This document shows, piece after piece, positions 1 through 64,000 of a stretch of 64,000 nt of DNA. Under the pieces are notes generated by a model. That model saw only the letters and a list, made by a program, of their open reading frames with translations, ran no database searches and was not told where the DNA came from. Position numbers and translations under genes: made by a program. Source of the DNA: Lactiplantibacillus xiangfangensis. Its GTDB lineage: Bacteria > Bacillota > Bacilli > Lactobacillales > Lactobacillaceae. The stretch covers positions 104,327-168,326 of the forward strand of contig NZ_JQCL01000074.1 of assembly GCF_001438845.1 (NCBI RefSeq), written 5' to 3'. Each line of letters begins with the position of its first letter. Position 1 is the stretch's first letter.

Positions 1-148
1 GCATTATTTCGCCAACTTGAATTATGAAGATGCTCATATAAGGCCTTAAGTATCCCCAAACGAACAATTACTTCACTTTATTTTCTTAAGTTAGCGCTGA
101 ATAATCAACCTAAAATGGCATAGTCTGCTGAAGTAATGTAACCCAACC

Positions 149-182
149 TAAAAAAGCCACCCACAAAGTGAGTGACTTTTTA
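149..182 (-). terminator. Terminator after smpB
   Basis: On the minus strand a stem of about 10 bp with G-U pairs (AGTCACTCAC / GTGGGTGGCT, loop TTT) is followed by a T run. It lies directly after the smpB stop and probably ends the rnr-smpB transcript. In positions 1-148 I see no convincing gene. Confidence 0.8.
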
Positions 183-188
183 AAAATA

Positions 189-659
189 TTAGTAGTGTTT
201 CATGACGCGATCAATTTGTCGTTGTTGTTCACGCTTCTTAATATCTTGACGCTTATCGTATTCCCGTTTCCCATGCGCAACCCCAATCAGGACTTTAGCA
301 AAGCCGTGCTTGAGATACATTTTCAACGGAATTACGGTAATTCCCTTTGTCTGAGTTGCTTCCCCAATTTTACTGATTTCCTTTTTATGGAGCAGTAATT
401 TGCGGTTACGCAAAGGGTCAACATTGAAGCGGTTCCCCTCAGCAAACGGACTAATATGCACATTCATCATCCAAGCTTCGCCATTGCGAATCTGGACAAA
501 GCCGTCCTTCAAATTAACCCGACGATCACGGACTGACTTGATTTCGGTCCCCGTCAAAGCAATCCCTGCTTCATAGGTATCCTCAACAGCGTAGTCGTGC
601 CGGGCCTTCCGGTTTTGAGCGAGGGCGGTATCCGGGTGCTTACCGTGTTGTTTGGCCAT
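189..659 (-). CDS. smpB: SsrA-binding protein SmpB
   Basis: SmpB binds tmRNA and carries it to stalled ribosomes for trans-translation. The protein starts [20 protein letters not shown] and contains the family segments [14 protein letters not shown] and [13 protein letters not shown], with the usual basic C-terminus ([14 protein letters not shown]). I chose the ATG at 659 (156 aa); a GTG at 668 would add three residues but sits too close to the AAGGGG ribosome site. It lies 28 nt downstream of rnr, a partner in tmRNA-linked mRNA decay, so the two are probably co-transcribed. The ssrA RNA gene itself is not in the window. Confidence 0.96.
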
Positions 660-687
660 CAGCCTCACATCCCCTTACTTTTTTAGC

Positions 688-3102
688 TTAACGCCGGTTA
701 TCGTTGTTTGACCGACGGTGGCTGTTATTACTATTGTTATTATTGCTGCGATGGTTATTGCGGTTGTTACTATTCCCATTGCGGTGATTACCATTACTAT
801 GGTTCCCACCGTTGCGATTGCCGCCGTTACCATTGCCATTACGATTATTATTGTTGCGGTTATAGCTGCCGTTACCACCGCGACGGTTGTTTCCACGATA
901 ATTATCATGGTGTTCCCGCTTTGGTAATAAGTCCGTCTTAGGCGCTTCTTCTGGATTCAATAGCTTAAAGTCAATTTCACGCTGATCTTTGTCGACCCGC
1001 ATCAATTGAACCTTAACTGGTTGTCCAATCCGGAACGTCCGCTTCGTCTTGCGACCGACTAAGGCGAGTTGTTGTTCAACGTACTCGTAGTAATCATCGT
1101 CCATCACACTAATGTGGACTAGCCCTTCAACGGTGTTTTCCAACTCAACGAACAACCCAAACTTCATAACGGAGTCGATGACAGCATCGAAACGTTCGCC
1201 CACGTGGTCAGCCATGTATTCGGCCTTCTTCATGGAGTCAACGTCCCGTTCCGTCGCAATCCCCCGACGTTCGTGATCTGAAGTCGTTTCAGCAATCGTT
1301 GGTAAGTTATCTTGATACTTCGCACGCGCTTCGTCGCCAGTGCCGTTTTCAGCGTAATGCCGAATCAAACGGTGCACCATCATATCCGGATAACGCCGAA
1401 TTGGTGACGTAAAGTGGGTGTAGTATGGTGCGGCTAACCCAAAGTGACCTAAGGATTGGTCCGCATAACGCGCCTGCTTCATGCTCCGCAACATCATTAC
1501 GGAAACCATGGCTTCTTCCGGTTTACCCGCAACCTTCTTCAAAACGTCTTGCAACATCTTTGGCTTAACGTCTTTAGATGAACCCGTGACGTTAACCCCA
1601 AAGGTCGTTACAAATTCGAAGAAGCTGTGCATCCGGTCACTATCAGGCGTTTCGTGCACCCGGTAGATAAACGGTACCTTGAGTAAGCTGTAGTGCTTAG
1701 CAACCGTTTCATTGGCTGCTAACATGAAACTTTCAATCATCCGTTCGGCTAAGCCCCGTACACGCAATTGAATGTCAATTGGGTGACCGGTTTCGTCCAC
1801 GATGATCTTCGCTTCATTGTCATCAAAATCGATTGCACCACGGTGCCGACGATGCTTGTATAAAACTCGGTGCAAGTCGCCCATAACGTCGAACATGTCG
1901 ACGAGGTCCGCGTACTTTTCACGGGTCTTAGGATCGTGAGCTTCCAAAATCTGGTTAACCGCATCATAAGTCATCCGGGCGTGTGACTTGATCACACTCT
2001 GGAAAATTTTATGGTTGATGATTTCGCCATCTGGCGTGATTTCCATTTCACAACTCATTGCCAAACGTTCAACGTCCGGGTTCAATGAACAGATTCCGTT
2101 CGATAAACGCCGTGGCAACATTGGGACAACGCGGTCAGTCAAATAAACTGACGTCCCGCGCTTGTAAGCTTCGCGATCGAGTTCAGAGTTTTCAGTAACG
2201 TAATGACTAACGTCAGCAATGTGAACGCCTAAATGGTAGTTCCCATTATCTAACTTCCAAGCCACCACGGCGTCATCCAAGTCTTTGGATTCGGCGCCAT
2301 CAATCGTCACTAACGGCTGGTCGGTGATATCCACGCGACCCTTTTTATCTTCTTCAGTCACGTAGTCTGGGATCCGGTTGGCTTCATCAGTGACCTCTTC
2401 TGGGAAAACTGATGGTACGTCGTGTTGGTAGACCACTTGTAAGACGTCCATCCCAGGATCATCAACACTCCCAATGACCTGTTTAGCAATTCCGACGATA
2501 CGCGTTGGGTGCTGAGCATCAGGATAGGCAGACACTTCAGCAATAATTACTTCACCTTCAGTTGGGTGAAGGCCTTGTTCAGTGACTAGTAATTGATATT
2601 TGGAAAGCTTCTTTTCCTTAATTTCAACGGTCCCAATAAATCCAGGCGTATCCGTCGACGGCTTAAACGCCCCAACGATTTGTGAATAATTCCGCTTCAC
2701 AATGCTGGTGATTTTGCCTTCAGGCCCACGATCAGAACCCGGCTTGGCTGGCCGAATAATCTCAACCGCAACGTCGTCACCCGTGAAGGCGAACATGGTG
2801 TTGTCAGGATTGATGTAGATGTCGGGCAGATCTGGATCGTAACGCACGAAACCAAAGCCCTTGTCATTACCGTGGAAGGAACCTTCAACGGTCTTGGTCT
2901 CTTGAACGATCTTAAAGTGATCGTGATCATCGGTGCTGACCAACTTTTTACGTTCCATATTCGCAAGTTCCTTTACTAAAAATGTAAAGGCGGTTGCACC
3001 TGTAAAATGCAACTCATCCGTTAATTGTTCGACGCTATAACTGCGGTCGGGATGAGCTTGCAAAAAAGTCAGGATTTGTTCTTGTAAGTTTGCTTCTGAC
3101 AT
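688..3102 (-). CDS. rnr: Ribonuclease R with Asn/Arg/Gly-rich C-terminal tail
   Basis: This is a 3'-5' exoribonuclease that degrades structured RNA and works with SmpB/tmRNA. It is 804 aa: an N-terminal winged-helix segment (about 1-60), cold-shock/OB domains, the RNB catalytic domain with TIDGAESKDLDDA at 266-278 (metal-binding Asp residues 268, 274, 276, 277), and a C-terminal S1 domain (VIDSVMKFGLFVELENTVEG). The last 77 residues (728-804) are low complexity; 32 of them are Asn, the rest mainly Arg, Gly, His and Ser. Many RNase R proteins end in a Lys-rich or basic tail, so this tail is compositionally unusual. It starts 8 nt after the esterase stop and continues into smpB. Confidence 0.96.
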   Translation of the reverse strand: MSEANLQEQILTFLQAHPDRSYSVEQLTDELHFTGATAFTFLVKELANMERKKLVSTDDHDHFKIVQETKTVEGSFHGNDKGFGFVRYDPDLPDIYINPDNTMFAFTGDDVAVEIIRPAKPGSDRGPEGKITSIVKRNYSQIVGAFKPSTDTPGFIGTVEIKEKKLSKYQLLVTEQGLHPTEGEVIIAEVSAYPDAQHPTRIVGIAKQVIGSVDDPGMDVLQVVYQHDVPSVFPEEVTDEANRIPDYVTEEDKKGRVDITDQPLVTIDGAESKDLDDAVVAWKLDNGNYHLGVHIADVSHYVTENSELDREAYKRGTSVYLTDRVVPMLPRRLSNGICSLNPDVERLAMSCEMEITPDGEIINHKIFQSVIKSHARMTYDAVNQILEAHDPKTREKYADLVDMFDVMGDLHRVLYKHRRHRGAIDFDDNEAKIIVDETGHPIDIQLRVRGLAERMIESFMLAANETVAKHYSLLKVPFIYRVHETPDSDRMHSFFEFVTTFGVNVTGSSKDVKPKMLQDVLKKVAGKPEEAMVSVMMLRSMKQARYADQSLGHFGLAAPYYTHFTSPIRRYPDMMVHRLIRHYAENGTGDEARAKYQDNLPTIAETTSDHERRGIATERDVDSMKKAEYMADHVGERFDAVIDSVMKFGLFVELENTVEGLVHISVMDDDYYEYVEQQLALVGRKTKRTFRIGQPVKVQLMRVDKDQREIDFKLLNPEEAPKTDLLPKREHHDNYRGNNRRGGNGSYNRNNNNRNGNGNGGNRNGGNHSNGNHRNGNSNNRNNHRSNNNNSNNSHRRSNNDNRR

Positions 3103-3110
3103 TATTTACC

Positions 3111-3869
3111 TCATTTATTAAATATAGTTTTTAAATACGTTAAGACATCTTGTTCGAGCTGATGGTGCGCAGAATTGACCGTAATCACGTGCCCACTATC
3201 GGCGTACCAGTGAAAGTCCACTGGCAATCCTTGAGCAGTCAACTGAGCCCGAAGCTGCCGCGCAACTTCCGCATCGATCAACTCATCTCGCCCACCTTGA
3301 CCAATAAAAAATGGCCGTTGGAGCTGGTGTAAATGCGCCGTCACTTTCGTTGCTGTAAACAGCTCTATCGCCTGCAACTGCTGGGTAACCTGCGCCGGAA
3401 TGACTGCTAAAATCGCACGTTGTTCATCAGGCGTAAACGAGCCCTTAACCAACCGTGCACGACTCATTTTAACAAACATTGCGGCAACGTTACTTTTATC
3501 TCCTGGTAATAAAGGTGAGCTAAACGTGCCGCCACCTAATAACAAGGGATCACGTTCCAACGCTGCGGTAGCAAAAATGCCACCTAACGATAGCCCAAAG
3601 ATACTAATTTTAGTATAGCCTTTTTGACGAATAAATGATATTGCTTGTTGCGTATCACGCCACCATTGTTCTGGTGAGCCTTGCGTCAAAATATCACGGG
3701 GGTCGTCCGTCGCGTGACCAGTAAACTGTGGCGCATAAACGGTATAATTGGCCCGTTCCAAGGCCCGCCCTAGCATCCGGACATCATTCGCACTACCCGA
3801 ATAGGCGTGCAACAAAATGACCACTTGGTCGCCGTGTTCAAAGAAAAAAGGGGTTGGCTGTTTAAACAC
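3111..3869 (-). CDS. Alpha/beta-hydrolase carboxylesterase (Est30-like)
   Basis: This is a predicted cytoplasmic carboxylesterase of 252 aa. It has the nucleophile elbow GLSLGG with Ser94, a late Asp in GGRDELID and a His in DSGHVITVN, which together make the expected catalytic triad. The size and the early HAYSGSAND loop fit the Est30/YvaK group of monoacylglycerol-type esterases. The start is GTG, preceded by AAGGTAGGTG; an ATG two bases upstream is in another frame. It lies between secG and rnr, the same order as secG-yvaK-rnr-smpB in Bacillus subtilis. The natural substrate cannot be read from sequence. Confidence 0.88.
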   Translation of the reverse strand: MFKQPTPFFFEHGDQVVILLHAYSGSANDVRMLGRALERANYTVYAPQFTGHATDDPRDILTQGSPEQWWRDTQQAISFIRQKGYTKISIFGLSLGGIFATAALERDPLLLGGGTFSSPLLPGDKSNVAAMFVKMSRARLVKGSFTPDEQRAILAVIPAQVTQQLQAIELFTATKVTAHLHQLQRPFFIGQGGRDELIDAEVARQLRAQLTAQGLPVDFHWYADSGHVITVNSAHHQLEQDVLTYLKTIFNK

Positions 3870-3884
3870 ATTTACACCTACCTT

Positions 3885-3913
3885 AAAAAAAAGCCTCCTG
3901 AAATCACAGGAGG
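3885..3913 (-). terminator. Terminator after secG
   Basis: The minus-strand hairpin CCTCCTGTGATTTCAGGAGG is followed by eight T. It separates secG from the esterase gene. Confidence 0.85.
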
Positions 3914-3921
3914 ACGGTCAA

Positions 3922-4158
3922 TTACTTCGATGAGTACCATACTAAAGCTAGCGCCAATACAAAGAATAGAATTCCGAGTACGACGGTCACTTTTTGCATA
4001 AAGGCTTCAAAACCACGTGGCTTTTGCTTTGCAAATAAATCATCTGCACCACCAGTTAATGAAGACATGGCATCATTTGTTTTGGATGGTTGCATCATTA
4101 CCGCAATGATAATCACAACGGAAACGATCAATATTAACGTCATCAGTAAGTTATACAA
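3922..4158 (-). CDS. secG: Preprotein translocase subunit SecG
   Basis: SecG is the small SecYEG channel subunit. It is 78 aa with two hydrophobic helices (about 3-22 and 55-75) separated by a polar loop with SSLTGGADDLFAKQKPRG, typical of Firmicute SecG. The start is TTG, placed 8 nt after a perfect AGGAGG; the first in-frame ATG (4143) would leave a gap of over 20 nt, so TTG is the better start. Confidence 0.95.
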   Translation of the reverse strand: MYNLLMTLILIVSVVIIIAVMMQPSKTNDAMSSLTGGADDLFAKQKPRGFEAFMQKVTVVLGILFFVLALALVWYSSK

Positions 4159-4258
4159 TAAAAGTGCCTCCTAAAAGAGTCCGCTATGTCTATAACAATT
4201 TAACATATTTAGCTTCATTTTTCCAGTCTTAGCCAGAAATCCTTCGTTTTCAAACCAC

Positions 4259-5809
4259 TCAGGGTGTTACCTCGCTTAAATGCTTAATTTGATGGTTGAC
4301 CCAAGCCCGATTGTTACGATCCGTCAAAATAATCAACGTATCGCCAGCCCGCATCAACGTATCACCATGGGGAATCACTTGCCGTTCTCCACGTCGAACA
4401 GCGATTAATAACGATTCTTCCGGCCATTTAAAATCACGCACTTGGTGGCCTTCCAATTTAGAACCTTCAAACACTGGGACTTCTAAGCGGTCCTGAATCC
4501 CACAATGTTCTGGCAACCGGGGCCGAATCAGTTTTTCTAGGAGAGCTTCATAAATCGGAGCGCCACCTAGTAGGTCCACCACGAGAAAGGCGGTCATGGA
4601 AACGACTGCTAACGGCATCAAGTGGTGCAACGTTCCAACCATTTCCGTAATTAGTAGAATGGCCGTGAACGGGGCTTTCCCAATCCCGGCAAAGTAGCCC
4701 GCCATCGCAAAGATGATAAAGTTTGGCACGAAACTCGCCGGCATCCACCCTAGGCCAACCATGGCCTGCGCATAAATCGCACCCAAGATTGCACCGAGCG
4801 ACAAGATTGGTAAAAAGATACCACCGGGTAATCCGGACCCGTATGAGATCGTTGAAAAAACGAATCGCAATACGAAGATGCCAATTAACCCAAGCAGTGC
4901 GGGGGTCACCGAGGCAATGTTCAAAATCACCGCGTTACCGCCGCCTAGTAATTGGGGCCATAATAATCCAATCGGAATTACTAGTAAAAATGGCACCAAG
5001 CCGTCTAACCAACTAGGAATCCGGAGTTTGGCATACCATGACGGCATCGTTAACGTGACGTTTTGATAAAGGTAACCAAAGACTCCCAGAAAAACTCCCA
5101 AGCCAATCAAATTACCATATTGACTGAGTGGTAAATTCTGCCCATAGGGAATGTGTAAAACTGGCACTAGCCCAAAGAAGTTTAAAGAAACAAAGTTACT
5201 AGCAATCGCACTGGCTAGCGCGGTCGTCCAAATAATCGGCGAAAAGTTATGATAAACTTCTTCCAGCACGAATAACGTACTAGCAATCGGTGCGTTGAAG
5301 GCAGCGGACAAGCCAGCCGCTGCACCGCCGGCAATTAGTGAACGCCGATCAGCACCGGTTTGCTTTAACTTTCCAGCAACGCCTTGACCAATAGTAGCAC
5401 CCAGCTGAATTGACGGGCCTTCCCGTCCTAGAAACAGGCCAGAACCAATTCCTAAAATACCACCGACAAACTTACGCCATAACACTGGCCACCAGGCGTA
5501 GTCCAATTCACCAGCTAACTGTCCCTCAACTTGCGGAATCCCAGACCCTTTAATATCTGGGGACTGCTTAACCAGTAAACCAACAAAGACGGCCACAACA
5601 ACACTGACGACTAACCAGGGAATGATCAACCCAGGCGTCTGATGAATTTGGCCGTAGACCCACTGGACAAACTTTAGACCGTATTCGATGCAAAAGCGAA
5701 AGATACTAACGACTATTCCAGATAGCAGCCCCACTAGCAGTCCCCGCCCAATTGCACCTAAGCGGGTAAAATCGAGATGGCGCTTACCACTTTTCGGCTG
5801 TTTTTGCAC
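4259..5809 (-). CDS. ClC-family chloride channel/antiporter with C-terminal TrkA-C domain
   Basis: This is a 516-aa integral membrane protein of the ClC family, probably a chloride/proton exchanger. It has the selectivity motif GSGIP (88-92), GREGPS with the gating Glu130, and a later GGIFLP motif. About 420 residues form the membrane domain. The last 80 or so (from about 435) form a TrkA-C/RCK-C domain (VIPHGDTLMRAGDTLIILTD), a ligand-sensing module seen on many ion transporters. GREGPS argues against the fluoride-specific branch, which usually has GREGT. The start is GTG, 9 nt after AGGAGG. It follows the kinase-like gene by 14 nt and is probably co-transcribed with it. Confidence 0.92.
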   Translation of the reverse strand: MQKQPKSGKRHLDFTRLGAIGRGLLVGLLSGIVVSIFRFCIEYGLKFVQWVYGQIHQTPGLIIPWLVVSVVVAVFVGLLVKQSPDIKGSGIPQVEGQLAGELDYAWWPVLWRKFVGGILGIGSGLFLGREGPSIQLGATIGQGVAGKLKQTGADRRSLIAGGAAAGLSAAFNAPIASTLFVLEEVYHNFSPIIWTTALASAIASNFVSLNFFGLVPVLHIPYGQNLPLSQYGNLIGLGVFLGVFGYLYQNVTLTMPSWYAKLRIPSWLDGLVPFLLVIPIGLLWPQLLGGGNAVILNIASVTPALLGLIGIFVLRFVFSTISYGSGLPGGIFLPILSLGAILGAIYAQAMVGLGWMPASFVPNFIIFAMAGYFAGIGKAPFTAILLITEMVGTLHHLMPLAVVSMTAFLVVDLLGGAPIYEALLEKLIRPRLPEHCGIQDRLEVPVFEGSKLEGHQVRDFKWPEESLLIAVRRGERQVIPHGDTLMRAGDTLIILTDRNNRAWVNHQIKHLSEVTP

Positions 5810-5823
5810 GTTGCATTCCCTCC

Positions 5824-6720
5824 TTAATCGTGATGAGTGACTAACGTCGTAACGGCTGCTTGCACGGTTGCCAACGTCACTGGCTTACTTCCCATTAATT
5901 GCTGGATATAAGCTGGCCCATCTGCACGCCAGAGCAATCCAAGCATTAGATCCAGTGCTAAATCAGCCGAACTGAGCGTTGCCTTTAAGCCGGTTAAGAA
6001 ATCTGAATCACCTTGAAAAGCGTCAAAAATCAGTGGTACGAGTTCCGTTTGCCGGGGTGCTTGACGCGCATCGACGAAATGTTGAAAGCCTACTTGACCA
6101 CTCGTAACAACTAAGTTAGTGCCCGTTAACTGACCGTGAACAAAATCGGTCGTTGCGACCGGGTGTTGGTCTAGCAAGGCTTCCCGTTCAGCCTTAAAAT
6201 CTGATCCCAAAATTGTCCAGTCAGCTGCATCAGCTTCTTTACGGGCATCAATATGATTAAAACTTCCGGTTTCTCCATTGATCTGATTCAATGCCGTCCC
6301 AATTTGACGCCCCAGCGTCGATTTAGCTAATGGTTCGGCCGTGGTCGCAAAATCAGCCAAGCAGACCCCCGCTAACGGTTGATAAATGACATAGTAAAAC
6401 TGATAGGCATCAAAAATAAAGCCCGCGTGGCGCATTTCAGGAGCCGTTACTTTGAGCCGCTTCATTCGCGTTAAGCTAAACCGTTCCGTTTGGTACCGTT
6501 CACGAGCGGTAGGCATCACGTGACTAGGCGGAAAAATAACAATCTGCGTTAAACCAACTGAAAAGACAGCCGCCGTCTCGTCCGCCACCGTTTCTGGTGA
6601 TTTATACATTTCATTTTCACTAGAATAAATTTGTTTGATTAATGGTGCAAAGATTGTTGCGTTGTTGCGGACCGCTTCCCAATCTGCCCATTGGTTGATC
6701 TGCGTTTCAAAATAATCCAT
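5824..6720 (-). CDS. Uncharacterised protein with degenerate aminoglycoside-phosphotransferase-like fold
   Basis: I do not recognise this 298-aa protein as a named family. Its C-terminal half has the layout of an APH/choline-kinase catalytic loop: FVHGQLTGTN at about 193-202, followed by FVDA (215-218). In active members the first motif reads HGDxxxxN and its Asp is the catalytic base; here that residue is Gln197, while the Asn and the later Asp are kept. The N-terminal half has alternating strands as expected of the small kinase lobe (TQIVIFPPS). There is no signal peptide or membrane segment. The start is ATG, 7 nt after AAAGGGG. It lies just upstream of the ClC gene. It may be a pseudokinase or bind a nucleotide; function unknown. 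Confidence 0.72.
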   Translation of the reverse strand: MDYFETQINQWADWEAVRNNATIFAPLIKQIYSSENEMYKSPETVADETAAVFSVGLTQIVIFPPSHVMPTARERYQTERFSLTRMKRLKVTAPEMRHAGFIFDAYQFYYVIYQPLAGVCLADFATTAEPLAKSTLGRQIGTALNQINGETGSFNHIDARKEADAADWTILGSDFKAEREALLDQHPVATTDFVHGQLTGTNLVVTSGQVGFQHFVDARQAPRQTELVPLIFDAFQGDSDFLTGLKATLSSADLALDLMLGLLWRADGPAYIQQLMGSKPVTLATVQAAVTTLVTHHD

Positions 6721-6843
6721 TTCAAGGCCCCTTTAAAAACTCGTACTTTTATTTTACCACGTGCACCCGGTTCGTAACGGCTTTTAATGGTTCAACCAAT
6801 ATTTCTGTCCGTATACTTGACAAGCTAAAACGCTATGTAAAAC

Positions 6844-6872
6844 AAAAACGCCGCTCAATGAGCGACGTTTTC
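6844..6872 (-). terminator. Terminator after eno
   Basis: The minus-strand stem ACGTCGCTCATTGAGCGGCGT is followed by TTTTTG, just after the eno stop. It closes the glycolytic gene cluster. Confidence 0.85.
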
Positions 6873-6891
6873 GTAAGAACTCAGAAACTAA

Positions 6892-8232
<1,341 letters not shown>

Positions 8233-8297
8233 TTAAATTTTGCTAATTTTGGTTCACATTTATTGTAGAAGTTTGCAATCCAACTTGCAATAACTAA

Positions 8298-9083
<786 letters not shown>

Positions 9084-10286
9084 TTATTTGTTAGAAATAG
9101 AAGCAATACCAGGTAATTCCTTACCTTCAAGGTATTCAAGTGAAGCACCGCCACCAGTAGAGATGTGGGTTAACTTGTCGCCAACGCCAAGTTGCTTAAC
9201 AGCGGCAGTAGAGTCACCACCACCAACGATAGTCGTTGCGTCAGTTAAAGTTCCTAAGAATTCACCGACTTCAAGCGTACCCTTGGCGTAGTTGCTCATT
9301 TCGAACACACCCATAGGTCCGTTCCATACAACCGTCTTAGCATCCTTCAAGACATCCTTGAATTCTTGAATAGACTTAGGACCGATGTCTAAGGCCATGT
9401 AACCATCAGGAATGGCACCATCAACAACCTTGTGCGCAACATCGTTGTCAAACTTTTCAGCAACAACGGAGTCACTAGGTAAGACCAACTTGTCGCCGGC
9501 CTTTTCGATGATTGACTTAGCTAAATCAATCTTGTCTTTTTCAACAAGTGAGTTACCAATACCCATGCCTTTAGCAGCATAGAAAGTATAAGTCATCCCA
9601 CCACCGATGATGATCTTGTCAGCTTTGCTGATTAAATGATCGATAACACCGATTTTGTCGGAAACTTTAGCCCCACCTAAGATGGCAACGAATGGGTGTT
9701 TAGGATTGTCAACGGCGTCGCCTAAGAACTTGATTTCCTTTTCCATTAAGAAACCAGCAGCAACTTTGTCCATGTTTGAAGCAATCCCAACGTTAGAAGC
9801 ATGCTTACGGTGAGCAGTACCAAAGGCATCGTTGACGTAAACGTCACCAAGTGAAGCCCAGTACTTGCCTAATTCAGGATCGTTACCTGATTCGCGCTTA
9901 ACTTGTTCGCCGTTAACAACGTCTTCGAAACGAGTGTTTTCAACAACTAAGACGTCACCGTCGTTCATGTTGTTGATAGCCGTTTCAAGTTGTTCACCTT
10001 CAGTAACAGGTACGAAGGTAACAGGCTTGTTCAATAAGTTTGAGAGACGTTCAGCAACTGGACGTAAGCTCAAGCCCTTCTTATCGTCTTCACTCTTAAT
10101 CCGACCTAAATGTGAGAACAAGATGGCTTTACCATCATGTTCGATGACATATTTGATTGTTGGTAAAGCAGCAACGATCCGGTTGTCATCACCGATCTTG
10201 CCGTCTTTAATAGGAACATTAAAGTCGACACGAATTAAAACTTTTTTATCTTTAACATCTAAATCTGAAACGATTAATTTAGCCAA
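9084..10286 (-). CDS. pgk: Phosphoglycerate kinase
   Basis: This enzyme makes ATP from 1,3-bisphosphoglycerate and ADP. It is 400 aa with the N-domain substrate motif [18 protein letters not shown] and ENTRFED, and the C-domain nucleotide site [11 protein letters not shown]...[14 protein letters not shown]. The start is TTG, 8 nt after a perfect AGGAGG. A strong terminator stands between gap and pgk, so pgk expression depends on read-through or on a promoter in that 115-nt gap. Confidence 0.99.
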
Positions 10287-10318
10287 TGTTAAATCCTCCT
10301 AAAATTCGTGAATACTAA

Positions 10319-10377
10319 TAAAAAAACGGCAAGAGGAGTTTGCCTCCCCCCGCCGTCAAAAACCGTATGCGGTTTTA
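10319..10377 (-). terminator. Double hairpin between gap and pgk
   Basis: On the minus strand a small hairpin (AAACCG CATA CGGTTT) is followed at once by a larger one, ACGGC with a G-rich arm pairing to CTCCTCTTGCCGT, and then seven T. The second looks like an intrinsic terminator inside the glycolytic cluster. It probably makes gap more abundant than pgk-tpiA-eno. Confidence 0.8.
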
Positions 10378-10401
10378 AAGTCCTGACTATCTAATCAAAT
10401 A

Positions 10402-11424
10402 TTAGAGAGTAGCGAACTTCAATAAAGTACGTACCATTTGGCAAGTGAAGCCGTATTCGTTATCGTACCAAGCAACAGTCTTAACCAATTGGTTTTCACC
10501 ATCGGAAGTAACTTCAGTTTGGGTAGGATCGAAGATTGAACCGAAAGTAGTACCGATAACATCAGATGAAACGATTTCGTCATCGTTGTAACCGAATGAT
10601 TCGTTACCTTCAGTATGCTTCTTGATAGCAGCGTTAACTTCGTCAGCAGTAACTTTCTTGTCTAAGATAGCAACTAATTCAGTTAATGAACCGTCAACAA
10701 CACCAACACGTTGTGCATGGCCTTGTAACTTACCTTGTAATTCTGGGATAACTAAGCCAAGAGCTTTAGCAGCACCAGTTGAATGAGGAATAGTGTTTAC
10801 ACCGGCAGCGCGGGCAGCACGGAAGTTACCACCACGAACAGGGCCGTCAAGCAACATTTGAGTTGAAGTGTAAGCATGGATCGTAGTCATAGTACCAACC
10901 TTGATACCGAATTCTTTGTTTTCAAAGAATGCTAATGGTGCAAGGCAGTTAGTAGTACATGAACCAGCGGAAACGATACGGTCATCTGAGTTTAAGATGT
11001 CATCGTTAACGTTGTAAACGATAGTCTTCAAGTCTGAACCAGCTGGTGCAGAGATCAATACACGCTTAGCACCGGCGTCCAAGTGAGCTTGTGACTTAGC
11101 CTTTGAAGTGTAGAAACCAGTACATTCGAGGACGAAGTCAACGCCATCATTCTTAACCCAAGGAATATTTTGTGCTTTAGGTTCAGCATAAACACGGTAT
11201 TTCTTACCGTTAACGATGATTGAATCATCGGTTGCTGAAACGTCAGCGTCCAAAGTACCATGAGTTGAATCATACTTCAAAAGATGAGCCAACAATGCAG
11301 GTGAAGTTAAATCGTTAATAGCAACAACTTCGATATCACTTGACTTTGCACCAAGTTCTAAAATACGACGGAATGCTAAACGACCGATACGTCCGAAACC
11401 ATTAATACCAATTTTTACAGACAT
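10402..11424 (-). CDS. gap: Glyceraldehyde-3-phosphate dehydrogenase
   Basis: This NAD-dependent glycolytic enzyme is 340 aa from [15 protein letters not shown]. It has Cys156 in SAGSCTTNC, the catalytic His in TIHAYTSTQ and the NAD-binding ND(L) near residue 37. The reading frame stays open upstream to 11481, but the ATG at 11424 has AAGGAGG 10 nt before it and matches the family start. It is preceded by cggR with a 66-nt gap and followed by a double hairpin terminator. Confidence 0.99.
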
Positions 11425-11490
11425 ACTAGAATTTCCTCCTTGTGGAAATAAAAATATTTTTATTTTAAAAAGCAACTTCAATATAGAAGA

Positions 11491-12522
11491 TTACTTCTTT
11501 AAAATCAAGTTTGCTGCACCTTCATCCGTGATTAAACACGTCTGCTTAGGTGCGATGTTCTTCATATACGCCTCAATCGCGGTTGCCTTAGAAGCACCTC
11601 CCGCAATTGCGAGTATAATCTCCCGATCGGCCAGTTCTCCGATTTGCAAGCCAATCCGCGGAATCCGGTAGACCACGTTACCCTCTTGATCAAAGAAGTA
11701 ACCAAAGGCTTCACCGATCGCATGGCGACCATGTAACACCTTTATCTGATCTTCCGACATATTCCGCCGGTGAGCCATCGCAGTGGCATCGCCAATGCTA
11801 TGGACCACAACGTTTGCTTGCCGAATAATCGCCAACACCTCTTGGATACTAGGTTCCTTAAGGAGCGGTTCATAAGTTCGTTCACTGACCTGTTCTGGTA
11901 CAAACAGTGACCGGAATTTTCCTCCAGTGTGTTGTGCCATCTGTGACGCAATCGTGTTAGCTTGAATCGCAACCGACTCACCAACACCGCCACGTGCGGG
12001 CACGAATAACAAATCACGCTTGTTCGCTAAGCGATTAGTTAAGTGATTTGCAACGTGCTCCATGGTGTGACCACCCATTACGGCAACGATGTTCTTACCT
12101 TCTGGCAACAACTGCTGTAATAACTGATTCACTTCTTCGCCCATGGTCCCAATAACTTTCAACTGTCGATCGGAGTCGCCGGAAACGATGATGCACCGTT
12201 TAATGTTAAAACGTTGTGCTAACTGTCGTTCCTTTTGGCGAATCCCCATCAGCTCATCCATAAACTGACTCAGTCCGAGTAAAACGTCTTGTCCCTGCTG
12301 CGTCACCTGCATCCCCGACTTGCTTGTCATAATCAAATCAAGTTTGCGTAAGGTATCCGTTTCAGTTCGCAACGTCCGCTCGCTGACGTCTAAAGTTTGT
12401 GCTAACAACCGACGTCCAACTGGGGCCATCCAATTAATGGTACGCAATACCAAGTAACGACGACTCAGCATGTCCACCATATCTGGGGCAATTGCCTCAA
12501 TCCATTGAATATCTGAATGCAT
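11491..12522 (-). CDS. cggR: Central glycolytic genes regulator CggR
   Basis: This is a SorC-family repressor of the gap operon, inactivated by fructose 1,6-bisphosphate in Bacillus. The ATG at 12522 gives 343 aa and has AGCAGG 9 nt upstream; a TTG three codons earlier is less well placed. The N-terminus (about 25-75) is a helix-turn-helix (LDVSERTLRTETDTLRKLDL). The rest is the phospho-sugar-binding domain (VAVMGGHTM, FVPARGGVGE). Being first in the cluster lets it autoregulate. Confidence 0.95.
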   Translation of the reverse strand: MHSDIQWIEAIAPDMVDMLSRRYLVLRTINWMAPVGRRLLAQTLDVSERTLRTETDTLRKLDLIMTSKSGMQVTQQGQDVLLGLSQFMDELMGIRQKERQLAQRFNIKRCIIVSGDSDRQLKVIGTMGEEVNQLLQQLLPEGKNIVAVMGGHTMEHVANHLTNRLANKRDLLFVPARGGVGESVAIQANTIASQMAQHTGGKFRSLFVPEQVSERTYEPLLKEPSIQEVLAIIRQANVVVHSIGDATAMAHRRNMSEDQIKVLHGRHAIGEAFGYFFDQEGNVVYRIPRIGLQIGELADREIILAIAGGASKATAIEAYMKNIAPKQTCLITDEGAANLILKK

Positions 12523-12545
12523 GGCATCCAACCTGCTCTCTAGTG

Positions 12546-12569
12546 GGACGGATCTAGTCCAGCTATGTC
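12546..12569. promoter_or_regulatory. Candidate CggR operator between promoter and cggR
   Basis: Reading the plus strand, GGGAC is followed by an inverted GTCC (GGAC-N7-GTCC) and then TGTC at 12566. Known CggR operators contain GGGAC and TGTC half-sites in this promoter-to-cggR position. The match is partial, so this is tentative. Confidence 0.35.
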
Positions 12570-12659
12570 GAATAACGACCCAAAGACTTCAAAAAACAAA
12601 GCACACAACTCAAATTTACTACGAAATCGATGTTGCATACCTCTCTTACCACAACAAGA

Positions 12660-12688
12660 ATTATAACAGGTTCGGTTAGCCGTTGCAA
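12660..12688 (-). promoter_or_regulatory. cggR-gap promoter
   Basis: The minus strand reads TTGCAA, a 17-bp spacer and a perfect TATAAT. A start near 12653 leaves a 5' leader of about 130 nt before cggR. Confidence 0.75.
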
Positions 12689-12741
12689 ATTAAACAGCGT
12701 CACTCGTTAGAACCGATTGGTCTAAATACAGGTAATTGCTA

Positions 12742-14076
12742 TTATTCGGTCTTTAAGTACTGTTTTCGTTTAGATGATGACGGAATGTTAAGATTTTCCC
12801 GATATTTGGCGACTGTCCGCCGGGAAAGTTCGACATTTTCCGCCTTAAGAATCTGAACTATTTTCTGGTCTGAAAGCGGTTTTTCTTTATTTTCCTGTTC
12901 AACCAGCGCAATAATTCGGTGCTGAACGTTATCTGCTGACACTAGTTGGCCGTCAGTGGGACGCTTGGTGACCGCCTTGGTAAAGAAACGTTTAAGTTCA
13001 AACATTCCAAAGTCCGTTTGAATGTACTTTCCATTAATACTTCTACTAATTGTCGATTCATGGACTTGTAATTGCTGTGCAACGTCCCGCAATAGTAGTG
13101 GTTTTAATTCCGTACTCCGTTCCAAAAAGAAATCAGCCTGGCGTTCAACGATCGCACTCCCTACCCGAAAGATAGTCGACTCACGTTGTTCAAGGCTACT
13201 TGCAATCCATTCATATTCAGATTTCTTTTCTTTAAGGTACTCCGTGACTTGCTGATCACCGTGGCGACTCATTTGTTGATAATAGTTGCTCTGGAACTTA
13301 ACAATCGGCTGCGCCATGGATGCTGTTCGAAGTGCCAATTGACCATCACGATTAGTAACAACTAGGTCTGGAAAAATATAACCGGTCGTTTCTTGACCAA
13401 CCGCCGTCCCCGGCACTGGACTAAGAGTCCGCACGTAGTCATAAACACTCGAGATATCAGCTAGCCCGACACCGTAACGTTTAGCAATCTGTTCCCAGTG
13501 TCGATTAACAAAAGCTTCAAAGTTTTCTTCTAATATAATGTACGCTAAATTTGGCGCGTGGTCGTCATTCTCCGTTTGCAGCATCAGGGCTTCTTGCAAA
13601 CTGCGTGCCCCAACACCCGGTGGATCAAGTTGCTGCAATAACGTTACTGCGTCGAGTAGTTCGATCGACGATGCCCCAGTCTCTTGCTTTGCTTGCGCTT
13701 CATCAATTCGTAAGTACCCGTTCACATCAACGTATTCTATTAAGTATAAGACGATCTTTCGCAAGGGCGTATCACGCATCGTCAAATGAATCTGATCTAA
13801 TAAGTATTCAAATAATGAGTGTTGATTAGTTGTTGAGACCCGCTCAATAAAATCATTTTTAGCCGTGACGTTTTTTGCTGCATCCAACCCAGCGTGGTTT
13901 GCATTCCAGTTAGTGTCGACGTCAATTAGTGGGTTTTCGAGGGCTTTTTGGGTGAGAAAGTCTCGTAATTCCTCAACGTTGAACTGCAACATCTGAATCG
14001 ACTGCTGCAACCGCTGAGTCATGGCTAGTTTTTGTGATTGCCGTTGTTGCTGGTGAAAGCCTTGGCCTAGTGCCAT
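12742..14076 (-). CDS. rpoN: RNA polymerase sigma-54 factor
   Basis: Sigma-54 directs transcription from -24/-12 promoters with an activator ATPase; in L. plantarum it serves mannose-type PTS genes. It is 444 aa. Region I at the N-terminus has the Gln/Leu-rich activator contact (QSIQMLQFNVEELRDFL), the core-binding region lies in the middle, a helix-turn-helix contains VHESTISRSINGKY, and the RpoN box near the C-terminus reads SRRTVAKYREN. The start is ATG, 8 nt after GGGAGG. No matching activator is in the window. Confidence 0.97.
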   Translation of the reverse strand: MALGQGFHQQQRQSQKLAMTQRLQQSIQMLQFNVEELRDFLTQKALENPLIDVDTNWNANHAGLDAAKNVTAKNDFIERVSTTNQHSLFEYLLDQIHLTMRDTPLRKIVLYLIEYVDVNGYLRIDEAQAKQETGASSIELLDAVTLLQQLDPPGVGARSLQEALMLQTENDDHAPNLAYIILEENFEAFVNRHWEQIAKRYGVGLADISSVYDYVRTLSPVPGTAVGQETTGYIFPDLVVTNRDGQLALRTASMAQPIVKFQSNYYQQMSRHGDQQVTEYLKEKKSEYEWIASSLEQRESTIFRVGSAIVERQADFFLERSTELKPLLLRDVAQQLQVHESTISRSINGKYIQTDFGMFELKRFFTKAVTKRPTDGQLVSADNVQHRIIALVEQENKEKPLSDQKIVQILKAENVELSRRTVAKYRENLNIPSSSKRKQYLKTE

Positions 14077-14158
14077 AAATAATTCCTCCCAAATAAATTT
14101 TTATTTAAAACCCTTGTGTTTTTATCCATAATCCGCTAAACTATAATATGTTGTTTAG

Positions 14159-14230
14159 GCGCCCGTAGTGTAATGGATCGCACGTAAGATTCCGGTTCTT
14201 GAAATGGGGGTTCGATTCCCTCCGGGCGCA
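14159..14230 (+). tRNA. tRNA-Arg (anticodon CCG)
   Basis: A full cloverleaf folds by eye: acceptor GCGCCCG with CGGGCGC, D stem GTGT/GCAC, anticodon stem TAAGA/TCTTG with loop TTCCGGT (anticodon CCG), T stem GGGGG/CCCTC with loop TTCGATT, discriminator A. CCA is not encoded. It reads CGG arginine codons. It sits between the divergent rpoN and clpP genes and has its own terminator. Confidence 0.95.
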
Positions 14231-14236
14231 TAGCTT

Positions 14237-14263
14237 AGCTGAGATTATATCTCAGCTTTTTTT
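14237..14263 (+). terminator. Terminator after tRNA-Arg
   Basis: The perfect 9-bp stem AGCTGAGAT / ATCTCAGCT with loop TAT is followed by seven T, just after the tRNA 3' end. Confidence 0.9.
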
Positions 14264-14451
14264 ATACCCAAATATCATTTTTTAAACGATACCGCTTCCA
14301 CTTTCATATAGTAACGAACTTTTAAACGAACCACAAGTCTGCTACCTGGTGCGTTCACCTAATATTTAAGCGCCCCAACTTGAATATCAGCGGGGATTTA
14401 GCTATGCTATGGTTTAGGTAAGCTATCAAGCCGGCCCACGTAAAAGCGCGC
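14264..14451. other. Intergenic stretch without a recognised gene
   Basis: This stretch lies between the tRNA terminator and the minus-strand hairpin before clpP. It has no ORF with a convincing ribosome site. I see only short repeats, such as two ACGAAC words about 15 bp apart near 14310-14335. No known riboswitch motif is apparent. Confidence 0.5.
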
Positions 14452-14509
14452 GAAAAAAGAGACCGGGTCCGCCCGATCTCTAGCCGTATATGATAGAAAC
14501 CTAAGTATA
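14452..14509 (-). ncRNA. Possible very short transcript with its own promoter and terminator
   Basis: On the minus strand an extended -10 (GTGGTATACT, 14504-14513) is followed about 20 nt later by a strong hairpin, AGAGATCGGG CGGA CCCGGTCTCT, and six T (to 14453). No gene on this strand ends here, so the terminator either serves a transcript of about 45 nt or stops antisense transcription leaving the clpP promoter region. The -35 is poor. Confidence 0.35.
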
Positions 14510-14553
14510 CCACGTTGGGCAGTAAAACGGTATTTTGATTTTGAGGTTTTTCT

Positions 14554-14570
14554 TTTGACCTTTACTGACC
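14554..14570 (+). promoter_or_regulatory. CtsR operator upstream of clpP
   Basis: TTTGACC, three bases, then ACTGACC matches the tandem heptad of CtsR boxes (TTTGACC-N3-TTTGACC); the second heptad differs at two positions. It overlaps the -35 region of the clpP promoter, as expected for this heat-shock repressor. Confidence 0.8.
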
Positions 14571-14594
14571 TTAGCGGTAAACTACATTTATATT
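14565..14594 (+). promoter_or_regulatory. clpP promoter
   Basis: CTGACC (-35), an 18-bp spacer and TATATT (-10) lie about 50 bp before the clpP start. The CtsR box covers the -35. TTGACC/TAAACT (14555/14578) is an alternative pair. Confidence 0.6.
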
Positions 14595-14640
14595 AGCAAG
14601 TAGCTAATCATTATATTGAAACTTTAGGAGGCTAACAGTT

Positions 14641-15231
14641 ATGTATCCAGTTCCGACAGTTATCGAACAGTCATCACGCGGCGAACGCGCCTATGACATC
14701 TATTCACGACTACTAAAAGACCGTATCATCATGCTTTCCGGTCCAATTGAAGACAACATGGCTAACGCCATCATTGCCCAATTACTATTCTTAGATGCCC
14801 AAGATTCAGGTAAAGACATCTACCTTTATATCAACTCTCCAGGTGGGGTTGTCACTGCCGGCTTAGCTATCTATGACACGATGAACTTCATCAAATCTGA
14901 CGTTCAAACGATCGTTATGGGAATGGCTGCTTCAATGGCCAGTGTCTTGGCTTCGTCTGGGACAAAGGGCAAGCGTTTTGCTTTACCTAACTCCGAAATC
15001 TTGATTCACCAACCATCCGGTGGTGCTCAAGGTCAACAAACGGAAATTGAAATCGTGGCCGAAGAAATCTTGAAGACTCGTAAGAAGATCAACCAGATTT
15101 TAGCCGACAACGCCGGTCAATCCGTTGAAAAGTTGAACCACGATACGGAACGTGATAACTATCTAACGGCTCAAGAAGCCAAGGATTACGGTTTGATCGA
15201 TGATATCATGGAAAACAACAACTTAAAATAA
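14641..15231 (+). CDS. clpP: ATP-dependent Clp protease proteolytic subunit
   Basis: This serine protease forms the barrel used by ClpX, ClpC and ClpE to degrade damaged and regulatory proteins. It is 196 aa, with the oxyanion region [16 protein letters not shown], the catalytic Ser in [14 protein letters not shown], the His in [14 protein letters not shown] and the Asp in [11 protein letters not shown]. The start is ATG behind TAGGAGG. It is a single-gene unit with a CtsR box upstream and a terminator downstream, so it is probably induced by heat and protein damage. Confidence 0.99.
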
Positions 15232-15240
15232 TCGATTTTT

Positions 15241-15275
15241 AAACTGAACTAGCTCAGGCTGGTTCAGTTTTTTTG
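15241..15275 (+). terminator. Terminator after clpP
   Basis: AACTGAACTAGC pairs with GCTGGTTCAGTT around a short loop and is followed by seven T. Confidence 0.9.
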
Positions 15276-15350
15276 TCGTTCAACACTACTTGTATCCACC
15301 TACCGAGTGCCGCATACTAACATTATCATAACTAAAAAGGACTGTTATTA

Positions 15351-16322
15351 ATGACCAAAGTTTATATTGCCGGTCAGCTGCCAGCTAAGGCGACCGCACT
15401 GCTAGAACAAACAGCGCTCCAAATCGAAACGTATCAGGGCACGCAGCTGATTGATCACGCCACCTTGAAAGCTAACGTCGCCGATGCGGATTATCTCATC
15501 ACCCCACTCTCAACTACTGTTGACCGTGATATTTTAGACCACGCACCCCATTTAAAGTTAATCGCCAACTTCGGCGCGGGGACTAACAACGTGGATACGG
15601 CTCACGCTGCCACCCTAGGAATTCCAGTCACCAACACCCCCGGGGTCTCATCGGTGGCGACCGCTGAATCGACAGCCGGACTTATCATTGGGTTGGCCCA
15701 CCGAATTGCGGAGGGTGACCACTTGATGCGCACCGCTGGTTTTGCGGGCTGGGCGCCACTTTTCTTCTTAGGTCACAACCTACAAGCTAAGACACTCGGC
15801 ATTGTTGGCATGGGCCAAATTGGTCGTGAAGTTGCCAAACGCATGCACGCTTTTGATATGCCAATTCTTTATACCCAGCACCACCGCTTACCAATCAGCG
15901 TTGAAACTCAGTTGGGGGCGACTTACGTCTCATTGGAAGATTTACTTGCACAATCGGACGTGGTCTCCTTACACTTGCCACTGAATAAAAATACAACCCA
16001 TCTGATTAACGCAACTGCCTTTGAGCACATGAAACCAAGCGCTTACCTCATTAACGCCACCCGCGGACCAATCGTTGATGAGACTGCCCTAGTTACCGCG
16101 CTGCAAACTAAACAGATCGCGGGTGCCGCACTCGACGTCTACGAACACGAGCCTAACGTCGAACCAGCATTAAAATCAATGGCAAACGTACTACTAACAC
16201 CACATTTAGGTAACGCAACCGTCGAAGCACGCGATGGTATGGCGACCATCGTTGCTCAAAACGTGATTGCCGCCAGTCAGCACCGGGCGATTCAATTCGT
16301 TGTCAACGGGATTCAAGATTAA
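15351..16322 (+). CDS. D-isomer-specific 2-hydroxyacid dehydrogenase
   Basis: This is a 323-aa NAD(P)-dependent dehydrogenase of the phosphoglycerate dehydrogenase/glyoxylate reductase superfamily. The N-terminal substrate domain is interrupted by the Rossmann domain (GIVGMGQIGREVAKRM). The catalytic Arg lies in NATRGPIVDE, the Glu in DVYEHEP and the His in LTPHLGNAT. There is no C-terminal ACT domain and no serine-pathway neighbour, so glyoxylate or other 2-oxoacid reduction is as likely as serine synthesis. The start is ATG, 9 nt after AAGGA. Confidence 0.9.
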   Translation: MTKVYIAGQLPAKATALLEQTALQIETYQGTQLIDHATLKANVADADYLITPLSTTVDRDILDHAPHLKLIANFGAGTNNVDTAHAATLGIPVTNTPGVSSVATAESTAGLIIGLAHRIAEGDHLMRTAGFAGWAPLFFLGHNLQAKTLGIVGMGQIGREVAKRMHAFDMPILYTQHHRLPISVETQLGATYVSLEDLLAQSDVVSLHLPLNKNTTHLINATAFEHMKPSAYLINATRGPIVDETALVTALQTKQIAGAALDVYEHEPNVEPALKSMANVLLTPHLGNATVEARDGMATIVAQNVIAASQHRAIQFVVNGIQD

Positions 16323-16323
16323 C

Positions 16324-16361
16324 AAAAAAGGATTTGAGACGACGGCCTCAAATCCTTTTTC
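16324..16361 (+). terminator. Terminator after the 2-hydroxyacid dehydrogenase gene
   Basis: AAAGGATTTGAG and CTCAAATCCTTT form a perfect 12-bp stem around ACGACGGC, followed by TTTTT. Confidence 0.9.
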
Positions 16362-16448
16362 ATTTAGTAGCGCATCTTGTAAGTCAGCGTTTCAACAAGA
16401 CACTCATAAAGTTTATACGTTGCCGTGCCCACTCAGTAAGTCGTCAAC

Positions 16449-18101
16449 TTACTGGGCGACGTACGCATACTTATAATTCCACTGAGTGCCGGCAGTGTTG
16501 TGAATAATCCCTTTGACCTTCGGATTTTGCAAGTAGGAATAAACCGTTTGATAGAGCGGTGTAATCCCTTGATCCTGCATAATCGTCCGTTCCGCCTGAA
16601 GCATATCTTGCCAACGGGCATTCGTGTTATTCGCATCCTGATTCTGCGCCTTTTTCACTAATGCATTATACGTTGAACTGTTGTACTTTCCGTAGTTATA
16701 GCCACTGTTCGACGTCATAATTTGCAAGTGTGAAATTGGGTCGTTAAAGTCAGCACCCCAACCACTTAGGTAAATATCAAAGTTACCTGATTGGGCCCGG
16801 CTCTGAGCAACCTTGGCTGGAATGTTGGATAAATCGACCGTCAAACCGCTCAAATTCTTTTCTAACGCGGACTTCAGATACTGCGAAATCGGCTTGTTAG
16901 GTTCGTCGTTCGACGTTAACATGTGTAACGTTAACTTCTTCAATCCGGTCTCTTTCAACCCTTGTTGCCATAACTGCTTGGCTAACGCAGTATCGTAAGA
17001 CGTCGAATCCTTTACGACTGATTCATCCGAGAAGTCTTTACCACTCTTAGGATCATTAGCTAAATCCTTTGGGACGAACGTCTTGGACGTGGTCGAGGCA
17101 TCCCCAATCACGTTTTTAACTAACGTATTCCGGTTGATTGATAGTGAGATGGCCTGACGAATCTTTTCGTTATTTAACGCCTTTTTAACCGTGGCGTTGC
17201 TATCATTAAAGTTATAAACCAAGAATGCGGTGATGGAATATGGATAAGTCGTGTAATCACTGTTACTCTTCATATTCTTAACCTGTTCACTAGCTAACTG
17301 CGTTAAATCCAATTTTTTCTCTTGGAATAGGTTCAACGTGGTGGTTGTACTTTCATTGACCGTGTAATTGATCTTTTGTAAATGAACGGCTTTTTTGTCC
17401 CAGTACTGGTCATTCTTAACGAACTGCCACTTGTTATTAGTCCCCGTCCAACCGGTTAACTTAAACGGCCCACTGTAAAGCATGTACTGAGCTTTCGTCG
17501 CGTATTTGCTTCCCCACTTCTTAACCGCTTTTTCACTGATCGGTCCAAATAGTGGGTAAGTCATTAGTTTCTTAAAGTAACTAATTGGTTTCTCTAAAGT
17601 GACGATAAACGTGTGCTGGCCCTCAGCCTTTACGCCAAGCGTGCTTGGCGACTTCTTACCAGCGACGATTGCGTCAGCATTCTGAACACCTGAGAATAAG
17701 TAAGCGTATTGCGACTTAGTGGCTGGTGTCACCGTACGTTTCCATGAATAAACAAAATCCTGTGCTGTAATCTTGGAACCATCGCTCCACTTAGCATCCC
17801 GAATCGTAAAGGTATAGGTCTTCCCGTCTTTAGAAACCTTCGTCGCCTTAGCTAAGCCCGGTGTGATACTACCGTTCTTGCCCAAGCGGTATAAGCTTTC
17901 AAAAATATTCCCGGTACTGCCATAACCGGACATGTTGGAAATATCAATTGAGTCAAGTGAACTTGGATAAGACAAATTTAGAACTTGATTACTGGCGTAC
18001 TTTCCGCTGCCCGTACTTTGACCACTCTGCTTGCCACAGGCCGCTAACACCGTCACTAACAATAAACTAAAGATAACCGTTAACACTGATCGCTTTTTCA
18101 T
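16449..18101 (-). CDS. oppA: Oligopeptide ABC transporter substrate-binding lipoprotein
   Basis: This is an extracellular solute-binding protein of family 5 (OppA/DppA), 550 aa. It has a signal peptide with lipobox VLAAC, so Cys22 would be lipidated and anchor it to the membrane. Family segments include LNLSYPSSLDSID near the N-terminus and KDAKWSDG-type residues (IRDAKWSDGSKITAQDFVYS). The start is ATG, 7 nt after GGGGCG. It stands alone, with no permease or ATPase genes beside it, so it must work with an Opp/Dpp membrane complex encoded elsewhere. A Cys-rich leader peptide and terminator precede it and probably control it. Confidence 0.94.
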   Translation of the reverse strand: MKKRSVLTVIFSLLLVTVLAACGKQSGQSTGSGKYASNQVLNLSYPSSLDSIDISNMSGYGSTGNIFESLYRLGKNGSITPGLAKATKVSKDGKTYTFTIRDAKWSDGSKITAQDFVYSWKRTVTPATKSQYAYLFSGVQNADAIVAGKKSPSTLGVKAEGQHTFIVTLEKPISYFKKLMTYPLFGPISEKAVKKWGSKYATKAQYMLYSGPFKLTGWTGTNNKWQFVKNDQYWDKKAVHLQKINYTVNESTTTTLNLFQEKKLDLTQLASEQVKNMKSNSDYTTYPYSITAFLVYNFNDSNATVKKALNNEKIRQAISLSINRNTLVKNVIGDASTTSKTFVPKDLANDPKSGKDFSDESVVKDSTSYDTALAKQLWQQGLKETGLKKLTLHMLTSNDEPNKPISQYLKSALEKNLSGLTVDLSNIPAKVAQSRAQSGNFDIYLSGWGADFNDPISHLQIMTSNSGYNYGKYNSSTYNALVKKAQNQDANNTNARWQDMLQAERTIMQDQGITPLYQTVYSYLQNPKVKGIIHNTAGTQWNYKYAYVAQ

Positions 18102-18157
18102 TCTTTTTCGCCCCTTTTTATATATTCAACTTACTGACCCTTAATTTGACCGGAAAC

Positions 18158-18199
18158 AAAAAGCGCCCACTTAGAATCTCGTCAGATTCCAAGCAGGCG
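18158..18199 (-). terminator. Strong terminator (attenuator) between the Cys-rich leader and oppA
   Basis: On the minus strand two 18-nt arms at 18182-18199 and 18161-18178 pair at all but one position, with three G-U pairs, around the loop GACG. TTTTT follows. It starts about 30 nt after the leader-peptide stop and ends about 57 nt before oppA, so oppA expression from the upstream promoter needs read-through or antitermination. Confidence 0.85.
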
Positions 18200-18230
18200 T
18201 TTCAAAAATAACGTTTTGAGCTCAATGCCG

Positions 18231-18338
18231 TTAGTTTTGATGCACTAGAGACGCTTGTAATTCAACGCAAATAACCATGTTGTTAGGTTCACAACATGGG
18301 CAGCACATCATCATTTGTTGGTTAGCTGACTTTTGCAT
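18231..18338 (-). CDS. 35-residue Cys-rich leader peptide upstream of oppA
   Basis: This small ORF has an ATG at 18338, GGAGAG 8 nt upstream, and a stop at 18231. The product is 35 aa and contains MMMCCPCCEPNNMVICVEL: two Cys pairs around a Pro, and a fifth Cys seven residues after them. There is no signal peptide. It is preceded by a consensus-like promoter and followed by a strong terminator before oppA. The layout is that of a transcription-attenuation leader that would sense charged tRNA-Cys (or Met: MMM). A free-standing metal- or thiol-binding micropeptide is the alternative. I do not know a named family for it. Confidence 0.7.
   Translation of the reverse strand: MQKSANQQMMMCCPCCEPNNMVICVELQASLVHQN
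18287..18311 (-). promoter_or_regulatory. Perfect hairpin over the Cys codons of the leader
   Basis: In the leader RNA CCATGTTGT and ACAACATGG pair perfectly (9 bp) around a 7-nt loop. The stem begins at the Pro codon of the Cys-Cys-Pro-Cys-Cys run. It could act as a pause or antitermination hairpin whose formation depends on the ribosome position. Confidence 0.6.
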
Positions 18339-18371
18339 GATTACGTCTCTCCGATTTCATAAGATGTGTAC

Positions 18372-18401
18372 AGTATAGATTTAGCCACTTACTTTTGTCA
18401 A
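18372..18401 (-). promoter_or_regulatory. Promoter of the Cys leader / oppA
   Basis: A perfect TTGACA, an 18-bp spacer and TATACT lie on the minus strand. The start point would be near 18365, about 27 nt before the leader ATG. Confidence 0.8.
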
Positions 18402-18434
18402 GCAATTTTATCATCAAAAATTCATTTTCTAATC

Positions 18435-18473
18435 AAAAATGCTGCACTACCCTTGGTAGTCACAGCATTTTTT
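18435..18473 (-). terminator. Terminator after whiA
   Basis: AAAATGCTGTGACTACC pairs with GGTAGTGCAGCATTTT (one mismatch) around AAG, followed by a T run, just after the whiA stop. It separates the rapZ-yvcK-whiA operon from the oppA leader promoter. Confidence 0.88.
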
Positions 18474-18477
18474 CTAG

Positions 18478-19410
18478 TTAAGCGTCTTTTTGTAACTGTT
18501 CCGCGAATTGATTGATTTTCCGCAGCCGGTGATTAATCCCCGACTTCGAGATTGGGCCCCCGGGAACAAGGGTCCCCAACTCTTTCAAACTCACTTCACG
18601 GTGTTCCAAACGCGTTACGGCCACTTCCTGTAACTTTGGTGGTAATTGTTTCAGTCCAACCGTCTCGTCGATCAACAAAATATTTTCAATTTGCTTACTA
18701 GATGCGTTGGCCACCTTATCCATATTCGCATTTTCACAGTTCACTAACCGGTTAACCGAATTACGCATATCGCGCATAATCCGGACATCTTCGAACTTCA
18801 ACATGCCAGTCGTCGCACCAATCAGCGATAAAAAGTCAGCAATCTTTTCAGCTTCCTTGATATAGGTGATAAAACCACCCCGACGATCAGTCGTCCGTGA
18901 ATTCAGTCCGTACTGATTCATCATTTCCGAAATCATCCGGTTATGTTCTTCATACAGGGAATAGATCTCCAAATGATAACGTGACGTTTCCGGATTATTG
19001 ACGGAACCGCCCGCTAAAAAGGCCCCCCGCAAATACGAGCGAACCGCCGCATCGTCGGTCAAGACTTCCGTTGGCGCAACTTCCACAATTTGATAGTCCT
19101 TTAAAATCCCTAAATCAGCAAGCACCATGTCGGTCCCCGTTTTTAGGCGAACAATGTACAAGTTATTTTTATTGAGTTTCATTTTACGACGAACAATGAG
19201 TTCACTCGCAACATCGTAAAATTGTTTGAGCAACCGGTAAATACGCCGCGCGATGGCCGGATTTTCGGTTTGAATATTCAAAATAAAATGGTGATTGGCC
19301 AAGCTAATCGTTCCATTCATTCGAATCAATGCCATCAGTTCAGCTTTGGCATTCTCGCGATGGACAGTAAGGTTGGTAAGTTCTTTCTTAACTTCACTGG
19401 CGTATGACAT
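18478..19410 (-). CDS. whiA: DNA-binding protein WhiA
   Basis: This is a conserved Gram-positive protein with a degenerate LAGLIDADG homing-endonuclease domain (N-terminal two thirds, including [16 protein letters not shown]) and a C-terminal helix-turn-helix ([26 protein letters not shown]). In Bacillus it is nucleoid-associated and influences division and chromosome segregation; in Streptomyces it controls sporulation genes. It is 310 aa with an ATG start behind AGGGGG. It is the last gene of the rapZ-yvcK-whiA operon, a fixed order in Firmicutes. Confidence 0.97.
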
Positions 19411-19422
19411 TCGCAGGTCCCC

Positions 19423-20424
19423 CTATCTTAAAATATCGGAATGACCAACTAAATTCATCAGTTCCGCGACCACCTGATCACCATCATGAAAGGCACCGTT
19501 GTCTCTCAACTTTAAAAAGTTCGAGGAGATCACCTTGCAATTTTGGTCCCGTAAGCCACGAAAATCGTGACTAACTTGGCGTGAAACTTCGTTAAATTTA
19601 TGGAAATCCATGTAATCAGCGGGAACTTTTTCCGTATTTACTAACACGGTGTTAATAAAGTTCTCTCCGAGGTGCCGGTTCAAGACCCGCACGTGATCGG
19701 CGTCCGAGAAATTATCGGTTTCGCCTTTTTGCGTCATAATATTACAAATATAAACAACTTCGGCATCGGTTGCGCACACCGCCCGCCCAATATTATTAAT
19801 CATCAGGTTAGGTAAAATGCTTGTAAACAAGCTCCCGGGGCCAAGTACGATTTGGTCCGCTTCCATGATGGCGTCAATGACTGGTTGCACGGCGGTCGGC
19901 TCGTCGCCGTTCTTATCCGTGACCCACACCTTTTGCAGTGACTTATGAGCAGCCGTAATTTCAGCTTCACCAACCAACTCCGCGCCATCCTTAAATCTGC
20001 CGTGTAATGTCAAAGCTTCGTTAGCTGCTGGGTAGACGTGGCCATCCACTTGCATCATTCTCGACAGTTCTTGGACCGCGTCAAACACCCCGGACTTCAT
20101 TTCAGTCAACGCTGCGATGATCAAATTACCAATTGCGTGTCCCGCAAAGAATTGGTCATCACCTTGAAAACGGTACTGAAAAATGTCTTTGTAAATGTGT
20201 GGTAAATTCGACAAAGCAACCATGACGTTTCGAATGTCGCCAGGTGGCACAACGTTGACGTAATTCCGAATAATTCCGGACGACCCACCATCATCAGCAA
20301 CCGTCACGATCGCCGTGATGTCAACGGCTTGCTTACGCAAACCGTTTAGGACAACTGGTAAACCAGTTCCCCCGCCAATCACGACGATTTTTGGTCGCTG
20401 AGTTTTAAACGTATATTTTCTCAT
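19423..20424 (-). CDS. yvcK: YvcK/GlmR-type gluconeogenesis and cell-wall factor
   Basis: This is a CofD-like protein of 333 aa with [14 protein letters not shown] at 17-30 and the NV-rich DDGGSSG motif ([13 protein letters not shown]) of the UDP-sugar-binding site. The Bacillus homologue binds UDP-GlcNAc and stimulates GlmS, steering carbon to cell-wall precursors. The start overlaps the rapZ stop by 4 nt (ATGA), so translation is probably coupled. The position between rapZ and whiA is conserved. Confidence 0.95.
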
Positions 20425-21305
20425 GAGCGATTAACTGTTTCCTTTCGTTTTTCTATATCGCGGTGGCTAATGTGAACCTTATAGTTCTTAGCTAAGGCTT
20501 CACCGATTCGTTGAGCCAAGGCGACCGAACGGTGTTGTCCACCGGTACAGCCAATCGCAATCGTCAAGCTCGTTTTGCCCTCCGCTTCGTAGCCAGGCAT
20601 GATGCTCTCCAGCATTCCGAGGAATTGCTGGTAGAATTTCTCCGTTGCCGGTTGATTCATCACGTAGTCAGAAACCGGCTTTTCCAACCCGGTGTGGTGC
20701 TTTAACTCCGGCACATAGTATGGGTTAGGTAAGAACCGGACATCCATGACAATATCTGCATCAATCGGTAAACCATATTTAAACCCGAAGGATAACATCT
20801 CAATGTGGAACGTTTCATCGGGACTCGTTTCAAATTTATCAAAAATAGATTCACGCAATTCACGCGGCGTCAGTGACGACGTATCAATTACGTAAGACGC
20901 GCGGTCTTTTAACGGTGCTAAGAGTTCGCGTTCCTTACGAACGCCGTCCATAACCCGCCCCTCCATCGCTAATGGGTGGGAACGCCGGGTTTCCTTGTAA
21001 CGTGAGACTAACTCTTCGTTAGAAGCATCTAAGAACAAAATCTTAGTCGAGACAAAGTCAGTATTATCGACATTTGCTAACATATCCATAATTTCATCGT
21101 AAAAAGCGCGTGATCGTAAATCAATCACCAGGGCAACTTTTTCAATCTTACCAGACTCTTCTACTAATTCTGAGAATTTCGGTAATAAGGCTGGCGGCAT
21201 ATTATCAATACAGAAATAGCCGAGATCTTCAAAACTCTGGACGGCAACTGTCTTACCAGCGCCACTCATTCCAGAGACAATGACCAATTGTAACGAATCT
21301 GCCAT
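20421..21305 (-). CDS. rapZ: RNase adapter / nucleotide-binding protein RapZ (YvcJ)
   Basis: This is a P-loop protein of 294 aa with Walker A GMSGAGKT (12-19), a DLRSR motif ([13 protein letters not shown]) and the C-terminal [15 protein letters not shown] segment of the phosphosugar-sensing domain. It hydrolyses GTP/ATP. In E. coli RapZ senses glucosamine-6-phosphate; in Bacillus YvcJ affects competence. The start is ATG, 7 nt after GGGAG. It is first in the rapZ-yvcK-whiA operon. Confidence 0.96.
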
Positions 21306-21336
21306 GTTTTTGCTCCCTTTAGTCCATAATGTTGGT

Positions 21337-21366
21337 AGTATAACATACCGGGTGTGTCATGACCAA
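21337..21366 (-). promoter_or_regulatory. rapZ operon promoter
   Basis: TTGGTC, an 18-bp spacer and TATACT with an upstream TG (extended -10) lie 31 bp before the rapZ ATG. Confidence 0.55.
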
Positions 21367-21464
21367 TTTTAGTCGCCGGCATGCCTAAAACAATGGGCCA
21401 AGCCAGTACGTTTAAGCACCAGCTGACCCATGTTTGTCCATCGTTAATTCAGTTAAATAACAAT

Positions 21465-22001
21465 CTAATTGCGCCGTGCAAACGCAATTAAGATCGCGTT
21501 GATTCCAAAGACAGCGAAATAGAAGCTGACCAAAACGTTAAACGTAAAGGCAGCGACGACTGGGCTGAATAATAGCATGAGTCCTAATACCAGCGTGATA
21601 ATATCAAAAATCAATGAAAGGACGTAATAGCCCATTCCGAAGACCTTCAAGTGTGATGCAACTGTCAATCGCTCGATGGAGTCGATCAAGAACCAGAATG
21701 CAAAGAGGTACCCGAGTACTAAAATACCCGTTGGTGCGTGGAATAAGAACAGCAATCCCACTAAAATATCGATAATGGCAAAAACCAGGGCAAAGTTCGC
21801 CCGCAGTCCCGTTTCACGTCGTAACTTGGTATAACCTGCAATGGTGGTAATCCCACTAATAATTGCAGCAATCGCGAATAGGAAGACCAAACTCAACAGT
21901 GCGGCCTTCGGTTGTTTCATAACAAAATAGGCGGCAACGAGGAACACGACCCCGGTCATAAACTCTGTCCAGTCGAATCCCCAACGATGATCGTCAAACA
22001 T
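21465..22001 (-). CDS. HdeD-family (DUF308) membrane protein
   Basis: This is a small integral membrane protein of 178 aa from the ATG at 22001, which has GGAG 9 nt upstream. The frame is open further upstream, but the promoter at 22033-22061 lies inside that extension. About six hydrophobic helices with short loops (FLVAAYFVMKQPKAALLSLVF; FWFLIDSIERLTVASHL) match the HdeD/DUF308 family. HdeD is linked to acid resistance in E. coli; the role here is not known. It is a single-gene unit. Confidence 0.85.
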   Translation of the reverse strand: MFDDHRWGFDWTEFMTGVVFLVAAYFVMKQPKAALLSLVFLFAIAAIISGITTIAGYTKLRRETGLRANFALVFAIIDILVGLLFLFHAPTGILVLGYLFAFWFLIDSIERLTVASHLKVFGMGYYVLSLIFDIITLVLGLMLLFSPVVAAFTFNVLVSFYFAVFGINAILIAFARRN

Positions 22002-22032
22002 AAGCAACATCTCCAATATACTATTTGTCTCC

Positions 22033-22061
22033 ATCATACCAGTTGATGAAAGAGTTTCCAA
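22033..22061 (-). promoter_or_regulatory. Promoter of the HdeD-like gene
   Basis: TTGGAA, a 17-bp spacer and TATGAT lie on the minus strand about 30 bp before the chosen ATG. This supports the shorter start. Confidence 0.65.
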
Positions 22062-22113
22062 TTTTTGTAGCGGATTTAACAATGGTTTAAAATTTGGCGC
22101 CACGACAGTACAA

Positions 22114-22149
22114 GAAAACACCAAGATGCCTTCACCTTGGTGTTTTTTG
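22114..22149. terminator. Bidirectional terminator after argGH
   Basis: AACACCAAG pairs with CTTGGTGTT around a 10-nt loop. The T run is longer on the plus strand; on the minus strand it reads TTTTCTTG. It probably ends argGH transcription. Confidence 0.65.
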
Positions 22150-22262
22150 ATTTAAACAATATCAATTTAAAGCTTAAAAACGATTGTTTATGATCTATTC
22201 CGGTTGACGCTGATAACAATGTCCCTGATATCAAAATCTATGGCAACCGGACTGGGCACTAC

Positions 22263-23666
22263 CTAGTCCTTGTTTACTGATTGATAGGCATCGAGCTGTT
22301 GTTGCGCCCGTTTTAATTCTAGTTTAATTTGGTCGAAACCAGTTCCACCAAGTGAATGCCGCCGTTCGACAGCTACCTTGGCATCCAAGTCATGGTAAAC
22401 GTCTTCTTGAATCAACGGTGAAATTTCTTGGTATTCACTTAATGGAATATCTTGCAACGGCCGGTTCTTCTTCAATCCATCGAGGACCAGCTTGCCCACG
22501 ATTGCATGGGCCTGACGGAATGGAATCCCCTTATTAGCTAAATAGTCGGCCAATTCAGTTGCATTTGAGAAATCGTTAGTCGTCGCGTGTGCCATGCGAT
22601 CTTCATTAACGGTCAAGGTTGCCAGCATCCCCGTAAAGACGTGTAAGCTCGTTAATAAGGTCGTTACGGTGTCAAAGGCACCTTCCTTGTCTTCTTGTAA
22701 ATCTTTGTTGTACGCCAACGGAATAGCCTTCATTACGGTCAACAAGCCCATTAAGTTCCCGTAGACCCGACCAGACTTACCGCGAATTAATTCGGCCATA
22801 TCCGGGTTCTTCTTCTGGGGCATAATTGAACTCCCAGTTGAAAATTGATCGCTTAAGCTAATGTACTTAAATTCATAACTACTCCAACTGACAATTTCCT
22901 CACAAAAACGCGATAGATGCATCATCAAAATTGAAGCGTTACTCAAGAATTCTAGGACAAAGTCCCGGTCAGAAACGGCATCCAGGCTATTATGATAGAC
23001 CTGACTGAAACCCAATAATTTAGCACTATATTCACGGTCAATTGGGAAAGTTGTTCCGGCTAAAGCCGCGGCTCCCAACGGTGAAATATCCGTATGCTGC
23101 ATGTTGAATTCGAACCGTTCCATATCACGCTTAAACATTTGGTAATAAGCTAACAAGTAATGTGCATAAGAGATTGGTTGGGCGTGTTGTAAATGGGTGT
23201 ACCCTGGCATCACAGTCTCGACGTTTTCACTAGCTTTATCAACCAAGACTTCTTCAAGGGCGTGTAGCCGGTCTAGAATCTTCGGCAACTGGTGTTTCAT
23301 GTAAAGGTGAAAATCCGTTGCAACTTGGTCGTTCCGTGAACGAGCGGTGTGTAATTTCCCAGCTACCGGACCGATTTCTTCCGTCAGCAATGATTCAATG
23401 TTCATGTGAATATCTTCGTTGACGGTCGAAAATTCCAGCTTACCCTGCTTTAAGCGTTCGTCTAAAGTTTCAAGCCCCGCTACAATTTTATCCACGTCTT
23501 CGGCAGGTAAAATTCCCGTCTTCTTTAACATCTTAACGTGTGCAAGTGAGCCGGCAATGTCTTCAGCAGCTAGCAACTGATCGAATCCGATTGACGCACC
23601 AAAATCATCCACGTACTTGGCACCGGTCTCAGTGAACCGGCCACCCCATAATTTTTTCGTACTCAT
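22263..23666 (-). CDS. argH: Argininosuccinate lyase
   Basis: This enzyme performs the last step of arginine synthesis, splitting argininosuccinate into arginine and fumarate. It is 467 aa with the superfamily signature [13 protein letters not shown], the early [12 protein letters not shown] and [12 protein letters not shown] motifs, and the catalytic His in [12 protein letters not shown]. Its ATG overlaps the argG stop by one base (TAATG), so the two are translationally coupled. The 3' region also has CCGGTTG/CAACCGG and GGACT/AGTCC inverted repeats before the terminator. Confidence 0.99.
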
Positions 23667-24907
23667 TAGGCGTGTTCCTTGTTAATTTTCGCTTTGGCGT
23701 CAGCTTGAACCTTGGCCTGAACTTGAGCATTAACCTGGGTTGGTAAGCCCCATAACTTGATAAAGCCAACCGCAGCCTGTTGATCAAATGAATCTGCCGC
23801 AGTATAAGTTGCTAAGTCTTTATCGTATAAGGAATTTGGTGACTTCCGGCCTTCCGTAATCACGTTTCCTTTAAAGAGTTGAACCCGAACAACACCGTTA
23901 ACAACTTGTTGCGTTTGCTTCAAGAAAGCAACCATGGCTTCCATCAATGGTGAGAACCATAAGCCGTTGTAAATCGTATCAGCTAATTTTTGTTCGATGA
24001 TTGGTTTGAAGTGCGCTAATTCCCGTTCAAAGGTCAAGTCTTCCAAATCCTTGTGGGCCTTCAATAAGACGGTCGCTGCGGGAGCTTCATAAACTTCACG
24101 CGATTTAATTCCGACTAACCGGTTTTCAATGTGGTCGATCCGACCAATTCCGTGTTCGCCAGCGATTTTGTCTAATTTAATAATTAAGTCGGCCAAGTTC
24201 ATAGCTTCGCCGTCCAAGGCAACTGGAACCCCCGCTTCAAACGTAATTTCTAACGTTGTTGGCGTATCCGGTGTATCAGCTAGCGCCTTAGTCCGATCAA
24301 AGGCATCAGCTGGTGCGCCTTCCCAAGGATCTTCCAAGATGCCGCATTCGTTGGCCCGGCCCCATAAGTTTTCGTCGATTGAGTATGGGCTGTCCAAGTT
24401 GATTGGTACGGGAATGTTATGTTTCTTAGCGTAATCAATTTCTTCTTCACGTGACCAGTGCCAGTCACGAACAGGTGCTTCAATCTTAATGTCTGGTGCC
24501 AACGCGTGAATGGCAACTTCGAAACGAACTTGGTCGTTCCCTTTACCAGTACAGCCATGCGCAATCGCAACCGCGTGTTCCTTTTTAGCAAGGTCAACGA
24601 GCTTCTTGGCAATCAATGGCCGTGATAAAGCAGAAACTAATGGGTATTCCCCTTCGTACAACGTGTGTCCTTGGAGGGCAATCAGGGCGTATTCTTCAGC
24701 AAATTCTTGTTTGGCATCAATCATGTAAGACGCAACGGCGCCAAGCTTTAAAGCCTTGTCCTTGATGGCATCCATGTCTTTGCCTTCACCAACATCGATT
24801 CCACAAGCGACCACGTCGTAGCCCTTGTCCTTCAACCAACTGATTGCAACGGATGTATCTAATCCACCAGAATAAGCAAGAATAATTTTTTCGTTTTGTT
24901 CGACCAT
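23666..24907 (-). CDS. argG: Argininosuccinate synthase
   Basis: This enzyme condenses citrulline and aspartate using ATP. It is 413 aa with the PP-loop SGGLDTS (13-19), the citrulline/aspartate-binding [14 protein letters not shown] and SIDENLWGR. The start is ATG behind GGAGGG. It is first in the argGH operon, with a promoter and ARG-box-like AT-rich repeats upstream, so regulation by ArgR-type repressors and arginine is likely. Other arginine genes are not in the window. Confidence 0.99.
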
Positions 24908-24955
24908 TGATATAACCCTCCGTAAATAATTATTTTCGTATTTCTCAATGACAGT

Positions 24956-24984
24956 ATCGTACCACCCGTTTTAATGTTATGCAA
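24956..24984 (-). promoter_or_regulatory. argGH promoter
   Basis: TTGCAT, a 17-bp spacer and TACGAT preceded by GTGG (extended -10) lie about 50 bp before argG. Confidence 0.55.
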
Positions 24985-24988
24985 CTAT

Positions 24989-25066
24989 TTTTATAAAATA
25001 TTCGTTATTTTCCAAATATTCACTTAATTTACGAATATTTATACATTTATTCATTAATTTTTGCAT
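24989..25066. promoter_or_regulatory. Cluster of ARG-box-like sequences upstream of argG
   Basis: This stretch contains several copies of GAATATTT-type words in both orientations, including TGTATAAATATTCG (25032-25045, minus), GTGAATATTT, ACGAATATTT and TGCAAAAATTAATGAAT. They resemble ArgR/AhrC ARG boxes (WTGAATAWWWATNCA). They lie just upstream of the -35. Confidence 0.5.
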
Positions 25067-25091
25067 CATATGGTTAGAAACCTACTCAACC

Positions 25092-25143
25092 AAAAAAAGT
25101 GCGCTACCCAATTCTCACTCACTGAAAATTGGGTAGCGCACTT
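25092..25143 (-). terminator. Terminator after luxS
   Basis: AAGTGCGCTACCCAATT and its exact complement form a 17-bp stem around a 13-nt loop. On the minus strand seven T follow. Confidence 0.93.
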
Positions 25144-25165
25144 ATTATTTTAATTTTAGTAACCC

Positions 25166-25642
25166 TTATTCAACCACTTTACGGACGAATGGGTCTGATG
25201 AAATTCCTTGTGAAAGAATCAATTTAGCCCATTCCTTAGCAGAAAATAGGGAGTGGTCCTTGTAGTTCCCACAACTGTCGATGGTTGTGCCTTGCACGTC
25301 TTCCCACTTAGCGGGACCCGCAATAAATTCTAACGAGGACTTCAACGCTTTAGCCACTTCAACCGTGTCGTGTTCACCCCAGGTAATCAAATGGAAACCA
25401 GTCCGGCAACCGAATGGTGAACAGTCGATAACGCCGTCCATCCGGTCACGCAATAACCCGGCCAACATATGTTCAATCGTGTGTAAACCCGCCGTATCGA
25501 TGGCAGCCTTATTAGGTTGAACTAACCGTAAATCAAAGTTAGTGATTGCATCGCCCTTAGGACCATGTTCCACCGTAATTTTACGAACGTAAGGTGCTAA
25601 AACTTTGGTATGATCTAACGTAAAACTTTCTACTTTAGCCAT
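25166..25642 (-). CDS. luxS: S-ribosylhomocysteine lyase LuxS
   Basis: LuxS cleaves S-ribosylhomocysteine to homocysteine and the autoinducer-2 precursor DPD, in the activated methyl cycle. The ATG at 25642 gives 158 aa; a GTG nine bases upstream directly abuts the GAGGAG ribosome site. The metal site HTIEHM has His54 and His58, with Cys124 as the third ligand. [11 protein letters not shown] (Cys74 and Cys79) includes the catalytic Cys region. It is monocistronic with its own terminator. Confidence 0.99.
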
Positions 25643-25700
25643 TAAAAACACTCCTCTAGTTAAAATTACATTACAAGTTCAGTGTAGCACACTCAGTCAA

Positions 25701-28556
25701 TTATTTGGCCGTCTCCGCTGCTTCCCGTGCCCGGTCGCGTTCAAGGACCGGCTTTAAATACTGACCCGTGTAACTATTTGGTTCTTCCGCAACTTCTTCA
25801 GGAGTCCCGGTTGCCACGACGGTACCACCACCGTCGCCACCTTCTGGTCCTAAATCGATCAAGTAGTCGGCCGACTTCACCACGTCCAAGTTATGTTCAA
25901 TAATTAAGACCGTGTTACCCGCATCAACAAGGCGGTTTAAGACCCCAATCAAGCGCCGAATATCTTCGCTATGCAGCCCAGTCGTTGGTTCATCTAAAAT
26001 GTAGAAGTTCTTACCGGACTGTTGCTTATGCAGTTCAGACGCTAACTTCATCCGTTGGGCTTCGCCACCGGAAAGGGTCGTTGCTGACTGACCAAGTTTA
26101 ACGTAGCCTAAGCCAACATCGACCAAGGTCTGTAGCTTCCGCCGAATCTTAGGAATTGGTTCAAAGAAGGCGAGTGCTTCGGACGCCGTCATCTGTAAAA
26201 CATCGGCAATGTTTTTACCCTTATATTCAACTTCTAGCGTTTCAGAATTATACTGCTTGCCATGACAAACTTCACACGGTACAAAGACGTCTGGTAAGAA
26301 GTTCATTTCAATCTTCAAAATTCCGTCACCATGACAGGCTTCACAACGACCGCCCTTAATGTTGAAACTAAAGCGGCCCTTTTGGTAACCCCGTAGCTTA
26401 GCCTCGCTAGTTTGCGCAAATAGATCACGGATGTTGTCAAAGACCCCGGTATAGGTCGCCGGATTACTCCGTGGCGTCCGTCCAATCGGACTTTGGTCAA
26501 TATTCACTAGCCGTTCAATATTTTTAACCCCGCTAATGCTCTTATACTGACCAGGTTTCTCAGAATTACGATTGAGCTTTTGTGCTAACGCCCGTTTGAG
26601 CACATCGTTGACTAACGTCGATTTACCAGAACCCGAAACCCCAGTCACAACCACAAACTCCCCGAGTGGAAAGTCTACGGTAATGTCCTTCAAGTTGTTT
26701 TCAGCGGCGCCAGTCACCTTGATCTTTTTACCGTTTCCAGGCCGACGCTTGGCCGGTACCGGAATAAACCGTTTGCCAGCCAAGTATTGCCCCGTCAACG
26801 ATTTCCGGGAACGTGCCACCTGCTTAGGCGTTCCGGCAGCCATGACTTCACCACCGTTTTCACCAGCCCCAGGGCCAATGTCAATCAGGTAATCCGCGGC
26901 ACGCATGGTGTCCTCATCGTGTTCAACCACGATCAACGTATTGCCAAGGTCCCGCATCTTTTTCAATGAGCTAATTAACCGGTCGTTATCGCGTTGGTGC
27001 AAACCAATTGAAGGTTCATCCAAAATGTAAAGTACTCCGGACAAGTTCGACCCAATTTGGGTTGCTAACCGAATCCGTTGCGCCTCCCCACCGGATAGCG
27101 TCCGTGCTGAACGGCTGAGCGTTAAGTAAGCCAAGCCCACGTTACGCAGGAAGGATAAGCGGTCCTTAATTTCTTTTAAAATTGGTTGGGCAATGACTAG
27201 GTCCTGTTCGGAGAACTTCAACCCCTTAAAGAAGTCGATTTCTTTCCCGATGGCCAAGTCGGAAACCATCCCAATATGTTCGCCGCCGACCTTAACGGAA
27301 AGGGCTTTACGATTCAATCGAAAACCATGACAAGTCTGACAAGTTAATTCAGTCATGTACTTGCGCATCACGTCACGGGTAAAGTCACTGTTCGTTTCGT
27401 GATAACGCCGGTCAACGTTATTGATAACTCCTTCAAAGACGGCGTCGACATCCCGTACCCCACCAAAATCATTTTGATAATGGAAGTGGAACGTCTTACC
27501 ATCTGAACCGTATAAGACGGTCTGTTGGTCAGCCTTAGATAAATCTTCGTAAGGCACGTCCAACGGAATCTTTAACTGTTCGCAAGCTTGCTTTAACATT
27601 TCGGGATAATACTGTGAACTGATTGGGTTCCAAGGCGCCAACGCCCCTTCCGCCAACGTCATCGTCTTATCCGGAACAACTAAGTCTTCATCAACTTCCA
27701 GTTTAACGCCTAAGCCTTCACAGTCTGGGCAGGCGCCTTGTGGGGCGTTAAATGAGAATAACCGGGGTTCAAGTTCCCCCACGGTAAACCCACAGACCGG
27801 ACAAGCATAGTGTTCAGAAAACAGAATTGGGTCGCCGCCAATCACGTCGGCAATGGCGTACCCGCCACTCAAGCGGAGCGCGGCTTCAAACGAGTCGAAC
27901 AACCGGGAGCGGTCGCCGGGTTTAACGACGATTCGGTCAATCACAATTTCAATCGTGTGTTGTTTGTTTTTATCTAAATCAAAGTCTTCACTAATGTCAC
28001 GAATGTCACCGTCTACTCGAACCCGGACAAAGCCTTCCCGCTTGATCTTTTCAAAGACCTTTTTGTGTTCGCCCTTTTTCTGGCGCACAATCGGTGATAA
28101 AATTTGTAGCTTTGTTCGCTCGGCCAGCTTTTGAACCCGATCAACCATTTGTTCAACGGTTTGACTCGCAATCGGCGTCCCGTCATTTGGACAGATTGGT
28201 TGACCCACTCGTGCCCACAGTAACCGTAAGTAATCATTGATTTCGGTAACCGTTCCGACGGTTGACCGCGGGTTCTTTGAGGTCGTCTTTTGATCAATGG
28301 AAATTGCCGGGCTTAACCCGTCAATTGAATCCACGTCGGGCTTTTGCATCTGCCCTAAGAATTGGCGGGCATACGCCGATAAACTTTCGACGTAGCGCCG
28401 TTGACCTTCCGCGTAGAGCGTATCAAAGGCTAACGAGCTTTTCCCAGAACCGGACAAGCCGGTAATAACCACTAACTTGTTGCGGGGAATCGTCACGTCA
28501 ATGTTCTTTAAATTATGGGCACGCGCACCGTGGATGATAATCTTATCGTTTGCCAA
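25701..28556 (-). CDS. uvrA: Excinuclease ABC subunit A
   Basis: This is the damage-recognition ATPase of nucleotide excision repair. It is 951 aa with two ABC modules: Walker [10 protein letters not shown] near 35 and GVSGSGKST near 645, two LSGGEAQR signatures, and zinc clusters CPVC...CPDC and CEAC...CEVC. The start is TTG, 6 nt after AGGAGGTC. It follows uvrB by 11 nt and forms the uvrBA operon with it. Confidence 0.99.
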
Positions 28557-28567
28557 AAAAAGACCTC

Positions 28568-30571
28568 CTAGCTGATCTGTGCTTTCAATTCCATGACCGT
28601 ATCACGCAAAGTTGCGGCTTGTTCAAAGTCGAGTTTCTTGGCAGCGGTCTTCATTTGTTCTTCCAACTTGCTAATCATATCAAGTTGTTGTTCGTGCGTC
28701 ATATCGTCAAAGTCGGTTTCTAAGAAGTCGTCCTTCTTACCGCTATCTTCCGTCTGTTTAGTTGACGCAATCAATTCCGGAATGGCCTTCTTGATCGTCC
28801 GTGGCGTAATATGATGGTCTTCATTATACTGCATCTGAATCTTACGCCGACGAGCCGTTTCGTCAATGGCCGCCTGCATCGAATCAGTCGTGTGCTCCGC
28901 GTACATAATAACCGAACCGTGTTCATTACGCGCAGCCCGCCCAATCGTTTGAATGAGTGACCGTTCATTACGCAGGAAGCCTTCCTTATCAGCATCCAAA
29001 ATGGCAACCAACGAAACTTCGGGAACGTCAATTCCTTCACGTAACAAGTTAATTCCGACTAACACGTCGAACTTACCTAATCGCAGATCCCGGATAATCT
29101 TAGTCCGCTCCAAAGTCTTGATGTCACTATGCAAGTACTGGACCTTGATTCCTAAATCCTTTAGATAGTCCGTCAAATCTTCAGACATTTTCTTAGTTAA
29201 CGTCGTCACAAAGACCCGTTCGTCGCGTTCAATTCGTTTATTGATTTCGCCAACAAGGTCATCGATTTGGCCCATAATTGGGCGCACTTCGATAGTTGGA
29301 TCTAGCAAACCGGTTGGTCGGATAATTTGTTGGATCACGTGCTTTGTCCGGTCCATTTCGTATGGTCCGGGCGTCGCTGACATGTAAACAACTTGGTTAA
29401 TGTGTTGTTCCACTTCTTCAAGCTTTAGCGGCCGGTTATCCAGCGCACTCGGCAACCGGAACCCGTAATCAACTAACATTTGCTTGCGGGCACGGTCACC
29501 GTTATACATCCCGCGTACTTGTGGCATCGTCACATGAGATTCATCGACGACCATTAAGAAATCCTTGGGGAAGAAGTCTAACAACGTGTACGGTGGTTCA
29601 CCAGGTTTGCGCCCATCCATAAAGCGTGAATAGTTTTCAATCCCGCTGGTGTAGCCCATTTCTTTAAGCATTTCAATATCATAAGTAGTCCGTTGCTTTA
29701 ACCGTTGGGCTTCAAGCAACTTACCATCCGTTGTCAATTCCTTGAGACGGCCATCCAATTCATTTTCGATGCCATTAATCGCGTGTTCCATAATCGCGTC
29801 GTTTGTCATAAAGTGGGTCGCCGGGAAAATGGCCACGTGATCACGATCGCCGACCACTTCACCCGTCAACGCATCAATTTCTCGAATCCGGTCGATCTCA
29901 TCGCCAAAGAACTCGACCCGTAACGCGTGGTCATCCCGCGAAGCTGGGAAAACTTCGACCACGTCACCGTGAACTCGGAACCGGCCCCGTTGAAAATCAA
30001 TGTCATTTCGATCAAATTGAATATCTACTAATTTACGTAATAAGTCGTTACGATCAATCTGCATCCCGACCCGCAATGAAACGACGTGGTTCTTATATTC
30101 AGTCGGGTCCCCTAAACCAAAAATACTGGAGACGGAGGCCACCACGATGACGTCGTTTCGTTCAAGTAAGGAACTAGTGGCGGAATGCCGAAGTTTATCA
30201 ATTTCATCGTTGATTGCGGAATCTTTTTCAATGTAAGTATCACTCGAAGGAACGTACGCTTCCGGTTGATAATAGTCGTAATAACTAACGAAGTATTCAA
30301 CCGCGTTATTCGGGAAAAACTTTTTAAATTCGCCGTAAAGCTGACCGGCCAACGTCTTGTTATGTGAAAGAATCAGGGTTGGCTTATTAACTTGGGCAAT
30401 GACATTCGAAATCGTGAACGTTTTCCCGGTCCCGGTCGCACCCATCAAAACTTGTTCTTTTTCCCCCGCTTCAATTCCAGCTGTTAACTGCTGGATAGCT
30501 TGGGGTTGATCACCAGTTGGTTGATAGTCCGAAACTAAGTCAAACTTGTTGTTATTTACTCGATCAATCAA
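28568..30571 (-). CDS. uvrB: Excinuclease ABC subunit B
   Basis: This helicase-fold protein verifies damage and recruits UvrC. It is 667 aa with Walker A GATGTGKT (44-51), the beta-hairpin region [12 protein letters not shown], the helicase motif DESHVT, and the C-terminal UVR coiled coil ([21 protein letters not shown]) that contacts UvrC. The start is TTG, 6 nt after GGAGGAG. It is first in the uvrBA operon; a LexA-like site lies about 120 bp upstream. Confidence 0.99.
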
Positions 30572-30633
30572 ACGTGACTCCTCCTTTGAGACTCATCTTT
30601 ATTTACAATAATCGTTACTAGAAGTTCACACTT

Positions 30634-30668
30634 CAAAAAAGATAGGCAGCCGTGCTCCCTATCCCTTT
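30634..30668 (-). terminator. Terminator after the HD hydrolase gene
   Basis: GATAGG and CCTATC with additional flanking A-T pairs form a hairpin around an 11-nt loop, followed by six T. It sits between the HD gene and uvrB. Confidence 0.7.
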
Positions 30669-30693
30669 AAAACCGCTATTTATTTTAGCACAT

Positions 30694-30707
30694 CGAACAT
30701 ACTTTCG
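30694..30707. promoter_or_regulatory. LexA (DinR)-like SOS box upstream of uvrBA
   Basis: CGAACATACTTTCG differs at one position from the Gram-positive SOS palindrome CGAAC-N4-GTTCG. A TAAAAT (-10-like) follows on the minus strand at 30683-30688. A conflict remains: the terminator hairpin at 30634-30668 would lie in the 5' leader of such a transcript. Confidence 0.5.
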
Positions 30708-30710
30708 CCA

Positions 30711-31358
30711 TTAATCGGATTGCTGGTCTGTCTTTAAAATCTGACTCGTCAGCGCCCGCAAATGATCCTGATTCGTAAACGGTTCGGCTAACATTTCTGG
30801 CAACACTGCTTTTAAGAAATATTGCACGCTCGCCATCCGCTTAAACGCCACAATCGTTTTCAAGCTTTCCCGGTAAATATCCGTAAAGACCGGCTCTGGA
30901 TTACCCTTTTGAATCTCACCAAAGGATTCATACAGTAAGTCGATCTTATCCGCAACGGACAAAATCTGCCCTTCTAACGTGTCGTCCTTACCTTCAGATA
31001 GCCGCCGGGAGTACGCCGCTTGAAATTCAGCCGGAATTTCATTATGCACAAAATTTTGGGAAAGTTCGTGCTCCACGTCCGCCAGCATCGTCCGCAGTGT
31101 TGGGGTGGCGTATTTCACCGGCGTCTTAATGTCACCGATAAACCGTTCGTTATAGTCATGGTTGAGGGCTTTCTCATACAAGGCGCGCCAGTTCACCTTT
31201 TGGCCAGCATTTTCTTCAACATCGCCTAAAAACTGGGCGGTCTCCGCCACCTTAAATGAATGGGCTGCCACGGAATGGTTCTGATACTTAAAGAACCCCG
31301 GTGCCCGCTGAATCGTTTCTAAGTTACTCAAGCTTTGTAAATATTGATGCATTCCCAT
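30711..31358 (-). CDS. HD-domain hydrolase (YfbR-like)
   Basis: This is a 215-aa HD-superfamily protein. Metal ligands are visible as His33 in SVAAHSFKVAET, His67-Asp68 in ALNHDYNERFIGD and a later Asp in SVADKIDLLYES. The size and layout resemble YfbR-type 5'-deoxynucleotidases and related HD phosphohydrolases, which would fit nucleotide-pool maintenance beside uvrBA. The substrate is inferred only from family. The ATG at 31358 follows GGTGG; a second ATG two codons later is possible. It is separated from uvrB by a terminator. Confidence 0.75.
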   Translation of the reverse strand: MGMHQYLQSLSNLETIQRAPGFFKYQNHSVAAHSFKVAETAQFLGDVEENAGQKVNWRALYEKALNHDYNERFIGDIKTPVKYATPTLRTMLADVEHELSQNFVHNEIPAEFQAAYSRRLSEGKDDTLEGQILSVADKIDLLYESFGEIQKGNPEPVFTDIYRESLKTIVAFKRMASVQYFLKAVLPEMLAEPFTNQDHLRALTSQILKTDQQSD

Positions 31359-31464
31359 AATGAGCCACCATCCTTCACGCCGTTAGTTTTGCCTAAGTGT
31401 AACAAAGGCCCTTTCAGGACGCAACCAAATTGCGGGCAGCACTACCGGATTGCGTTAAGGATAC

Positions 31465-31510
31465 AAAATAGGGATTCAGAAATCATTTAAGACTTTCTGA
31501 ATCCCTATCT
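31465..31510 (-). terminator. Terminator after the MFS transporter gene
   Basis: The 15-bp perfect stem ATAGGGATTCAGAAA / TTTCTGAATCCCTAT with an 11-nt loop is followed by a short T run on the minus strand. Confidence 0.85.
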
Positions 31511-31518
31511 TTCTAGCT

Positions 31519-32715
31519 TTATGCTTGTTTAATTTTATTAGATTTTCCCGGTAACCGTAACATGAAGGCCATCAAGTACGACACGATCAAGAAAACGGCC
31601 ACAACAATGTACGGGTAATGGTAATTCATGTCTAATAACATCCCGGACATAATCGGCCCAACAATGTTGCCGACACTAGTCAGTGACATGTTCAAGCCGT
31701 TGATCAATCCCTGATTGGATTCACTAGCCTTGGTTAGTAGCGTCGTAATGGCTGGTCGTAACAAGTCAAACGCGGAGAATATGACTAACGTCGCCACCAT
31801 AACTTCTAGTTTGGTATGGGCTTGGGTAATCCAAATCGTGCAGATTGCCGCAGCGGCAAAACAAACCCGGATGACCCGCCGTTCACCAAAGCGTTGGACA
31901 AAGGTATCAAACAGCGCCACTTGTAGAAACAGCGAGATCAACCCGTTGAGTGTCAAAACTAACGCGATGTTATTTAAACTAAAGTGAAAGACTTCGTTCA
32001 CGTAAATACTATAAATACTTTCAAATCCTTGTAACCCAAACGAAGAAACTAGGATCATTGTAAATAGGATGATAATGGGCAATGTCCAAAATGCCCGTGA
32101 CATGGGATGGTGGGATTCAGCTGCGTTTTCCGCAATGTCTTCGCGGTCGGGATCAATGTCACGATCCGCCGGCAATAAGACGACTAACACAACGGCGCTC
32201 AATAACCCTAAGCCCCCGGCGACCCAAAATGGCGTCTTATAACTGATTCCGGCTAGAATACCACCGATTCCCGGGCCTAAAATCAAGCCCCCACTAAATG
32301 CGGCTGATAACCACCCAATCACACGGGCCCGTTGCCGTTTCGTCGTGATGTCCGACGCTAGCGCCATGGCAGTGGGCACAACCATTGCAGCGGAGAGTCC
32401 ACCCACGATTCGGGAAACGTTAAAGACCCACAGTTGGTTGGTCAGGGCAAATAGGAACTCCGAAACCATGTAAAGTATCAGGCCAGCGGTCAAAACTGGC
32501 TTGCGGCCAATGCGGTCCGAGACCCGGCCAATAATGGGGGAAGCCACAAATTGAGCCAACGCGAATAGCGCGTTCATGATTCCCATATCAGTCGCCGTTA
32601 AATGAAGCTCGTTCTTAATAAACGGCATGACTGGAATCACTAAACTAATTCCTAAACAGACTAAAAATTCACTAAACACTAAAATAAAAATGGCACGTTT
32701 CGTTTGCCGACTCAT
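31519..32715 (-). CDS. MFS multidrug-type transporter
   Basis: This is a 398-aa major facilitator with about 12 membrane segments, from MSRQTKRAIFILVFSEFLVC. Loop 2-3 carries motif A (GRVSDRIGRKPVL) and helix 5 carries a motif-C-like run (SGGLILGPGIGGILAG), typical of drug/proton antiporters of the DHA1 group (NorA, TetA-like). The frame is open 11 codons upstream, but the ATG at 32715 has GGGGTG 6 nt before it. Substrate unknown. It is divergent from the VanX-like gene. Confidence 0.87.
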   Translation of the reverse strand: MSRQTKRAIFILVFSEFLVCLGISLVIPVMPFIKNELHLTATDMGIMNALFALAQFVASPIIGRVSDRIGRKPVLTAGLILYMVSEFLFALTNQLWVFNVSRIVGGLSAAMVVPTAMALASDITTKRQRARVIGWLSAAFSGGLILGPGIGGILAGISYKTPFWVAGGLGLLSAVVLVVLLPADRDIDPDREDIAENAAESHHPMSRAFWTLPIIILFTMILVSSFGLQGFESIYSIYVNEVFHFSLNNIALVLTLNGLISLFLQVALFDTFVQRFGERRVIRVCFAAAAICTIWITQAHTKLEVMVATLVIFSAFDLLRPAITTLLTKASESNQGLINGLNMSLTSVGNIVGPIMSGMLLDMNYHYPYIVVAVFLIVSYLMAFMLRLPGKSNKIKQA

Positions 32716-32880
32716 AGGCTTCACCCCGATATAAATAATTTTATGCAACGCTATCCATCATATCAAGGCTAATTATTAAAAGCTAGTTTAAAGTTTGTCA
32801 GCTTGTGAATTCGCTTTCTCAGCAAATAACGGGAATCTTCGTTACAATTAGCTTAATCAAACAGACAGGGAGGCCATGTT

Positions 32881-33438
32881 ATGCAAGCCGAAGCCATGGG
32901 GTTTACAAACATTCAAAAGCTCGACCCCGATATCATTGTTGAGCTCCGTTACGCGACAACTAATAACTTTACCCATCAGGTGGTTTACGACTTTACAACC
33001 GCCATTGTGCGAACCGGGACAGCCCAAAAATTGGCACGGGCTAGCGAACTCGTCAAGGACCAGGGCTTCCGCCTCAAAATTTGGGACGCCTACCGCCCAG
33101 TGAGTGCGCAAAAGCGCCTTTTTGACGTCTATCCTGACCCCGAATTTGTCGCAAAACCTAACCCGAACTTTAGCCATCAAAAAGGCGTCACGTTAGACTT
33201 AACCCTAACCGATGCCCAGGGCAAAGAGTGTCCCATGCCAACTGCCTTTGACGATTTTACGGCAGCCGCACACCGGGATGCCCCCAGAACACCCCTTCAA
33301 GATCACTACTACCAAATTTTAGACGCGGCGATGACCGCAGCGGGCTTCATCGGCTACGAGAATGAATGGTGGGACTACCGCGACGCCGCAATGGATCAGT
33401 ACCAACCGTTAGCCGCTGATCCCAATGACTACGCTTAG
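32881..33438 (+). CDS. VanX-like D-Ala-D-Ala dipeptidase (peptidase M15D)
   Basis: This is a cytoplasmic zinc dipeptidase family of 185 aa that hydrolyses D-Ala-D-Ala. L. plantarum group species build cell walls ending in D-Ala-D-Lac, so removing D-Ala-D-Ala makes sense there. Visible motifs are LRYATTNNF (22-30), the catalytic Arg72 in DAYRP, the zinc ligands His99 and Asp106 in SHQKGVTLD, and Glu162 in EWWDY. In VanX the last motif is EWWH and its His is the third zinc ligand; here it is Asp165. There is no signal peptide. The start is ATG, 7 nt after GGGAGG. Activity is uncertain because of the Asp. Confidence 0.87.
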   Translation: MQAEAMGFTNIQKLDPDIIVELRYATTNNFTHQVVYDFTTAIVRTGTAQKLARASELVKDQGFRLKIWDAYRPVSAQKRLFDVYPDPEFVAKPNPNFSHQKGVTLDLTLTDAQGKECPMPTAFDDFTAAAHRDAPRTPLQDHYYQILDAAMTAAGFIGYENEWWDYRDAAMDQYQPLAADPNDYA

Positions 33439-33465
33439 CTTAACTGACATCAACTCAAAATGAGA

Positions 33466-33512
33466 CAAAAAATGAGCCTTAAGAAATCGATGATTTCCTA
33501 AGGCTCATTTTT
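33466..33512. terminator. Bidirectional terminator
   Basis: AAAATGAGCCTTAAGAAATC and its near-complement form a long hairpin with A runs before and T runs after. It serves both the dipeptidase gene (plus) and the phosphoglucomutase gene (minus). Confidence 0.9.
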
Positions 33513-33531
33513 GTGCGCCGACTAGCGGCGA

Positions 33532-35259
33532 TTACTCTTTAATAAACGCTTGAATAGCAGCCTCAAACTGGGCCAACTTATTATTAGCTTCAGCAAGACT
33601 CTTGCCAAGTGTCCCGATGTAGAACTTAATCTTAGGTTCGGTCCCAGATGGGCGAATGGCGATCCACGTTCCGTCGGTCAACTTGTACTTCAACACGTTA
33701 GCTTCTGGCAAGGCAATTGGTGCCGTATGCCCATCAGCAAACGTTTCAGTTTGGCTCTGGAAGTCTTCGGTAGAATCAACCGTATAACCGGCAAAGTCGG
33801 TTGGGGCTTCTTCACGGAACTTCGTCATCAAAGCGGCAATCTTGTCGCTACCGCCAACCCCATCAAACTCTTCAGAGGTTGTCTTTTCACGGAAGTATCC
33901 GTATTCTGCAAAGAGATCTTGTAAACCATCGTAAAGGTTCTTCCCTTGTTGCTTGTAATAAGCGGCAACTTCGGCTAAGAGTACCGTGGTTTGAATGGCA
34001 TCCTTGTCGTGAACGAATGGCTTGATCAAATAGCCGTAGCTTTCTTCAAACCCAAACATATAAGTATGTTCGCCGGTAGCTTCAAAATGTTCGATTTGTT
34101 CAGCGATGTACTTAAACCCAGTCAAAACGTTGATCATCTGCACGCCGTAAGATTTGGCAATCTTAGTCGCAAATTCAGAGGAAACGATCGACTTCACAGC
34201 TGCGGCGTTGTCAGGCAACGTCCCCGCATCTTTGTTTGCTTGTAAGATGTAGTGCAATAAGACAGCCGCAATTTGGTTCCCCGTCAATAGGACGTATTCA
34301 CCGTCAGGTTGTCGAACCGCAGTTCCTAAACGGTCAGCATCAGGGTCAACGGCGATCAAAACGTCAGCGTCTTCCTTTTTGCCTAAGTCAATGGCCATCT
34401 TAAAGGCTTCTGGGAATTCAGGGTTCGGGAACTTAACCGTTGAAAACTCTGGATCCGCAACGGCCTGTTCTTTAACCACGCTGAAGTTCTTGAAACCGGC
34501 ATTTTTCAAGGCTTTTTCGCCTAACATCCGGCCCGTTCCGTGTAATGGCGTGAAGACCAGCTTCATGTCCTTACCAACTTCATCGACCAGCTTTTGGTTA
34601 ATCGTCACTTCCTTGACCTTTGCCAAGTAAGCTTGATCCACGTCGTCACCAATGATGGTTTCCGTGTGGTCCCCTAATAATTGGTCTTCATCCGCAACTT
34701 CGATAGCGAATAAATCGGAGACTTTCCGAATGTACGACGTAATTAAGTCCGATTCCTTTGGTGGCATTTGGCCCCCATCTTCACCGTAAATCTTATAGCC
34801 GTTATATTGTTTAGGATTATGACTAGCCGTAATCATGATACCGGCATAGGTGTGTAAATGCCGAACCGTGAAAGACAGTTCTGGGGTTGGCCGTAAACTT
34901 TCGAATACGAACGATTTGATACCATGCAACCCTAAGACCCGTGCTGATTCGTGTGCAAAGTCCTTCGAATGATGCCGGGAGTCAAAACTAATGGCTACAC
35001 CACGTTCCTTTACATCGGCGGGCAGCGTGTCCATAAACCGCGCTAAGCCTTCCGTAGCTTGTCGAACCGTGTAAATATTCATCCGATTAATGCCGGGGCC
35101 AAGAACGCCACGCATCCCTGCCGTCCCAAACTCCATCGGTTGATAAAAAGCATCTTCCAAGGCCGCGTTATCACCGGCCATGGCCGTCAATTCTTGCTTT
35201 AAACTTGATTCAAGTGTAGCTTGGTTTTTCCAGGTATTATAAGTATCCTGCCAACTCAA
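33532..35259 (-). CDS. pgcA: Alpha-phosphoglucomutase
   Basis: This enzyme interconverts glucose 1-phosphate and glucose 6-phosphate, feeding GalU with glucose 1-phosphate for UDP-glucose. The catalytic Ser lies in TASHNPKQYNGYK, the metal loop is DPDADRLG and the sugar motif is GFEESYGY. I chose the TTG at 35259 (575 aa, protein MSWQDTYNTWKNQ): its length and start match the L. plantarum enzyme as I recall it, and GGGGATGG lies just upstream. An in-frame ATG at 35268 directly follows GGGG with no spacing, so it is less likely. Confidence 0.95.
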   Translation of the reverse strand: MSWQDTYNTWKNQATLESSLKQELTAMAGDNAALEDAFYQPMEFGTAGMRGVLGPGINRMNIYTVRQATEGLARFMDTLPADVKERGVAISFDSRHHSKDFAHESARVLGLHGIKSFVFESLRPTPELSFTVRHLHTYAGIMITASHNPKQYNGYKIYGEDGGQMPPKESDLITSYIRKVSDLFAIEVADEDQLLGDHTETIIGDDVDQAYLAKVKEVTINQKLVDEVGKDMKLVFTPLHGTGRMLGEKALKNAGFKNFSVVKEQAVADPEFSTVKFPNPEFPEAFKMAIDLGKKEDADVLIAVDPDADRLGTAVRQPDGEYVLLTGNQIAAVLLHYILQANKDAGTLPDNAAAVKSIVSSEFATKIAKSYGVQMINVLTGFKYIAEQIEHFEATGEHTYMFGFEESYGYLIKPFVHDKDAIQTTVLLAEVAAYYKQQGKNLYDGLQDLFAEYGYFREKTTSEEFDGVGGSDKIAALMTKFREEAPTDFAGYTVDSTEDFQSQTETFADGHTAPIALPEANVLKYKLTDGTWIAIRPSGTEPKIKFYIGTLGKSLAEANNKLAQFEAAIQAFIKE

Positions 35260-35301
35260 AGAGACCATCCCCAATTCTAATTTGTTAGTGCTTACAAAAC
35301 T

Positions 35302-35329
35302 AGTATACAACATTGTCCCACTCGACAAA
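35302..35329 (-). promoter_or_regulatory. Phosphoglucomutase promoter
   Basis: TTTGTC, a 16-bp spacer and TATACT lie on the minus strand about 40 bp before the TTG start. Confidence 0.5.
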
Positions 35330-35433
35330 GTAAAATTTAATAAGAATATTGTCCAGTAAGCCTTTCTTTATTAAAAATCTGCTGAATGGACTGGGATTGA
35401 CAAGCGTCTCTTTGTTCAGTCACCGTCTTAACT

Positions 35434-35442
35434 TGGTATAAT
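35434..35442 (+). promoter_or_regulatory. Extended -10 promoter of the DUF3290-DUF421 pair
   Basis: TGGTATAAT is a perfect -10 with an extended TG. No good -35 is seen 17 bp upstream. It lies about 20 bp before the ATG, so the leader is very short. Confidence 0.6.
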
Positions 35443-35464
35443 TATGTTTATCAAGGAGGCAAAT

Positions 35465-35917
35465 ATGACTTTTTATTCATACGGGTATTTGGCCCACCAA
35501 AACAGCAATCATATCCTGTTTCAACTCGCAGTTATTAGTATCATTATTGTAATTATTGCATTCTTAAGTTGGCTTTGGTACCGCCATAAAACCGATTTAA
35601 AATACCGGGACCTGTTTATCATCATGGTATTGGTCCTTTTACTACTGGTTGGCATTCAAGTTAACGAATGGCAGACGCTCCAATCCAGTTTCACTCAAAA
35701 ATCCCAGGTCACCCAGATCATGCAGCGGGTGGCAAAGGAAAAGGGCGTCGCAAAAACGACGGTGTGGTCCAACACCAGTACGGTCAGTAGCGGAATGCTG
35801 ATCAAAGTTCAGGATCAAATCTATAACGTGACCATTAACCCAGATGGTAACAGTTACACCCTGACCACGGCCACCCCAATTCAGCAACCACTCAACTACG
35901 TAAAGGAGGAAAAGTAA
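35465..35917 (+). CDS. DUF3290 family membrane protein
   Basis: This is a 150-aa protein of unknown function. It has two N-terminal membrane helices (about 17-38 and 50-66) followed by an exported or cytoplasmic soluble domain of about 85 residues. The ATG at 35465 has a perfect AGGAGG 6 nt upstream; the seven codons open before it are ignored. It overlaps the following DUF421 gene (TAATG), so the pair is translationally coupled. DUF3290 and DUF421 genes are commonly adjacent in lactobacilli, which suggests a shared membrane complex. Confidence 0.85.
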   Translation: MTFYSYGYLAHQNSNHILFQLAVISIIIVIIAFLSWLWYRHKTDLKYRDLFIIMVLVLLLLVGIQVNEWQTLQSSFTQKSQVTQIMQRVAKEKGVAKTTVWSNTSTVSSGMLIKVQDQIYNVTINPDGNSYTLTTATPIQQPLNYVKEEK

Positions 35918-36549
35918 TGTTTTCTTACTGGGACGTTACCATTAAACTGGCCCTTGGGCTATTAACCATTATTTTACAAATCAACTTATCCGGTAAAAGC
36001 AACCTTGCCCCCATCAGCGCGCTGGATCAAGTTCAAAATTACGTTTTAGGGGCCATTGTCGGTGGCATGATCTATAGTACCAGTGTCACCGTGCTTCAAT
36101 ACATCTTAGTGCTCTTAATTTGGACCATTCTCGTATTGGTCCTACGCTTCTTAACGCATCACAACCGTTACGTGAAGGGACTCATCGACGGTAAGCCGCA
36201 GCTACTAATCAAAAACGGGGAGTTACTCGTCGCCACCGCGCTCCGAAATGGCATGAGCGCTAACGACTTGACCTTCCGCTTGCGAACTGAGGGCATCACC
36301 GACATTCGCCACGTCAAACGGGCCGTGCTAGAACAGAACGGACAATTGACCATTACGCAAGCTGGTGACGACACCATTAAGTACCCCATGATTGTTGATG
36401 GGCAAGTCAACGTGGACGCCCTTGAAACGAGCCAGCACGACCGGCAGTGGCTTGATGACCAGCTAGCCGCCAAGCACTACCAGGTCAGTGACATTTACTT
36501 AGCAACTTATACGAATCACCAACTCGTCCTGTTTCCCTATCAACGCTAA
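35917..36549 (+). CDS. DUF421 (YetF-like) membrane protein
   Basis: This 210-aa protein has three N-terminal hydrophobic helices followed by the DUF421 cytoplasmic domain (KPQLLIKNGELLVATALRNG; LTFRLRTEGITDIRHVKRAV). This family occurs widely in Firmicutes (YetF, YdfR, YkjA in Bacillus), where some members link to spore-germinant or envelope processes; no function is established here. It starts on the last base of the DUF3290 stop codon and is preceded by AAGGAGG. Confidence 0.88.
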   Translation: MFSYWDVTIKLALGLLTIILQINLSGKSNLAPISALDQVQNYVLGAIVGGMIYSTSVTVLQYILVLLIWTILVLVLRFLTHHNRYVKGLIDGKPQLLIKNGELLVATALRNGMSANDLTFRLRTEGITDIRHVKRAVLEQNGQLTITQAGDDTIKYPMIVDGQVNVDALETSQHDRQWLDDQLAAKHYQVSDIYLATYTNHQLVLFPYQR

Positions 36550-36562
36550 TTATTTAGCCAGT

Positions 36563-36601
36563 CAAAAAAAGGCATTTGGAATTAATCCAAGTGCCTTTTT
36601 G
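36563..36601. terminator. Bidirectional terminator
   Basis: AAAAGGCATTTGGA pairs with TCCAAGTGCCTTTT around ATTAA, with A and T runs on either side. It serves the DUF421 gene (plus) and trxB (minus). Confidence 0.88.
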
Positions 36602-36610
36602 ATAACTATT

Positions 36611-37549
36611 TTAGTTGTTCACTTTGTCGCCTAACGCACTAATGTAAGTGTAGACGCCTTGACCGGCAGTCCCACCTTCACCAACAGCGGTTGCAACTTG
36701 ACGAAGATCCTTCTTACGAACGTCACCGACTGCGAAAATTCCAGGAACTTTCGTTTCCATGTGGTCGTTCGTTTCAATCCAGCCATTTTCATCCGTAATC
36801 CCAAGATTACCGAATGGTTTTGTAATTGGGTTAATCCCCACGTAAATGAAGACCCCGTCAACGGCAATTTCACTGTCTTCACCAGTTTTATTGTTATTGA
36901 CTTTAACGCCCGTTACCTTCTTGTCGTCACCGACAATTTCCGTAACGTTGCTGTTCCAAACAAATTCCATCTTCGGGTTCGCAAACGCCCGGTCTTGTAA
37001 AATTTGTTGGGCCCGTAATTGGTCCCGACGGTGAATAACCGTTACTTTGTCAGCCAATTGTGTCAGGTAGCTACCTTCTTCAATTGCTGAATCACCGCCA
37101 CCGATAACGACGACGTGCTTATTTCTGAAGAACGCCCCATCGCAGACCGCGCAGTACGAAACGCCCCGGCCACCATAGGTATCTTCACCTGGCACACCTA
37201 ACTTGCGGTATTCAGAGCCCGTCCCAATGACAATTGCCTTAGTTTCAAAAGTATCACTGTCGGTTTTAACGATCTTAATATCGCCTTGATCTTCAACCGA
37301 TTCGACACTCCCGTATGCGTATTCAGCCCCAAACTGAGTGGCCGATTCATACATATCCTTGGCGAGATCCGGTCCCAAAACTGATTTGAACCCCGGGTAA
37401 TTTTCAATTGCGGCGGTATTATTCATTTGGCCGCCATAGATCCCACGATCTAATAGCAGTACGGATAAATTGGCACGTGAAGCGTAGAGGGCGGCGGTCA
37501 TCCCAGCCGGCCCCGCACCAATAATAATCACGTCGTAACGCTTTGCCAT
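36611..37549 (-). CDS. trxB: Thioredoxin reductase
   Basis: This NADPH-dependent flavoprotein keeps thioredoxin reduced. It is 312 aa with the FAD motif GAGPAG (11-16), the redox-active Cys133-Ala-Val-Cys136, the NADPH motif GGGDSAIEEG and the late FAD contact FAVGDVRKKDLRQVATA. The start is ATG behind AAGGGG. It lies downstream of galU in the hprK-lgt-gpsA-galU-trxB order common in lactobacilli. Confidence 0.98.
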   Translation of the reverse strand: MAKRYDVIIIGAGPAGMTAALYASRANLSVLLLDRGIYGGQMNNTAAIENYPGFKSVLGPDLAKDMYESATQFGAEYAYGSVESVEDQGDIKIVKTDSDTFETKAIVIGTGSEYRKLGVPGEDTYGGRGVSYCAVCDGAFFRNKHVVVIGGGDSAIEEGSYLTQLADKVTVIHRRDQLRAQQILQDRAFANPKMEFVWNSNVTEIVGDDKKVTGVKVNNNKTGEDSEIAVDGVFIYVGINPITKPFGNLGITDENGWIETNDHMETKVPGIFAVGDVRKKDLRQVATAVGEGGTAGQGVYTYISALGDKVNN

Positions 37550-37670
37550 TTTAAAAGACCCCTTCCACTTAAATTACTATGTGGCTTAATATACCCCCAA
37601 AATTTACATTTGTCGACTATGTTGTTTGTACACACCGGAAAAGTTTGTTTTGGCAAGTTCGTTGATAAAG

Positions 37671-37706
37671 ACGAGGGGTCCGCAAAGTTACTCGCGGATC
37701 CCTCAG
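37671..37706 (-). terminator. Hairpin after galU
   Basis: GAGGGATCCGC pairs with GCGGACCCCTC (one mismatch) around a 10-nt loop, right after the galU stop on the minus strand. The following T run is weak, so termination may be partial. Confidence 0.5.
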
Positions 37707-37711
37707 ATTAA

Positions 37712-38632
37712 TTATTTCGTATTCTTTTTAACTGGCTTAGTCGTTGTGCTGTCTTCTTTAGTCAGCTTTGAACCTAAGTCTTTAATGTAGGCCCGTAAAT
37801 CATCCTTAACGTCTGGATGAGTCAACCCGTATTCAATGGTGGTCTTCAAGTAACCGAACTTGTAACCAACATCATGACGAGTCCCCTTAAATTCATGGGC
37901 AAACACGCGCTGCGTCTTGTTTAAGGTATCGATGGCATCCGTTAATTGGATTTCATCACCCTTACCAGGTTTTTGATGTTCCAAAACATCAAAAATCTCT
38001 GGTGTCAATAAGTAACGACCAATGATAGCTAAATCACTAGGTGCGTCTTCGGGACTTGGCTTTTCAACAAAGTTGTTCACATTGTACAGGCCGGGTTCCT
38101 TTTCACTTTCAGGATTGATGACACCATACTTCGAAACTTCCTCGTGAGGAACCTTCATAACGGCTAACGTTGAAGCATGGGTCTTATCATAGCTATTCAT
38201 TAACTGCTTCGTCAACGGAACTTTATCTTCCATCAAGTCATCACCTAACATGACAACGAATGGTTCGTCGCCAACAAAGGCCTTCGCCGTTAATACGGCA
38301 TCCCCGAGGCCTCGTGGGTGTGATTGACGGATAAAGTATAAGTTAATATCCGTAGTTTCTTGAACTAACTTCAGCATCTCTTCTTTGTGCTTAGCACGTA
38401 AGTTATCTTCAAGCTCAGGATTGGAGTCATAGTAGTCCTCAATACTTCGCTTACTTTTTCCAGTAACGATCACAATATCCTCAATTCCGGATTTGCGTGC
38501 TTCGTCGACGATGAACTGAATCGTTGGTTTGTCGACGATTGGTAACATTTCCTTCGGCATTGCTTTCGTGGCTGGTAAGAAACGAGTTCCTAACCCAGCT
38601 GCTGGAATAACGGCTTTTCTAACTTTTGACAT
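37712..38632 (-). CDS. galU: UTP-glucose-1-phosphate uridylyltransferase
   Basis: This enzyme makes UDP-glucose from UTP and glucose 1-phosphate, supplying glycolipid, teichoic-acid and exopolysaccharide glycosylation. It is 306 aa with the nucleotidyltransferase signature [19 protein letters not shown], the [12 protein letters not shown] segment and [11 protein letters not shown]. The start is ATG behind AGGAGG. It forms a likely operon with gpsA (48-nt gap) and functionally follows the phosphoglucomutase nearby. Confidence 0.98.
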
Positions 38633-38680
38633 GTGATAATCCTCCTAAAATAGTGAAATATTAACTATTGACGACCAAAC

Positions 38681-39697
38681 TTATTGAAGCTCAGGTTTCC
38701 CCTCACGCCGCATCAATTGCGGAATGACCTGCTTGATGTCAGCATTATTATATAATACATCATAAATGGCTTCAGTAATTGGCATTTCAATACTTTGTTG
38801 CTGAGCTAATTCGTAAGCGGCCTTTGTCGATGGGATACCTTCAATAACCATTCCCATCGTCTCAATAACCGTCTTCAAGTCTTGACCAGAACCAAGTTCG
38901 TTCCCGGCACGCCAGTTACGTGAATGCACACTGGTAGCCGTTACGATCAAGTCACCGACACCTGACAAACCGATAAAGGTCAGTGGTTGCGCCCCTAGCG
39001 CGACCCCTAAACGACTAATTTCGGCAAGTCCCCGGGTCATTAAAGCGGCCTTGGCATCATCACCGTAGCCGAGGCCGTGTAACGCCCCTGCGCCTAAGGC
39101 AATGATGTTCTTCAAAGCAGCGCCTAATTCAACCCCAATGACATCATTATTGGTGTAAATTCGGAAGTAATCGTTCATGAACAGCTGTTGCACAAACGTG
39201 GCAGCTTTCGTATCTTCACTAGCAGCCGTAATCAGCGTAATATCGCGTTTAGCCACTTCTTCAGCATGGCTTGGACCAGATAAGACAACGATGGCTTGTC
39301 GTAAGTCAGCCGGAATTTCTTCAGCTAACACTTGTGACAAACGCTTGTGGGTCTCTAACTCTAGCCCCTTGCTAGCGTGAATAATGATTGGCTTTTGATG
39401 CGTTTGTTGTAAAACAGCAGCAACCTGTTGGGCCACGCTACGGATTGCCTTAGTTGGGACTACAAACAAAACGGCAGCAACCCCGTCTAAAGCAGCAGCT
39501 AAATCAGTATATGCTGTGAGTGATTCTGAATAGTGAAAATCTGGAACGTAATGTTGATTCGTATGGTGATCGTTTAATTCTGCAGCCTGTGCTTCAGAAT
39601 TTGACCATAACCGTACGTCATTCCCGTTTTCGTCCAATAAGTTTGCTAAGATGCTGCCCCAAGAGCCCGCACCTAAAACCGCAATTTTTTCTGTCAT
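38681..39697 (-). CDS. gpsA: Glycerol-3-phosphate dehydrogenase [NAD(P)+]
   Basis: This enzyme reduces dihydroxyacetone phosphate to sn-glycerol 3-phosphate for phospholipid and teichoic acid synthesis. It is 338 aa with the Rossmann motif GAGSWG (9-14), the catalytic Lys in [15 protein letters not shown] and the [14 protein letters not shown] segment. The start is ATG behind GAGGG. It lies 20 nt after lgt and is part of the hprK-lgt-gpsA-galU run. Confidence 0.98.
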
Positions 39698-39717
39698 TCG
39701 AATAACCCTCTAATCTA

Positions 39718-40563
39718 CTATTTTTCTGTAACAACCTTTTGACCAGAGCCGTCGAGGTACCAGCGTGCATTGGCTAAATGACGTCGCCGCCAAATAATCA
39801 AACCAACACTACCTATAAACAGGACAACCGATAACGCCTGCGAGATTCGGATAACGTTAAACAACATTAACGAATCGGTTCGCATGCCTTCCGTGAAGAA
39901 GCGGCCAAACGAGTACCAAGCGACATACGTTAAGAAAACGTCGCCTTGTTTATATAATCCGGTCCGGTGGCGGGTCGTCATTAAGACCACAAAGCCTAAA
40001 AGATCCCAAACCGATTCATATAAAAAGGTTGGCTGCCGATAAGCACCATTGATGTGCATCTGTTCAATCAACCAGTTAGGTAAATGTAACCCCTGTAAGA
40101 AGCTCAGACTGGTGATCCGGCCAAAAGCTTCTTGGTTCATAAAGTTACCCCACCGGCCAATTCCTTGCCCCATAATCACGGTCGGTGCCGCGACATCGAG
40201 CATTAACCAAACTGGCACAAAACGGGATCGGCAGAATAGTACGACCACAATGCCCGCCCCAATCAGGCCACCATAAATCGCAATCCCACCATCCCAAATC
40301 CGAATAATTTCACCCGGATTTTGACTGTAATACGACCACTGGAACACAACGTAATAGAGTCGTGCAGCAATCAAGGTAAATGGTAAAGCCCACAAAATCA
40401 TGTCATAAATGTCATCGGGACGAATCCCACGTTTCTGACCTTCATGTACTGCTAACGCAACCGCAATCACTACGGCACTCGCAATAATTACCCCATACCA
40501 GTGAACTTCAATTGGTCCCAATCGTAATGCGATTGGATTGAGTGCCCCTAAAACGGTTTTCAC
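39718..40563 (-). CDS. lgt: Prolipoprotein diacylglyceryl transferase
   Basis: This membrane enzyme transfers diacylglycerol to the lipobox Cys of prelipoproteins, such as the OppA and PstS proteins of this window. It is 281 aa with about seven membrane helices and the Lgt signature [13 protein letters not shown] (136-148), plus HWYGVIIA near the N-terminus. The start is GTG, 11 nt after AAGGAG. It follows hprK by 18 nt, the usual Firmicute hprK-lgt pair. Confidence 0.98.
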
Positions 40564-40581
40564 GCTATTGCCATCTCCTTA

Positions 40582-41529
40582 TTACTTGTGAGAATCGTGC
40601 GCAGAATTTTCTTTAATCAACGAGTTTAAGTTGTCATCAAAGACCTTGGTGGCATCGTAGCCCATACTTTCGGACCGGAAGTTCATCGCGGCCGCTTCAA
40701 TAATGATGGCTAAGTTACGCCCAGTCTTAACCGGAATTGAAATTTCCGGAACTTCAACGTCAAAGAATTTCCGGGACTGTTCTCCATTCCCTAGTCTATC
40801 AAATTGCTTATCAGGCGTCCAACTCTCTAAGTGAACAATTAGATCAATATCCGTATCCTGACGAACAGCGCCAGCACCGAACAAATTCATCACATCAATG
40901 ATCCCAATACCACGAATTTCGAGCAAGTGATTCAAGATCTTAGGTGCTTCACCGACCAACGTTTGTTCATCCTGTTGGTAAACGTCGACCCGATCATCAG
41001 CAATCAGTCGGTGACCACGTTTAACCAATTCTAGCGCCGTTTCACTCTTACCAACGCCAGAATCACCGGTAATCAAAACCCCTAAGCCATAAATATCAAC
41101 GAGTACGCCGTGAACGGACTGGCGTTCCGCAAGTTTGCCTTCTAAGTAGTTCGTCATATTACTTAAGATCCGTGAAGATGTCATCTTGGTTCCTAAAATG
41201 GGCACACCATTTTCCTGACCAGCTTGAACCAGTTCATCTGGAACTGGTAGCCCCGTTGAAATAACAAACGCTGGGGTCGTTAACTGACACATTTTACGAA
41301 AGATCATTAAACGTTCATCATGACTCATATTTTTAGAATAGGCGGTTTCAGTTTTTCCTAATAACTGAACCCGTTCACGCGGATAGTAGTTGAAGTAGCC
41401 GGTTAAAGCCAGTCCCGGTCGTGAAATATCACTAGTCGTAACAGCCTTATCAGCCAACAAATCAGCACCATGGTAGACGTCTAAACGTGTATTTTTCACC
41501 AAATCGGCAACGGTTACACTTTCTGCCAA
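40582..41529 (-). CDS. hprK: HPr kinase/phosphorylase
   Basis: This enzyme phosphorylates HPr on Ser46 in response to fructose 1,6-bisphosphate, which activates CcpA-dependent catabolite control, and dephosphorylates it when phosphate is high. It is 315 aa with Walker A GDSGVGKS (155-162), HRLIADDRV (173-181) and the family signature EIRGIGIIDV (204-213). The start is TTG, 6 nt after AGGAGGG. Upstream lie a large hairpin/terminator and a palindromic cre-like site, which suggest feedback control. Confidence 0.98.
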   Translation of the reverse strand: MAESVTVADLVKNTRLDVYHGADLLADKAVTTSDISRPGLALTGYFNYYPRERVQLLGKTETAYSKNMSHDERLMIFRKMCQLTTPAFVISTGLPVPDELVQAGQENGVPILGTKMTSSRILSNMTNYLEGKLAERQSVHGVLVDIYGLGVLITGDSGVGKSETALELVKRGHRLIADDRVDVYQQDEQTLVGEAPKILNHLLEIRGIGIIDVMNLFGAGAVRQDTDIDLIVHLESWTPDKQFDRLGNGEQSRKFFDVEVPEISIPVKTGRNLAIIIEAAAMNFRSESMGYDATKVFDDNLNSLIKENSAHDSHK

Positions 41530-41550
41530 GTAAATCCCTCCTAAGTCGTT

Positions 41551-41628
41551 CAGTCATTAAAAAAGTGTGGTCGGCATTGTCCGGTAATGCTATTGCATTA
41601 CTTTTTCAAGCCTCCACACTTTTGACTG
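41551..41628 (-). terminator. Branched hairpin with T run in the leader of hprK
   Basis: AAAAGTGTGG and CCACACTTTT form the outer stem, extended by CAGTC/GACTG across a small bulge. Inside is a second perfect hairpin, GTAATGC-AATA-GCATTAC (41584-41601). Six T follow the outer stem on the minus strand. It lies between the YvlD-like gene and hprK and can act as a terminator or attenuator. Confidence 0.65.
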
Positions 41629-41663
41629 AAAACGGATTATTCCTATCTTCTAATCTTAGCACT

Positions 41664-41677
41664 TTAAAGCGCTTTAA
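41664..41677. promoter_or_regulatory. Candidate cre (CcpA) site upstream of hprK
   Basis: TTAAAGCGCTTTAA is a perfect 14-bp palindrome that fits the cre consensus TGWAARCGYTWNCW at 12 positions. It overlaps the YvlD-like stop codon and lies about 135 bp before hprK; a TAAGAT (-10-like) follows. Confidence 0.5.
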
Positions 41678-42039
41678 TCACCATTGACTCCACTCTTCGC
41701 AAAAAAATTAGATACAATCACATTTGCCAGTGACATTAAGATTGAGACTAACACGGCCATTCCAAAACTGGAAAACCCAAAGTTAGCCTTCCCGACAACG
41801 TATGACGTCATCTGAAGCATGAATCCGTTGATCACAATGCTAAACAAGCCTAACGTAATCAGCGTGATTGGCAGTGACAATAGCACCAAAAAAGGTTTAA
41901 TCGCTGCGTTCAAAATCGCTAATACAAAGCTTGCTAGCAATGCGATCCAGACGTTTGCCACGTGGAAGCTCGATTGAAAGAACCCCGCGATGGCAATGAA
42001 TAAGATTGTATTTATTAAAATTCGTTTCCAAAAGCCCAC
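41674..42039 (-). CDS. YvlD-like / phage-holin-family membrane protein
   Basis: This is a 121-aa integral membrane protein with about four helices and the family segment LLASFVLAILNAAIKPFLVLLSLPITLITLGLFSIVINGFML-like region at about 33-75 (quoted here only as a description of position; key residues are the NAAIKP loop). It matches YvlD (DUF360, annotated as phage holin family) of Bacillus. The start is GTG, 10 nt after GGAG. It follows the PspC-like gene by 15 nt, as yvlC-yvlD do next to hprK in Bacillus, so a role in envelope-stress response is likely. Confidence 0.82.
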   Translation of the reverse strand: MGFWKRILINTILFIAIAGFFQSSFHVANVWIALLASFVLAILNAAIKPFLVLLSLPITLITLGLFSIVINGFMLQMTSYVVGKANFGFSSFGMAVLVSILMSLANVIVSNFFAKSGVNGD

Positions 42040-42054
42040 TGGTCTATCACTCCA

Positions 42055-42378
42055 TTAATCGCGGTGACGCGGTTCGTCTTCTTCGTGCACATTATGAATC
42101 TCTTTACGCCCCTTGGGTTGCGAGTGAGTCGAATCCCCGTCCTGAGTTGCGCGCCGCATTTGTTCAAAGAACCCGGCATTTTCAGGCTTGCTTGGCATAA
42201 TGGTCATCAAAACAAGATAGAGTAGTATCCCAAAACCGTGTGAGGCAATGGTCAATAAGACAAAAAGCACCCGTAAAACGTTAGCGTTCCAGTTTAAATA
42301 CTCCGCAATCCCACCAAGTACTCCGGCGATCACGCGGTTATTCGATTTAGTTAATTTTCTTTTAGTATTAGTTTTCAT
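42055..42378 (-). CDS. PspC-domain protein (YvlC-like)
   Basis: This 107-aa protein has an N-terminal PspC domain: SNNRVIAGVLGGIAEYLNWN followed by one hydrophobic hairpin (VLRVLFVLLTIASHGFGILL), then a charged, disordered tail. PspC proteins sense membrane stress in phage-shock systems. The ATG at 42378 has GAGGTG 7 nt upstream, which is better than the start five codons earlier. It is paired with the YvlD-like gene; no YvlB or PspA homologue is seen. Confidence 0.87.
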   Translation of the reverse strand: MKTNTKRKLTKSNNRVIAGVLGGIAEYLNWNANVLRVLFVLLTIASHGFGILLYLVLMTIMPSKPENAGFFEQMRRATQDGDSTHSQPKGRKEIHNVHEEDEPRHRD

Positions 42379-42406
42379 AATTAGACACCTCAATAAGTTT
42401 AGTCTA

Positions 42407-42412
42407 ATTATA
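42407..42412 (-). promoter_or_regulatory. -10 box of the pspC-yvlD unit
   Basis: A perfect TATAAT lies about 30 bp upstream of the PspC ATG, right after the phoU terminator. No good -35 is visible, which may indicate an activator. Confidence 0.45.
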
Positions 42413-42424
42413 TCTTACTAATTG

Positions 42425-42460
42425 TAAAAGCCGGTTGCAAACTAGACGAACCGGCTTTAA
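42425..42460 (-). terminator. Terminator after phoU
   Basis: AAAGCCGGTT and AACCGGCTTT form a perfect 10-bp stem with a 12-nt loop, followed by a short T run. It ends the pst-phoU operon. Confidence 0.85.
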
Positions 42461-42477
42461 AGATTATTTACGATTAA

Positions 42478-43152
42478 CTAAACTAGATTGGAGCTTTCCG
42501 GATTTAATTCAATAATTTCACCGGTATTTAGATAGACGATCCATTCACCAATGTTTGTGACCAGTGCCCCGATACGCATCAAGTAGCTGGCCACGTTCAA
42601 ATAGTCGGTGGACCCAATCACCGTTTCCGGATGACGTTCCATCTTTGAAATTCCCTTGGCGTTGATTTTATCAAACATCTCGCCAACCTTAGCGTCACGT
42701 GCGGCGACTTTCCGCGCGGCGATGTCATCACTTTTAACGTAGGCGGACAGTATCTCTTCAACCATTGACCGAACCCGGTTCCCCATTTCAGAGAGTGCGG
42801 CTTCGATCTCAGGTACCCGAACGTGTCCTTTGACCCGAATCGTTGCGTGCGCAATGTTGCGGGCATAGTCTGCCATCCGTTCCAATTCTGATACAGCCTT
42901 CAAAATCGTGACAATTTCCCGTAAATCAGAAGTCACGGGTTGATACAGGGCAATCATTTCAAATGATTTTTGTTCCAACTCAACTTCACGTTGGTTGATT
43001 TTTGCATCATTGTCGATAATTTCTTGGGCCAAATCTCGATCATGATCGATAAAAGCTTTAACGGCCTTTTCAATCGTTTCGCTAACCATCATACCCATTT
43101 CGGTAAAATTAGCGTCAATATCATTTAACTCGTCATCAAATAGTCGTCGCAT
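42478..43152 (-). CDS. phoU: Phosphate-signalling protein PhoU
   Basis: PhoU is a peripheral protein that couples Pst transporter status to PhoR and represses the Pho response at high phosphate. It is 224 aa, all helical, with the two repeated metal-binding motifs of the family (EMGMMVSETIEKAVKAF and ELERMADYARNIAH). The start is ATG behind AGGAGG. It is last in the pstS-C-A-B-B-phoU operon, 11 nt after the second pstB. Confidence 0.97.
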   Translation of the reverse strand: MRRLFDDELNDIDANFTEMGMMVSETIEKAVKAFIDHDRDLAQEIIDNDAKINQREVELEQKSFEMIALYQPVTSDLREIVTILKAVSELERMADYARNIAHATIRVKGHVRVPEIEAALSEMGNRVRSMVEEILSAYVKSDDIAARKVAARDAKVGEMFDKINAKGISKMERHPETVIGSTDYLNVASYLMRIGALVTNIGEWIVYLNTGEIIELNPESSNLV

Positions 43153-43163
43153 GGTTTATCCTC

Positions 43164-43919
43164 CTAACCAAATCGTCCTGAAATATAGTCATTGGTTTCT
43201 TGTTTAACCGGATTCATGAAAATCTGTTTCGTATCGTTAACTTCAATCAGTTCACCATTCAAGAAGAACGCCGTCCGATCAGAAATTCGTGAAGCCTGCT
43301 GCATATTATGCGTAACAGTTATGATAGTGTAATCGTGACGCAAATTCAATAGCGTCATTTCAATCATGTGACTTGATACCGGGTCAAGCGCGCTGGTGGC
43401 TTCATCTAACAAGATAATGTCTGGTTCCACGGCTAACACCCGGGCGATGCACACCCGTTGCTGCTGACCACCAGAGAGTGCTAAGGCGTTGAGGTGTAAC
43501 CGATCCTTAACTTCATCCCAAATGGCCGCTTGTTTTAAACTCTTTTCAACTGCCGCATCTAAGCGTTCCTTATCGCGAACCCCTGCTAACCGCAAGCCAT
43601 ACACGACATTTTCGTAAATTGAGAACGGAAACGGGTTAGGTTGTTGAAACACCATGCCGATTTCCTTCCGCAATTGAACAGTATCGGTCGTGGGCGCATA
43701 AATATTGGTGTTGTTAAATTCGACGTTTCCCGTTACCGTAACACCCGGAATCAAATCATTCATCCGGTTCAAGCAACGTAAAAACGTTGATTTTCCACAA
43801 CCTGAGGGCCCAATTAAGGCCGTAATACCTTTTTCTTGGAAATCAATATCAATGCCGTTGAGGGCCTCTTTCTTACCATAGAACAAGTGTAAGTTTTCTG
43901 TTTTCAAAATCGTACTCAT
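43164..43919 (-). CDS. pstB: Phosphate ABC transporter ATPase PstB (second copy)
   Basis: This is a 251-aa ABC ATPase that powers phosphate import through PstCA. It has Walker [10 protein letters not shown], the PstB-typical [12 protein letters not shown], the signature LSGGQQQR, Walker B ILLDEAT and the H-loop TVTHNM. The start is ATG behind AAGGAGGG. It is the downstream member of a tandem pstB pair. Confidence 0.97.
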
Positions 43920-43930
43920 GGCGGCCCTCC

Positions 43931-44740
43931 TTATCCAAAGTTCCCGGAAATATAGTCGTTGGTTAAATCAACCTGCGGATTGGTAAAGATGTCACCAGTC
44001 TCGGCGTATTCGAGTACCTTACCAAGGTTGAAAAACGCAGTATAGTCACTAATCCGTGACGCTTGTTGCATATTATGCGTCACGATGATAATCGTGTAGT
44101 TTTGTTTTAATTCTAATAAGGTATCTTCAACTTGGCTCGTTGAGATTGGGTCTAACGCACTGGCCGGTTCATCTAACAATAAGATGTCCGGTTTGATTGC
44201 AATGGCTCGCGCAATGCATAACCGTTGTTGTTGACCACCTGATAACGCCAGGGCACTCTTGTTCAAATCATCTTTGACCTGGTCCCACATGGCGGCCTGG
44301 CGCAAGGACCGTTCGACGATTTCATCTAGATCCTGCTTCTTGTTCATGCCACGCTGCCGTAGCGCAAACGCGATATTTTCATAAATCGATTTAGCAAACG
44401 GATTGGGCCGCTGAAACACCATGCCGATGTGGCGGCGCATCTCGTAAACATCGATATCATTACTATTAATATCCAACCCACGATACATAATCTTGCCCTT
44501 AACCGTGGCGATCCGGTCATTCATCCGGTTAAGCGACCGTAAGTAAGTCGATTTTCCGGAACCAGATGGACCAATCAAGGCACTGATTTTATAACGTTCA
44601 AACTGTAAATCGCCTTCAGAAATTGCTTCGGACTTCCCGTAAAATACCCGTAAGTCTTCCGTCGAAAGCGCAATTTCATGGTCTTTAGGATCGAACTTCA
44701 TAATATTTCGTTGATCCGTAGTCATTGAGTTATCTGCCAT
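43931..44740 (-). CDS. pstB: Phosphate ABC transporter ATPase PstB (first copy)
   Basis: This is a 269-aa ABC ATPase with Walker [23 protein letters not shown], the signature LSGGQQQR and Walker [13 protein letters not shown]. It carries about 20 extra N-terminal residues compared with its neighbour. The ATG at 44740 is 8 nt after AGGAGG; a TTG one codon upstream is possible. It is about half identical to the second copy by eye, so the pair is an old duplication, as in Bacillus pstBA/pstBB. Confidence 0.97.
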
Positions 44741-44754
44741 CAAAAAGGCCTCCT

Positions 44755-45639
44755 TTATTCAGCGGTTAAATGTTTGTAGAGTCGTTTGCCGAGCCAACGT
44801 GCTAAGAAATTAAATAGCAGTACCGCAATGATCAGCACGGCGGATGCACCAGCTGAAACGGCCTTAGCATCTGGCATAATTCCTTCAGAGTTAATCTTCC
44901 AAATGTGCACCGCCAACGTTTCAGCTGGACGGAGTGGACTTAATGGACTACTAATATCGAAAGGATTCCAGTCACTAAAGTCTAGCGCAGGGGCACTTTG
45001 ACCCGCAGTGTAGATTAACGCCGCGGCTTCCCCAAAGATTCGACCGGCACTTAATACGACCCCGGTAATAATACTAGGTAGCGCAGCCGGCACAACGATC
45101 TTAGTTACGGTTTCCCACCGCGATAGCCCTAAGGCGTAGCCCGCTTCACGCTGATCATCCGAAATGTTGGCCAACGCTTCTTCAATACTCCGTGTCAAAA
45201 TTGGGAGGTTAAAGACCGTCAGTGCGAACGCGCCGGACAAAATGGAAAAGCCCAGTTTGAATTGCACAACGAAGAACAAGTACCCAAATAACCCAACGAC
45301 AACGGAAGGCAATGAACTCAAGATTTCAATCGTTGTCCGAATCAAGCCCGTCAGTGTATTTTGGGGCGCATATTCATTTAAGTAGATCCCCGCACCTAGC
45401 GAAATCGGTAAAGAAATCAATAAGGCTAAGAATAGGAGGTAAAAGGAGTTGAACAATTGAATGCCAATCCCACCGCCCGCTTCAAAGGCCAAAGCTGGTG
45501 ACGTTAGGAAGTGCCACGAAATGTGTGGCACCCCTTCGACTAAAATGAAACCTAATAGCGCCACTAGGATAATAACGACCAGGCCAGCGACACCGTATAA
45601 GATGCCCGTCGCAATTTTATCAACTCGTTTAGCGTTCAT
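44755..45639 (-). CDS. pstA: Phosphate ABC transporter permease PstA
   Basis: This is an integral membrane subunit of 294 aa with six hydrophobic helices and the EAA loop that contacts PstB ([23 protein letters not shown]...[12 protein letters not shown]). Its start overlaps the pstC stop by 11 nt, so translation is coupled. The start is ATG behind AAGGGG. Confidence 0.97.
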
Positions 45640-46558
45640 GGTTTAATTTCCCCTTTCGTCCAATGTAGCGGATCACTAAGTTGAAGACTAATGACATTAA
45701 CAACAGGATCATTGCCAGTGACCACAGGGCGTTATTTTGTAATGACCCCATGACCGTGTTTCCGATTCCCATAGTTAAGATACTAGTCAACGTGGACGCC
45801 GGAGAAACTAAGTTTTGTGGTAAGAGCGTTGCGTTCCCGATAACCATTTGAACGGCCAAGGCTTCCCCAAAAGCCCGGGCCATCCCAAAGACAATGGCGG
45901 TTAGCATTCCTGGAATGGCGGCTCGCAAGACGACTTTATAAATCGTTTGCCAGCGGGTCGCACCCAGTGCTAACGAAGCTTCCCGATAGTACCGGGGTAC
46001 CGCGTTCAACGCATCAGCGCTCATTGAAGTAACGGTCGGTAAAATCATAACGAACAAGACGAACGTCCCAGATAAAATCCCGTAACCACTACCGCCAAAC
46101 GTATGGCGCACGAACGGTACGACAACTTGCAGGCCAATGAACCCGTAAACAACGGATGGAATCCCAACTAACAATTCCGTTACTGGCCGTAAAATTTTAG
46201 CCCCCCGCCGAGGTGAAATCTCGGTCATGAAGACCGCCGTCCCAATTGCGAACGGCGTTGCAATCAAGGCTGACAGAATCGTAATTAGAAACGATCCTAA
46301 AATCATTGGCAGTGCCCCGACCGCTGGCTGACCATTCGTACCGTTAGTCCCTGGATTCCACTGGGTCCCACTTAAGAATTGCCATAAGTTGATGTGGTTT
46401 TGGAAGAAGGTTGCCAACCCCCGTGATGCTACAAAGTAAAAGATTAAAAAGACAATCCCAACGATCAACGCCAAGCAAAACAAACTGATGATTTTGCCCC
46501 GCCGTTCAATCTTAGTCGCAATTGACTTTTTTAATAAACTTTCTCGAATTTTATCCAT
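45629..46558 (-). CDS. pstC: Phosphate ABC transporter permease PstC
   Basis: This is the partner permease of 309 aa with six helices and the EAA loop (ADALNAVPRYYREASLALGATRW). It carries an N-terminal extension of about 25 polar residues before the first helix. It follows pstS by 10 nt. The start is ATG, shortly after GGGGGAG. Confidence 0.97.
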   Translation of the reverse strand: MDKIRESLLKKSIATKIERRGKIISLFCLALIVGIVFLIFYFVASRGLATFFQNHINLWQFLSGTQWNPGTNGTNGQPAVGALPMILGSFLITILSALIATPFAIGTAVFMTEISPRRGAKILRPVTELLVGIPSVVYGFIGLQVVVPFVRHTFGGSGYGILSGTFVLFVMILPTVTSMSADALNAVPRYYREASLALGATRWQTIYKVVLRAAIPGMLTAIVFGMARAFGEALAVQMVIGNATLLPQNLVSPASTLTSILTMGIGNTVMGSLQNNALWSLAMILLLMSLVFNLVIRYIGRKGKLNHER

Positions 46559-46568
46559 GCGCTCCCCC

Positions 46569-47444
46569 TCATTTCACTGACGAAATTTTACCGGCCGCAC
46601 TCCGCTGTACTTGCATATCATGGACCGAAATATAACCTAACTGTTTGACTAATTTCTTTTGAACAGCGGTTGATAAAATGTAATTGATAAATTTTTTTGT
46701 TAACTGATTTGGATGGTTGCTCGTATATAAATGTTCATAGGACCAAATCTGCCACCGATTCGTTCGCACGTTGGCTTCCGTCGGTTGCACACCGTCAACG
46801 TTTACGACTTGAACACTCTTGTCGAAGTACGAAAATGCGACGTAACTAATGGCGCCGGGCGTACTAGCAACGATTGAACGGGCCAGTCCAGATGAATCCT
46901 GTTCCTGTGAATCCGCACTCTTTTGGCCCTTTAACGCGTAAGTTTCAAACGTCTTACGCGTCCCCGAACCTTGTGCGCGGTTAATTAACGTAACGGGGAT
47001 ATTTTTGCCCCCAACCTCACGCCAATTTTTAACTTTTCCCGTGAAGATCTGAATGAGTTGTTGTTGTGTCAAATTAGTCACGCCAACTGATTGGTTGACG
47101 ATCGGTGCAATCCCAACGACCGCAACTTGATGGTCTTTGAGCTTGCGCGCATCGATTCCCGGTTGCTCTTCAGCAAAAATATCCGAGTTACCGATTGCGA
47201 CGGCATCCGATTGAATTTGACTAAGGCCGGTACCAGACCCGCCGCCTTGCACGTTAATAAAAATACCTGTCCGCGTGGAACTATATTGCTCACCCGCAGC
47301 TTCTACTAATGGTTGTAAAGCGGTGGAACCAACTGCGGTGATTGACTCGCCAGCGTCCGTTCGTACTCGGTGGGTGTAACCGAGGCCGATTAAGACGCCA
47401 ATCAAGATCAGTCCTAGTAATTGGATGACCCGACTTTTTTTCAT
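46569..47444 (-). CDS. pstS: Phosphate-binding protein PstS without lipobox
   Basis: This binding protein of the Pst importer is 291 aa from the ATG at 47444 (AGGAGG 9 nt upstream). Phosphate-site motifs are visible: VGSTALQPLVE, QGGGSGTGLSQI and INRAQGSGTRKTFE. The N-terminus is a single hydrophobic helix (about 7-26) with no Cys after it, so it is not a lipoprotein; the helix is either an uncleaved anchor or a weak signal peptide. The lipid-anchored paralogue is at about 58.3-59.2 kb. PhoP-type repeats precede the gene. Confidence 0.95.
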   Translation of the reverse strand: MKKSRVIQLLGLILIGVLIGLGYTHRVRTDAGESITAVGSTALQPLVEAAGEQYSSTRTGIFINVQGGGSGTGLSQIQSDAVAIGNSDIFAEEQPGIDARKLKDHQVAVVGIAPIVNQSVGVTNLTQQQLIQIFTGKVKNWREVGGKNIPVTLINRAQGSGTRKTFETYALKGQKSADSQEQDSSGLARSIVASTPGAISYVAFSYFDKSVQVVNVDGVQPTEANVRTNRWQIWSYEHLYTSNHPNQLTKKFINYILSTAVQKKLVKQLGYISVHDMQVQRSAAGKISSVK

Positions 47445-47477
47445 AACAAAATACCTCCTACCCATTGCTCAAAATCT

Positions 47478-47531
47478 ATAATACAAAGTTTGTGTAAATG
47501 CTTGATATGCGTTTTGTAAAGATTATGTAAA
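47478..47531 (-). promoter_or_regulatory. PhoP (Pho) box and promoter of the pst operon
   Basis: Minus-strand TTTACA-type hexamers recur exactly every 11 bp: TTTACA (47526-47531), TTTACA (47515-47520), a degenerate CATATC (47504-47509), TTTACA (47493-47498), TTTGTA (47482-47487). This is the layout of PhoP direct repeats (TTAACA-N5). TATTAT at 47478-47483 serves as -10. Confidence 0.85.
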
Positions 47532-47569
47532 TGTCAAAATATTTTGATTTAGTCCCTGCTGAAGACACA

Positions 47570-47616
47570 AAAATAGCCATTACGACAGAAAGTTTTCGTC
47601 GTAATGGCTATTTTGA
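47570..47616 (-). terminator. Terminator overlapping the end of phoR
   Basis: AAAATAGCCATTACGAC and its complement form a 17-bp stem around a 10-nt loop, followed by TTTTTG. The phoR stop codon TAG lies inside the upstream arm. Confidence 0.9.
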
Positions 47617-49008
47617 AATAACTTCGTCTAAAGGTAGCGTGACCGTCATCGTCGTACCGACACCACGCTGACTAGCAACACTAATGTCACCGTGCATGGC
47701 TGTCACCAACTCTTTAACAATGGCCAACCCCAGGCCGGTACCACTGACCACCTGCTGTGAGCGGGAAGGACTCGCCCGATAAAAGCGCTCGAAGATTCGT
47801 TGTTGATCTTCCGCGCTAATTCCAATTCCCGTATCCACTATGGTTAGTGACCAGTGGTTCTCGGTCGCCGTCGTTTTCACCGTGACGTGTCCGCCTTCAC
47901 GGTTATACTTAATCGCGTTAGTCAACAGGTTTTTGATGATCTGGCTTAACTTACGCTGGTCGACCGTCGCTTGAAAGTCACCATTGACCTGATTATCGAC
48001 CGTTAAATGCTGCCGCGCAATGGCTTGCTGCGACACGGCCAATTCCGTCTCAATCAACGGTCGAATAGCAATTTTCTTAAAAACCAACTTGGTCGTGCTC
48101 TGAGCCCTAATGCGGGATAAAGACAACACGTCTTGGATGAGGTCGATCAATCGCTGACTTTCATCCGCAATGATTTTCAAGAATTGATCCAAGGTCTCAG
48201 GATCGTCCTTTGCACCACTCAATAACGTCTCAGTAAATCCGGCAATGGCGGTAATTGGCGTCTTCAATTCGTGGCTAGCGTTACTAACAAAGTCATCCTG
48301 CATTTGTTCAATCATGTAAACTTCCGTAATATCGTACAGCATTAAAACAATTTGAAAGTGCGCCCGACTATTTTGAATATACACGGTCGTCGCTTCAACC
48401 ACCTGCGTATTTGGGGCCGGCGTAAGGGTGATTGAAGCCCGCTGATTTTTGTGGGTCGTAATCGTATCTTCAATCAGCTTGGTCAAGGCGTACAACTGAA
48501 TATCCTTCGTATAAGTATGCGCAATGGTATTAATCGATTCTTGCAACAACTCGCTCATCGCCGGATTAGAAAGCTGGACTTGCCGATGATGATCGATCAC
48601 CATGACCCCTACCGGTAAGTACCGCATGATCATCATCAGTTCTTTTTCCTGTAATTCCGCTCGCCGAGTTTGACTACGCTGATAGCTTTCCAACTGGTTG
48701 ACCGCCTGCGACAAGCTGTATAACGGATCTGTCTGTGGCAACAAAATATGTGGCGGAAACTGCTGACTACTCATCTGCCGTAGCTTCGCTTCCATCCGGT
48801 CAATCGTCTTTTGGCGTTCACGCTGCTGGAACCAAACGATACTTGTTTCCACTACCGCAACTAGCACTAAAACTAAAAGAAGCCCACCGACAACGCCGGT
48901 CGACCAATTAATTGGAGAAAAGTGCTGGACAACTACCAGCACCATCAAAACTAATAAAATGTTTTCTAACGTTAATAATCGGATGGACTGATGCCAACGA
49001 TTATGCAT
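47608..49008 (-). CDS. phoR: Phosphate-regulon sensor histidine kinase PhoR
   Basis: This is a membrane sensor kinase. The ATG at 49008 gives 466 aa and has GGGTG 6 nt before it; an ATG at 49014 is also possible. Two adjacent N-terminal helices leave almost no extracellular loop, so it probably senses through the Pst/PhoU complex. A PAS-like region (LPVGVMVIDHHRQVQLSN) is followed by the HisKA motif SHELKTPITAI and the ATPase boxes NLLTNAIKY, DTGIGIS and GTGLGLAIVKEL. It overlaps the phoP 3' end by a few bases and pairs with it. Confidence 0.95.
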   Translation of the reverse strand: MHNRWHQSIRLLTLENILLVLMVLVVVQHFSPINWSTGVVGGLLLVLVLVAVVETSIVWFQQRERQKTIDRMEAKLRQMSSQQFPPHILLPQTDPLYSLSQAVNQLESYQRSQTRRAELQEKELMMIMRYLPVGVMVIDHHRQVQLSNPAMSELLQESINTIAHTYTKDIQLYALTKLIEDTITTHKNQRASITLTPAPNTQVVEATTVYIQNSRAHFQIVLMLYDITEVYMIEQMQDDFVSNASHELKTPITAIAGFTETLLSGAKDDPETLDQFLKIIADESQRLIDLIQDVLSLSRIRAQSTTKLVFKKIAIRPLIETELAVSQQAIARQHLTVDNQVNGDFQATVDQRKLSQIIKNLLTNAIKYNREGGHVTVKTTATENHWSLTIVDTGIGISAEDQQRIFERFYRASPSRSQQVVSGTGLGLAIVKELVTAMHGDISVASQRGVGTTMTVTLPLDEVISK

Positions 49009-49720
49009 GTTCATCACCCACGAACTCGTACCCAAAACCACGGACCGTTCTGATCAACCGTGGATTTTTAGGATCAAGTTCAATCTTTTCACGTAAATGT
49101 GAAATATGAATATCCACGATCCGCGTCTCACTCGCGTAGTCGTAACCCCAAACGTGATTTAAAATCGCATCACGACTGAGGACCCGGCCTTCCCGTTCCA
49201 CAAAATAAACTAACAGTTCAAACTCTTTGGGGGTCAAACTGATATTTTCACCGTTGCGCGTGACCCGGTACTTATTTTGATCAATTTGCAAATTGCCCAC
49301 TGCCATAATCGCCCGGTTTGTTGGTGCCGCAACGGCCACTGGCGCTGGTTCAGTTGGAACTGCGCGTCGAATGACTGCTTTGATTCTCGCCAACACTTCC
49401 CGTGGTGAAAATGGTTTAGTGATATAGTCATCAGCCCCTAATTCCAAGCCAAAAACTTTATCAAACTCATCACTTTTAGCAGTAACAATAATAATTGGTG
49501 TTCGCACTTTTTCTTGCCGCAACCGTTTCGTGACTTCCATGCCGTCTAGTTTAGGCAACATTAAATCCAATAAGATGCACGTAAACGATTGTTCTAACCC
49601 CAATGACAACGCGGCCGCACCATCCGTCGCCGTCACAACTTCATAACCAGCTTGTTTGAGGTTATATGATAACAACGTTACAATTGCTGGCTCATCGTCT
49701 ACAACTAAAATCTTATCCAT
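49001..49720 (-). CDS. phoP: Phosphate-regulon response regulator PhoP
   Basis: This is an OmpR/PhoB-family regulator of 239 aa. The receiver domain has DDE at 8-10, phospho-acceptor Asp52 in LLDLMLPKLDG and Lys in the VTAKS loop. A winged-helix output domain follows (SLTPKEFELLVYF; ETRIVDIHISHLREK). It probably binds the TTTACA repeats before both pstS genes. The start is ATG, 10 nt after AGGAGG, and follows the PDZ-protein gene closely. Confidence 0.96.
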   Translation of the reverse strand: MDKILVVDDEPAIVTLLSYNLKQAGYEVVTATDGAAALSLGLEQSFTCILLDLMLPKLDGMEVTKRLRQEKVRTPIIIVTAKSDEFDKVFGLELGADDYITKPFSPREVLARIKAVIRRAVPTEPAPVAVAAPTNRAIMAVGNLQIDQNKYRVTRNGENISLTPKEFELLVYFVEREGRVLSRDAILNHVWGYDYASETRIVDIHISHLREKIELDPKNPRLIRTVRGFGYEFVGDEHA

Positions 49721-49725
49721 GGTCG

Positions 49726-50901
49726 TTAATCCTCCTGATCAGTGAATAATACAATCCCTAACTCGTGTGGGGCGCCATTATAAATCGCCGTTTCAGTAAT
49801 AATCAATTCTTGTTGTAAATTACGTACCTTTAAGTGAACATAGGTTGGATTTTCTAGCAACGCCGCGTAAAACTGACGCTCATTATGCACCGGTTTACGG
49901 TTACATTCTAAAATAACGTCACCTAGTTCTATATTCAATTTGTCCGCCGGAGTATGTTTGCGCAGTCCAATAACCCGCACACCTTGGTCCGTATCTGAAA
50001 AACGAAACGCTTGGTGCTGGTCATGATAACGGTGTTGCATTAAGATTCCCCAAGTTAACACAACGACTACACCCATGAGAACAAGTAACCACTGCGGACT
50101 TAAAGCTGCAATTCGCGCGCCAATGGCAAGCACCAGCGCAACGGCCGCAACAACACCGTACCGTTTGGCCAAGCGTAACCACGCCACCTTTGGTAATTGC
50201 TTATACACCCGAACGCTCATCCCCAATAGCAGTGGCAGTAAAATCAAGCTGAAAGAGCGCTGACCAACCATAAAAACGGGCCACCAGCTAAACATAGCGT
50301 GTAGCCAGTCTCCAGGCACTAACACGGCTACCGGCAATACGAGCAACTGTTGCCACCGATAACGCACGATGCGCTTACCCCGCTGGTCTGGTTGCAATTC
50401 GGGTGAATCACCCTGATTCCGGTGCCAACGTAATAAGATCGCCGTTACGGCTAAAATCACGGCCAATAAGACAAGCCCGTTAATCAGTAAACCACCGCTC
50501 ATACTGGTGGTTGTAACGCCGTACCGTTGCAGTGCACCGCCCACCATCGTTAACTGTGGACTATACAGCCAATAAATCAGCCAGCTTAAGCCGAAAACCG
50601 TCACCGGCAGCAACGCGAACGGGACGACAATCAAACTAATAACTGCGATTAGCTCATAAATAACGACCCAAACAGGAGCCACGACAATTCCGAGTAAGAG
50701 GCTGATGATACTCGTCGCAAGTCCTAACAATACACCGTCCACTAAAAAGTGGCGGACCTCAACGAACTGCGCATTTATCGCACTTCGATAATGATGCCGT
50801 TCGTAGTTGACCCGCCGACGTGCGGTCATATAACTGCGAAGCAGCCCCAGCCAAACTAATGGCTGTAAAAAAAATAATTCTAAGACTTTCAATACCTGCA
50901 T
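49726..50901 (-). CDS. PDZ-domain membrane protein (MinJ-like)
   Basis: This is a 391-aa integral membrane protein with about seven to eight helices, then a C-terminal PDZ domain at roughly 305-385 (GVRVIGLRKHTPADKLNIELGDVILECN). The topology and size resemble Bacillus MinJ (YvjD), which bridges DivIVA and MinD at cell poles and is encoded in the same neighbourhood. The identification rests on topology and the PDZ domain, so it is tentative. The start is ATG, 8 nt after AGGAG. It precedes phoP by 5 nt, which places it in the phoPR operon. Confidence 0.7.
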   Translation of the reverse strand: MQVLKVLELFFLQPLVWLGLLRSYMTARRRVNYERHHYRSAINAQFVEVRHFLVDGVLLGLATSIISLLLGIVVAPVWVVIYELIAVISLIVVPFALLPVTVFGLSWLIYWLYSPQLTMVGGALQRYGVTTTSMSGGLLINGLVLLAVILAVTAILLRWHRNQGDSPELQPDQRGKRIVRYRWQQLLVLPVAVLVPGDWLHAMFSWWPVFMVGQRSFSLILLPLLLGMSVRVYKQLPKVAWLRLAKRYGVVAAVALVLAIGARIAALSPQWLLVLMGVVVVLTWGILMQHRYHDQHQAFRFSDTDQGVRVIGLRKHTPADKLNIELGDVILECNRKPVHNERQFYAALLENPTYVHLKVRNLQQELIITETAIYNGAPHELGIVLFTDQED

Positions 50902-50933
50902 GCACGTGACTCCTAACGTTAAACTCTGAAGTT

Positions 50934-50962
50934 AGTATAGCATTTTTAACGGGCCAGACCAA
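50934..50962 (-). promoter_or_regulatory. Promoter of the PDZ-phoP-phoR operon
   Basis: TTGGTC, a 17-bp spacer and TATACT lie on the minus strand about 30 bp before the PDZ-protein ATG. Confidence 0.6.
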
Positions 50963-51030
50963 TATTGTTTACAGTGGGAAAGTCTTGGTATCAATGTATT
51001 AATACTAAGATATTATTAATAATAATTAGT

Positions 51031-51077
51031 AAAAAATACTGAACGCCTTCACTAACTACCATGACGTCCAGTATTCA
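51031..51077 (-). terminator. Terminator after prfB
   Basis: AATACTGGACG pairs with CGTTCAGTATT around a loop of about 25 nt, followed by a T run on the minus strand. Confidence 0.8.
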
Positions 51078-51083
51078 ACAAAA

Positions 51084-52200
51084 CTAATGCGGATTACGTT
51101 GTGCTAATTTCCACTGTAAGTAAGCATCGATAAACGGGTCTAAATCCCCGTCCATCACGGCTTGACCATCATGCGTTTCGTAATTCGTACGGTGATCTTT
51201 GACCATTGTATACGGATGGAAGACGTAGGAGCGAATTTGTGAGCCCCAACCAATATCCATCTGCTTGCCTTGAATTGCAGCCCGTTCCTGAGCCTTCTTT
51301 TCTTCTTCACGTTCGTAAAGTTTAGCACGTAACATGTTCAGCGCCGTCTGTCGGTTTTGTAACTGCGACCGCTGTGCCTGACTGGCGACAACGATTCCGG
51401 TTGGAATATGCGTGATTCGCACCGCCGACGAAGTCTTATTAACGTGTTGTCCACCAGCACCACTAGCCCGGTAAACATCGACCTTCAAATCATCTGGCCG
51501 AATTTCCACGTCAACCGTGTCGTCCAATTCAGGCATCACGTCCACACTGGCAAACGAGGTATGCCGTCGCCCAGCAGCGTCGAATGGTGAAATCCGCACG
51601 AGTCGATGAACGCCCTTTTCAGAACGCAAATAACCGTAGGCGTTGTGCCCACTGATTAACAACGTGACGCTCTTAATTCCAGCTTCGTCGCCCGCTTGAT
51701 AATCGACCGTTTCGACCCCGAACTCGTGACTCGCCGCCCAGCGCGTATACATTCGTAATAGCATTGCGCCCCAGTCCTGTGATTCCGTTCCACCAGCGCC
51801 AGGATGGATTTCAATAATGGCGTTGTTACGGTCATAGGGCCCGTCGAGTAGTAAGTTTAACCGGTATTGCTGTAAGTCGTGCTGCGCCTTGTCAAAATCA
51901 CGTTCAAACTCGGCTTGCATGTCCGCATCCGGTTCCTCATTCAAAAGTTCGTAGGCAACGGTCAGGTCACCAACTTCATCTGCAAGTTGCTTGTAAGCGT
52001 CGTATTTTCCCTTGAGCTCGTTATTGTCATCGATCACTTTTTGAGCTGCGGCTTGGTCATCCCAAAACCCAGGTTCAGCCATTCGGGCCTCGTTTTCCTG
52101 GATGCCTTCATTGAGGGCATCTAAGTCAAAGTGACCCCCTAAAGTCGGCGATGGCACTTTGCATTTCTTCAATTAGATGTTTATATTCACTTAATTCCAC
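51084..52200 (-). CDS. prfB: Peptide chain release factor 2 (with programmed +1 frameshift)
   Basis: RF2 terminates translation at UGA and UAA. The first 24 codons start at GTG 52200 (GAAGG 7 nt upstream) and end at an in-frame TGA (52126-52128) in the context AGGGGG-TCA-CTT-TGA-C, the classical +1 shift site with an internal SD. Reading continues in the +1 frame from GAC at 52127 to 51084, giving about 371 aa. The main part contains the GGQ motif in [16 protein letters not shown] and the recognition region [19 protein letters not shown]. It lies downstream of secA. Confidence 0.97.
52121..52140 (-). promoter_or_regulatory. prfB +1 frameshift site
   Basis: An internal SD AGGGGG, then TCA CTT TGA C, is the autoregulatory signal. 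Slow termination at UGA when RF2 is scarce allows the ribosome to slip from CUU to UUU and read on. Confidence 0.96.
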
Positions 52201-52241
52201 AAAGAACCCTTCTTTCAACTTATTTCATAATAGAATTTATT

Positions 52242-52280
52242 GGCAAAACGAGCCCGGGACCGCAGTCTCAGACTCGTTAA
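52242..52280 (-). terminator. Hairpin between secA and prfB
   Basis: AACGAGTCTGAGAC pairs with GTCCCGGGCTCGTT (with mismatches) around TGCG, followed by a short T run. It is probably a partial terminator. Confidence 0.55.
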
Positions 52281-52297
52281 AATGCTTTATTCGTTAA

Positions 52298-54658
52298 TTA
52301 ACGTTGGATATTTTGACGAATTTCAGACTTCATGAAGAGACGGGTCGTATCGTAATCGATATCGGCAACCGTTTCTTCAAACATCTGATAACCATCACGT
52401 TGATATTCAACCAGTGGGTTCAACTGACCATAACCACGTAAACCGATTGACTGACGTAATTGGTCCATGGCATCAATGTGATCCGTCCAGTGTGAGTCAA
52501 CCACACGTAAAATAACAACTTTTTCGAATTCCAACATCTGGCCTTCGTCGTACAATTGTTTAGCCTTATCAGCGTAAACCTTGTCGACTAAGTCCATCAA
52601 GTACTTTTCAACTTCTTCAGCTGACTTACCCTTAAGGTCCGCTTCACTGATGGAGTCTTCTTTAACCATTGCAGACTGTGCAAAGTCAACGATTGCAGCG
52701 TAATCCGGATTCTTTGGATCCTGCATGTGTAATTGAACGGTCCGTTCAACGGTCCGCTTAATCATTGGCATGATGACTGGTTTCAATGACTTGTCTTCCA
52801 TGATGACTTGTTGACGTTCACCGTAAATCACTTCACGTTGTGCCCGCATCACATCATCGTATTGCAAAACGTTCTTCCGGGAGTCGTAGTTATTCCCTTC
52901 AACCCGTTTCTGCGCTGATTCAACTTGGCGCGTGATCATCCGTGATTGGATAACCGCATCGTCATCTTCCACGTTCATCCGTTGCAAGAAACTCTTGATC
53001 CGTTCGGAACCGAACCGCAACATCAAGTCATCTTCCAAGGATAAGTAGAATTGTGACATACCAGGATCACCTTGACGACCTGAACGGCCCCGTAACTGAT
53101 TATCAATCCGGCGTGATTCATGACGTTCAGTCCCAATAACGGCTAAACCGCCAAGTTCTTTAACACCAGGTCCTAATTTGATATCAGTCCCACGACCGGC
53201 CATGTTGGTGGCAATCGTAACGGCGCCACGTTGACCCGCGTTCGCCACGATATCGGCTTCCTTAGCATGGTTCTTGGCGTTCAAGACCACGTGCGGTACG
53301 CCGGCTTCATCGAGACGGTGTGACAAGTATTCAGAAGTTTCAACGGCGACCGTCCCAATTAACATTGGTTGGCCCTTCTTGTATAACGTCTGAATTTCTT
53401 TAACAACCGCGTTAAACTTACTCCGCAACGTTGGGTAGAGTAAATCTGAACGGTCATCACGAATCATTGGACGGTTGGTTGGAATGGTGATAACTTCCAT
53501 GTTGTAAATTTCACGGAATTCTTCCTGTTCAGTCTTTGCCGTCCCGGTCATCCCGGAAAGTTTCTTATACATCCGGAATAAGTTTTGATAAGTGATATTG
53601 GCCATGGTCTTAGTTTCTTCTTGAATCTCGACGTGTTCCTTGGCTTCAATCGCTTGATGCAAACCGTCAGAGAAACGCCGACCATCCATGATCCGTCCCG
53701 TAAAGGAATCAACGATCAATGCTTGACCGTCCTGAATCACGTAGTCCTTATCTTTTAACATAATGTAGTTCGCACGTAACGCTTCATCCAAGTAATGGTT
53801 TAACGCCGTGTTATCCGTATCATAGAGGTTCTCTAAGCCAAAGTACTTCTCAGCCTTACGAATCCCTTCGTCTAACAATGCGACCGTCTTAGATTCAAGG
53901 TCAACCTTGTAATCTTCGTCCTTGGTCAGCGTCTTCGCAAAGCGGTCCGCCCGTTTGTACATGCCAGTCGTCCCTTCGGATTGACCAGAAATAATCAACG
54001 GCGTCCGCGCTTCATCAATTAAGATGGAGTCAACTTCATCAATAATGGCGAAGTTTAGTGGCCGTTGAACCATATCTTCACGGTAAACCACCATGTTATC
54101 ACGTAAGTAATCAAACCCAATTTCACCGTTAGTTGAATAAGTAATATCAGCGTTGTACGCTGCACGCTTTTCTTCAGGCGACTTTTCAGCGCCGTTAATA
54201 CCGACACTCATCCCTAACCAGTGGTACAATTCACCCATTTCAGTCGCATCACGCGCTGATAGGTATTCGTTGACCGTTACAACGTGCACACCTTTGCCGG
54301 AAATGGCGTTTAAGTAGACGGGCATCGTTGCCGTTAACGTCTTACCTTCACCAGTTTTCATTTCGGCAATATCGCCTTCGTGTAACACGATTCCCCCAAG
54401 GATCTGAACGTGGAACGGGTAAAGTCCTAGTACCCGCTTAGCACCTTCACGCGCCGTCGCAAATGCTTCTGGCAACAAATCGTCTAGCGATTCGCCCTCC
54501 TTGTACCGTTCCTGAAATTCTGGGGTCTTTGCTTGTAAGTCAGCATCGCTTAATTTGGCATATTCGTCAGCATAAGCTTCAACTTTATTGGCAGTCTTGT
54601 CGAGACGCCGAATAATCCGCTTATCACTCTCGACCCAGCGTTTTAAAATGTTGGCCAT
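52298..54658 (-). CDS. secA: Protein translocase ATPase SecA
   Basis: This motor ATPase drives preproteins through SecYEG. It is 786 aa with Walker A TGEGKT (102-107), Walker B in [13 protein letters not shown], the preprotein-crosslinking domain and helicase motif [10 protein letters not shown] (MAGRGTDI), and the C-terminal scaffold/wing. It ends at [11 protein letters not shown] without the Cys-rich zinc tail present in Bacillus or E. coli SecA. The start is ATG behind GAGAGG. Confidence 0.98.
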
Positions 54659-54759
54659 TTACGTATCCTCTCCAAATAATAATAATTAAGTATCGTTTCA
54701 ATTAGTCTATTTTCAAAATAAAATACCATTTGTCATTTTACCATTTTTTACGAGTAATG

Positions 54760-54799
54760 AAAACAGCGCGCTATCAATGTAACCGATAACGCGCGCTTT
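54760..54799 (-). terminator. Second terminator after hpf
   Basis: AGCGCGCGTTATC and GATAGCGCGCT form a strong stem with a TTTTC tail on the minus strand. It backs up the first terminator just before it. Confidence 0.75.
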
Positions 54800-54802
54800 A
54801 TT

Positions 54803-54845
54803 AAAAAAAGAAAGAACCGACCATCGACATGGCCCGCTCTTTCGT
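54803..54845 (-). terminator. First terminator after hpf
   Basis: GAAAGAGCGGGCC pairs with GGTCGGTTCTTTC around an 8-nt loop, with seven T following. Confidence 0.8.
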
Positions 54846-54858
54846 TAATAATCTTAAA

Positions 54859-55425
54859 TTATTGATTGTCGTCGGTTTCAATCAAACCGTAACGGCCATC
54901 GTTACGCCGATAGACGATGTTGATCGCATCCGTTTCTGCGTCTTGATAGATAAAGAAATCGTGGCCCAGCATATCCATTTGAAGGATTGCTTCTTCATTA
55001 TCCATTGGCTTTAAAGCCACCCGCTTCGTACGTACAACGTCTAACTTATCGTCCTGATCATTGTCTGCAGCGGCAACCGTTTCATCAGTTGCTGCAAAGT
55101 CAATCGCTTTATAACCCTTTTCACGGGATTTACGGTTAACTTTCGTCTTATACTTGCGGATTTGGCGTTCCAACTTGTCGGTAACCAAATCAACACTAGC
55201 ATACATATCAGGAGAAGTTTCTTCTGCCCGGAGAACTAAATATGGAAGTGGAATCGTAACTTCGACCTTAGCAGTCTTATCTGGGTGAATCTTCAAGTTA
55301 ACATGGGCAATGGAATCGACGTCATTGCCGAAATACTTTTGTAACTTCCCCACCCGTTTTTGAACATAGTCTCGAATAGCCTGGGTCACTTCGATATTTT
55401 CACCGCGAATATTAAAATTTAGCAT
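54859..55425 (-). CDS. hpf: Ribosome hibernation-promoting factor (long form)
   Basis: This protein binds the 30S decoding region in stationary phase and joins 70S particles into 100S dimers. It is 188 aa. The N-terminal HPF/YfiA domain (about 1-100; NIRGENIEVTQAIRDYVQKRVGKLQKYF) is joined by an acidic linker to the C-terminal dimerisation domain (VVRTKRVALKPMDNEEAILQMDMLGHDFFIYQD), which defines the long Firmicute form. The start is ATG behind GGGAGAG. A cre-like site in its promoter suggests carbon-source control, as described for yfiA in Lactococcus. Confidence 0.97.
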   Translation of the reverse strand: MLNFNIRGENIEVTQAIRDYVQKRVGKLQKYFGNDVDSIAHVNLKIHPDKTAKVEVTIPLPYLVLRAEETSPDMYASVDLVTDKLERQIRKYKTKVNRKSREKGYKAIDFAATDETVAAADNDQDDKLDVVRTKRVALKPMDNEEAILQMDMLGHDFFIYQDAETDAINIVYRRNDGRYGLIETDDNQ

Positions 55426-55505
55426 AGATCTTCTCTCCCTTCACACACATTACTGTGTACCCAAAGCGACCAAAGGACCACTCTTCAATCGCTTTGCTTA
55501 TTTTT

Positions 55506-55534
55506 ATTATAATAGAAAGCGCTACAATAAACAA
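55506..55534 (-). promoter_or_regulatory. hpf promoter with overlapping cre-like site
   Basis: TTGTTT, a 17-bp spacer and a perfect TATAAT. Within the spacer (55514-55527), TTGTAGCGCTTTCT has one perfect cre half (GCGCTTTC) and 10 of 14 matches to TGAAAGCGCTTTCA overall. Confidence 0.6.
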
Positions 55535-55558
55535 TCCAAACGGCGTTTTTCATCATAA

Positions 55559-56239
55559 TTAACGAGCCAAAGTTAGCCCCGTTACTGACTTGGCACCGTT
55601 TTCGATAATTAGGTCAGCCGCGTGCCGCATCGTTCGCCCAGTTGTATAAATATCATCAACTAAAATCACGCGCTGCTGTCGAAGCCGTTCAGTGCCCATC
55701 ACGAGCTTAAACGGCTGGGGCGTCGCCATCCGATCTTGGCGGGCCTTTTGGGATTGAGCCACCCCTTTTTCTTGTACCAACGTTGCTAGCCCGTCCACTT
55801 GATTTAAACCATCCGTCAGCCACCCGGTAACCTGATTAAAGCCCCGGGTTACCATGGTACTCGCCGTAACTGGGATAGTTAACACAACGTCACCAGCTAG
55901 CTGATTGACCGTAGTCTGCATCAACGTTGAAAATACCGCTCGTACCCGGTAATCTCCCCGAAACTTGTATTGCTGAAAATAATTATGCATGGCATCATTG
56001 TAAGTAAATAACGCAACGTTATGAAAAGGCTGGTTGCTGGGCCAACGCTGACAGTCTGGGCAAAGCCGCCGACTAGTTTGTGCACGCCCGCACCCCGGGC
56101 AAGCGGTTGACCGTTCAATCCGGGTAAAGCTTTGCCAACAAGTGGCGCACACAACGGGGTGCGGTAGTGGCTGCCAGCTTAACAGCCACTGTAGACTCGC
56201 CTTATGATGAATGTTCTGATGACACAATAGGCATTGCAC
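55559..56239 (-). CDS. comFC: ComFC-type phosphoribosyltransferase-like competence protein
   Basis: This is a ComF-family protein acting in DNA uptake. From the GTG at 56239 it is 226 aa and begins MQCLLCHQ. It has zinc-finger Cys pairs (CLLC, CATC, CPGC, CPDC) and then a PRTase domain with the loop ILVDDIYTTGRTM. The start region overlaps the comFA 3' end by 38 nt. The frame is open far upstream inside comFA, but that part has no ComF homology. Its ribosome site is weak, so translation probably depends on comFA. Confidence 0.88.
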   Translation of the reverse strand: MQCLLCHQNIHHKASLQWLLSWQPLPHPVVCATCWQSFTRIERSTACPGCGRAQTSRRLCPDCQRWPSNQPFHNVALFTYNDAMHNYFQQYKFRGDYRVRAVFSTLMQTTVNQLAGDVVLTIPVTASTMVTRGFNQVTGWLTDGLNQVDGLATLVQEKGVAQSQKARQDRMATPQPFKLVMGTERLRQQRVILVDDIYTTGRTMRHAADLIIENGAKSVTGLTLAR

Positions 56240-57554
56240 GTTGCAGTCGCCGTCCTTTCTGGTTGACCAGTTTAATTTGTCGCCGGGCATTTTTGATGGT
56301 CCGGGCGTAACTCGCACATAGGAACCAAACGAGGCCATCAGGACGGTCCCGACTGCGCCCAACCCGCCCGGCAATCTGAACTAACGCAGCGGTCGAAAAG
56401 ATAGAATCGTCGGCTCCTAACACGATGACATCAATACCGGGCAACGTTACACCCCGCTCCAAAATCGTGGTAGTCACTAAAAATTGCACCTGATGGTCAC
56501 GCATTCGTTGTACTTTTTCCAGCCGTTCCGGGTCCGTGGAATGGACGGTCAGCCCATTTAACGTTGGCACCGCCCGTTCGATTGCCGCTTTAACTTGCGC
56601 TAACTGAGCGACGCGGGGGACGAATAGTAAGAATCGTTGGTGCGACTTGGCATAGGCCGTTAATTTACGTCGCAAACACGGCGGGAGTTGCCCCCGTGTG
56701 ATGGTCCGCCACCAGTGCGGTTGTAGGCTGACCTTAATCGTTGGCAACAAGTGCTGGTGGAAGCGCAGTGGCAAATAGCTGATACTGAGTTGTCTCCGCC
56801 GCACCTGTCGCAGTAACTCGCGACTAGGCGTAGCCGTCATATACAGTAAGGCACCGTTCGGTTTAACGGCTTGATTGACCGCGTAATGTAACCGCGGATT
56901 TGTCGCAAACGGAAACGCATCCACTTCGTCAATAATTAAGACGTCAAACGCCGATCGAAACCGTAACAGTTGATGCGTCGTACAAATCGTTAACTGACAG
57001 TACCGGTACGGCTCATCACTCCGACCGTGTAGGAGCGCGATTTCGGCGTCTTGGAACGCGGCCTGTAACCTAGGCGCTAACTCCAAACAAACGTCGACCC
57101 GCGGGGAAGCCAGCGCACAGCGCAAGCCCTGGCTGAGGGCCCAGGCTAACCCTGGAAACAGCATTTCCGTTTTTCCCGCACCGGTGACCGCCCACAACAG
57201 GTGCCGACCGCGCTGCTCAAAATTAGTCCGGACCCGTTCGGCACACTCGGCCTGTTGGGACGTCAATTTCCCCTGCCAGCTACAAGTGGGATAATTCAAA
57301 AATTCATTTGGTTCTGGAATGTGATAGAGTGAGGTTAAGGTACTAACCCGGCCCAAATTCAGACACTGATAACAGTAATATTGTTGATTAGGTAGCTGTG
57401 CCATGGTTGCCGTTAAGTTACTGCCACAACGATTGCAGCGCAACGTCTGGCCATTTCTTTGAATTCCCACCATCTTTTGAGCCTCTGCGGGTAAATCTCT
57501 AGCTTCATCGGGCGTTAAGCAGAGTTGGCGACCATAGAGTGCTGATTTTTCCAT
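56202..57554 (-). CDS. comFA: ComFA-type DNA-uptake helicase
   Basis: This is an ATP-dependent DNA translocase of the competence machinery, 450 aa. The N-terminal zinc site CNRCGS...CYQC lies at about 40-64, Walker A is WAVTGAGKTEML, the DEVD box sits in LIIDEVDAFPF, and the helicase C-domain motif is TTTILERGVTLPGIDV with QIAGRVGRS. The start is ATG, 7 nt after AGGAGGTG. It forms the comF operon with comFC. Whether the organism is naturally competent cannot be told from this window. Confidence 0.94.
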   Translation of the reverse strand: MEKSALYGRQLCLTPDEARDLPAEAQKMVGIQRNGQTLRCNRCGSNLTATMAQLPNQQYYCYQCLNLGRVSTLTSLYHIPEPNEFLNYPTCSWQGKLTSQQAECAERVRTNFEQRGRHLLWAVTGAGKTEMLFPGLAWALSQGLRCALASPRVDVCLELAPRLQAAFQDAEIALLHGRSDEPYRYCQLTICTTHQLLRFRSAFDVLIIDEVDAFPFATNPRLHYAVNQAVKPNGALLYMTATPSRELLRQVRRRQLSISYLPLRFHQHLLPTIKVSLQPHWWRTITRGQLPPCLRRKLTAYAKSHQRFLLFVPRVAQLAQVKAAIERAVPTLNGLTVHSTDPERLEKVQRMRDHQVQFLVTTTILERGVTLPGIDVIVLGADDSIFSTAALVQIAGRVGRSRDRPDGLVWFLCASYARTIKNARRQIKLVNQKGRRLQRAMPIVSSEHSS

Positions 57555-57621
57555 TAAACTGCACCTCCTATCAATAACATCCGAATAACTGAGCCAAACA
57601 TCTTGAAAGGAACCCTTAATT

Positions 57622-58263
57622 TTGACAAAACCATACTACACAATTCCTAAAAACACGGTTAGTGAGCAAACCATTAAGAAATCGCGCTTTATTGCCCACC
57701 TTTTTCGTATTAGTGATGAAGCTGATGCTCAGGCCAAAATCGCGCAAGTACGGGCCGATAACCCCAAAGCCAATCACAATTGCTTCGCTTACGTCTTAGG
57801 CGCAGACGATCACATCCAGCGCATGAGTGACGATGGGGAACCCGTCGGTACAGCCGGTTCTCCCATCTTAGAAGTGTTAAAAACGAACGAAATCCACGAT
57901 GTTTTAGCCGTTGTCACACGCTACTTTGGGGGCATCAAGCTTGGGGCCGGTGGTTTGATTCGGGCTTATAGTGGCGCGCCCGCACTAGCCATTGAAAGTG
58001 TCGGTAAGGTGCAACGGGTGCAACAAACAAAACTCGCCGTCACGATCGATTACCGCAACGTTGACGCGTTGAACTACTACTTGACTCAGCAAAATATGGT
58101 GACCCTAGACACCGATTACGGTGTGCAAGTCACCCTAACGATTGCGATCGACAGCGCGACACTGGCTGCCACTCAAACGGCCATTACTAACTTGCTTAGT
58201 GGGCAGGCTAGTTTTGAAGATCAGGGTGAACAATTTAACGAAGTGCCCGTTCAGTCAAACTAA
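57622..58263 (+). CDS. YigZ/YvyE family (IMPACT-like) protein
   Basis: This 213-aa protein has an N-terminal UPF0029/IMPACT domain (KKSRFIAHLFRISDEADA; SDDGEPVGTAGSPILEVL; VTRYFGGIKLGAGGLIRAYS) and a C-terminal DUF1949 ferredoxin-like domain. Its biochemical role is unsettled; eukaryotic IMPACT regulates translation. The start is TTG with AAAGGAA about 10 nt upstream; there is no nearby ATG. It is divergent from comFA, as yvyE is near comF in Bacillus. Confidence 0.9.
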   Translation: MTKPYYTIPKNTVSEQTIKKSRFIAHLFRISDEADAQAKIAQVRADNPKANHNCFAYVLGADDHIQRMSDDGEPVGTAGSPILEVLKTNEIHDVLAVVTRYFGGIKLGAGGLIRAYSGAPALAIESVGKVQRVQQTKLAVTIDYRNVDALNYYLTQQNMVTLDTDYGVQVTLTIAIDSATLAATQTAITNLLSGQASFEDQGEQFNEVPVQSN

Positions 58264-58273
58264 ATTAAGCCGC

Positions 58274-58310
58274 AAAAAAAGCGTTCGGAAAAGTTCCCGG
58301 ACGCTTTTGT
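58274..58310. terminator. Bidirectional terminator
   Basis: AAAAGCGTTCGG pairs with CCGGACGCTTTT around a short loop, with an A run before and a T run after. An outer AAGC/ACTT pairing extends it. It serves yigZ (plus) and pstS (minus). Confidence 0.85.
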
Positions 58311-58325
58311 GCGACTTAACAGTCA

Positions 58326-59228
58326 CTATTTAAGGGTCGTGATCTCACCAGATTGTCCCCGGTCGACCTTCATTGAAGTCAATGGAATGTAACCTAATTT
58401 CTTAACGAGACTACCTTGAACGCTCTTAGAAGTCATGTAAGTTAAGAAGTCCTTAACTTCGCCCTTTGGTTGACCCTTAGTATACATATGTTCGTATGCC
58501 CAGATCTTCCACTTATTGTTCGCAACGTTACTTTCAGTTGGTTTAACGTTATCAATTGAAAGTGCTTGTAAATTATCTTTAATGTAGGAGAAGGCTAAGT
58601 AGCTGATTGCACCTGGCGTCGTTCCAACGATCTTTTGAACGGTCCCATTAGAATCTTGTTCTTGGCTAGTTGCTACCTTAGCATTACCAAGGCCCCACTT
58701 TTCAAAAGTGGCCCGGGTCCCACTACCTTGAGCACGGTTAATAACAGTGATTTTTTCACTCTTACCGCCGACTTCTTTCCAGTTCGTAATCTTGCCCTGG
58801 AAGATTTTAACCAATTGATCCTTAGAAATGTTAGTTACACCAACATCTTTGTTAACCACTGGTGCCATCCCAACAACGGCGACCTTATGATCAACTAAGC
58901 CCTTAGCATCCAGGCCTTTTTGTTCTTGTGCGAACAAGTCGGAGTTACCAATGTTAACAGAGCCCTTGGCTACTTGACTTAGACCAGCTTCAGAACCGCC
59001 ACCTTGAACGTTAATCGTTACTTTGGCATGTTCATTTTGATAAGCTTGGCCAGCCTGTTCTACTAACGGTTGTAGCGCAGTCGAACCAGTCGCCACGATT
59101 TTAGTGGTCTTTGAACTGGTGCTACTGCTACTAGTATTCTTAGTACTTGTTGCAGAATTACTTCCACAACCAGCCAGTAGTACGGTAATTGTTACGGCCA
59201 GCGCCCCAAGTGTCACTGCTTTTCTCAT
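58326..59228 (-). CDS. pstS: Phosphate-binding lipoprotein PstS
   Basis: This is a second phosphate-binding protein, 300 aa from the ATG at 59228 (GGGGAG 8 nt upstream). The signal peptide ends in lipobox VLLAGC, so Cys21 would be lipidated; a Ser/Thr-rich spacer follows. Phosphate motifs match the operon copy: VATGSTALQPLVEQ, QGGGSEAGLSQV (Glu where the other has Thr/Gly) and INRAQGSGTRATFE. It is not next to permease genes and must use the PstCAB unit about 12 kb away. The frame is open 37 codons upstream without a ribosome site. Confidence 0.95.
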   Translation of the reverse strand: MRKAVTLGALAVTITVLLAGCGSNSATSTKNTSSSSTSSKTTKIVATGSTALQPLVEQAGQAYQNEHAKVTINVQGGGSEAGLSQVAKGSVNIGNSDLFAQEQKGLDAKGLVDHKVAVVGMAPVVNKDVGVTNISKDQLVKIFQGKITNWKEVGGKSEKITVINRAQGSGTRATFEKWGLGNAKVATSQEQDSNGTVQKIVGTTPGAISYLAFSYIKDNLQALSIDNVKPTESNVANNKWKIWAYEHMYTKGQPKGEVKDFLTYMTSKSVQGSLVKKLGYIPLTSMKVDRGQSGEITTLK

Positions 59229-59267
59229 AATCGAAACTCCCCTTCTCCATTTGACTATCATAATTAA

Positions 59268-59366
59268 ACAATCAATGCTGGCAGAACACCTTAGCAAGTC
59301 TGGGTAGGAAGTGCTGAATAGTGATGCGAGCATGATCACCGGCGTTCTATGCCATCCATTGATTGT
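59268..59366 (-). promoter_or_regulatory. Structured 5' leader of the second pstS
   Basis: The leader of about 150 nt contains ACAATCAATG (59357-59366) and its exact complement CATTGATTGT (59268-59277), able to close a 79-nt interior loop. No known riboswitch motif is recognised. Confidence 0.5.
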
Positions 59367-59382
59367 ATCTGGAACATTTTCA

Positions 59383-59447
59383 ATATTACCGGCCGTGTGT
59401 AAATTAAAAATGACGATTGTGTAAATCCCTTGTATATTTTGAGTAAA
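59383..59447 (-). promoter_or_regulatory. PhoP (Pho) box and promoter of the second pstS
   Basis: Five minus-strand hexamers at exact 11-bp steps: TTTACT (59442-59447), TATACA (59431-59436), TTTACA (59420-59425), GTCATT (59409-59414, degenerate), TTTACA (59398-59403). TAATAT at 59383-59388 is the probable -10. The layout mirrors the pst operon. Confidence 0.82.
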
Positions 59448-59480
59448 GGCTATTTGTTTAAACCAAATGCTGTCCTAATC

Positions 59481-59521
59481 AAAACAGGCTCACTAGCGAT
59501 TATCGGCTAGTGGGCCTGTAA
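59481..59521 (-). terminator. Terminator after tagO
   Basis: ACAGGCCCACTAGC pairs with GCTAGTGAGCCTGT (one mismatch) around an 8-nt loop, followed by TTTT on the minus strand. Confidence 0.85.
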
Positions 59522-59535
59522 CAATTTCTTTAATA

Positions 59536-60633
59536 TTAATGACTAGTTTTCGATGTAAACCGGGCTACGGTGCGTTTAATCCAGTTCAACAATGGCTGTC
59601 GATCATCACCGGCAAGGCCAATCGCTTCCACAAATAATTCAAGTCCAAATAGCAATCCAATCGTTAATAAAATGGACCCCCAAATGGAAGAAATTGGGTA
59701 AAGTAAGGAAATAAACGAAAAGATCAACGCAATCCCGTAAATGACCATGACCGTTTGACGGTGTGTCAAACCAAGTTGCATCAACCGATGGTGTAAATGG
59801 TGCTTATCCGCTTGCGAAATTGGTTTCTTGTTCAAAATTCGTCGAATCATTGCATACACGGTATCGGTAATGGGGACCCCTAAGATCATGACTGGAATCC
59901 CAACCGAAATCAGCGTGACGTTCTTCAGCCCAAATAGTGAAAAGACTGCCGCCATAAACCCAATAAACAGTGATCCCGTGTCCCCCAAGTAAATCCGGGC
60001 GGGGAAAAAGTTATAAGGTAAGAAGCCGAGCATCGCCGCGACCAACGTGAAAATCAATAAGGAAACGAACGTATTGGCATTTAAAAAGAACAAGCCAATA
60101 ATTCCCATCGTACTCATCGAGATGATGGAAACCCCCGTCGCCAAACCGTCCAAACCGTCGATCAAGTTCACCGCGTTAGTAATTGCTAAAATCCACAACA
60201 AAGTGATTGGTAAACTCAACCATTGAAAATGAATCAGCCCTAGAAACGGTACCGTAAAAGTGGTCATTCGAATGCCACCGATAAAATAAACCTCTAACGC
60301 TGCAAGCGTAATCCCTAACATTTTTTGTCGGGGTTTTAATTCGTAAATATCATCAATAATCCCAGTACTCAAAATAATCAGTTCGCCACCCAGTAACGCA
60401 AAAAATAACCGGGTCGGAAATTGATGCATTAAATATAAGATAGTCGTCCCAATCGTGTAAGAAATAAAAATCGCCAAGCCACCCATGGTTGGCATGGGTA
60501 CCTTATTGACTCGGCGGCGATTGGGTTTGTCGACCGCTCCAATTCTAAATGCAAGTTTTCGCACAAATGGCGTCAAGATTGCGGAGATCATCATGGTTGC
60601 CATTAAGCTAACTAGAATTTCAAATCTAATCAT
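59536..60633 (-). CDS. tagO: Undecaprenyl-phosphate GlcNAc-1-phosphate transferase TagO
   Basis: This membrane enzyme starts wall teichoic acid synthesis by moving GlcNAc-1-P to undecaprenyl phosphate. It is 365 aa with about 10-11 helices and the MraY/WecA motifs: DKPNRRRVNKVPMPTMGG, NLIDGLDGLATG (catalytic Asp cluster), GDTGSLFIG and HHLHHRLMQLGLTHRQ. The start is ATG behind GGGAG. It is a single-gene unit. Confidence 0.95.
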   Translation of the reverse strand: MIRFEILVSLMATMMISAILTPFVRKLAFRIGAVDKPNRRRVNKVPMPTMGGLAIFISYTIGTTILYLMHQFPTRLFFALLGGELIILSTGIIDDIYELKPRQKMLGITLAALEVYFIGGIRMTTFTVPFLGLIHFQWLSLPITLLWILAITNAVNLIDGLDGLATGVSIISMSTMGIIGLFFLNANTFVSLLIFTLVAAMLGFLPYNFFPARIYLGDTGSLFIGFMAAVFSLFGLKNVTLISVGIPVMILGVPITDTVYAMIRRILNKKPISQADKHHLHHRLMQLGLTHRQTVMVIYGIALIFSFISLLYPISSIWGSILLTIGLLFGLELFVEAIGLAGDDRQPLLNWIKRTVARFTSKTSH

Positions 60634-60745
60634 TTGTGCGCAACTCCCTTCTCATCTATTAGGATAATTATACAAATCTCAGCGCACCTTGACAACTCAC
60701 TTCACAGAAACTTAGTAAAGGCACCGCATTTCGGTCACGCTTTTC

Positions 60746-60780
60746 AAAAAAATGTGCCACCAATCACTGGTGACACATTG
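60746..60780 (-). terminator. Terminator after kimA
   Basis: AATGTGTCACCA pairs with TGGTGGCACATT around GTGAT, followed by seven T on the minus strand. Confidence 0.9.
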
Positions 60781-60786
60781 ATGTAA

Positions 60787-62622
60787 CTATTCTTTTAAAT
60801 GGTAATTATAAGTTGAGACGATAATATTTTCCCGTGAATTTAATACTGCCCGTAACCGCAAACTAGTTTGGTTATGCAAAATATTTTGCCAAGGCTTCTT
60901 CGGTACAAATTGTGGGACTAAGACGGTCGTCGAGAAGTTTCGTTCCGCCGCACGTTTTGCGATAACATCACAGAACCGTAGCGTTGGTGTTGCAATGGAA
61001 CGGTACGATGAGTGAATATCCACAAACCGAACGTCTGGGAAGGTCGACTTAAATTCCGCCGCCGTCTTATGTTCCTTCTCCGGATTTTCATCAAAGGAAA
61101 CGTGCATGGCAATGACGTAGTCACCAATTGACCGGGCGTAATTAACAGCCTGCGCCGTAACCCGCGTCACGTTAGAAACGAGGACGATCACCGTTGCCCC
61201 TTCGTAGTCATGTAGTTCCGCTTTTTCTTTAGCCATTACCCGCAGTTGGGCCGCCACCCGAATATAGTGCACATGAATTCGATAGAACATGTACAGTAAC
61301 AGTGGCATCACCACTAAGTATGGCCAAACGTTGCCAAAACGGAGCAAGAATAAGGAGAACACTAGCAAGAGTGAAATCAGCGCACCGAGTAAGTTAACGG
61401 ACGCTTTCATCCACCACCAATTGCCCCGTTCGCGGAACCAGTGAATGATCATCCCAGATTGAGAAAGCGCAAATGGCACGAAAACCCCAACCGCATATAG
61501 TGGAATCAACAGCGTTGTTTTTCCATCGAAAATAATGATTAGCGCAATTGCCCCAACGGCTAATGAGATAATCCCGTTCGAGTAACCCAAACGGTCCCCG
61601 CGGTCCATATACGCATGTGGCAAAAACTTATCCTTAGCCAAGTTATAGGCCAAAATTGGAAAGGCTGAGAAACCGGTATTCGCTGCAACGGCTAAAATCA
61701 TCGCCGTTGAGAGTTGTAATAAATAGTAGAACAATCCGTGACCAAATACGGCCGAAGCAATTTGTGACAAGACCGTGTTATCAGCTTGTGGTTTAATACC
61801 CAAGTAATAACTCAAGTAAGTAATTCCTGCGAAGAAAGCGGCTAATATTAATGACATAATTGCCAGCGTATTAGCAGCATTCTTACGTTTAGGACGCTTA
61901 AAGTTTGGCACCGCGTTACTAATGGCTTCAACCCCAGTTAGTGAAGATGAACCAGATGAGAACGCACGGAAGAATAACACCAGGGTCATCCCTTGGACCG
62001 GCGCCCCAATTGCTGCTGACGCATGGTAAGTTAAGTTACCACTCGCAATGTTCATGACACCCCACAGAACCATCCCAATAATCATGATAATGAAGAAATA
62101 CACGGGGAACGTTAGAAACGAAGCTGACTCCCGCATGCCCCGCAAGTTTAACCCCATAATGGCAATCACAATCACAATTGCAATCAACACTTGATAATTC
62201 GTTAGTGCTGGAATCGCTGACGTAATCGCTTCAGTCCCAGAAGTCACTGAAACCGCAACGGTCAACATGTAATCAACGAGCAGTGACCCCCCGGCAACTA
62301 AGCCAGCTGGCCGCCCCCAGTTCGTACTAGCAACAACGTAAGCCCCACCACCGGACGGATAGGCCCGAATAATTTGGCGATACGACATCGTAATCGCAAA
62401 CAACAGGACTAACACGAGCGCCGCAGCATATAGTTGATACATCAAGGCAGCTGCTGAAAGTGTAATTAAGACGGTTGTGATTTGTTCAGTACCATAGGCA
62501 ACTGACGAAAGCGCGTCTGAAGACAGCAGCGCCAACGCCTTGAACTTAGTGAGCGCTTGCCCACCCTCATCCATGGTTTTTAACGGTTTCCCAATTAACA
62601 ACCGTTTTAAATAACGCCACAT
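60787..62622 (-). CDS. kimA: KimA-type potassium importer (APC superfamily)
   Basis: This 611-aa protein has about 12 membrane helices (to about residue 455) and a C-terminal cytoplasmic USP-like domain (ATVIVLVSNVTRVTAQAVNYA). The N-terminus, with GKPLKTMDEGGQALTKFKAL, LLSSDALSSVAYGTEQ (33-48) and GGSLLVDYMLTVAVS, resembles Bacillus KimA (YdaO), a high-affinity proton-coupled K+ importer inhibited by c-di-AMP. Generic annotation would call it an amino-acid permease. The start is ATG, 8 nt after AAGGAG. No ydaO riboswitch is visible upstream. Confidence 0.88.
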   Translation of the reverse strand: MWRYLKRLLIGKPLKTMDEGGQALTKFKALALLSSDALSSVAYGTEQITTVLITLSAAALMYQLYAAALVLVLLFAITMSYRQIIRAYPSGGGAYVVASTNWGRPAGLVAGGSLLVDYMLTVAVSVTSGTEAITSAIPALTNYQVLIAIVIVIAIMGLNLRGMRESASFLTFPVYFFIIMIIGMVLWGVMNIASGNLTYHASAAIGAPVQGMTLVLFFRAFSSGSSSLTGVEAISNAVPNFKRPKRKNAANTLAIMSLILAAFFAGITYLSYYLGIKPQADNTVLSQIASAVFGHGLFYYLLQLSTAMILAVAANTGFSAFPILAYNLAKDKFLPHAYMDRGDRLGYSNGIISLAVGAIALIIIFDGKTTLLIPLYAVGVFVPFALSQSGMIIHWFRERGNWWWMKASVNLLGALISLLLVFSLFLLRFGNVWPYLVVMPLLLYMFYRIHVHYIRVAAQLRVMAKEKAELHDYEGATVIVLVSNVTRVTAQAVNYARSIGDYVIAMHVSFDENPEKEHKTAAEFKSTFPDVRFVDIHSSYRSIATPTLRFCDVIAKRAAERNFSTTVLVPQFVPKKPWQNILHNQTSLRLRAVLNSRENIIVSTYNYHLKE

Positions 62623-62672
62623 GATAATAACTCCTTTATTTCAAAAATAATTATTCCCAAGTAAGCTAAGTC

Positions 62673-62708
62673 AAAGTAGATTTTACTACTTTAAATTAGT
62701 AAATACTA
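62673..62708. repeat. Two palindromes upstream of kimA
   Basis: AAAGTAG-N6-CTACTTT (62673-62692) and TAGTA-AA-TACTA (62697-62708) lie next to each other about 50-85 bp before kimA. Both contain GTAGT/ACTAC-type cores. They could be operators or an RNA hairpin pair. Confidence 0.6.
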
Positions 62709-62914
62709 CACGTTAAAATCGCAATCAATTAAATTATTTCCGCAATTTTTCGCCAACGACTGATTCTAACGCGCCACCCGACGCAAAGCAACACTTTAAT
62801 TTTACTAACATCCAACTGGAGTAACTGACTCGCAAATATAAGCGAAATCGATTGATGTAAATAATTGAACTTTACTCGTCTTGGATAGGACTGATGCGGT
62901 CTTCCTTAAAATTC
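62709..62914. other. Intergenic AT-rich stretch between kimA and groEL
   Basis: I see no gene here, no convincing promoter pair and no recognised riboswitch. It holds the upstream control region of kimA. Confidence 0.5.
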
Positions 62915-62964
62915 AAAATAGCTGTCGTAAGGCATCCATTGATCCCTTGCGGCAGCTATTTTTA
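62915..62964 (-). terminator. Terminator after groEL
   Basis: AAAATAGCTGCCGCAAGG pairs with CCTTACGACAGCTATTTT around a 12-nt loop, followed by TTTTG on the minus strand. Confidence 0.88.
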
Positions 62965-62996
62965 ATCACTATAGTCGTACTTTTTTAACTAACGGC

Positions 62997-64000
62997 TTAC
63001 ATCATACCGCCCATACCTGGGTTTGGTGCGGCTGGTGCAGCTGGTGCTTGTGGTTCAGGCTTTTCAGCAACAACGGCTTCCGTCGTCAATAATAAGGCTG
63101 AAACTGAAGCAGCATTTTGTAAAGCGGAACGGGTAACCTTGGTTGGGTCAACAATCCCAGCTTCGATCATATCAACCCATTCGTCAGTTGCCGCGTTAAA
63201 CCCAACGCCTGGCTTTTGGTCCTTCATCTTTTCGACGATGACAGAGCCTTCAAGACCGGCATTTTCAGCGATCTGACGAACTGGTTCTTCTAAGGCCCGC
63301 TTAACAATGTTAATCCCAGTTTGAACGTCGCCTTCTTCTTTCAAAGCGGCAATGTCTTTAATCACATTGATAAAGGCAGTCCCACCACCAGGAACGAAGC
63401 CTTCTTCGACGGCCGCACGGGTCGCATTCAAAGCATCTTCGATACGGTATTTACGTTCTTTTAATTCAGTTTCCGTAGCGGCACCAACACGAACCACGGC
63501 AACCCCGCCGGCTAATTTAGCCAAACGTTCTTGTAACTTTTCTTTATCAAAATCAGAAGTGGTTTCACTGATTTGGTTACGGATGAAGTCAACCCGTTCC
63601 TTGATTGCGTCCTTAGCACCGGCGCCTTCAACGATGGTCGTGTTGTCCTTCGTAACCGTGACCTTGTTAGCTTGACCTAACTGATCGATAGTCGTGTCTT
63701 TAAGTTCAAGACCCAAATCATCGGTAATTACAGTACCACCAGTTAAGACGGCGATATCTTGTAGTTGTTCCTTACGCCGATCACCAAAACCGGGTGCCTT
63801 AACTGCAACGACGTTGAACGTCCCACGCATCTTGTTTAAGACCAAGGTTGGTAAAGCTTCGCCAGAAATGTCATCAGCAATGATCAACAATGGCTTGCCT
63901 TGTTCAACGATTGATTGTAACAATGGTAAAATATCTTGGATGTTTGAAATCTTCTTATCGGTGATTAAGATATAAGGGTTATCAAGGTCAGCTTCCATCT
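62997..64000 (-). CDS. groL: Chaperonin GroEL (C-terminal part, cut by window edge)
   Basis: About 334 residues are visible, from roughly residue 208 of the 541-residue family to the stop. They include the apical-domain segment [64 protein letters not shown], the ATP-site GGTAFINV region and the GMGGMM tail. GroEL folds proteins with GroES in an ATP-driven cycle. The 5' end, groES and any CIRCE operator lie beyond the window. Confidence 0.99.

Follow-up and report, generated by a model that had tools for sequence, protein, structure and literature searches.

An orphan gene for an extracellular peptide-binding protein, oppA, stands in the genome of Lactiplantibacillus xiangfangensis behind a promoter, a short Cys-rich ORF and an intrinsic terminator. 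What does this leader sense, and how could it act on the gene? The window is a stretch of 64,000 nucleotides, and all positions below count from its first letter. Our answer, which we give a probability of about 0.83, is that the leader is a ribosome-mediated transcription attenuator of the trp/his type, reading the supply of Cys-tRNA upstream of oppA. The original prediction had proposed Cys-codon attenuation here; comparison strongly supports it, through conserved Cys codons and compensatory changes in the pairing called P1.

The order on the minus strand is a whiA-like gene, promoter, leader ORF, terminator T and oppA; whiA, clpP and similar names in the window are our assumption, assigned partly by eye. 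The features are:

18372-18401, minus strand: promoter, TTGACA at 18401-18396, an 18-nt spacer and TATACT at 18377-18372, read from the sequence.
18231-18338, minus strand: leader ORF of 35 codons, MQKSANQQMMMCCPCCEPNNMVICVELQASLVHQN, with ATG at 18338 and a stop codon ending at 18231, from sequence and genus conservation.
18291-18305, minus strand: regulatory codons Cys-Cys-Pro-Cys-Cys (TGC TGC CCA TGT TGT), codons 12-16, conserved in the genus.
18247-18350, minus strand: P1, putative anti-antiterminator, AGAGACG/CGUCUCU, 18350-18344 (leader ribosome site) with 18253-18247 (leader ORF end), from folding and compensatory changes.
18275-18299, minus strand: P2, 9-bp hairpin spanning the second Cys pair, 18299-18291 with 18283-18275, from folding.
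18209-18233, minus strand: P3, UAACG/CGUUA hairpin starting at the leader stop codon, from folding, with 91.8% of alignment cells paired.
18180-18267, minus strand: AT, candidate antiterminator, 18267-18253 with 18194-18180, 12 pairs, interrupted, from folding and conservation.
18158-18199, minus strand: T, intrinsic terminator, 18199-18184 with 18179-18164 and the U-run TTTTT at 18162-18158, from folding (16 pairs, -25.4 kcal/mol).
16449-18101, minus strand: oppA, orphan extracellular peptide-binding protein (SBP_bac_5) of 550 aa, from domain search.

TTGACA-18-TATACT, GGAGAG with its ATG (33 nt from the -10 box), the 35-codon ORF and the Cys codons (12, 13, 15 and 16) all lie where they had been predicted. 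Folding returns the perfect 9-bp hairpin at the Cys codons as P2. For the terminator the TTTTT run stands, and the 18 stem positions first described fold as 16 pairs. A second predicted pairing (8 bp with one G-U) is also present, as seven Watson-Crick pairs plus that G-U; what changes is its role, since we now assign it as the anti-antiterminator P1, hiding the leader's own ribosome site. The parts of an attenuator can thus be read from the sequence: a short SD-led ORF after a promoter, a Cys-codon cluster, a terminator and P1. For the 218-nt leader the folding energy is -67.9 kcal/mol (z -5.2), a stability that none of 200 shuffles equalled. No Rfam family reached its gathering score on the leader, the sole such match in the whole window being a tRNA, and the Rfam scan placed neither the T-box (RF00230) consensus nor Stem I there. 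Between the whiA-like gene and the leader promoter, 18434-18469 holds a terminator-like hairpin (AATGCTGTGACTACC...GGTAGTGCAGCATTTTT, -16.6 kcal/mol).

The OppA protein matches SBP_bac_5 (E 1e-79), has the lipobox LAAC (by eye), and scores below the curated cut-off of every one of the 12 NCBIfam models listed. By eye, no transporter permease or ATPase was found among ORFs of at least 80 aa in 12000-24000, in agreement with the earlier description of oppA as an orphan.

Leader DNA was found in 21 of 21 Lactiplantibacillus genomes searched, and CCPCC is invariant in all 22 same-genus copies (21 oppA leaders and an extra copy, L022); conservation of this extent rules out chance. TTGACAAAAGTAAG and TATACT align in 21 of 21 same-genus oppA copies, the terminator stem and U-run in 21 of 21 aligned same-genus copies, and L022 keeps TTGACA and TATACT. 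Inside the genus the leader peptide is well conserved.

The structure alignment (A4) holds 17 of the 22 same-genus copies, with 2-6 rows lacking the P1 5′ strand because of the cut position. Over these rows the P1 column pair 54/157 is compensatory (AU 8, CG 2, UA 2, GC 1, UG 1), and 57/154 has CG 11, UA 3 and one unpaired. In covariation tests that are lenient here, the rows being related, P1, P2, P3 and T together leave 96.8% of cells paired with a covariation score of 0.094, reached by none of 500 column shuffles and no slid version; the counts of double-change pairs (2) and further pair types (13) were matched by 302 and 270 of 500 shuffles. Compensatory stem changes, which had been proposed as a check, are therefore present in P1. 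The other stem, P2, shows the same eight counted pairs in all 17 of the aligned rows and no covariation; as it never varies, it says nothing on this point. P2 is possibly a polymerase pause hairpin.

The two strands of the terminator are unequally conserved, with 1 variable column of 16 in the 5′ strand and 6 in the 3′ strand, whereas a terminator alone would leave both equally free. When the terminator 3′ strand is omitted and folding starts after the Cys codons, CGUUGAAUUACAAGC at the leader ORF end pairs with both the T 5′ strand and its UGACG loop. This is the helix AT, a conserved candidate for the antiterminator that the original prediction could not clearly identify. In 20 of 21 genus sequences folded without the 3′ terminator strand, its key C-G pair forms with a probability of 0.85 or higher (0.22 in L021), and 203 of 204 cells are paired over 17 rows, versus 24-42% when the helix is slid. 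No covariation of AT was found in the genus, where its pairs hardly vary, so the case for it there is one of conservation. Among the 21 Lactiplantibacillus sequences the AT duplex energy was better than shuffles in none, and seven passed the AT folding test at 0.1. P1 and AT are mutually exclusive because the same CGUUGAAUUACAAGC segment also provides the P1 3′ strand; AT and T are mutually exclusive as well, AT taking the terminator 5′ strand and loop. The suggested search for mutually exclusive folds points to P1/AT and AT/T as predicted alternatives.

Observed in silico are the leader, its conservation, the covariation of P1 and the mutually exclusive pairings; from these we infer ribosome stalling and read-through as follows. 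With no ribosome on the leader, its ribosome site would pair with the leader ORF end (P1) and the terminator would form. With plentiful Cys-tRNA, a ribosome would reach the stop codon and cover the AT 5′ strand, and again the terminator would form. With scarce Cys-tRNA, a ribosome would stall at the CCPCC codons and block P1; the leader ORF end could then pair with the terminator 5′ strand and loop (AT), and polymerase would enter oppA. Peptides or thiol compounds, possibly glutathione, might then be imported as a cysteine supply through a permease encoded elsewhere.

Does the arrangement extend beyond the genus? Searching named genomes for OppA yielded 43 loci: 12 Lactiplantibacillus-like, 19 distant relatives from outside Lactobacillaceae (24-34% identity) and 12 orthologues at 53-62% identity, from Pediococcus (6), Ligilactobacillus (2), Agrilactobacillus, Secundilactobacillus, Levilactobacillus and Lapidilactobacillus. 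By eye, all 12 orthologues in these six other genera have an upstream Cys-rich leader ORF, one with a GTG start. The Cys codons, whose conservation had been proposed as a check, are thus kept across species and genera.

OppA was matched at E<=1e-170 in 150 of 397 family genomes. Among the matches listed, 120 upstream regions were scanned (118 orthologue places outside the genus and two paralogues inside it, nine Pediococcus places, L134-L142, being left out) for an ORF of 10-60 codons that follows an SD and has three or more Cys within eight codons. Such an ORF lies upstream of oppA in 98 of the 118 orthologue places listed, many of them close relatives, and at neither paralogue; as controls, the reverse strand had such an ORF in 0 of 120 and ten shuffles had one in 4-8 of 120. 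The choice of ORF is doubtful at L155 (where the second choice is the likely leader), L201, L227, L244 and L255. The 22 regions that failed the filter include the paralogues L261 and L262; L212 and L222, cut off at contig ends; L193 and L221, with GTG-start CCCC leaders; the place of L239, whose longer fetch (L268) has a Cys-rich frame without ATG; L248, with two Cys and a terminator-like hairpin; and places with a T-box, namely 10 of 11 g31 places, L169 (g34) and L258, the last having a T-box plus a small Cys ORF. At L217 (g31) and L243 neither Cys leader nor T-box was seen. At G325:C6, the neighbouring oppA paralogues L154 and L157 have one Cys leader each.

Searching by the leader peptide itself was less productive. 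Its profile matched 97 of 397 family genomes at E<=1, 21 of them same-genus. Nine profile loci outside the genus (L044-L052) were inspected, of which two in Pediococcus (L046 and L047) were judged real and seven chance. Since at least the weaker matches G209:C34 and G260:C5 lie, by coordinates, just upstream of oppA, the profile misses and underrates real leaders. Profile A2, run on 395 genomes of the order, matched 22 genomes at E<=0.05, five of them same-genus; among the rest, G174:C119 precedes oppA. As a regulon finder in the own genome the pattern TGYTGYNNNTGYTGY was rejected (21 sites versus 19 for the reversed control).

The Cys cluster is conserved between genera while the rest of the leader peptide drifts: leaders read MSKFINTQCCCLVTCC... 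in L. salivarius and MLTNANQLNQVMIACCVCNVC... in Levilactobacillus, and Cys spacing is not fixed (CCPCC, CCSMC, CCCLVTCC, CACC, CCECN, CCCQ). This bears on the proposal that the small ORF encodes a functional peptide and that the terminator merely ends its transcript. The peptide is conserved in the genus, and four Pediococcus leaders keep (by eye) an NNM.ICV-like stretch common to the Lactiplantibacillus leader. Yet most of the conserved codons in the genus sit in the P1, P2 and AT strands, little but Cys survives in the other genera read, and the alternative pairing with the terminator is conserved; we rate the chances of a functional peptide as minimal.

The pairings of the proposed attenuator were modelled across genera on 145 sequences, which gave 120 leaders with a terminator, five candidates without one and 20 sequences without a candidate ORF; an intrinsic terminator thus lies between leader ORF and gene in 120 of 125 leader candidates. 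The 120 leaders reduce to 43 at <60% similarity. P1 recurs in other genera with different sequences. In 87 of 120 leaders it outdoes 95 or more of 100 shuffles, and the downstream segment of another genus pairs equally well in 7.7% of swaps. For AT, by duplex energy, 26 of 120 leaders beat shuffles at 5%, and in 33% of swaps an other-genus segment is an equally good partner for the own terminator strand; in 89 of 120 leaders AT and the P1 3′ strand have 4 nt or more in common, versus 53.6 expected. The Agrilactobacillus leader (L156) may serve as an example, with P1 formed by CUAUCGAUG and CAUCGAUAG, and AT by GAUAGCGG and the terminator strand CCGCUAUC.

In partition-function folding, AT is occupied at 0.70 when a ribosome stalls at the first Cys, at 0.43 with no ribosome and at 0.25 when a ribosome sits on the stop codon, the last value owing partly to the shorter free RNA. 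Shuffled sequence gives 0.49, and 67 of 120 leaders pass at 0.1. In this model the order of occupancies is the one required by a trp-type switch. The spacing can be described in the same terms. The median position of the first Cys is codon 11, which lies roughly the length of one ribosome beyond the start. From the last Cys of the cluster to the beginning of the P1 3′ strand the median distance is 23 nt; this strand lies a median of 11 nt ahead of the stop codon end, before which it finishes in 103 of 120 leaders (g25 is a clear exception, its best P1 lying beyond the stop codon). Given such spacing, the P1 5′ strand would be occupied by a ribosome queued at the start.

Another small ORF rich in Cys (e.g. 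MSPGCPCLNKN...) was noticed between terminator and oppA at L064-L066, L071, L074, L085 and L145 (Pediococcus), in g14 and at L204; it may be a second sensor, acting on translation. Could the leader as a whole work mainly on oppA translation or mRNA stability, and not on transcription termination? This would suit the second ORF, present in 6 of 7 Pediococcus, 8 of 17 g14 and 1 of 5 g21 leaders, and the five candidate leaders without a detected terminator. Against it, no Lactiplantibacillus leader has the second ORF (0 of 21) and the terminator is kept throughout that genus, so we consider control at these levels very unlikely as the main action.

The attenuator reading leaves the choice of signal to be weighed, and here methionine enters. 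Among the matches listed, a T-box precedes oppA in 13 of 118 places: 10 of 11 g31 places, the one g34 place, and the g12 places L244 and L258, where the T-box is followed by a small Cys-rich ORF. Twelve were found by signature and L258 in addition; of 20 loci scanned, only L169 (97.0) and L147 (94.1) met the Rfam gathering score. To set the register of the specifier we used own-genome T-boxes upstream of metE-like, MetN, leuS and ileS genes (identified by eye); in this register the specifier of the oppA T-boxes reads AUG, for methionine, in 13 of 13. An alternative register in GAAGAUG would give GAU (Asp), but L198, L244 and L258 read GAAAAUG. The own genome (G000) has 32 T-box matches at E<=0.001, 13 above the Rfam cut-off; one of these loci, L297, precedes an oppA-like gene, and its specifier may be Trp.

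A related operon shows the same pair of sensors. The extra copy L022 (also L263; G019:C1, ~1276396-1276500) is a second Cys leader with a terminator, standing before a permease-permease-ATPase-binding-protein operon; in G004, of the same genus, this kind of operon has a methionine T-box. The nearest PDB entry to the L022 operon binding protein, among the matches listed, is 2yjp (E 2e-77), and the protein scores below cut-off against the cystine and arginine models. Orthologous amino-acid ABC operons were matched in 34 of 201 genomes and 30 were fetched, with 3 Cys leaders (g4, g6), 14 T-box signatures and 13 having neither sensor. The T-boxes of g1, g34 and G106 read AUG (by eye). Six from g14 (L316, L323, L324, L326, L327 and L331), with GAAAGUGCGCUYKGAG, have the specifier GUG (Val) or, shifted by one, UGC (Cys).

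The leader might accordingly be taken to respond to methionine as well as cysteine, with a stall zone (MMMCCPCC) made up of the codons for both and with OppA serving the uptake of sulphur-amino-acid peptides generally. Met makes up 10.4% of the 423 residues flanking the Cys clusters of 43 dissimilar leaders, about fivefold the 2.03% expected from base composition, and a non-start Met lies in or within five codons of the cluster in 86 of 120 leaders. In line with this are the 13 AUG-specifier T-boxes at oppA orthologues and the ABC operon bearing Cys leaders or Met T-boxes according to genome. However, 34 of 120 leaders have no such Met (e.g. L165, L251), MMM is replaced by MLMN or SMT in L016, L017 and L020, and ATG is found within the P2 stem and close to possible starts as well. 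We keep joint sensing as a real possibility that falls somewhat short of an even chance; it is a wider form of the Cys attenuator and compatible with the Cys reading. Because of the Met T-boxes at oppA and the Met enrichment beside the Cys clusters, the signal may be sulphur-amino-acid supply and not cysteine alone. Methionine is likely relevant besides cysteine, as far as sequence comparison goes, which would correct the emphasis of the original prediction on cysteine; T-box exchange, ABC-operon sensors and Met enrichment together point to sulphur-amino-acid uptake. Still broader, and held tentatively at a little under even odds, is a family-wide sulphur-amino-acid sensor in which one peptide reads Met and Cys, its own ribosome site acts as anti-antiterminator, and the device has been swapped in evolution with Met T-boxes at oppA and the ABC operon, sometimes in tandem. 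If true, sulphur sensing would assign the orphan OppA proteins of Lactobacillaceae to import of sulphur amino acids or thiol peptides.

OppA would, on inference from the leader, import cysteine-supplying peptides or thiol compounds, possibly glutathione, via a permease encoded elsewhere. Precedents exist: Listeria CtaP, annotated as oligopeptide-binding, is associated with cysteine transport (PMC10269559), Listeria Opp takes up Cys-containing peptides (PMC6389498) and E. coli Opp takes up reduced glutathione (PMC11719327), so orphan or OppA-type proteins are able to serve cysteine supply.

Expression data are published for L. plantarum. We take its lp_0783 to be the oppA orthologue, on grounds of synteny. 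In an acid-stress RNA-seq study, lp_0783 rises (log2 2.61) together with cysE (3.18), cblB (3.69) and cbs (3.45); copB also rises (2.51), and copA is at 1.23 (n.s., FDR 0.15) (PMC7645587). In other studies, lp_0783 was increased at 1 h with acyl-homoserine lactone, when mtsABC and metN also rose (PMC6459948), and is discussed for heparin binding (PMC11109227). A cadmium-tolerance study also lists it among the differential proteins, at 2.77 (PMC5430759). The rise of copB under acid is fitted as well by metal stress, and together with the cadmium entry it could speak for a different sensor, in which metal binding by the nascent Cys-rich peptide, or its oxidation, would arrest the ribosome; Cys clusters could bind metal. 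We think metal or thiol-stress sensing improbable, as Cys spacing varies between genera, the target gene encodes a peptide-binding protein, and the exchange with T-boxes points to aminoacyl-tRNA.

The Cys-tRNA attenuator can now be set beside known systems. In the trp/his attenuators of Proteobacteria a leader ORF is combined with an anti-antiterminator, an antiterminator and an intrinsic terminator that exclude each other. The oppA leader resembles them in having codons of the presumed sensed residue in a leader ORF and, with AT as a candidate antiterminator, three structures predicted to be mutually exclusive. It differs in its Cys codons (often with Met beside them), in a P1 5′ strand that is the leader's own ribosome site, in its target, an orphan peptide-binding protein, and in its host, Lactobacillaceae. 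Leaderless short polycysteine ORFs of mycobacteria reportedly respond to cysteine (Canestrari 2020). They share a run of Cys codons in a short ORF before sulphur genes; unlike them, the window leader is SD-led (GGAGAG) and has a terminator and a candidate antiterminator. Among Actinobacteria, Cys leaders also precede cys genes, the mycobacterial regions being without a conserved terminator hairpin (PMC1262725). Another system is uORFC-8-2, before cysS of Rhodobacterales, with a uORF, tandem Cys codons, hairpins, a terminator and predicted Cys-tRNA control (PMC8632094); compared by description, it belongs to another phylum, precedes cysS and not oppA, and has two Cys codons, usually at 14-15.

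Methionine-specific T-boxes (RF00230) likewise sense aminoacyl-tRNA supply through a terminator switch, and do so at orthologous oppA genes; they bind tRNA directly without a leader ORF, whereas the window leader is ORF-based and has no T-box match. The main text of the T-box study Wels 2008 does not name lp_0783 (PMC2494555). Leader-peptide attenuation replacing a T-box is known from Firmicutes in the His leader peptides before hisS*/hisZ of bacilli (PMC2965389), which differ in having His codons and tRNA-synthetase-like genes. Within the literature open to our search, subscription papers being mostly beyond it, no description of a Cys leader before oppA in lactobacilli was found. T-box control has expanded strongly in Lactobacillaceae (PMC7058034), and a classical leader-peptide attenuator across many genera of a family where T-boxes dominate is unexpected. 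The leader also hints at what a widespread orphan peptide-binding protein may do, and the oppA loci preserve a natural history of how one type of sensor has given way to another at a single gene. The mechanism class is already known; what is new is the specificity, the target, an anti-antiterminator strand formed by the leader's own ribosome site, and the exchange with Met T-boxes.
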